Shown here: positions 1 to 32,204 of the stretch, piece after piece | Layout of the letters: every line of letters begins with the position of its first letter | Numbering within the stretch: the first letter of the stretch is position 1 | Assembly (NCBI GenBank): GCA_939792625.1 | Contig: CALNFG010000004.1 | Span: forward strand, 1 to 32,204 | Source of the DNA: an uncultured Prevotella sp. | Lineage (GTDB): Bacteria; Bacteroidota; Bacteroidia; Bacteroidales; Bacteroidaceae | DNA: 32,204 bases | Reading direction: 5' to 3' | The notes under the pieces: generated by a model | The model's database searches: none | What the model was told of the DNA's origin: nothing | What the model saw: the letters and a program-made list of their open reading frames with translations, nothing else | Program-made: the position numbers and the translations under genes

Positions 1-1830
1 GTCAATAACCATGCCGAAGCCGCCGTTGATGACCTCGCCCCAGCCTACTCCGCCACCGTTGTGGAGTGAAACCCACGTTGCGCCACGGAAAGAGTCGCCT
101 ATCACATTCTGCACAGCCATGTCAGCGCAGAACTGTGAGCCGTCATATATGTTGCTTGTCTCGCGGAACGGCGAGTCTGTGCCCGACACGTCGTGATGGT
201 CGCGGCCAAGCACAACGGGGCGGCTTATCTCTCCCCGCTTTATGGCCTCATTGAAGGCAAGGGCTATCTTGGTGCGTCCCTCTGCGTCGGCATAAAGGAT
301 GCGAGCCTGCGAACCTACCACGAGGTGGTTGCGTCCGGCCTCTTTTATCCAGTGGATGTTATCGTCCATCTGGCCCTGTATTTCTTCGGGAGCGGCCTTG
401 CGGATATCCTCAAGCACTTCAGCAGCTATGCGGTCAGTGGCTTCAAGGTCTTTCGGATCACCCGATGTGCATACCCAGCGGAACGGGCCGAAACCGTAAT
501 CGAAAAACATCGGTCCCATGATGTCCTGAACATACGAGGGATAACGGAACCGGCCGTCTGCTCCCATGATGTCTGCTCCGGCACGTTCTGACTGAAGGAG
601 GAAAGCGTTGCCGTAATCGAAGAAATACATGCCGCGTGCCGTCAGCTTGTTGATGGCTGCCACCTGACGGCGCAACGAAGCCTGCACACGTTCGCGGAAC
701 TCGGCCGGATTGTCGGCCATCATCCGCTTTGACTCTTCCAGAGTCATGCCGACGGGATAATATCCGCCGGCCCATGGGTTGTGCAGAGATGTCTGGTCGC
801 TGCCGAGATCAACCTTTATACCCTCGTCGGCAAGACGTTCCCACAGGTCTACTACATTGCCGACGTATGCCATAGACACCGTCTTACGTTCTTCTACGGC
901 CTTGCGTACCGAGGGTATCAACTCGTCAAGACTGGTGTGCAGCTCGTCAACCCAACCCTGGTCGTAACGCTTCTGCGCAGCCAGCGGATTGATTTCGGCC
1001 ACGACACTCACAACGCCGGCTATGTTGCCTGCCTTGGGCTGTGCGCCCGACATGCCGCCAAGACCGGACGACACGAACAGCATGCCGTGTATGTCTTTGC
1101 GTCCGGGCTCTTTCCTGAGCTGCATGCGTGCGGCGTTAAGCACGGTGATGGTTGTACCGTGAACAATGCCTTGCGGACCTATATACATGTATGAGCCGGC
1201 TGTCATCTGTCCGTACTGGCTGACACCGAGAGCATTCATGCGCTCCCAGTCATCCGGTTTGGAATAATTCGGTATCACCATACCGTTGGTGACAACCACT
1301 CTCGGTGCATTCTTATGCGACGGGAAAAGACCGAGCGGATGACCGGAATACATGACGAGAGTCTGCTCGTCGGTCATTTCGCTGAGATACTTCATCGCCA
1401 GACGATACTGCGCCCAGTTCTGGAAGATGGCTCCGTTGCCTCCGTATATAATAAGTTCGTGGGGATGTTGCGCCACGGCGGGGTTGAGATTGTTCTGTAT
1501 CATCAGCATGATGGCCGCCGCCTGAAGCGACTTGTGCGGATATTCGTCTATCGGACGGGCATACATCTCATAACGTGGACGGAAGCGATACATGTAAATA
1601 CGCCCGTACTTCTCAAGTTCTTCGGCAAACTCAGGGGCGAGTGTGGCATGAAACTTCTTAGGGAAATACCTCAAGGCATTGCGCAACGCGAGTTTCTTCT
1701 CTTCCTTTGTAAGTATGTCCTTGCGCTTCGGCGCATGGTTTATCTCGGTGTCATAAGGCATCGGTTCGGGCAATACGTCCGGTATACCGGCGCGTATCTC
1801 CGCTGCAAACTCTTCTTTTGTCATTTTCAT
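1..1830 (-). CDS. hutU: Urocanate hydratase (urocanase), C-terminus truncated by the window edge
   Basis: Reverse-strand reading from ATG at 1830 is open to base 1: MKMTKEEFAAEIRAGIPDVLPEPMPYDTEINHAPKRKDILTKEEKKLALRNALRYFPKKFH...ELIIYGGNGAIFQNWAQYRL...YSGHPLGLFPS...TAGSYMYIGPQGIVHGTTITV...GLGGMSGAQPKAGNIAG. This matches urocanase. It is absent from the ORF track because its stop lies outside the window. Confidence 0.95.
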   Translation of the reverse strand, partial: MKMTKEEFAAEIRAGIPDVLPEPMPYDTEINHAPKRKDILTKEEKKLALRNALRYFPKKFHATLAPEFAEELEKYGRIYMYRFRPRYEMYARPIDEYPHKSLQAAAIMLMIQNNLNPAVAQHPHELIIYGGNGAIFQNWAQYRLAMKYLSEMTDEQTLVMYSGHPLGLFPSHKNAPRVVVTNGMVIPNYSKPDDWERMNALGVSQYGQMTAGSYMYIGPQGIVHGTTITVLNAARMQLRKEPGRKDIHGMLFVSSGLGGMSGAQPKAGNIAGVVSVVAEINPLAAQKRYDQGWVDELHTSLDELIPSVRKAVEERKTVSMAYVGNVVDLWERLADEGIKVDLGSDQTSLHNPWAGGYYPVGMTLEESKRMMADNPAEFRERVQASLRRQVAAINKLTARGMYFFDYGNAFLLQSERAGADIMGADGRFRYPSYVQDIMGPMFFDYGFGPFRWVCTSGDPKDLEATDRIAAEVLEDIRKAAPEEIQGQMDDNIHWIKEAGRNHLVVGSQARILYADAEGRTKIALAFNEAIKRGEISRPVVLGRDHHDVSGTDSPFRETSNIYDGSQFCADMAVQNVIGDSFRGATWVSLHNGGGVGWGEVINGGFGMVID

Positions 1831-1964
1831 TTCTTATTTTTGGGAGAGAAGGCGAAAAGGAGTAAGAAGCAAGTAAATATGTGAACTGACGGCACCGGCA
1901 TCTGACAACGGCCTGAAAACATTTCTACTTACTGCTTTACTCCTCCTCTCCTTACTACATCCGG

Positions 1965-3677
1965 TTATTCGTTTATCTTTCTTTCCACTATCTCCATTAT
2001 CTCTCTTTCGGCTTTGTCGGCTTCGGCCATCAGCTGTTCGGCCTCGGCAACAAGGGCTCCGGCGGCAGCCTTGTCTTTCAGAGAAGAAGCGTTTATCTTG
2101 ACATTCAGACCTGCACCAAGCACGGCAGCGCGTGCAGCGAGGGCACCCACACCGGCATCTGACACGCTGTTGGGATTACCTGTCTCGGCCATCGCACGGC
2201 ATATCTCAAACGCCTTCGACGAAGCTTTCATGGTCTCGAGAGGCACCTGTGCGGCAAACAGCGTGGCGCTCTGTATGGCCTCCGAACGCAGGCGCTTATC
2301 CTCGTCAGTGTTCTTTGGCATGCCGAAAGCCGCCATTATGCGGTTGAAGGCTTCTGTGTCTTCGTCTACAAGGTGTAGCAGTTCAGCTTCCAGCTCAACA
2401 CCCTTGTCGGCCCAGTTGCTGAACTCGTCCCAACGGTCGTCCCATCCGGGCTTGTGAGCCGACAGATTGGCCACCATCGTACCCAATGCCGCACCGAGAG
2501 CCCCCATGTATGCAGCAACAGAACCGCCGCCCGGAGCCGGTGACTCACGCAGCGTCTCATCTGCAAAACCTTTCACTGTGAGCGCGGTCAGCTTGCCGGC
2601 ATCGTCTTTTCCGGCATCGAGCAGATATTCGATGACCTTCTCTTCCGGCACAAACGGGCGAAGATCGTCAAGTCCCATCGACTTGATGGCGATATTCAGA
2701 ATGTCCTCCTTAGGTATGCCGGTAGAGCGGTGCTGCTTGCGCAGGAAATACTTGCCGGCATCAATTACTGCCCGTTCTGGCACCAGACCTACAATCTCAG
2801 TACCGGTGACACGCAGTCCGCGGGCCTGTGCGCAACGGCATACCTCGTCAAAAGCCACATGCAGCGGTGTGGCGTTGATATCGGTTATGTTCATCGATAC
2901 CTGGGCTATGCCGTATTCCTTGATAAACCATCCTATGGCCTTGGTGCCTTTTAATGTGCCGGGAAGCATTACGGGCTTGCCGTTTTCGTCGCGGCGTATC
3001 TCGCCCGTTATAGGGTTGCCTATGCGCTCGGGACGTCCCTTCTCACGCACGTCAAAGGCTATTGCATTGGCACGGCGTGTCGACGTCGTGTTAAGATTGA
3101 AATTAACCGCTATAAGAAAATCGCGCGCACCGACGGCCGTACAGCCCGTGCGGGCCACGTCCTCGTCATACGGACGTGCGCCGAAATCAGGACAGCCGTC
3201 AGGGTCGGCCAGCTTCTCGGGCAGGGCCTCGTATTCACCCTTGCGGCAAACGGCCAGGTTGCGTCTTTCCGGCTTCAGGGCCGCAGCCTCGTAGCAATAA
3301 CACGGAATGGCCAGTTCGTCGGCAATGCGTCCGGCCAGCTTGCGGGCCAGTTCTGCACACTCTTCAAGAGTTATGCCGCTTACGGGCACCAGCGGGCACA
3401 CGTCAGTGGCACCCATACGCGGATGGGCACCGTGATGACGGCGCATGTCAATCACCTCGCCGGCCTTCTTCACAGCCTTGAACGCAGCCTCGACCACAGC
3501 GTCAGGCTCGCCCACAAAGGTTACCACAGTGCGGTTGGTAGCCTCACCCGGGTCAACATCGAGCAACTTTACGCCTTCGCAAGCCTCAATGACATCCGTT
3601 ATCTGTTTTATCACTGCCTTGTCGCGCCCCTCGCTGAAATTGGGCACACACTCCACTATCTGCCTTATTTTTGCCAT
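1965..3677 (-). CDS. ftcD: Bifunctional glutamate formimidoyltransferase / formimidoyltetrahydrofolate cyclodeaminase
   Basis: N-terminus IVECVPNFSEGRD...DMRRHHGAHPRMGATDVCPLVPV is typical of formiminotransferase. C-terminus FADETLRESPAPGGGSVAAYMGALGAALGTMVANLS is typical of cyclodeaminase. 570 aa fusion next to hutU. Confidence 0.93.
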   Translation of the reverse strand: MAKIRQIVECVPNFSEGRDKAVIKQITDVIEACEGVKLLDVDPGEATNRTVVTFVGEPDAVVEAAFKAVKKAGEVIDMRRHHGAHPRMGATDVCPLVPVSGITLEECAELARKLAGRIADELAIPCYCYEAAALKPERRNLAVCRKGEYEALPEKLADPDGCPDFGARPYDEDVARTGCTAVGARDFLIAVNFNLNTTSTRRANAIAFDVREKGRPERIGNPITGEIRRDENGKPVMLPGTLKGTKAIGWFIKEYGIAQVSMNITDINATPLHVAFDEVCRCAQARGLRVTGTEIVGLVPERAVIDAGKYFLRKQHRSTGIPKEDILNIAIKSMGLDDLRPFVPEEKVIEYLLDAGKDDAGKLTALTVKGFADETLRESPAPGGGSVAAYMGALGAALGTMVANLSAHKPGWDDRWDEFSNWADKGVELEAELLHLVDEDTEAFNRIMAAFGMPKNTDEDKRLRSEAIQSATLFAAQVPLETMKASSKAFEICRAMAETGNPNSVSDAGVGALAARAAVLGAGLNVKINASSLKDKAAAGALVAEAEQLMAEADKAEREIMEIVERKINE

Positions 3678-3776
3678 AGTATCAAATCTATTATGTTTTT
3701 AATATTACATCAAGGTTATGACCGGACATTGCGCCATGCGGCACACACGCGCACACGTGCATTGTCTATCTTTCGG

Positions 3777-3808
3777 CAAAGTTAGTTATTTTACACATAA
3801 GCTGCAAG
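3777..3808 (-). promoter_or_regulatory. Candidate Bacteroidota promoter for the ftcD-hutU operon
   Basis: Reverse strand reads CTTG-N20-TAACTTTG, close to the Bacteroidota consensus TTTG-N19-21-TAnnTTTG, about 100 bp upstream of the ftcD ATG. Confidence 0.6.
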
Positions 3809-4118
3809 AAAAACCGAGGAAAAATACTGTCGCATGTCATGACATTAAGAAAGCATTGCATACCGTTTTTGCACACAACAGCCCGAAACAGCAATCAGAA
3901 ATGCCCGTCACGGGGCTTCACAGGCAACAAAAAGTAATCTCCAGGGCCTGTTTTTCAGACACGGCCGAAGATGTACTCCGCGTAATGAAAAACACGCCAC
4001 GCACATCATTCCACCGTTCTTTTTTCATGCCATACACAGACATCTGTCAGACCGTTCACCCGAGCCACAGGAGCCGCCGCAAGCACCTTTGTAACAGACT
4101 GACAGACAATATCTTACA

Positions 4119-4213
4119 AAAAGCTTATCTTTTAGCTTGCAAAAGCTTACCTTTCAGGCGGTAAAAGCTTACCTTTTACGAGCCAAAAGACAAGCTTTTG
4201 AAAAACAAAAAGC
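4119..4213. repeat. 22-bp-period array 1 of AAAA-N7-TTTT blocks
   Basis: Units start at 4119 (AAAAGCTTATCTTTT), 4141 (AAAAGCTTACCTTTC), 4163 (AAAAGCTTACCTTTT), 4185 (AAAAGACAAGCTTTT) and 4207 (AAAAAGCG..., decayed). All steps are exactly 22 bp. Confidence 0.85.
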
Positions 4214-4291
4214 GAAGCAGGGCGCGGTAATATGTTAACGCTCGTTAAACCACTATGCAAGTGTGATTACAACACGGCCGGACATACGTCA

Positions 4292-4309
4292 TACAATCAA
4301 ACGATTGTA
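4292..4309. promoter_or_regulatory. Short perfect inverted repeat TACAATC-AAAC-GATTGTA
   Basis: 7-bp perfect arms with a 4-bp loop, about 45 bp upstream of the CDS at 4356; candidate operator or leader hairpin. Confidence 0.35.
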
Positions 4310-4355
4310 ACCAATCGTCAGCAAGACAAACCAAAACAATTTAAACAATACGATT

Positions 4356-5327
4356 ATGAAAAAAACTTTACTCTCAGTTGCTGTGGTACTTTGCACAATA
4401 GGCGCAAACGCACAGACCGAAAGCTGGTATGTAAACAACGAGGACGGCACACTCAAGGCTGAGTACACTGCCAACTCAGACCCGACACAGATGTCAGTAA
4501 TTGAATTTGAAACAAAAAGCGTAAAAGGCACACACACTTCAGGCCCGGTTGCAGGATATGCGGACGGCGAAATACTGCCTTTGGAAACAACCTACGACAA
4601 CAGCTGGGGAAACATCTCGAAGAAAGACCTCAGTGCAGACGGCTCAGTGGCACCTTTCTACTATGTACAGGGCAAAGGTAACCCCGTTGACATCAGCAAA
4701 GTGACTTTTGAAGAGATTATGACAGACGATGTTCCCACCGGCGTATACAGAGCTTACTGGGGAGACGCTTACTACTCACCCGACGGCACAGCCGGTCTGC
4801 CTACAAACGGCACATACGTTACTTTCGTGGCAAGAGCTGAAGGCACGCTGAAAATTGCCGCTTGGATAAACAAAGGCAACCGCGATATCTACATTGCAAA
4901 AGCAAGCGACGGCACGGCACTGTCTATCGGCACAGACGTAACCGTATCCGGCTATATCAACGGACAGAACAACGACGTACCCGAAGGCGACCCGCTGGCA
5001 GGCTACCCCATGTATCAGGAGAACATCCCGACAAAAGGCACAGAAGGCTCTGACGCATACGTACTGGGCGAAGGCAACCAGGCTTGCTGGGTTTACCTTA
5101 CTTTCAAAGTAGTACCGGGAGAGACTTACTACGTGTTCAACAAGAGTACACAGATAGGCTTCAGCGGTTATGAATTCACACCTGACGGCGAAAGCGGCAT
5201 CAACGACATTACCGTGGAAGAGCAGAACGACCCGAACGCTCCCGTATACAATCTGGCCGGACAGCGTGTTGACAAGAACGCGAAAGGCATTCTGATACAG
5301 AACGGCAAAAAGTTCATCAGAAAATAA
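4356..5327 (+). CDS. Secreted protein of unknown function with Por/T9SS-like C-terminal sorting tail
   Basis: Signal peptide MKKTLLSVAVVLCTIGANAQ; C-terminal APVYNLAGQRVDKNAKGILIQNGKKFIRK resembles Prevotella type A sorting tails (VYNLAGQRV...KGI.I.NGKKF). Confidence 0.75.
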   Translation: MKKTLLSVAVVLCTIGANAQTESWYVNNEDGTLKAEYTANSDPTQMSVIEFETKSVKGTHTSGPVAGYADGEILPLETTYDNSWGNISKKDLSADGSVAPFYYVQGKGNPVDISKVTFEEIMTDDVPTGVYRAYWGDAYYSPDGTAGLPTNGTYVTFVARAEGTLKIAAWINKGNRDIYIAKASDGTALSIGTDVTVSGYINGQNNDVPEGDPLAGYPMYQENIPTKGTEGSDAYVLGEGNQACWVYLTFKVVPGETYYVFNKSTQIGFSGYEFTPDGESGINDITVEEQNDPNAPVYNLAGQRVDKNAKGILIQNGKKFIRK

Positions 5328-5381
5328 TCTGCACCCAAAGCCGCAAGGCTTTACCATGCTTTGCACATAAAAGTTGATAAT

Positions 5382-5433
5382 AAAAATCCGCTTGCCCAGA
5401 CATGTCTAATGTCAGAGGCAAAGCGGATTTTTC
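5382..5433 (+). terminator. Intrinsic-terminator-like hairpin
   Basis: AAAAATCCGCTT-GCC...GGC-AAAGCGGATTTTT: complementary arms ending in a T-run, 55 bp after the stop at 5327. Confidence 0.75.
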
Positions 5434-5764
5434 AGATATAAAGATTTTCAGCGACACTTATATCCACTGTTGCAAATCTTCGTTCTAAAACAATTTGTTG
5501 CCGGAAATCAACAAACAGCTGACAAACATACAAATAAACCGCACACAACGGAAAAACAGGAAGCTGCCTTTACCATGAGAACAACAAGAAAAGCATACAA
5601 GAAAAAGTTTAACACAACATTTTATTTTTATTTATTTTGAAATTTTGATTACATTTTTTAAGCCATTGCGTCTATAGTGAAAGTGTATGGTCCATGAAGC
5701 GCGAAAACAAGAAAACAAACAATCCTAATAAAATAATAATGTATAACACTTTAATAAACGATTT

Positions 5765-7231
5765 ATGAAAAGAAATCATTTTTCACTAAGAAGAAAAGCA
5801 CGCATGCTGTCGGCATTTGCCGTTGGAGCGTTGCTGTTGTCTTCATGCGCACAAGATGGTTTTGAAGATGAGAGCTGGAGGAGTGATGTGACCAACACAA
5901 CTCTTTCTTCTCCTACATCTGAGGACATCACAATCGAGGCTTCGGCCGACGGAGCGCAGACTGTCATCTCTTGGTCGGTTGTACGTGGAGCAGGCGGTTA
6001 TATATGCACCGTGACCGATGTCACCGACACCAACAATCCTACCATTGTTGATGACATACAGGACTCGCTTATCGACAGATGCCAGATTGCCGTGACAAGA
6101 GAGGTTGACCATAACTACACATTCAGCATCAGAACTGCCGGCAACGATGAGCTGAACAACACAGAGGCAGCCGAAACTACATTGGTCACATTCAACAGTT
6201 TTACGACTGCAATAGGAACTATTCCGGAAGGGTCAGACATAACAGAATACATCAATTCAAATCCGATGCCTGACGACGCCATAACAACCGAAATGGCTTA
6301 CGACCTTGTGGCCGGAGGAGAATACACCATGTCGGGCAGCATTGACTTCGGCAACAAACGTGTGCAGTTGCGCACAACCGACCCCAACAATCCGGCAACC
6401 GTCACGCTGACCGCCAATGCAAGCATCTCCACTTCTACGGGAATGTCAATAAAGAATGTGAATTTCAACTGTTCTGCATCAACAGACCCGTTCATAGCTT
6501 ATTCAGAAACACCCGACGAAAGCATATTGGGCGTAATCAGCGGTACGCAAGCATATTATGACATCCAGCAGTCGCTGCTGCTTGAGAACTGCCAGGTTAC
6601 GGGCGTGAACAATTATTTCATTTACGACAACAACGTCAAGTATTGCCTTGGCACCGCTATTATCAATGACTGTGTAGTACAGCTCACTGGAGCAGAAGTC
6701 AGCGGTGTAATCAGATTCCAAGGCGGATTCATCAACAACCTGACTATCGAAAACTCGACATTCTACGGAACAGAAGGTGCTGATGCAAACTATTTCGTAC
6801 AATACAACAACTCAGGACGTTGTGACCGCGGCGGCTACACGACCAACTCGATAACATACAGCAACTGCACGTTCTACAACGTGGCAAATTCAGGTCAGTG
6901 GGGTAACTACAACGGATTCGCAGGACGCAACACGTCATACTGGAACATGACAAACTGTATCTTCGTAAACTGTGGCAATAACCAGATACCGCGCCGCTTC
7001 CTCGGCGGACGTCAGGGCTGCGACAACAGAAATTTCAGCAACAACACATACATGTTTGACGGTGCATTTGAAAGCACAGACGGTACCGTAGCCGGTTATG
7101 ACGACAGCGGCACGGCTATTGAAAGCGATCCCGGATTTGCTGACCCGGCAAACGGTAATTTCTCTATCAGCGGCAGCACTCAGGCCCAACTCGGAACAGG
7201 TGACCCACGCTGGTTGCAGGCTAATCAATAA
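5765..7231 (+). CDS. PUL-associated surface lipoprotein with DUF4957/DUF5123-like beta-helix region
   Basis: Lipobox LLLSSC; fibronectin-III-like N-terminal half; Asn-rich beta-helix C-terminal half ending SDPGFADPANGNFSISGSTQAQ..GDPRW. Located 24 bp upstream of susC. Confidence 0.75.
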   Translation: MKRNHFSLRRKARMLSAFAVGALLLSSCAQDGFEDESWRSDVTNTTLSSPTSEDITIEASADGAQTVISWSVVRGAGGYICTVTDVTDTNNPTIVDDIQDSLIDRCQIAVTREVDHNYTFSIRTAGNDELNNTEAAETTLVTFNSFTTAIGTIPEGSDITEYINSNPMPDDAITTEMAYDLVAGGEYTMSGSIDFGNKRVQLRTTDPNNPATVTLTANASISTSTGMSIKNVNFNCSASTDPFIAYSETPDESILGVISGTQAYYDIQQSLLLENCQVTGVNNYFIYDNNVKYCLGTAIINDCVVQLTGAEVSGVIRFQGGFINNLTIENSTFYGTEGADANYFVQYNNSGRCDRGGYTTNSITYSNCTFYNVANSGQWGNYNGFAGRNTSYWNMTNCIFVNCGNNQIPRRFLGGRQGCDNRNFSNNTYMFDGAFESTDGTVAGYDDSGTAIESDPGFADPANGNFSISGSTQAQLGTGDPRWLQANQ

Positions 7232-7255
7232 TCAATAACAAAAGGAACACAAGAT

Positions 7256-10200
7256 ATGAAAAAGAAATTCATAATCAGTTTATGCTTCGGCGCTATGGCC
7301 TTAGTGGCCACACCGGCCTTGGCACAAAACCGTGCGCCGATACAGGGTACCGTCGTCGATGAGAACGGCGATCCTATCATCGGAGCTTCCGTACGCATAG
7401 AAGGACAGAAAGACGGTGCCGTTATAACCGACCTCGACGGTAAATATACCATACAGGCACCCAAAGGTGCAAAGATAACCATCACATACATCGGATATGA
7501 GCAGATGACCGTCACCGCCGGAGGCAGAGTGCAGCTGAAAGAGGACTCGCAAAACCTTGACGAACTTGTGGTCGTAGGTTACGGCGTGCAGAAGAAGGCC
7601 CACTTGACCGGATCTGTGGCTACCGTTGACATGGACGAAATACAAGACCTCGCCTCAGGCGACCTCGCAAGCACGCTTGAGGGTCTTGTAAACGGTCTTA
7701 ATGTGAGCTCGGGCTCAGGACGTCCGGGCGAGAGCGCTACCATGTACGTCCGTGGCACAAGCTCTCTTAGAGATATCGGTAGTACAGCTCAGCAGCCGCT
7801 GTTCGTTATCGACGGATACATCTACCCGAACGATATTAAGATTGGCAATACCACACAAAACCTCGGTGCCGAGGCATTCAACAACCTTGACCCTTCAGAA
7901 GTTGAAAGCATTTCAGTGTTGAAGGACGCATCTGCAGCCGTTTACGGTGCGCGTGCCGCCAACGGTGTAATCCTCGTAACTACCAAGAAAGGTAAGATAG
8001 GCGCACCGCGCATTTCTTACAGCGGAACATTCGGTTTTACCGATGCCGTTTCGCATCCCAAGATGCTTAGCGCATACAACTATGGCCGCCTTTACAACGC
8101 TGTAGCAGCAGCCGACCCGACCAACACAGACCTAAACAATCTGACGGATCTGTATCAGGCCGACGAGCTTGAAGCCATGAAGGGGCTTAACTACGATTTG
8201 CTCGACAAATATTGGGAGACGGCGTTTACGATGAAACACAGCGTCAACCTTAGCGGAGCCACCGAGAGGGCAAGCTATTTCGCAAGCCTTTCTTACTTCG
8301 ACCAGAACGGTAACCTCGGAAACCTTGACTACGACCGTTGGAACTTCCGTGCCGGCGTTGACGTAAAGGTAAGCAAATGGTTGGGCGCCAACTTGAGCGT
8401 ATCTGGCGACTACGGCGACAAGACGTCTCCTTATATTAAAGTAGGCGGAACATCCAACGAGAAGGACTACAACATCCTGCTCACCCGTCCCCGTTATATT
8501 CCGGAGTATGTCAACGGACTGCCAATCGCCGCTTACGGTATCAGCAACACCGAGGTTAATGAGGATCAGCTGTATTCGTTCAACGAACTTCGCAACAACG
8601 GCGACTACAGCAACACGATGAACTCAAACCTCAACATCAACGCAAGTGTAAATTACGACTTCGGTTGGAGTAAGATTCTTAAGGGATTGAACCTCAGGTT
8701 CTCTTACTCTAAGAGTATCAATACGGACAAGACCAACCAGTTCGGTTCTGACTACGACGTATACTACATGCAGCGTCGTACCGGCAGTGGAAACCACTTG
8801 TACACTCCCGTTGCAGGCCAGAACTACGAAGACTACATCACAGAGGCCAATCTCTTGAGGCAGAACGTACAGAACGGTACTCCGCAGCTCAACCGTACAA
8901 TGAACCGCACGGACAACTACCAGATGAACTTCACGGCTTCTTACAACCGCGACTTCGGTCAGCACAGCGTTGGTGCCTTGTTCTCGATAGAGAAGTCTGA
9001 GGCTGAGAGCGAGTACCTCATGGGACAGAGAAACGATCCTTATTCGTTTACCAACGAACAGTACAACGGCGCCGGCGGTAAAACGGACTTGAACTTCAAG
9101 CGTACCGAGTCAGGAACACTCTCTTACATCGGCCGTATCAATTACGCATACGCCAACAAGTATTTGGTTGAGTTCCTTATCCGTTCGGATGCTTCTACGA
9201 AGTTCGCTCCGGAGAACTATTGGGGCGTATTCCCCTCAGGCAGCTTAGGTTGGGTTATGTCTGAGGAAGAGTGGTTCAAGAAAGCCCTGCCGTGGGTTGA
9301 CTTCTTGAAAGTACGCGGTTCGTTCGGTCTCACCGGTCGTGACAACATCGTGGCTTGGCAGTGGATGCAGATGTACGCTTCAGACGCCAACGTAGGTCCT
9401 GTGTTCGGCACCGACCCGTCATCTGAAACTACCAACAGCATCAACCTTAACAAGAACAACGCCGCCGTAAACCGCGACGTCCACTGGGATAAGGTTTACA
9501 AGGCCAACTTCGGTTTGGACTTCAACGTACTCGACAGCCGTCTTGCCGTTACGTTTGATATGTACCGTGAGTGGAACCGTGAGATGCTTATGAACATCAG
9601 CCAGGCCGTTGACGCAACCGTTGGTACGCAGTCGGCTTCAGTCAACCTCGGCGAGATGGACAACTGGGGATTCGAACTTGGCGTAACCTGGCGCGACAAG
9701 ATAGGCAAGGACTTCAAGTATAAAATAGGTTTGAACACCGGCTATACCGACAACAAGGTACTCAACATGGACTGGGAAACCGACTACATCTACCGTCAGA
9801 TAACCAAGGGACACCGTACCGACATCGGTAGCTGGGGTATGCAGTGCATCGGCATGTTCCGCAGTTTCCAAGACATTGAGGAATATTTCGCCGACAACAA
9901 CATAACCTCTTACATGGGTATGACCAAAGACCAGGTTCGTCCCGGTATGCTTATCTATAAGGACGTGCGTGGAGCTTACGACGAGGCTACCGGCACATAC
10001 GCCGGCCCCGACGGAATTGTTGACCGCGACAACGACCAGGTGTGCCTCTCAAACCGCAACAATCCTTACGGTTTTACACTCAACCTCGGCGCAGAGTGGA
10101 AAGGACTTTCACTTACAGCTCAGATTAACGCATCTTGGGGCGGATACAGCTTCATTGACAGCAATGCCCTTAAGTCGGGCAGCGGAGTGGACGATTTGGA

Positions 10201-10585
10201 ATACACCAACATGCCTTCGTTCTGGAATGTCGACAATATGTATTCTTACCAAGACATTTACGACGCCGCAGGCAATCTCGTAGTAGCAGAGAACCGCAAC
10301 GGATGGCTGCCTAACCTGCAGTACCAGAGCATCAATGCCGTAGAGTCCTCATTCTGGAGAGTAAGCGGCACGCGCGTTACACTCAACCGCTTAACCCTGG
10401 CTTACACCATACCTCAAAACCTGGTTAAGAAGATAGGTTTGCAAAACATCCGCCTGAACCTCACGGGACAGAATCTGCTGAGCTTCTACAACCCGTATCC
10501 CGACAACTTCATCGACCCGATGATGAGTTACGGTTCTTATCCTACTTTGAGGAAATTCACAGTGGGCGTGAATGTTACATTCTAA
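7256..10585 (+). CDS. SusC/RagA-family TonB-linked outer membrane transporter
   Basis: Signal peptide; CarboxypepD-like [22 protein letters not shown]; TonB box/plug [51 protein letters not shown]; terminal beta-strand [11 protein letters not shown]. Confidence 0.97.
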   Translation: [1109 protein letters not shown]

Positions 10586-10616
10586 TGACAAACAACATTT
10601 TAATTGGATAATTACG

Positions 10617-12815
10617 ATGATTAAGAATAATATGTTTAAGTTGTGTGGTTTCGGTCTTGTTACATGCCTCGCGCTCACTGCGTGCAGCGATGAGTTCTTA
10701 CAGGACAAGCAAAACTACGATTATGTCGGCTCTGAGATTTATAACGACTTCGAAGGCGCGCAACTGCGTGTGAACGATATTTATACAAGATGTCTTCCCG
10801 ACGCCAATTCGGGTGCCAACTGGAGGAACACTTCTACCGGCACTGCCGATGAGCTTGCCAAGTGTACTGAAGAGTACAGCGGCTTCGGCGAGTTTGTCAA
10901 CCCTCAGGTGGAACTGACCATCAACCAGGGTACGGCTCCCACCGACTATTTCTTCGGTTCGATGAATAATGTGCGTGAGAACACTTACGGCCACATACGC
11001 AACATCAATGATGCTATGGCCGGTATCGAGGGCGGTTCACTTACGCAAGAGCAGAAAGACGAGCTGCTGGGTCAGCTTTACTTCTTCCGCGCATGGCGTT
11101 ACTTTAATATGGTGAAATTCTTCGGTGGCGTGCCAATCGTCACCGAGGTGCTCAACCCTGTGGAGGGTGTAACCAATGCACGCAGTACTACAAAGGAGTG
11201 CATCGAGTTCATATTGGACGATCTCGACAAGGCAGCCAAGATGATGGCCGCAAGCACGATGGAGTCAAGCCCGGAATGGGGACACGTTACCACCGGTACT
11301 GCCCTCGCGCTGAAGGGCCGTGTATTGCTGTGGTGGGCAAGCCCGTTGTTCAACCGCTCCAACGACCAGACACGCTGGCAGAAGGCTTATGAGACGATGA
11401 AAGTTGAACTCGACTCGATAAACGCCTGCGGATACGGACTTTACAACGAAAGCAACAACATTAACGGTTCGGCTTTCGCCAACATGTTCAACCAGCGCGG
11501 CGTTAATCCCGAAGCTGTGTTCGTTACTCTTTACAACAATTCAAACATCGACGGCGACCCTGCCAAGAATAACAGTTGGGAGCGTGGCATCCGTCCGGCC
11601 AACACATCAGGCTCGGGCAAGACTGCTTCGGCAATGCTTATCGATCTGTTCCCGATGGCTGACGGAAAACGTCCTAACACTTCTAATACTTATACCAAGC
11701 TCGACGTGTCAGAGTACGCATACGACAGCGAGCATCCGTTCATGAACCGTGACCCGCGTTTCTACCGTACGTTCCGTTTCCCCGGCTTCCGTTGGGCTTA
11801 CCAGGGCAATGCTACGGTTGTAGAGGATAATCCCAACAACCCGTCATACGACAACGGTACTAATTACGAACTTTGGAACTACGTATGGTACACAACTCTG
11901 GAAGACCGCGACAACGACAACAGTACTAACGAATATGCAGCCGACAACCTGTTGACGAGCAACAGCGGCGTTATGATCTGCAAGCGTTCTGACGATTTGG
12001 ACATCAACTCCACTCCGCTTTACGCCAACTTTGACGCTACTGCCGACAACGGAGGCTTCTGCTATTCTGCAGCTCCTTACATGGAGATACGTTATGCAGA
12101 AGTACTGCTCAATCTTGCAGAGGCAGCTTGTGGCGCAGGCCACTTGGACGAGGCCGTAGGTTATTTGCAGCAGATACGCGAACGTGCCGGTTACACGGCT
12201 GCCAATAATTACGGTCTGCAGGCTAATCTCGCCTCAGACCAGGCCGCATGTATGTCAGCAATCCTTTACGAGCGCCAGATAGAATTCGCTTACGAGGGCA
12301 AACGTTTCGACGATATGCGCCGTTGGCTGCTCTTCGACGGCGGCGAGTACTTCGATGAAATACCCGGCGCTCCTGCTACTTGGAATCTGACCGGCTGGAA
12401 CGGCAACACATGCACATGGCTCGGCTTCAAGCCGATGAACGGCCAGCGCCGTGAGAACATGGAGTTCCGTGTGAACAACAATTACAATGACGGTCTCGGC
12501 GGTACCACTTACGACAGCGACCCGCTGCTTGAAGAGGAGCGTTGCGCTGCGGTTGACCTCCGCCAGGATCTTGCTTCACAGCTTGAGACGTTGAAGACGT
12601 GGTACGACCAGCACCTCGTCCGCAAAATGAAGAAGGGCGACAGCCGCGACCAGAACCAGGTCAACCTTTACATGAACTACCGTCCGAAGTATTACATCCT
12701 CGGCATCCCCCGTGGCGCACAAAGCAACATGAAGGCAGTAGAGCAGACCATTGGTTGGGATGACTACAACAACGGTGGCGCAAACGGTACATTTGACCCG
12801 CTGGCTGAAGAATAA
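10617..12815 (+). CDS. SusD/RagB-family nutrient-binding outer membrane lipoprotein
   Basis: MIKNNMFKLCGFGLVTCLALTACSDEFL (lipobox LTAC); QLYFFRAWRYFNMVKFFGGVPIVTEVL; YMEIRYAEVLLNLAEAA; LYERQIEFAYEGKRFDDMRRW. Start at 10617 preferred over the track start at 10572, which overlaps the susC stop. Confidence 0.96.
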   Translation: MIKNNMFKLCGFGLVTCLALTACSDEFLQDKQNYDYVGSEIYNDFEGAQLRVNDIYTRCLPDANSGANWRNTSTGTADELAKCTEEYSGFGEFVNPQVELTINQGTAPTDYFFGSMNNVRENTYGHIRNINDAMAGIEGGSLTQEQKDELLGQLYFFRAWRYFNMVKFFGGVPIVTEVLNPVEGVTNARSTTKECIEFILDDLDKAAKMMAASTMESSPEWGHVTTGTALALKGRVLLWWASPLFNRSNDQTRWQKAYETMKVELDSINACGYGLYNESNNINGSAFANMFNQRGVNPEAVFVTLYNNSNIDGDPAKNNSWERGIRPANTSGSGKTASAMLIDLFPMADGKRPNTSNTYTKLDVSEYAYDSEHPFMNRDPRFYRTFRFPGFRWAYQGNATVVEDNPNNPSYDNGTNYELWNYVWYTTLEDRDNDNSTNEYAADNLLTSNSGVMICKRSDDLDINSTPLYANFDATADNGGFCYSAAPYMEIRYAEVLLNLAEAACGAGHLDEAVGYLQQIRERAGYTAANNYGLQANLASDQAACMSAILYERQIEFAYEGKRFDDMRRWLLFDGGEYFDEIPGAPATWNLTGWNGNTCTWLGFKPMNGQRRENMEFRVNNNYNDGLGGTTYDSDPLLEEERCAAVDLRQDLASQLETLKTWYDQHLVRKMKKGDSRDQNQVNLYMNYRPKYYILGIPRGAQSNMKAVEQTIGWDDYNNGGANGTFDPLAEE

Positions 12816-12831
12816 TCCATGACAACCTAAA

Positions 12832-12875
12832 TAAAAAAGGATTGGGACGAAGTATCGTTCCAGTCCTTTTTTTTA
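12832..12875 (+). terminator. Intrinsic terminator after susD
   Basis: AAAAAAGGATTGGGACG-AAGTAT-CGTTCCAGTCCTTTTTTTT hairpin plus T-run. Confidence 0.85.
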
Positions 12876-12938
12876 TATCCACATATTTACAATAACAACG
12901 CTATTACACATCAAAATGCAACATAACGAATACTATAG

Positions 12939-12969
12939 TTTGCATATTGATAATATTTTTATATCTTTG
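12939..12969 (+). promoter_or_regulatory. Bacteroidota-type promoter for asnA
   Basis: TTTG (12939-12942)-N19-TATCTTTG (12962-12969), an exact match to TTTG-N19-21-TAnnTTTG, 33 bp upstream of the ATG. Confidence 0.8.
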
Positions 12970-13001
12970 TCGGCGTATTAGTAAACAATAAACACATAAA
13001 T

Positions 13002-14042
13002 ATGAGCAAACTGATAAAACCCGACAACTACAAGTCTCTGCTTGACATGCGCCAGACGGAGCAAGGCATCAAATTGATAAAAGATTTTTTTCAGACAAAC
13101 CTTTCCACGGAGCTACGCCTGACGCGCGTCACCGCACCGCTGTTCGTACTTAAAGGTCTCGGCATAAATGACGACCTGAACGGAGTGGAACGTCCCGTGA
13201 CGTTTCCTATTAAAGACCTCGGCGATGCTAAAGCCGAAGTGGTACACTCATTAGCAAAATGGAAACGCCTGACGCTTGCCGACTATGCCATAGAGCCGGG
13301 TTACGGTGTATACGCCGACATGAATGCCATAAGAGCAGACGAAGAACTTGACAACCTGCACTCACTTTACGTTGACCAATGGGACTGGGAAGCCGCGATG
13401 ACACGCGAACAGCGTAATCTCGACTTTCTGAAAACCACAGTACGCCGCATTTATTCAGCAATAAAACGTACGGAATTTCTCGTATATGAACGTTATCCCG
13501 GCATAAAACCGTTCCTGCCCGAAGATATATATTTTATTCACAGTGAAGACCTGTTGCAGATGTATCCGGACAAGAGCGCGAAAGAACGTGAAAACCTTAT
13601 CTGCCGGAAATTTGGTGCTGTATTCATTATCGGTATAGGTGCTAAACTGTCCAATGGAGAGCCACACGACGGACGCGCCCCCGACTATGACGACTGGACC
13701 AGCATGAACAGTGACGGCCGACACGGATTAAACGGTGACATTCTGATATGGTATCCTGTCCTAAACCGCGCAGTTGAACTTTCGTCCATGGGAATCCGCG
13801 TAGACAAGGAAGCACTGCTGAGACAATTGGAAATAACCGGACAACAAAAGCGCAAAGACCTGTATTTCCACAAAAAACTGCTTAACGGCGAACTGCCTCT
13901 CAGTATAGGCGGTGGTATCGGCCAAAGCCGCCTCTGCATGATACTACTCCACAAAGCACATCTTGGTGAAATACAGGCGAGCATCTGGCCTGAAGAAATG
14001 ATTGACGAATGTGCCGCTTTAGGGATAACGCTGATAAACTGA
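13002..14042 (+). CDS. asnA: Aspartate-ammonia ligase (asparagine synthetase A)
   Basis: VTAPLFVLKGLGINDDLNGVERPVTF, EVVHSLAKWKRLTL, VYADMNAIRADEELDNLHSLYVDQWDWE, LSIGGGIGQSRLCMILL: AsnA family motifs. Confidence 0.95.
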   Translation: MSKLIKPDNYKSLLDMRQTEQGIKLIKDFFQTNLSTELRLTRVTAPLFVLKGLGINDDLNGVERPVTFPIKDLGDAKAEVVHSLAKWKRLTLADYAIEPGYGVYADMNAIRADEELDNLHSLYVDQWDWEAAMTREQRNLDFLKTTVRRIYSAIKRTEFLVYERYPGIKPFLPEDIYFIHSEDLLQMYPDKSAKERENLICRKFGAVFIIGIGAKLSNGEPHDGRAPDYDDWTSMNSDGRHGLNGDILIWYPVLNRAVELSSMGIRVDKEALLRQLEITGQQKRKDLYFHKKLLNGELPLSIGGGIGQSRLCMILLHKAHLGEIQASIWPEEMIDECAALGITLIN

Positions 14043-14059
14043 CAATCCTATCAGAAACC

Positions 14060-14140
14060 AAATTAAGAGTTAAGAATCAAGAAAAATGGTCATGCTGTTT
14101 ACAACAAAACATTACAGCCTTAATTCTTAACTCTTAATTT
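14060..14140. terminator. Long inverted repeat between convergent asnA and dnaX; possible bidirectional terminator
   Basis: AAATTAAGAGTTAAGAAT (14060-14077) and ATTCTTAACTCTTAATTT (14123-14140) are perfect 18-bp reverse complements with a 45-bp loop. Confidence 0.5.
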
Positions 14141-14143
14141 CAC

Positions 14144-15970
14144 TCACCCCAGCTCAAGCCCAAGCAGCTCACTGAGTTTGTCGAAAGCTTTATTTGTACC
14201 TCTAAGCCCGTCAAAACGTTCGCGATTGGTCGGTATGCGTTTTATCTCCTCTGGCTTGGCAAGTCTCAGATTCAAAGTTACGGCACTGTTTTTCAGCGTC
14301 AGAGCCAAAGTATTGCGTATGCGTCCCTTAATTTTCTGAATGTCCTCAAGCAGTATTTCATTGTCCACAACAACCTCGACAGACGGAAACTCAGTGATAT
14401 GCGGAGTCATGTTTTTCATCCTTGCCGCAATGCCGGTCATCTGTTGCGGCATGCGGTTGCACAATGCGATCCATTGCGTCATCAGTTGCTCTTCGGTGAA
14501 CTGACTGCGTTCGCCCGTATCCTTTTCTTCCGCAACAGCTTCGGCAATGAGATTACCCTCTTCTCCTTTACGCCGCAGATTGTCAAATGTTTTGCCTATC
14601 TTTGTCAGTTTCAGCCCTTTCAGACTAGCCGGAGTTGCCGGACGTGAAGCCATTTCCACTGCATTTTCCGTATCTGCACACACCTGTGAGGCATTTTTGC
14701 GCACACTGTTGCCGTCATGTCCGGAAGTTGTGTGTGGGGCGACAGCCGTATTACGGCTGACTGAAGGCCCGGCCTCGGCCACCTGTATAGCCTCTGCCGG
14801 CCGGACGTTCATAATTTTCTTAAACAGGGATTTCAGTCTCTTAGGGCCACGCCCCGCGCCTGCGGCTTCATCGTCAGGCTGAGTTATCTGAGATATTTCT
14901 ATCAAAGTAAGCTCCACCAACAAACGTTTGTTTCCACTCTGGCGATAGTTTATGTCGCAATCGTTCATTATTTTCAGTGCCTTATACAAGAAAGCAGTCG
15001 GACACTTCCCGGCCTGTTCCTTATAGCGCTCAGTCTGACGGGCACCAACCTGCAACAGCGGCAGCGTCTGCTCGTCTTTTGCCATCAGCACATTTCTCAC
15101 ATGAACAGCCAGTCCGCTTATCAGATGCCCGCCGTCAAAACCCTTGTTTATTATCCCGTCAAGCAGCACCATCACATCGGCAGGCTTATTTGAAAGACAC
15201 AGGTCGATAATCTTAAAATAATTATCCGCATCAAGAACGTTAAGGTCTTCTATCACCTTGTCATACGTAATGTTGCCCTGGCAGAAGCTTGCCGCCTGAT
15301 CAAACACAGACAAAGCGTCTCTCATGCCTCCGTCAGCCTTTTCCGCTATAACGCCAAGAGCTTCTTCCTCGTATGTTATGCCCTCGTTTTCGGCCACCAT
15401 TTTCAGTTGCTTCACTATGTCGGGCACGGTCATGCGCTCAAAGTCGTATATCTGGCAACGCGATATAATCGTAGGCAATATTTTGTGCTTCTCCGTGGTG
15501 GCAAGTATGAACACCACGTGTGCAGGCGGCTCCTCAAGAGTTTTCAGGAAAGCGTTAAAGGCTGCCGTCGACAGCATGTGTACCTCGTCAATGATGAACA
15601 CCTTGTAGCGTCCCACCTGCGGCGGTATGCGTGTCTGCTCCATCAGAGTCTTGATGTTTTCCACCGAGTTGTTGCTCGCGGCGTCAAGCTCAAATATGTT
15701 ATACGAACGCTGCTCGTTAAACGCTTTACAGCTCTCACATTCGTTGCAGGCTTCGCCGTCGGCCGTGGGATTCAGACAGTTGATGGCTTTGGCAAATATG
15801 CGCGCACACGTGGTCTTGCCTACTCCGCGTGGACCGCAGAACAGGTAAGCATGAGCCAGCTTGCCGCTCTTCACAGCGTTCTTCAGCGTTGTGGTCAGGG
15901 CTGCCTGTCCCACCACGGCATCAAACGTCGACGGTCTGTACTTGCGTGCCGAAACGATATATTCTTTCAT
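14144..15970 (-). CDS. dnaX: DNA polymerase III subunit gamma/tau
   Basis: ARKYRPSTFDAVVGQ, AHAYLFCGPRGVGKTTCARIFAKAINC (Walker A), zinc-site cysteines, KVFIIDEVHMLSTAAFNAFLKTLEEPP (Walker B). Confidence 0.96.
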   Translation of the reverse strand: MKEYIVSARKYRPSTFDAVVGQAALTTTLKNAVKSGKLAHAYLFCGPRGVGKTTCARIFAKAINCLNPTADGEACNECESCKAFNEQRSYNIFELDAASNNSVENIKTLMEQTRIPPQVGRYKVFIIDEVHMLSTAAFNAFLKTLEEPPAHVVFILATTEKHKILPTIISRCQIYDFERMTVPDIVKQLKMVAENEGITYEEEALGVIAEKADGGMRDALSVFDQAASFCQGNITYDKVIEDLNVLDADNYFKIIDLCLSNKPADVMVLLDGIINKGFDGGHLISGLAVHVRNVLMAKDEQTLPLLQVGARQTERYKEQAGKCPTAFLYKALKIMNDCDINYRQSGNKRLLVELTLIEISQITQPDDEAAGAGRGPKRLKSLFKKIMNVRPAEAIQVAEAGPSVSRNTAVAPHTTSGHDGNSVRKNASQVCADTENAVEMASRPATPASLKGLKLTKIGKTFDNLRRKGEEGNLIAEAVAEEKDTGERSQFTEEQLMTQWIALCNRMPQQMTGIAARMKNMTPHITEFPSVEVVVDNEILLEDIQKIKGRIRNTLALTLKNSAVTLNLRLAKPEEIKRIPTNRERFDGLRGTNKAFDKLSELLGLELG

Positions 15971-16262
15971 AATACGGATTTTATTGATTCAATGTTTACC
16001 ACGAAAGCTCTTGCACTGCCTGACATCCATCACGCCACACTCTCTGCCAGAGCATATTTTCGCGAATGCAAATATACGTAAAATATCCGACATAAACCGT
16101 GCGGGATATCAAGATTTTCAGCTTTTCGGCAAAAGCCATGACACACAGGGAGAAACATTCACTAAGGCAAAACAACCGGTACAAAGAGGCATACTGACGT
16201 CACAAAGCATCAGTCTTTATATGTTTTTTTGTCACATAATTATATCGTTTCACAAAAATTAG

Positions 16263-16270
16263 TATCTTTG
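16263..16270 (+). promoter_or_regulatory. Candidate -7 element upstream of GH53
   Basis: TATCTTTG matches TAnnTTTG; no clean TTTG -33 at the expected spacing. Confidence 0.45.
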
Positions 16271-16351
16271 CAGAACAAGCATACTATACAGGAAGCGTAC
16301 GCTTCTGTCGCATCCGTATAGTCTGCAAACAATGAAAACAAACATATACTT

Positions 16352-17392
16352 ATGAAAAAAACATTCAGGAAAGTATTTCTTACGGCCATCGCCACATGCA
16401 CACTCTGCCTTACAGCATGCGCCGATGACAACAGCAGACCGTCAGACATCGGTCATGAAGTATCAACACCGGCATTTGCCAAAGGTGCCGATGTGAGTTG
16501 GGTGACAGAAATGGAAAGCAAAGGAGTAAAGTTCTACGACAAGGGCGGCAACGAGAAAGAGTGCATGGCACTGATGAAAGACTTGGGCTTCAACTCCATC
16601 CGTCTCCGTGTATGGGTCAATCCCGAAAACGGATGGAACGGAAAGCAAGATGTCCTCGCTAAGGCACGGCGCGCTCAGGCTTTGGGCATGAGGCTGATGA
16701 TAGATTTCCATTACAGCGACACGTGGGCAGACCCGGGCCATCAGGACAAGCCCGCCGCATGGCGAGACTACAGTCTGGAACAGCTCGTACAGGCCGTGGC
16801 TGACCATACAAAGGACATCCTCAACACTCTTAAGACTGAAGGCATAGACGTTGAGTGGGTGCAGGTAGGCAACGAGACAACAACAGGCATGCTTTGGGAA
16901 ACAGGACGCGCAAAAGATTCTGACTTCAAGAATTTCACACAGCTTGTCAACTCCGGATATGATGCCGTAAAAAGTGTCTATCCCGACGCGAAAGTAATAA
17001 TCCACATAGACAACGGCTTCGATCTGGGACGCTTCACCTGGATGTTTGACGGACTGAGACGCGAAGGCGGCAAATGGGACATCATAGGCATGTCGTTGTA
17101 TCCGGAAGACGACAACTGGCAGGAACTGACCGACAAATGCCTTGCCAACATGAAGACTCTGGCCGAAAGATACGGCACGGACGTTATTCTGTGTGAGATC
17201 GGCATGCCGTGGAACTCGCCCAACGCTGCAACCGTAATGGAAAAGATGGTCAGAGGATGCAAAGCCGAGAGCCACTGTCACGGCATATTCTATTGGGAGC
17301 CTGAGTCGTATAACGGATGGAACGGTTACCAGAAAGGAGCCTTCGACAACAGCGGCAAACCTACAGCTGCGATGGATGCTTTCAGCTTGTGA
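16352..17392 (+). CDS. GH53 arabinogalactan endo-beta-1,4-galactanase, lipoprotein
   Basis: Lipobox LCLTAC; FAKGADVSWVTEMESKGVKFYDKGG, SIRLRVWVNP, MRLMIDFHYSDTWADPGHQDKPAAW, EWVQVGNETTTGMLW, VILCEIGMPW, GIFYWEPE: GH53 signatures. Confidence 0.95.
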   Translation: MKKTFRKVFLTAIATCTLCLTACADDNSRPSDIGHEVSTPAFAKGADVSWVTEMESKGVKFYDKGGNEKECMALMKDLGFNSIRLRVWVNPENGWNGKQDVLAKARRAQALGMRLMIDFHYSDTWADPGHQDKPAAWRDYSLEQLVQAVADHTKDILNTLKTEGIDVEWVQVGNETTTGMLWETGRAKDSDFKNFTQLVNSGYDAVKSVYPDAKVIIHIDNGFDLGRFTWMFDGLRREGGKWDIIGMSLYPEDDNWQELTDKCLANMKTLAERYGTDVILCEIGMPWNSPNAATVMEKMVRGCKAESHCHGIFYWEPESYNGWNGYQKGAFDNSGKPTAAMDAFSL

Positions 17393-17527
17393 GACCATAA
17401 GGTCCGGAGGTTACAATACTTCCCCGGCCGCTTCGTGACGGCACAAGTAACAAAATCATGAAAACAGCCTGACACCACGGCCGCCGCAAACAAACATCAC
17501 GAACATCTGAATTAAACATACAACAAC

Positions 17528-19918
17528 ATGAAAATGCAATTATTAACGCTGCTGCTTTCAGCCACAACATTATGCGGAGCGCAGCAAAGAACGGAGACAA
17601 CCCTGTCTGACAACTGGCTTTTCTCCCACGACAAACTGACATGGCAGCAAGTGAGCGTGCCGCACGATTGGGCCATAAACGGACCGTTCGACAAGAAGCA
17701 CGACTTGCAGTTTGTGGCCATTGAGCAAAACTTTGAGACTGAAAAGAGTGAAAAGTCCGGCCGCTCGGGTGCCCTGCCGTGGATAGGCGAAGGCCATTAT
17801 AAGACCACCGTCACCCTGCCCGATGACTACGGTCATGCCGAACTGCTGTTTGACGGAGCCATGAGCGAGCCCGTAGTCAGGGTGAACGGCAAGGAAGCAG
17901 GCCGGTGGGCTTACGGATACAATGCGTTCAGGGTAGACATCACGCCATTTGCAAAGAGTGGGCGCAACACCATTGAGGTAGACCTGAAAAACGTAGAAGA
18001 GAGCAGCCGTTGGTATCCGGGCGGCGGCCTGTACCGTCCGGTGAAGCTCATCGTCACGCCAAAAACCAGACTCGATGAATGGGGAGGATGGTTCCGTACA
18101 ACGAAAATCGACAAAAAGAAGGCCGAACTGAGCATGTCGGCACTGGTAAACGACGATGCCGACAACAGCGACATCAAGGTGACAATGACCCTGACCGATG
18201 CCGACGGCAACACGGTGTGTGAAAACTCGGTACCCGTCGATGCCTCGACAGGACGCGCCACAACAACCGCCGAGGTTAAGCAACCACGGTTATGGTCGCC
18301 CGAAACACCTTATTTATATACTATGACCACATCGCTTTACCGGAACGGACAACTGACCGACAGGACACAGAAACGCGTCGGCATACGCACAGTGGACGTT
18401 TCGGCAAAACACGGATTCAGACTCAACGGCGTAAGCCGCAAGATAAAAGGCGTATGTCTGCACCATGACCTCGGTCCGCTCGGAGCAGCCGAGAACAAAG
18501 CAGCCCTTATCCGCCAGATACGCATAATGAAGGAAATGGGGTGCGACGCCATACGCACAGCCCACAACATGCCGTCAACAATGCAGATGGAAATATGCGA
18601 CTCGATGGGCATGATGGTCATGGCTGAGAGCTTTGACATGTGGATTTATCCCAAATGCAAGAACGGATACGCACGCTTCTTCAAAGACTGGAGCGACCGC
18701 GACATAACCAACCTCGTGCTTAACCACCGCAACCACCCCTCCATAATAATGTGGAGCATCGGCAACGAGATACCCGAACAATGGAGCGACGAGGGCCGCG
18801 AGATTTCCCGTCACCTGCAGGATCTCTGCCACAGGCTTGACCCTACACGCCCCGTGACACAGGGCATGGATAAGCCCGACGATGCCCTGAAGTCAGGATT
18901 CGCACAGGTAATGGACGTGCCCGGCTTCAACTACCGCGTACATAAATATGACAACAACATCAAGCAACTGCCACAAGGCTTTCTGCTCGGCAGCGAGACG
19001 GCCTCGACGGTAAGCTCGCGTGGCGTTTACAAGTTCCCCGTGAAAGTAAGAGACAATGCCGTTTATCCCGACGGCCAATGCTCAAGCTACGACACAGAAT
19101 ATTGTCCGTGGAGCAATCTGCCCGATGACGACTGGGCCATGCAGGAAGACCGTTCATGGACAATAGGCGAATTTGTGTGGACAGGCTTCGATTATCTCGG
19201 CGAGCCTACACCTTATGACGAATACTGGCCTTCGCGTTCAAGTTATTTCGGAATATGCGATCTTGCCGGACTGCCCAAAGACCGCTACTGGATGTACCGC
19301 AGCCACTGGCGGAAAGATTCGCCCACGCTGCACCTGCTGCCCCACTGGACGTGGCCCGGACGAGAGGGTGAGGTCACTCCGGTGTACTGCTACACGTCTT
19401 ATCCCGAGGCCGAACTGTTCGTAAACGGCAAAAGCCAGGGACGCAAGACTTTCGACAAGACATCGCGGCTTGACCGTTACCGCCTGCGCTGGAACGACGT
19501 TGTATATCAGCCGGGCGAACTTACCGTCGTGGCATACGACGCTGACGGCACACCTGCCGACACGCTTACGGTGAAGACTGCCGGAGAGCCTGAACGCATA
19601 GTGCTTAAAGCCGACCGACAGACAATATCGTCTGAAGGACACGACCTGGCATTTGTCACCGTCTCAGTGGTTGACAAAGACGGAACGCCCTGCCCCACTG
19701 CCGACAACGACATGACGTTCAACGTAAGCGGAGCAGGCAGCTTCCGCGCGGCATGCAACGGCGATGCGACGTCGCTTGTAACGTTTAACTCCCTGCAGAT
19801 GCCGTTGTTCAGCGGTCAGCTGGTTGTCGTGGTTGAAGGCGACAAACCCGGCACGGCCACTCTTACCGTAAGTACCGAAGGGCTGCCCGACGCCGTTCTG
19901 CCCATCACTGTAGAATAA
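17528..19918 (+). CDS. GH2 family beta-galactosidase-like enzyme, secreted
   Basis: Signal peptide; SVPHDWAINGPFD, RWYPGGGLYRPVKLIVTPK, GVCLHHDLGPLG, DAIRTAHNMPS, NHPSIIMWSIGNEIPEQW, EFVWTGFDYLGEPTPYDEYWPSRSSYFGICDLAGLPKDRYWMYRSHW: GH2 plus DUF4982-like C-terminal modules. Confidence 0.92.
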   Translation: MKMQLLTLLLSATTLCGAQQRTETTLSDNWLFSHDKLTWQQVSVPHDWAINGPFDKKHDLQFVAIEQNFETEKSEKSGRSGALPWIGEGHYKTTVTLPDDYGHAELLFDGAMSEPVVRVNGKEAGRWAYGYNAFRVDITPFAKSGRNTIEVDLKNVEESSRWYPGGGLYRPVKLIVTPKTRLDEWGGWFRTTKIDKKKAELSMSALVNDDADNSDIKVTMTLTDADGNTVCENSVPVDASTGRATTTAEVKQPRLWSPETPYLYTMTTSLYRNGQLTDRTQKRVGIRTVDVSAKHGFRLNGVSRKIKGVCLHHDLGPLGAAENKAALIRQIRIMKEMGCDAIRTAHNMPSTMQMEICDSMGMMVMAESFDMWIYPKCKNGYARFFKDWSDRDITNLVLNHRNHPSIIMWSIGNEIPEQWSDEGREISRHLQDLCHRLDPTRPVTQGMDKPDDALKSGFAQVMDVPGFNYRVHKYDNNIKQLPQGFLLGSETASTVSSRGVYKFPVKVRDNAVYPDGQCSSYDTEYCPWSNLPDDDWAMQEDRSWTIGEFVWTGFDYLGEPTPYDEYWPSRSSYFGICDLAGLPKDRYWMYRSHWRKDSPTLHLLPHWTWPGREGEVTPVYCYTSYPEAELFVNGKSQGRKTFDKTSRLDRYRLRWNDVVYQPGELTVVAYDADGTPADTLTVKTAGEPERIVLKADRQTISSEGHDLAFVTVSVVDKDGTPCPTADNDMTFNVSGAGSFRAACNGDATSLVTFNSLQMPLFSGQLVVVVEGDKPGTATLTVSTEGLPDAVLPITVE

Positions 19919-19928
19919 CCAACCCCTT

Positions 19929-19978
19929 AACGCCCCCTGAACTGCCGGCCGTATGGTCAGCCGTTCAGGGGGCGTTTT
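19929..19978 (+). terminator. Intrinsic terminator after GH2
   Basis: AACGCCCCCTGAAC (19929-19942) and GTTCAGGGGGCGTT (19963-19976) are perfect 14-bp arms followed by TT. Confidence 0.85.
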
Positions 19979-20148
19979 GTATCATCAGACTTCACGTTCG
20001 TTAACTGTTTCGCACCGTACAATTAACACATACTTTTAACATAAACCGGAAACTCCGTAACGGTTGCCGTAAGAAAAACCGTTGCGAACGGCATATAATA
20101 ACACAGAACAGCATGTCATTCACGCATGAAGACATCAAATCTCAACGG

Positions 20149-20229
20149 CAAAGATAACCTTTGACCTTGCCAAAGACTACTTTTAGCTAAGCAATACCTT
20201 ACCTTTTACGAAGCAAAAAGCAGCATTTT
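20149..20229. repeat. 22-bp-period array 2 of AAAA-N7-TTTT-like blocks
   Basis: Units start at 20149 (CAAAGATAACCTTTG), 20171 (CAAAGACTACTTTTA), 20193 (AATACCTTACCTTTT) and 20215 (AAAAAGCAGCATTTT); exact 22-bp steps, degenerate units. Confidence 0.7.
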
Positions 20230-20464
20230 ACATCCTAAGAGCAAAACGCAGACAGCGTTGTAAACTGTAATTACCTGACAGGCAAGCACATACCAAAAAC
20301 ACAGAAAAGCAATCATTTCCGAGAAAAATATTACAGAAGCACAAGCAGTATCATTTTAACAATACGGAATTAACAATTCAGACTTCAGTTGATTTAAAGT
20401 TGGTTAATCCTTCAAAGATTTTCTGAAAAAAGCAGGCGGACGATAAAGTACAATAAAGGCAATA

Positions 20465-20489
20465 ATGCGTCGTTATTTAAGTGACGCAT
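20465..20489. promoter_or_regulatory. Inverted repeat ATGCGTC-N11-GACGCAT upstream of the 1024-aa protein
   Basis: Perfect 7-bp arms, ending 27 bp before the ATG at 20517; candidate leader hairpin or operator. Confidence 0.35.
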
Positions 20490-20516
20490 GGTATGAAAAA
20501 ATAACACTAACCGTAT

Positions 20517-23500
20517 ATGAACAAATACTTAAAAAACATCTGCCTGGCGGTGACGACGCTGACGACGCTCGGCTCCGTACTGCCCGCCGAGGCAGGCAAA
20601 CAGAAAGAGGTGTACATACCGATGGACTATTCCACATGCGGTTACCACGCCTCTGAACAGGGTATTCCCGACGTTAGGAATTCCGTTTATGTGGAATGTA
20701 CCGACGGCGACAGTCATGCCGTCCTGCAGCGTGCCATCGACTACGTATCGTCACTCAAACCGGACAAAAACGGCAGCCGCGGTGCCGTGCTGCTCGGCGA
20801 AGGCACGTTCTATATAGACAGTCCGCTGCGCATCACCGCATCCGGAGTGGTGCTTAGAGGCTCGGGCCGCGGCAAGACCACCATCGTAAAGCGCGGAGTT
20901 GACCGCGGAGCGCTGCTCTACATAGAAGGCGGCCTGAGGATGAACGGCGGCGACACCATAACAATAGTCGGCGAGAAAACCTTTGCCGGAGCAACCACGC
21001 TGATGCTCGAATCGGCCAAAGGCCTGCAGGAGGGCGACCGCATACGCATAATAAGGCCGTCGACACGCGAGTGGATAGAGTCACTCAACTGTTACGACTT
21101 TGGCGGAGGACTTGACTATACGGGCTGGAAACCGTCTGACATCGACATCACATGGGACCGCACCGTAACAGCAGCCAACGGCAACAGCATAACAATAGAC
21201 GCACCCATCACCACAACGCTCGACGCCAAGTACGGCGGAGGATACATCGTGACGGGACACAACACGGCGGAGCTTACCGAGTGTGGCGTGGAAAACATCA
21301 CTCTCGAATCTGAACACAACACGTGGAACCCGAAAGACGAAGACCATTGCTGGGATGCGATATGGGTGGACAACGCACGCGACTGCTGGGTGCGCCGCGT
21401 GGATTTCAGGTACTTCGCAGGCAGTGCGGTAAATCTGCAGAAACAGACAAGCCGCATCACAGTGGAAGACTGCATAGCTTCAGAACCCGTGTCGGAAATA
21501 GGCGGATGGCGCCGCGGAGTGTTCATCACGCGCGGACAGCAGACTCTCATACAGAGATGTGTGTCACGCAAGGGCATACACGACTTTGCCGCAGGCTTCT
21601 GTGCGGCCGGTCCAAATGCCTTCGTGCAGTGTGAAGGCGAGGAGAGTCTCGGTTTCAGCGGCAGCATAGGCTCATGGGCTGCCGGACTGCTATTTGACAT
21701 CGTAAACATTGACGGCAACGATATATGTTTCAAGAATCTTGAACAGTTTCAGTTCGGTACCGGCTGGAACACAGCCAACAGCATGATGTGGCAGTGTACC
21801 GGCTCTACTCTTTACTGCTATTCACCCGACCCTGACAACCGCAGCAGTGCCAACGGATGCTGGGGAACACTGACCGGCAACGGCGAATGGACCAGCAGCA
21901 ACGACCATGTGCAGCCGCGCAGCCTGTTTTACGCACAGCTGGAAAAGCGTCTTGGCGACGGCAACGGCGTAAACGGATATGTACTTCCGCGCAACACCAA
22001 CGCGTCAAGCAGTCCTGAAATAGCACAGGCACAAGAGATGGCAAGACTGTCGCTCACCGTGCCGAGACTTACGCTCGAGATGTGGATCGACTCTGTGCCA
22101 TACACCGCAAGCACCGACCCGACGGGAGTAAAGAATATTAACAATGTGAAAGGAACTTACGGCGAACGGACAGACAATCGTCAGAAAGAAAACGTATTCG
22201 CAATAACCGACGGCCATATCACGGTAAACGGACGTCTCGTTACGGGCAACCGATATCAGATACCGTGGTGGTCGGGCCGCGTAAAGGACAACTTCGTAGC
22301 CAAAAGCGCCAAACCTGCCATAACGCGATTTGTACCGGGACGCGAGGGTACGGGCTGGACCGACCGCATCGATTCAGTTGTAAACTATCTCGACCGCAAC
22401 GGCTTCTGCATGCTCGACCACAACTACGGACTGTGGTACGACCTGCGCCGCACCGACCACGAACGCATCCGCCGCGCCGACGGCGACGTATGGGCACCGT
22501 TCTACGAGCAGCCTTTCTCACGCACAGGCACAGGCACCGCATGGGACGGACTCAGCCTGTACGACCTCACCAAGCCAAACAAATGGTACTGGGCACGTCT
22601 GAAAGAGTTTGCAGAAAAAGGCTCTGAACACGGCATCATGCTGTTCCACGAGAACTATTTCCAGCACAACATCCTTGAAGCAGGCGCCCACTGGGTAGAC
22701 TGTCCGTGGCGTACGGTAAACAACGTTAACGGCACAGACTTCCCTGAGCCGGTGCCATTTACGGGTGACAAGCGCATTTTCATGGCCGAACAGTTCTACA
22801 ACACAGACAATCCCGTGCTTCGCCCGCTGCACAAACAGTACATCCGCCAATGTCTCGAGAACTTCAAAGACGACGACAACGTTGTCCAGCTGATAAGCGA
22901 GGAATACACCGGTCCCCTGCACTTTACGCGCTTCTGGCTGGAAACGATAGCCGAATGGGAGCGTGAGACGGGCCGCCACCCGATGATAGCCCTAAGCTGC
23001 CCCAAAGACGCACAGGACGCAATACTGGCCGACCCGGAACTGGCAAAAGTGGTAGACATAATAGATATAAGGTACTGGCACTACAACACACAGGGCCTTT
23101 GGGCACCGCCTGCAGGCCACAACATGGCTCCGCGACAGTTCATGCGCAAGATGAAAGTGGGCAAAACGGGCTTTACCGAGGCATACAAGGCCGTAAAAGA
23201 ATACCGTACGAAATACCCCGACAAGGCCGTAACCTTCTTTGCACAACAATATCCGCAGTACGGATGGGCCATACTCATGGCCGGAGGCTCATGCCCCAAC
23301 ATACCCGTAAAAGACGCGAAATTTCTTGGTGATGTAGCGAAAATGAACTACATCTGCGGCGAAGGTGACTCAGACAGCCAGATCATAGGTGCCGCCGGAA
23401 CAGGATATGTAATATACAGCCACGGCAGCAACCGGGTTAAAGTGGATGCCGAAGCCGGAAAATACAACCTGCACACAGTAGGCATAGACGACGGGGAAAT

Positions 23501-23591
23501 CAAGACAATAAAGAAAAGCGTGAAAATCAACGGAACATACATAATCGACGGCAACGGCAAGAATACCGTCTATTGGTTGGAAAGATTATAA
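20517..23591 (+). CDS. Secreted multidomain protein: N-terminal pectate-lyase-like beta-helix plus C-terminal TIM-barrel-like (DUF6298-like) glycosidase candidate
   Basis: Signal peptide; YIPMDYSTCGYHASEQGIPDV, LLGEGTFYIDSPLRITASGVVLRGSGRGKTTI (pectate-lyase superfamily start), beta-helix-like repeats to about residue 450, then FVPGREGTGWTDRIDSVVNYLDRNGFCMLDHNYGLWYDLRRTDHERIRR...MLFHENYFQHN...VVQLISEEYTGPLHF. DUF number is from memory and unverified. Confidence 0.65.
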   Translation: MNKYLKNICLAVTTLTTLGSVLPAEAGKQKEVYIPMDYSTCGYHASEQGIPDVRNSVYVECTDGDSHAVLQRAIDYVSSLKPDKNGSRGAVLLGEGTFYIDSPLRITASGVVLRGSGRGKTTIVKRGVDRGALLYIEGGLRMNGGDTITIVGEKTFAGATTLMLESAKGLQEGDRIRIIRPSTREWIESLNCYDFGGGLDYTGWKPSDIDITWDRTVTAANGNSITIDAPITTTLDAKYGGGYIVTGHNTAELTECGVENITLESEHNTWNPKDEDHCWDAIWVDNARDCWVRRVDFRYFAGSAVNLQKQTSRITVEDCIASEPVSEIGGWRRGVFITRGQQTLIQRCVSRKGIHDFAAGFCAAGPNAFVQCEGEESLGFSGSIGSWAAGLLFDIVNIDGNDICFKNLEQFQFGTGWNTANSMMWQCTGSTLYCYSPDPDNRSSANGCWGTLTGNGEWTSSNDHVQPRSLFYAQLEKRLGDGNGVNGYVLPRNTNASSSPEIAQAQEMARLSLTVPRLTLEMWIDSVPYTASTDPTGVKNINNVKGTYGERTDNRQKENVFAITDGHITVNGRLVTGNRYQIPWWSGRVKDNFVAKSAKPAITRFVPGREGTGWTDRIDSVVNYLDRNGFCMLDHNYGLWYDLRRTDHERIRRADGDVWAPFYEQPFSRTGTGTAWDGLSLYDLTKPNKWYWARLKEFAEKGSEHGIMLFHENYFQHNILEAGAHWVDCPWRTVNNVNGTDFPEPVPFTGDKRIFMAEQFYNTDNPVLRPLHKQYIRQCLENFKDDDNVVQLISEEYTGPLHFTRFWLETIAEWERETGRHPMIALSCPKDAQDAILADPELAKVVDIIDIRYWHYNTQGLWAPPAGHNMAPRQFMRKMKVGKTGFTEAYKAVKEYRTKYPDKAVTFFAQQYPQYGWAILMAGGSCPNIPVKDAKFLGDVAKMNYICGEGDSDSQIIGAAGTGYVIYSHGSNRVKVDAEAGKYNLHTVGIDDGEIKTIKKSVKINGTYIIDGNGKNTVYWLERL

Positions 23592-23613
23592 CATAATTCT
23601 TGAATTTACTGAT

Positions 23614-23649
23614 AACTGATATTGAATTGACACCTCAATATCAGTTTTT
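23614..23649 (+). terminator. Intrinsic terminator
   Basis: AACTGATATTGA (23614-23625) and TCAATATCAGTT (23635-23646) are perfect 12-bp arms followed by a T-run. Confidence 0.85.
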
Positions 23650-23695
23650 CTTGTTTATAAACCAATTTTTCCCAAACATTTTGCGCTCACACAGC

Positions 23696-23703
23696 TATCT
23701 TTG
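23696..23703 (+). promoter_or_regulatory. Candidate -7 element of the sigma-factor gene
   Basis: TATCTTTG matches TAnnTTTG, 20 bp upstream of the ATG; the upstream TTTG at 23680 is too close for consensus spacing. Confidence 0.45.
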
Positions 23704-23723
23704 CACGAAAAGAACTAAAACCT

Positions 23724-24236
23724 ATGATCAACTTTACCGAACTTTACGACAAGACTATTGACGACCTGTTTGCGTTTGGAGGCAAATTCACTTCCGACCG
23801 CGAGATGATAAAAGACTGCATACAGGACGTATTCGTAAAACTATATACTAAAAGGAATGAACTGGACACGGTGACAAACATCGAGTCGTATCTGTACGTA
23901 TCTCTAAAGAATAGGATAAACGACGAGTTCCGCCATAACAACCATATATGCGACAACGAAATTGATGACAAGCAGATGAAGTCGATTTCAGACGACAGCG
24001 AAGCTTATGACATGGAGCGCATAGAGGAAGAACGCAAAAAGACAAACAAGCTGAACGAATTTGTAAAATGTCTGTCGCCGCGTCAGCAGCAGATAATAAG
24101 GCTTTATTATATAGAGCAGCGCAAATATGACGATATCTGCCAGATAATGGGCATCAATTACCAGTCGGTAAGAAACCTCATGCACCGCAGTTTGTTAAGA
24201 TTACGCTGTTTAGCTGCAAGAACAGGCACAGTTTAA
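23724..24236 (+). CDS. ECF-type RNA polymerase sigma factor (sigma-70 family)
   Basis: IKDCIQDVFVKLYTKRNELDTVTNIESYLYVSLKNRINDEFR (sigma2) and FVKCLSPRQQQIIRLYYIEQRKYDDICQIMGINYQSVRNLMHRSLLRLR (sigma4). Confidence 0.93.
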   Translation: MINFTELYDKTIDDLFAFGGKFTSDREMIKDCIQDVFVKLYTKRNELDTVTNIESYLYVSLKNRINDEFRHNNHICDNEIDDKQMKSISDDSEAYDMERIEEERKKTNKLNEFVKCLSPRQQQIIRLYYIEQRKYDDICQIMGINYQSVRNLMHRSLLRLRCLAARTGTV

Positions 24237-24274
24237 AGAGTACATAAACACCGGTTTGCCGTCATTATATAAAA

Positions 24275-24433
24275 ATGAAGAAGATGGCAAACAAACAAAA
24301 TATAAAGAAAGCAGTACACAAACTGCTGCGAAACGGAAAAAACGGAATGCCCAAATTGAGCATGAAAGAAAAAAAAGAGCTGAAAGAGAGAATACTGCTC
24401 GCAATAAAGACAGCACAATGTGAAAACACATAG
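24275..24433 (+). CDS. Small basic 52-aa ORF downstream of the ECF sigma factor
   Basis: MKKMANKQNIKKAVHKLLRNGKNGMPKLSMKEKKELKERILLAIKTAQCENT*. Below the ORF-track length cutoff; lies between the sigma gene and the terminator at 24458. Confidence 0.4.
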   Translation: MKKMANKQNIKKAVHKLLRNGKNGMPKLSMKEKKELKERILLAIKTAQCENT

Positions 24434-24457
24434 TCATAAATTTCATCATACATTGGT

Positions 24458-24510
24458 AAGCGAACGACCACGTGATTATTTACAATCAATGGCCGTTCGC
24501 TTGCTTTTTG
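24458..24510 (+). terminator. Intrinsic-terminator-like hairpin after the sigma factor/small ORF
   Basis: AAGCGAACG (24458-24466) and CGTTCGCTT (24494-24502) are perfect 9-bp arms followed by GCTTTTTG. Confidence 0.7.
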
Positions 24511-24755
24511 ATTACACTATGCCATTTATCGGATTTATTCCGACACAACTGAAAATCATATACTGACCAACAAACAAATACTGTCCGCAAACAAACGGGA
24601 ATCCCGAACAAGGCTTCAACTTGTATGAAACCTGAATAATACGGTAAGGCAAAGACGGCCGAAATACATGCAAAACAGATTTTAATCATGGCAAAAAGCA
24701 AATCCATCGATTATAAACAGTACAAAAACGATTTTCCTACGTCTATTAAACAATT

Positions 24756-25622
24756 ATGAAACGTTTATTTATCACCTTATTGATATTGACTGCCGGAATA
24801 ATAGTTCCGGAGTCGATCCTTGCACAACAGCGCTACCAAATCGGAGTATGCGACTGGATGGTACTCAAACGTCAGAAGCTCGGAGAATTTAAACTGGCTC
24901 ACGAGTTAGGTTGCGACGGTATTGAAATGGATATGGGCGGTTTAGGCCGGCGTGTTTCGTTTGACAACAAAATGCGTGACCCTGAGTCGGTACGTGTGTT
25001 CACCAATATGGCCGACAGTTTTGGCATAAAGATAGGTGCAGTGGCCATGTCCGGCTTTTACGGCCAAAGCTTCGCCAAGAAAGAAAGCTGGCGATGGCTG
25101 ATACAGGACTGTCTCAACACAATGGAAAAAATGGGGGCACGCGTGGCATTTCTGCCTCTCGGCGGTTGCGGCAACAACTGGGCTGACTCCATTCCCCTGC
25201 GCCAACAGATTGTATGGCGGCTGCGCGAGGCCGGAGACATGGCCAAGGCACGCGGCATGGTGATAGGAATAGACACTCCGCTTGATGCCGAAGACAACAT
25301 CAAGCTGCTCGACGAGATAGGTTCAGACGGCATAAAGATATTTTACAAGTTCCAGACGGCTGTTGAGTATAAGCGTGACATAGCCAAAGAAATAAAGACA
25401 TTGGGCAAAGACCGTATCTGTGCCATACATGCAAGCAACACCGACGGCGTATGGCTGCGCAATGACAAAGCCATAAACATGAAAAAAATCAAGAAAGCAC
25501 TTGACGAAACCGGATGGTCGGGATGGCTCTTCGTGGAACGCAGCAGAGACGTCAACCATGTACGAGACGTTAAGCTCAACTACGGCGAAAATGTTAAATA
25601 TTTAAAAGAAATACTGCAATGA
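24756..25622 (+). CDS. Secreted sugar phosphate isomerase/epimerase-like (xylose isomerase-like) TIM barrel
   Basis: Signal peptide MKRLFITLLILTAGIIVPESILAQ; GVCDWMVLKRQKLGEFKLAHELGCDGIEMDMGGLG, GIDTPLDAEDNIKLLDEIGSDGIKIFYKFQ, GWSGWLFVERSRD. Confidence 0.85.
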   Translation: MKRLFITLLILTAGIIVPESILAQQRYQIGVCDWMVLKRQKLGEFKLAHELGCDGIEMDMGGLGRRVSFDNKMRDPESVRVFTNMADSFGIKIGAVAMSGFYGQSFAKKESWRWLIQDCLNTMEKMGARVAFLPLGGCGNNWADSIPLRQQIVWRLREAGDMAKARGMVIGIDTPLDAEDNIKLLDEIGSDGIKIFYKFQTAVEYKRDIAKEIKTLGKDRICAIHASNTDGVWLRNDKAINMKKIKKALDETGWSGWLFVERSRDVNHVRDVKLNYGENVKYLKEILQ

Positions 25623-26284
25623 GAACTTTTTTAACTATTTTTGTAACGCTAATAACATTAAGCGCTACTAACGCACAGACATTCAAATTAAATTCTGACG
25701 GCCGAGACCAAGATTACGTGAACACTATTCTTGGCAGGGCAAAGAAAGTGACCGATGCCCTAAACATAAGCGGAACAGACAAAGGCACACAAGTTATGAA
25801 CATCGTGGCCAACCGCTATTTCGAGCTGAACGACATCTACGAAGAACGTGACAGCCTGAAAGAAGCGGCATCAAAACTTACCGGCGACGCAAAGAAACAG
25901 GCACAAGCCTTTGCCGAAGCACAAAAGGACAGTAAGTTGTACCGCAGCCACTTCGCTTTCGATGCCAACCTGTCACTATTGCTCGATGCGGCAGGTATAG
26001 AGACCGTAAAAGATGTCATGACATACAATGTGGTAAAAGTGACTTACGACGCACAGTGTGACATGATACCCACACTAAAGGAAGAAGAAAAAGCGCAGAT
26101 ACTGGCATGGCTGAAAGAGGCACGCGAATTTGCCATCGACGCCGAAAGTTCAAAGAAAAAACACGAAGCCTTCGGCAAATACAAAGGCCGCATAAACAAC
26201 TATCTCAGCAAGCGCGGATATGACCTGACCAAAGAACGTGAAGAGTGGGCAAAAAGAGTTAAGGCCAGAGGAGGCACTCTGTGA
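25619..26284 (+). CDS. DUF3826-like secreted protein
   Basis: Signal peptide MRTFLTIFVTLITLSATNAQ; DQDYVNTILGRAKKVTDAL, NIVANRYFELNDIYEERD, GRINNYLSKRGYDLTKEREEW. Start overlaps the upstream stop (ATGA). Confidence 0.75.
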   Translation: MRTFLTIFVTLITLSATNAQTFKLNSDGRDQDYVNTILGRAKKVTDALNISGTDKGTQVMNIVANRYFELNDIYEERDSLKEAASKLTGDAKKQAQAFAEAQKDSKLYRSHFAFDANLSLLLDAAGIETVKDVMTYNVVKVTYDAQCDMIPTLKEEEKAQILAWLKEAREFAIDAESSKKKHEAFGKYKGRINNYLSKRGYDLTKEREEWAKRVKARGGTL

Positions 26285-26584
26285 TTCATGATTCATAATT
26301 CACAATTCATAATTGGGATGCGCAACTTAATATAGCCGGACTACATGACCTCCGGCTGACAATAATGAACGAAGGATTAAGAATATGAATAAAACCAAAG
26401 GCTACGCAACTCAACTATAAATAAAACATAAAAAACGAAATCTACACAACTACATAAATACAAATAAACTATCAAAGATAAAGAAAAGCCGTGCATACCC
26501 GGTTATGAATTGTGAGACATGAAACATTAATAAATGGAGCGGACAAAGCATGCGCCAATGATTATGAACTACGAACCGTAAATT

Positions 26585-28669
26585 ATGAAGTATAAGACTC
26601 AACTGCTAACCATCATGATATCAGCTGCCGCAGTCATACCGGCCGCGGCCCAGAAAAACGGCATTACAGACACACGTAACAGCAAGTACGCCGTAATAAA
26701 CTCAACTCCAATTGATGCCGTAAAATGGACAGGCGGATTCTGGGGTGAACGCTTCGGCGTATTCAGCGGTACATCCCTGCAGAGCATGTGGGCTACGTGG
26801 AAATCTGACAAAGGCCACAGTTATAACAACTTTCTCATTGCCGCAGGCGAAAAGAAAGGTAAGCGCCACGGCCCTCCTTTCCACGACGGCGACATGTATA
26901 AATGGCTCGAAGCTGTTGCTGCCGTCTACGCTGTCAACAAAGACCCACAGCTGGAAAGCATCATGGACAGCGTGATAACACTCATTGCCAAGGCACAACG
27001 CCCTGACGGTTATCTGCACACACCCGTCGTTATAGCCGAAATAAACAAGAAAGCTGTGCAAGACGAAGAAAAAGAGAACGAGACCATCGGCACCAAAGTT
27101 GGTACCAGCAAAGACGGACGCTTCGGCAATCCGCTCAACTTCGAGGCCTATAATCTCGGCCACCTCATCACGGCCGGCATAATCCATCGCCGCGCCACGG
27201 GTAAAAACACCCTCTTTGACTGTGCAGTAAAGGCTGCCGACTGCCTTTACGACTTCTACATGAATCCGTCGACCGACGCACTTGAGAAAGGCGTCATTTG
27301 TCCGTCACACTACATGGCGATAACCGAAATGTACCGCGAGACGGGCAATCCAAAATACCTCGAACTGTCAAAACAGCTGATTAACATACGCGACAGTGTG
27401 AAAAACGGCACTGACGACAATCAGGATCGCATACCTTTCCGCCAGCAGTACAAGGCCATGGGCCACTCTGTCAGAGCCAATTATCTTTATGCCGGCGTAG
27501 CCGACCTTTACGTAGAAGATGGCGAAGCACAACTGAAAAGCAACCTTGACTCCATCTGGGATGACATAGTATATCGCAAGATGTACATCAACGGAGCATG
27601 CGGCGCACTCTATGACGGCACTTCGCCCGACGGCACCGAGTACAAACCGGACCTCATACAGAAAGTTCATCAGAGCTACGGACGACCATACCAGCTGCCC
27701 CACTCCACCGCACACAACGAGACTTGTGCCAACATAGGCAACATGCTGCTCAACTGGCGCCTGTTCCAGACCACAGCCGATGCAAAATACACTGACCTCG
27801 TGGAGAACTGTCTCTTCAACAGCATACTCTGCGGAATAAGTCTTGACGGAACAAAATACTTTTATACCAACGCTCTGCGTGCCACTGACGAACTGCCATA
27901 CAAGCTGCGCTGGCCCAAAGAGCGCGTGGAATATATAAGCTGCTTCTGCTGTCCGCCCAACACGCTGCGCACTCTCTGCGAGGCTCAAGACTACGCATAC
28001 AGCGTGGGTAAAAACGAAATATACGTCAATCTTTACGGCGAAAATACCCTTGAAACCAAACTCGAAAGCATAGGCGAGATAGCCATAGCACAGCACACGG
28101 ACTATCCCTGGAACGGCAACGTGGCACTGACCGTAACCAAGCTGAAAGGCAAAAAAGACTTTACCCTGAAGCTCCGCATACCCGCATGGTGTGCCAATGC
28201 AGTGATAAAAGTCAACGGTGAGCAGGTAAACACCGACGTTGCGAGCGAAAGCTATGCCTCCATTACACGCCAATGGAAGAAAGGCGACGTAGTGACTCTT
28301 GACATGCCGATGGAAGCCAAACTGATAGAAGCCAACCCTCTGGTAGAAGAATGTCGCGGACAGGTTGCCGTACAGCGCGGCCCAGTTATCTACTGTCTGG
28401 AAAGCAACGACCTTAACGGGGCAGACATCGACAACATCGCCATACCTGCCGACGCCCAGTTCAAGCCCGTAGAGGTAAACATCGCAGGCAGCAGGATAAC
28501 AGCACTCGAAACCGAAGCTGTCGACCGCAGCGAAGCCTCATGGACAAACACCTTGTACAGGGAGATTGGCAAAAACAAGAAGACGGTGAAAATACGTCTC
28601 ATTCCATATTACGCATGGGGCAACAGAGGCAAAAGCGAAATGACCGTATGGATGCCCGTAGAACTTTAA
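26585..28669 (+). CDS. GH127-like (DUF1680) beta-L-arabinofuranosidase candidate, secreted
   Basis: VKWTGGFWGERFGVF, DGDMYKWLEAVAAVYA, AQRPDGYLHTPVV, NFEAYNLGHLITAGIIHRRATGK, HNETCANIGNMLLNWRLF, cysteine cluster YISCFCCPPNTLRT characteristic of GH127. Confidence 0.9.
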   Translation: MKYKTQLLTIMISAAAVIPAAAQKNGITDTRNSKYAVINSTPIDAVKWTGGFWGERFGVFSGTSLQSMWATWKSDKGHSYNNFLIAAGEKKGKRHGPPFHDGDMYKWLEAVAAVYAVNKDPQLESIMDSVITLIAKAQRPDGYLHTPVVIAEINKKAVQDEEKENETIGTKVGTSKDGRFGNPLNFEAYNLGHLITAGIIHRRATGKNTLFDCAVKAADCLYDFYMNPSTDALEKGVICPSHYMAITEMYRETGNPKYLELSKQLINIRDSVKNGTDDNQDRIPFRQQYKAMGHSVRANYLYAGVADLYVEDGEAQLKSNLDSIWDDIVYRKMYINGACGALYDGTSPDGTEYKPDLIQKVHQSYGRPYQLPHSTAHNETCANIGNMLLNWRLFQTTADAKYTDLVENCLFNSILCGISLDGTKYFYTNALRATDELPYKLRWPKERVEYISCFCCPPNTLRTLCEAQDYAYSVGKNEIYVNLYGENTLETKLESIGEIAIAQHTDYPWNGNVALTVTKLKGKKDFTLKLRIPAWCANAVIKVNGEQVNTDVASESYASITRQWKKGDVVTLDMPMEAKLIEANPLVEECRGQVAVQRGPVIYCLESNDLNGADIDNIAIPADAQFKPVEVNIAGSRITALETEAVDRSEASWTNTLYREIGKNKKTVKIRLIPYYAWGNRGKSEMTVWMPVEL

Positions 28670-28689
28670 TAAAAGCCAAACATTACATA

Positions 28690-30456
28690 ATGAACGTACA
28701 TAAATATTTCCTGACACTGGCGACAGCCGTCATTGCCGGCATCAATGCCTACGCCACCGACATTGTGGTGAAACCCGGAGCATACTCAATAGAGAAAGCG
28801 CTCCAGCAGGCTCGCGAAGAAAAACGCCTCAATCATGCCACAGACATCTGTCTGCGGCTGCAGGAAGGCACATACAGCCTCAACCAACCAATCGTGGTAA
28901 GACCCGAAGACAACGGCACACGCATCATCGCCGAAGGCAAGGTCATCATAAGCGGCGGCGTTAAGATAAGCGGCTGGAAGAAAGAAGGCAAATACTATGT
29001 GGCTGACGTGCCCGACTTCAACGGACGTCCGCTGGAGTTCAGACAGATGTGGGTCAACGGCAGCAAAGCTGTAAGGGCGAGAGACGTAGACGACTTCGAG
29101 AAGATGTACCGCATACGCAACGTTGACAAGACAAAAGAGACAATCTACGTACCGGCCGAAGCCGTGAAGAAAATCGCAGGCGCAAAATATGCAGAGATGG
29201 TGCTGCACGAAATGTGGTGCGTGGCCAACCTGCGCATAAAAGACATCAAGATGATGGGCGACAGCGCCGCCGTAACCTTTCACCAGCCCGAAAGCCATGT
29301 ACACTTCATGCACCCCTGGCCGTCGCCTATGGTCACGACTGACGGGCACAACTCAGCGTTCTATCTGACCAACGCAAAGGAGCTGCTCGACAGCGAAGGC
29401 GAATGGTATCTCGATGCAAAAGCATCCAAACTGTATTACATTCCCCGCAAAGGAGAAGACATGAAAACGGCGGAAGTCATTGTACCGGCTGTGGAGACAC
29501 TGCTGAAGGTTGAAGGCACTCCCGACCAGCCTGTGAAAGACGTCACTTTTGAGGGCATTACATTCAGTCATGCCACATGGATGCGCCCGTCAATCAGCGG
29601 ACACGCACCTCTGCAGGCAGGCATGTACATGACGGAGGCATATAAACTAAGGCCGAAAATGGACCGCCCCAACGGTGACCACAAGCTTGACAATCAGGGA
29701 TGGGTGGGCCGTCCGGCAGCGGCAGTTGCCATAAACTGTGCCGAAAACGTATCTTTCACAAAATGTACGTTCCGGCACAACGCCTCGACAGGTCTCGACT
29801 ACCACCTTTATATAAAAGGAGGCAGTGTGGACCGTTGTACTTTCACTGACATCGGCGGCAACGGAATACTGGCCGGCGGATTCAGTCCGGAAGGATTCGA
29901 GGCACACAAACCATACGACCCCACCGATGAACGGATAATCTGTACCGGACTGAGCATAACGAACAATCTCATCACCGACGTGACCAACGAAGACTGGGGA
30001 TGCGTCGGCATCGGAGCAGGCTTTGTGAAAGACATAAGGATATGCAACAACGAGATAAGCGAAGTGTCATACACAGGCATATCAATGGGCTGGGGCTGGA
30101 ATCAGCAGGTATGCGCCATGTCTAACAATCTTGTCAGCGGCAACCTCATCCATCACTACGCCAGACACATGTACGACACGGCCGGAATATATACTCTCGG
30201 CTCACAGCCCCACTCGCTCATCGAAGGCAACGTTGTGAGAGACATCTATTCACCAGGATATGTGCATGACCCCGAACACTGGTTCTATCTGTACACAGAT
30301 GAAGGCTCGTCGGGAATCATTGTAAGAAACAACTGGACTCCGGCCGAAAAATATCTCAAAAACGCCAACGGTCCGGGCAACACTTGGGAAAACAACGGAC
30401 CCAACGTGCCCGACAGCATAAAGGCGAAAGCCGGCATCACACCGGTCGGTAAATAA
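28690..30456 (+). CDS. Secreted right-handed beta-helix glycosidase candidate (GH141/GH120-like)
   Basis: Signal peptide; IISGGVKISGWKKEGKYYVADVP, QMWVNGSKAVRARDVDD, FEGITFSHATWMRP, SYTGISMGWGW, TAGIYTLGSQPHSLIEGNVVRDIY, NNWTPAEKYLKNANGPGNTWENNGPN. Start set at 28690; the track start at 28540 lies inside the upstream gene. Confidence 0.75.
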   Translation: MNVHKYFLTLATAVIAGINAYATDIVVKPGAYSIEKALQQAREEKRLNHATDICLRLQEGTYSLNQPIVVRPEDNGTRIIAEGKVIISGGVKISGWKKEGKYYVADVPDFNGRPLEFRQMWVNGSKAVRARDVDDFEKMYRIRNVDKTKETIYVPAEAVKKIAGAKYAEMVLHEMWCVANLRIKDIKMMGDSAAVTFHQPESHVHFMHPWPSPMVTTDGHNSAFYLTNAKELLDSEGEWYLDAKASKLYYIPRKGEDMKTAEVIVPAVETLLKVEGTPDQPVKDVTFEGITFSHATWMRPSISGHAPLQAGMYMTEAYKLRPKMDRPNGDHKLDNQGWVGRPAAAVAINCAENVSFTKCTFRHNASTGLDYHLYIKGGSVDRCTFTDIGGNGILAGGFSPEGFEAHKPYDPTDERIICTGLSITNNLITDVTNEDWGCVGIGAGFVKDIRICNNEISEVSYTGISMGWGWNQQVCAMSNNLVSGNLIHHYARHMYDTAGIYTLGSQPHSLIEGNVVRDIYSPGYVHDPEHWFYLYTDEGSSGIIVRNNWTPAEKYLKNANGPGNTWENNGPNVPDSIKAKAGITPVGK

Positions 30457-30535
30457 CCCCGTGAACAGGCGCAGGCATGACTGCAACTAACAAATAACGG
30501 AGCAAGGCAAAACCGTATCAAAAATCAGGGTTTGC

Positions 30536-30638
30536 AAAACGTGGTCTTTCATACAGCAAAAGGCCACGTTTTACCGCACAAAAGGTAACCTTTTGCGAGA
30601 CAAAAAGCCATGTTTTGCACAGCAAAAAGCAAACTACT
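30536..30638. repeat. 22-bp-period array 3 of AAAA-N7-TTTT blocks
   Basis: Units start at 30536 (AAAACGTGGTCTTTC), 30558 (AAAAGGCCACGTTTT), 30580 (AAAAGGTAACCTTTT), 30602 (AAAAAGCCATGTTTT) and 30624 (AAAAAGCAAACTACT); exact 22-bp steps. Confidence 0.85.
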
Positions 30639-30777
30639 GACAGTCAACAACTTACGTCCGGAGCAAAAATCAATGTCCATGTGCTCGGCCAGAGCAATCC
30701 GCACCCGCGCAGACAAATGCCGCCATAACTGCTAACCGAAGGAAAGAAATAACACCGAAAATAACAATACAGACATA

Positions 30778-32151
30778 ATGGAAAAGAAGAAAAACAGCTT
30801 GAAAAGCACAATAGCCGTATCGCTGACCAACTATCTCGATGCCGGCGCGATTGTTGCCGGAGCCAGCGGACTGACTCTATGGCAGAATTATCTCGGACTG
30901 ACAGAGGGTCATCTCGGACTGCTCAACGCCATAAGCGCCAACTGTCTCGGGGCTGCCATCGGCGCGATAATCGGCGGATTTCTTGCCGACAAATACGGGC
31001 GAAAAGCCATTTATACATATAACATGCTCGTCTACATGCTCGGCGTAGCGCTCATCATGTTCTCGGTAAACTTCCCAATGCTGCTGGCCGGATTCCTCAT
31101 CACGGGCATTTCCGTGGGCGTAGGCGTACCTGCATCATGGACCTACATATCCGAAAGTTCCGAGGTTGGCAACCGCGGACGCAACATAGGCATATCACAG
31201 ATGGCCTGGGGCATAGGGCCAACCATAATACTGATACTCGGCACGTTGCTGGCACCGCCCACGGGCAACAGTGCCGACAACGCAGGAGTGCTGTTCACAC
31301 CGGTGGTTGAGTCGCTCGCATCGTTCATAACGGGCGGCACAGTCGAGGGCACGGCTCTCAATGTGTTCAGCAGCCGCATTGTATTTGCATCACTCTTCGT
31401 GGTGGCTTTCATTGCATGGACCCTGCAAAGACGCCTCGACGAGTCGGAAGAATGGAAAGCAGAAAAAGCCAGACAGGACGGCAAACAGCAGAAAGGCACA
31501 TTCGCCTCGTTCGGCTCGCTGTTTACAAACAAGGTCAACATACGCACAATACTTTTCCTCGCAGGCATTTATCTCACGTGGAATCTGGTAAGTTCAGTCA
31601 TGGGCTTCTTCCAGCAGCATATATATGAGACAGCCGGAGGCCTGTCAAACCAGCATGCCAACATGCTGTCGGTGGCCCAATGGGTGATTATCATCATCAC
31701 CACCTTCATCTTCTCGATGATAGTAGACAAGGTTAACCAGCGCTGGCTCTATGCCTTCGGCGTTGGCATGGGTGTGCTGGCATGGGTCATCATTGTGACG
31801 ATAGGCGTTAACAGCATATCCGGACTGCTCTTCTTCACACTCATCTGGGGCATACAGGCCGGTGTCTCGGTACAGTCGTTTTATGCGCTGTGGGCATCAG
31901 AGCTGTTCCCTGCCAAATACAGAGCCGCCGCCCAGGGCATAATGTTCTTCATCGTGCGCGGAGTGTCGGCACTGTGGGGACTGGGCTTCGTGTACATCTA
32001 CGGCGAAAACGGCGAAGGCTTTACACTTGCGGCCTACATAATGATGGGACTGCTGATAGTCTCTCTCGTGATTGGAACAATCTGGACACCCCAGACTCGT
32101 GGCAAAACATTGGAACAAATAACTAAAGAAAGATATGGCGACGACATCTAA
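30778..32151 (+). CDS. MFS transporter, sugar-porter-like
   Basis: About 12 hydrophobic segments; GGFLADKYGRKAIYTYNM (MFS loop 2-3 motif); ELFPAKYRAAAQGIMFFIVRG; TPQTRGKTLEQI. Confidence 0.9.
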   Translation: MEKKKNSLKSTIAVSLTNYLDAGAIVAGASGLTLWQNYLGLTEGHLGLLNAISANCLGAAIGAIIGGFLADKYGRKAIYTYNMLVYMLGVALIMFSVNFPMLLAGFLITGISVGVGVPASWTYISESSEVGNRGRNIGISQMAWGIGPTIILILGTLLAPPTGNSADNAGVLFTPVVESLASFITGGTVEGTALNVFSSRIVFASLFVVAFIAWTLQRRLDESEEWKAEKARQDGKQQKGTFASFGSLFTNKVNIRTILFLAGIYLTWNLVSSVMGFFQQHIYETAGGLSNQHANMLSVAQWVIIIITTFIFSMIVDKVNQRWLYAFGVGMGVLAWVIIVTIGVNSISGLLFFTLIWGIQAGVSVQSFYALWASELFPAKYRAAAQGIMFFIVRGVSALWGLGFVYIYGENGEGFTLAAYIMMGLLIVSLVIGTIWTPQTRGKTLEQITKERYGDDI

Positions 32152-32204
32152 AGCAACATGGATTTGGTATCCGGGCGACTATGAGATATGGCTCGGCAAC
32201 AAAA
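32135..32204 (+). CDS. 5' end of a probable alpha-L-rhamnosidase-like (GH78-like) gene, truncated by the window edge
   Basis: ATG at 32135 overlaps the MFS stop by 17 bp: MATTSKATWIWYPGDYEIWLGNK. The WIWYPGDYEIWLGN start is recalled from Bacteroidota rhamnosidase-like proteins; only 23 codons are visible. Confidence 0.5.
   Translation, partial: MATTSKATWIWYPGDYEIWLGNK

Follow-up and report, generated by a model that had tools for sequence, protein, structure and literature searches.

A 32,204-nt stretch of DNA from an uncultured Prevotella species (the window in the following) carries, from position 4119, an array of short A- and T-tracts at a constant spacing. What is this array, how widely does it occur, and at which level could it act? 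The array is genuine and belongs to a family spread across the genome, with well over 100 copies per genome in the gaps between genes. The element probably serves to organise the chromosome or is mobile. The main reading, to which a probability of roughly 0.45 is assigned, is a BIME-like intergenic element that would act at the DNA level and would have spread partly as a MITE-like unit.

Arrays in the window and the unit frame

Array 1 extends over 4119..4199 (no strand is assigned to any of the three arrays of the window) and is composed of four 15-bp units (4119-4133, 4141-4155, 4163-4177, 4185-4199) separated by 7-bp spacers. The exact 22-bp steps between the blocks at 4119, 4141, 4163 and 4185, as given in a preliminary description of this DNA, were recovered: the units match 39 of the 40 letters of the frame AAAAG-N5-CTTTT, and TRF reports a 22-bp period with a score of 78. 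A decayed fifth block placed at 4207 by the same description matches only 4 of 10 frame letters, so that array 1 comprises four units and no more. That description had also announced two other arrays of this geometry, which are located at 20149..20229 and 30536..30616 and consist of four units each. Array 2 is a decayed copy (31/40 frame letters; 8, 7, 8 and 8 of 10 per unit) that is also picked up by a pattern search allowing 1 mismatch. Array 3 matches 35/40 letters (8, 9, 10 and 8 of 10) and is followed by a partial fifth unit, identified by frame scoring, at 30624-30638 on the plus strand. The two-unit pattern with ≤2 mismatches occurs 8 times in the window, compared to 0.00 expected from 100 dinucleotide shuffles.

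The unit frame AAAAG-N5-CTTTT consists of two half-sites around a central base, with G and C conserved at positions 5 and 11. As originally described, tract position and pitch are constant while the interiors vary. The interior vocabulary is species-specific, with GGTAAGC, GCTTACC and GACGGTC in the source genome (G000), GCTATGC and GCATAGC in G039, and GAGCCGC and GCGGCTC in G084, under a constant frame in all three. CRISPR was considered and rejected: the spacers are only 7 bp long and almost always follow R-N5-Y, and the arrays are dispersed over the genome. The view of a dispersed structural element that is neither CRISPR nor an ordinary tandem duplication was borne out.

An IHF-type site adjoins one end of most arrays. 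Such a site was called where the IHF consensus WATCARNNNNTTR was matched at 8/9 or better within 55 nt of an array. It is found in 80, 86, 61 and 75% of arrays in G000, G065, G078 and G039, compared to 32, 13, 14 and 15% of array-less intergenic windows in the same genomes. In G000, 48/57 arrays carry the site, while 10.2/57 do so in shuffles. Its offsets from the array cluster at 13-14, 25 and 36 nt, corresponding to whole helical turns. The site is located within a palindrome of approximately 26 bp with the consensus YAAN4YTGANWATCARN4TTR, somewhat idealised as it was built from sites selected by score. The palindrome adjoining array 1, read off the sequence, spans 4092..4117 on the minus strand; its core TGTCAGTCTGTTA (4092-4104, minus strand) matches WATCARNNNNTTR at 8/9 and is separated from the array by 14 nt. 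Next to array 3, the site AGTCAACAACTTA (30642-30654, plus strand, 8/9) is found 25 nt from the last unit. The HU/IHF family (PF00216) is encoded in 90/90 genomes, with or without arrays, and its gene count is therefore uninformative as an array marker.

The tracts alternate every 11 bp, and the preliminary description had suggested phased-tract curvature. A wedge model does predict some bending: the ratio of end-to-end to contour length is 0.88 for arrays and 0.96 for other intergenic DNA, and bending increases when the arrays are untwisted. It is only moderate, however, given 0.55 for an A5 control, and strong intrinsic curvature was dropped as a candidate. Plain curved DNA, for example as a bend upstream of promoters, would also leave unexplained the G/C at positions 5 and 11, the covariation between units (see below), the IHF-type site at whole-turn distances and the fixed count of four, and the arrays are not tied to promoters. 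Curvature as the whole explanation is thus very improbable.

Copy number and taxonomic spread

To count copies, a four-unit detector (AAAAG-N5-CTTTT every 22 bp) was run on sampled stretches of several genomes. It returned 65 arrays in 726 kb of G000, 43 in G065, 45 in G078 and 33 in G039, where the densities in G065, G078 and a second G000 set are upper estimates because these stretches were chosen in the knowledge of array matches. The same detector found 0 arrays in Markov controls and 0 at pitches of 18-21 and 23-26 bp. Exactly four units are present in 58/65 arrays of G000, 41/43 of G065 and 42/45 of G078. The source genome holds 255 two-unit places (≤1 mismatch) and 235 three-unit places (≤3 mismatches), the latter compared to 0 in a reversed control; the genome-wide count thus lies above controls. 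As a rough estimate, G000 contains about 150 copies.

A three-unit scan of GTDB species genomes yielded at least 113 stretches. Among the 80 matches listed, those with a species name all belong to the Prevotella group, namely P. histicola, P. bivia, P. brunnea, P. corporis, Xylanibacter, Segatella baroniae and Hoylesella; the remaining ones listed are MAGs, a few of which are labelled only as Bacteroidales. The element abounds in common bacteria of the gut, mouth and rumen, the cultured P. histicola and P. bivia among them. Its distribution within the genus is patchy: exact two-unit matches occur in 16/149 relatives searched, all 16 from the genus. Across Bacteroidales, only 4/393 genomes have three-unit matches, and two of these belong to other families (G442 with 31 matches, G272 with 7). 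The 22-bp geometry thus recurs outside the genus, but rarely. The arrays of G442 (L350-L354) and G272 (L355-L359) show AAAAG-N5-CTTTT at 22-bp pitch in three to five units, with other interiors and spacers. They may reflect convergence or deep descent.

A search with the Rfam covariance models gave 0 matches above gathering score in the window, L036, L095, L143 and L346. The preliminary description could name no published family, and likewise no description of the element was found in the open-licence literature. The element is apparently unnamed.

Pairing of units and gene context

A hairpin formed by units 3 and 4 of array 1 had been pointed out before and turns out to be an instance of a general rule. 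Deviations from the frame are matched by complementary deviations in a partner unit, chiefly between units 1 and 2 and between units 3 and 4. Matched deviations amount to 20 vs 7.4 (1:2) and 13 vs 5.4 (3:4) in G000, and to 17 vs 8.1 and 23 vs 7.1 in G078. The signal is weak in G065 and absent from G039 in the same per-unit comparison. A two-hairpin model (1:2 plus 3:4) has 15-bp stems and 7-nt loops. Under this model, cells changed on both sides, counted among paralogues within one genome, number 78 vs 41 by shuffling in G078 and 125 vs 70 in G000 (reached by 0/500 shuffles in both cases), and 64 vs 45 in G065 (6/500), with ≤49 in slid controls. The alternative pairing 1:4/2:3 does not covary (40 vs 46 in G078, 66 vs 67 in G000). 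A single long hairpin of this type fits array 1 energetically but was rejected as the general fold. A folding-energy chimera test agrees with two hairpins in G000 and G078, is marginal in G065 and fails in G039. Template-switch correction of quasi-palindromes, without any function, could yield the same covariation.

The gene context was assessed for 135 arrays of G000, G065 and G078, using gene calls from a simple longest-ORF scheme without a trained gene finder. Codirectional, divergent and convergent gaps contain 78, 42 and 15 arrays, compared to 77, 40 and 18 expected from intergenic length. Since this context is neutral, a terminator or promoter was rejected as the main function. Arrays are distant from start codons (median 180-230 nt) and closer to 3' ends; between codirectional genes, the median distance is 67 nt to the upstream 3' end vs 180 nt to the next start.

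Action at the RNA level, with the two tandem hairpins serving as a bidirectional terminator or 3'-UTR stabiliser, would account for the covarying stems and their 7-nt loops, for fold z-scores of -3.6 to -8.2 and for the proximity to upstream 3' ends. At one site, the arrays start 5 nt past a stop codon in three species. The strict geometry argues against it, since a hairpin tolerates loop sizes other than 7 nt, yet only one pitch occurs. Moreover, divergent gaps hold 31% of the arrays, as length predicts, a separate terminator hairpin often already precedes the element, and Rfam offers no match. An RNA element is hence considered improbable. The use of untranscribed divergent gaps as freely as 3' regions favours a role at the DNA level and, together with the strict pitch and count and the IHF-type site in register, points to a complex on double-stranded DNA.

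Site occupancy, mobility and a proposed DNA-level element

Homologous gaps were compared between G000, G065 and G078. Where the flanks of an array site were found again in another of these genomes, an array was present in 62/97 cases (64%), compared to 33/279 (12%) for array-less gaps found again in a relative (Fisher p = 3e-22). The odds ratio is 9-20 within length classes. The 22-bp step is conserved in homologous intergenic regions. The G065 orthologue of array 1 has also kept its four units, with the palindrome at the corresponding side. At another site, a four-unit array with the IHF-type palindrome on the same side is shared by G078, G065, G004 and G053, and in three of the four the array starts at the above distance of 5 nt past the stop codon; the G000 array at this site has the opposite orientation. 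An array is also found in the 3' flank of asd (read from its C-terminus) in G084, P. bivia and G004, at differing distances.

The side of the palindrome is not conserved, and the interiors have been replaced almost completely. In 20 orientable homologous pairs, the IHF side agrees in 10 and differs in the other 10, so that strict descent of every array is unsupported. Interiors at homologous sites are barely more alike than at random sites (0.50 vs 0.44 for same-side pairs). Re-insertion or gene conversion, instead of selection acting at every single site, may hence account for the conserved sites. Shared occupancy together with turned-over sides and interiors points to a combined record of descent and turnover, at gaps that are either preferred or required.

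Some copies bear marks of a mobile unit. Alignment of 18 G084 copies gives a single unit of ~186 bp whose ends, TTTTGTAAAGATAATTC ... GAAAAATATTTACA, are fixed; the ends TGTAAAGATAATTC / GAAAAATATTTACA are near-inverted (TGTAAA), and no target-site duplication is evident in the 18 copies. P. histicola copies are flanked on either side, at constant distances, by TGTAAR..TTC motifs; here the end motif is direct. The fixed ends and motifs in these two genomes show that the element is able to spread as a whole. In the uncultured Prevotella MAG CAMVSV, near-identical long copies are located at L142, L153, L170, L171, L179, L201 and L203. They share the leader CAATTCCGTGAAACAGTTAACAAATGTGAAC as well as their right end, both conserved, and represent the most recently spread version seen.

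The element could accordingly be a non-autonomous MITE-like repeat without a host role, whose four units and IHF-type site serve a transposase or integrase and whose frame is kept by concerted evolution between copies. This is a possible reading, although a doubtful one. It would accommodate the G084 unit, the extra conserved ends in P. histicola and CAMVSV, the species-specific vocabulary, the patchy presence (16/149 relatives) and the unconserved side at homologous gaps. IHF combined with 22-bp protein sites is, in addition, known from transposon ends. The excess of occupied homologous gaps, also when length-matched, speaks against it, as do the lack of evident target-site duplications in G084 and the fact that no transposase is linked to the element. 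In particular, Y1_Tnp/RAYT (PF01797) is absent from the array-rich genomes G000, G012, G039, G078 and the 99%-complete G084, and RAYT/IS200 mobilisation was rejected on this ground.

Arrays of ~22-bp sites combined with IHF or HU are formed by the TnsB sites of Tn7 and the MuA sites of Mu. The arrangement proposed here resembles these ends in joining phased ~22-bp sites and a bending protein in one nucleoprotein complex. It differs by hundreds of dispersed copies, by inverted pairs between units and in that no transposase gene was seen. E. coli BIME-1 (RIB-RIP) elements are REP pairs with an IHF site (PMC2817692; Boccard and Prentki 1993, cited after PMC3733652). The inverted pairs underlie the likeness to BIME-1, which extends to more than 100 intergenic copies, palindromic units and an IHF-type site within a composite element. 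In contrast to BIME-1, the present element lacks the REP consensus, GTAG tag and RAYT, has a strict 22-bp pitch, four units and species-specific interiors, carries its IHF site outside the inverted pair instead of between its arms, and uses divergent gaps equally. Membership in the known GTAG/CGTC type of REP/RAYT systems would explain intergenic, palindromic units in over 100 copies and their BIME-like grouping with an IHF site. Its likelihood is close to nil, since a Y1_Tnp gene is found in none of the five array-rich genomes and neither a GTAG nor a CGTC tag is present at the unit ends; the element is not a member of the BIME family. Among Bacteroidales elements, the closest in kind is BrickBuilt of Porphyromonas gingivalis, a MITE/minisatellite that occurs as 19 elements per genome, has IS5-like TIRs and contains many copies of the spacerless 23-nt repeat AGAYCATARTATCCTCTCRTRTG (18 in one element; PMC4596501). 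Both are intergenic elements of Bacteroidales with a tandem-repeat core, a leader and a tail, predicted stem-loops and no Rfam match. BrickBuilt is unrelated in sequence, and no IHF site is reported for it; only the present element has the 22-bp pitch and the fixed count of four.

In the preferred reading of a BIME-like DNA element, array 1 is a member of a family that extends through the lineage of Prevotella sensu lato. The core is formed by four AAAAG-N5-CTTTT units at an exact pitch of 22 bp, or two helical turns, so that the four sites all point to the same face of the helix. Two inverted pairs are made up by units 1:2 and 3:4, and the 26-bp palindrome with the IHF consensus lies at one end, whole turns away. 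The architecture with its specificity, the covariation and the recurring occupancy of homologous gaps are observations; the binding protein, IHF binding and a topological or architectural role are inferences. A dimeric DNA-binding protein may occupy the four phased sites, the two inverted pairs could possibly extrude as cruciforms under negative supercoiling, and an HU/IHF-family protein would bend the adjoining palindrome. The resulting complex may give a fixed node, either strongly bent or pinned topologically, about once per 10-15 kb. Copies would stem partly from spread of the longer MITE-like unit (~186 bp in G084), partly from inheritance at long-established sites. The universality of PF00216, the unconserved side, the turned-over interiors, the moderate curvature and the many Prevotella genomes without the element count against this explanation. 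A more specific version is put forward only tentatively, being unlikely to hold in full: a nucleoid-architecture system of the Prevotella lineage, in which a dedicated protein would read the phase and frame of the four sites instead of their interiors, an IHF-like protein would bend the DNA, nodes would form at ~150 gaps, and relatives would re-establish them at the same gene borders in either orientation.

The crisp invariants (22-bp pitch, four units, inverted pairs and an IHF site in register) combined with a free interior make the element well suited to testing the upkeep of chromosome-organising sites, and whether mobile repeats turn into such sites. It is also a ready probe for catching its binding protein.

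Other repeats are present in the window as well. A second dispersed palindromic repeat with inverted arms AAATTAAGAGTTAAGAATCAAG / CTTAATTCTTAACTCTTAATTT is located between convergent genes at 14061-14139; it occurs on both strands in more than 10 places of G078, and also in G053, G004 and G065. Sequences 90-94% identical to a 39-bp intergenic stretch at 1920-1958 occur several times in G078 and G053. The C-terminal part (5196-5328) of a secreted protein gene (4356-5327) is repeated in several places of relatives and is probably a shared sorting domain.
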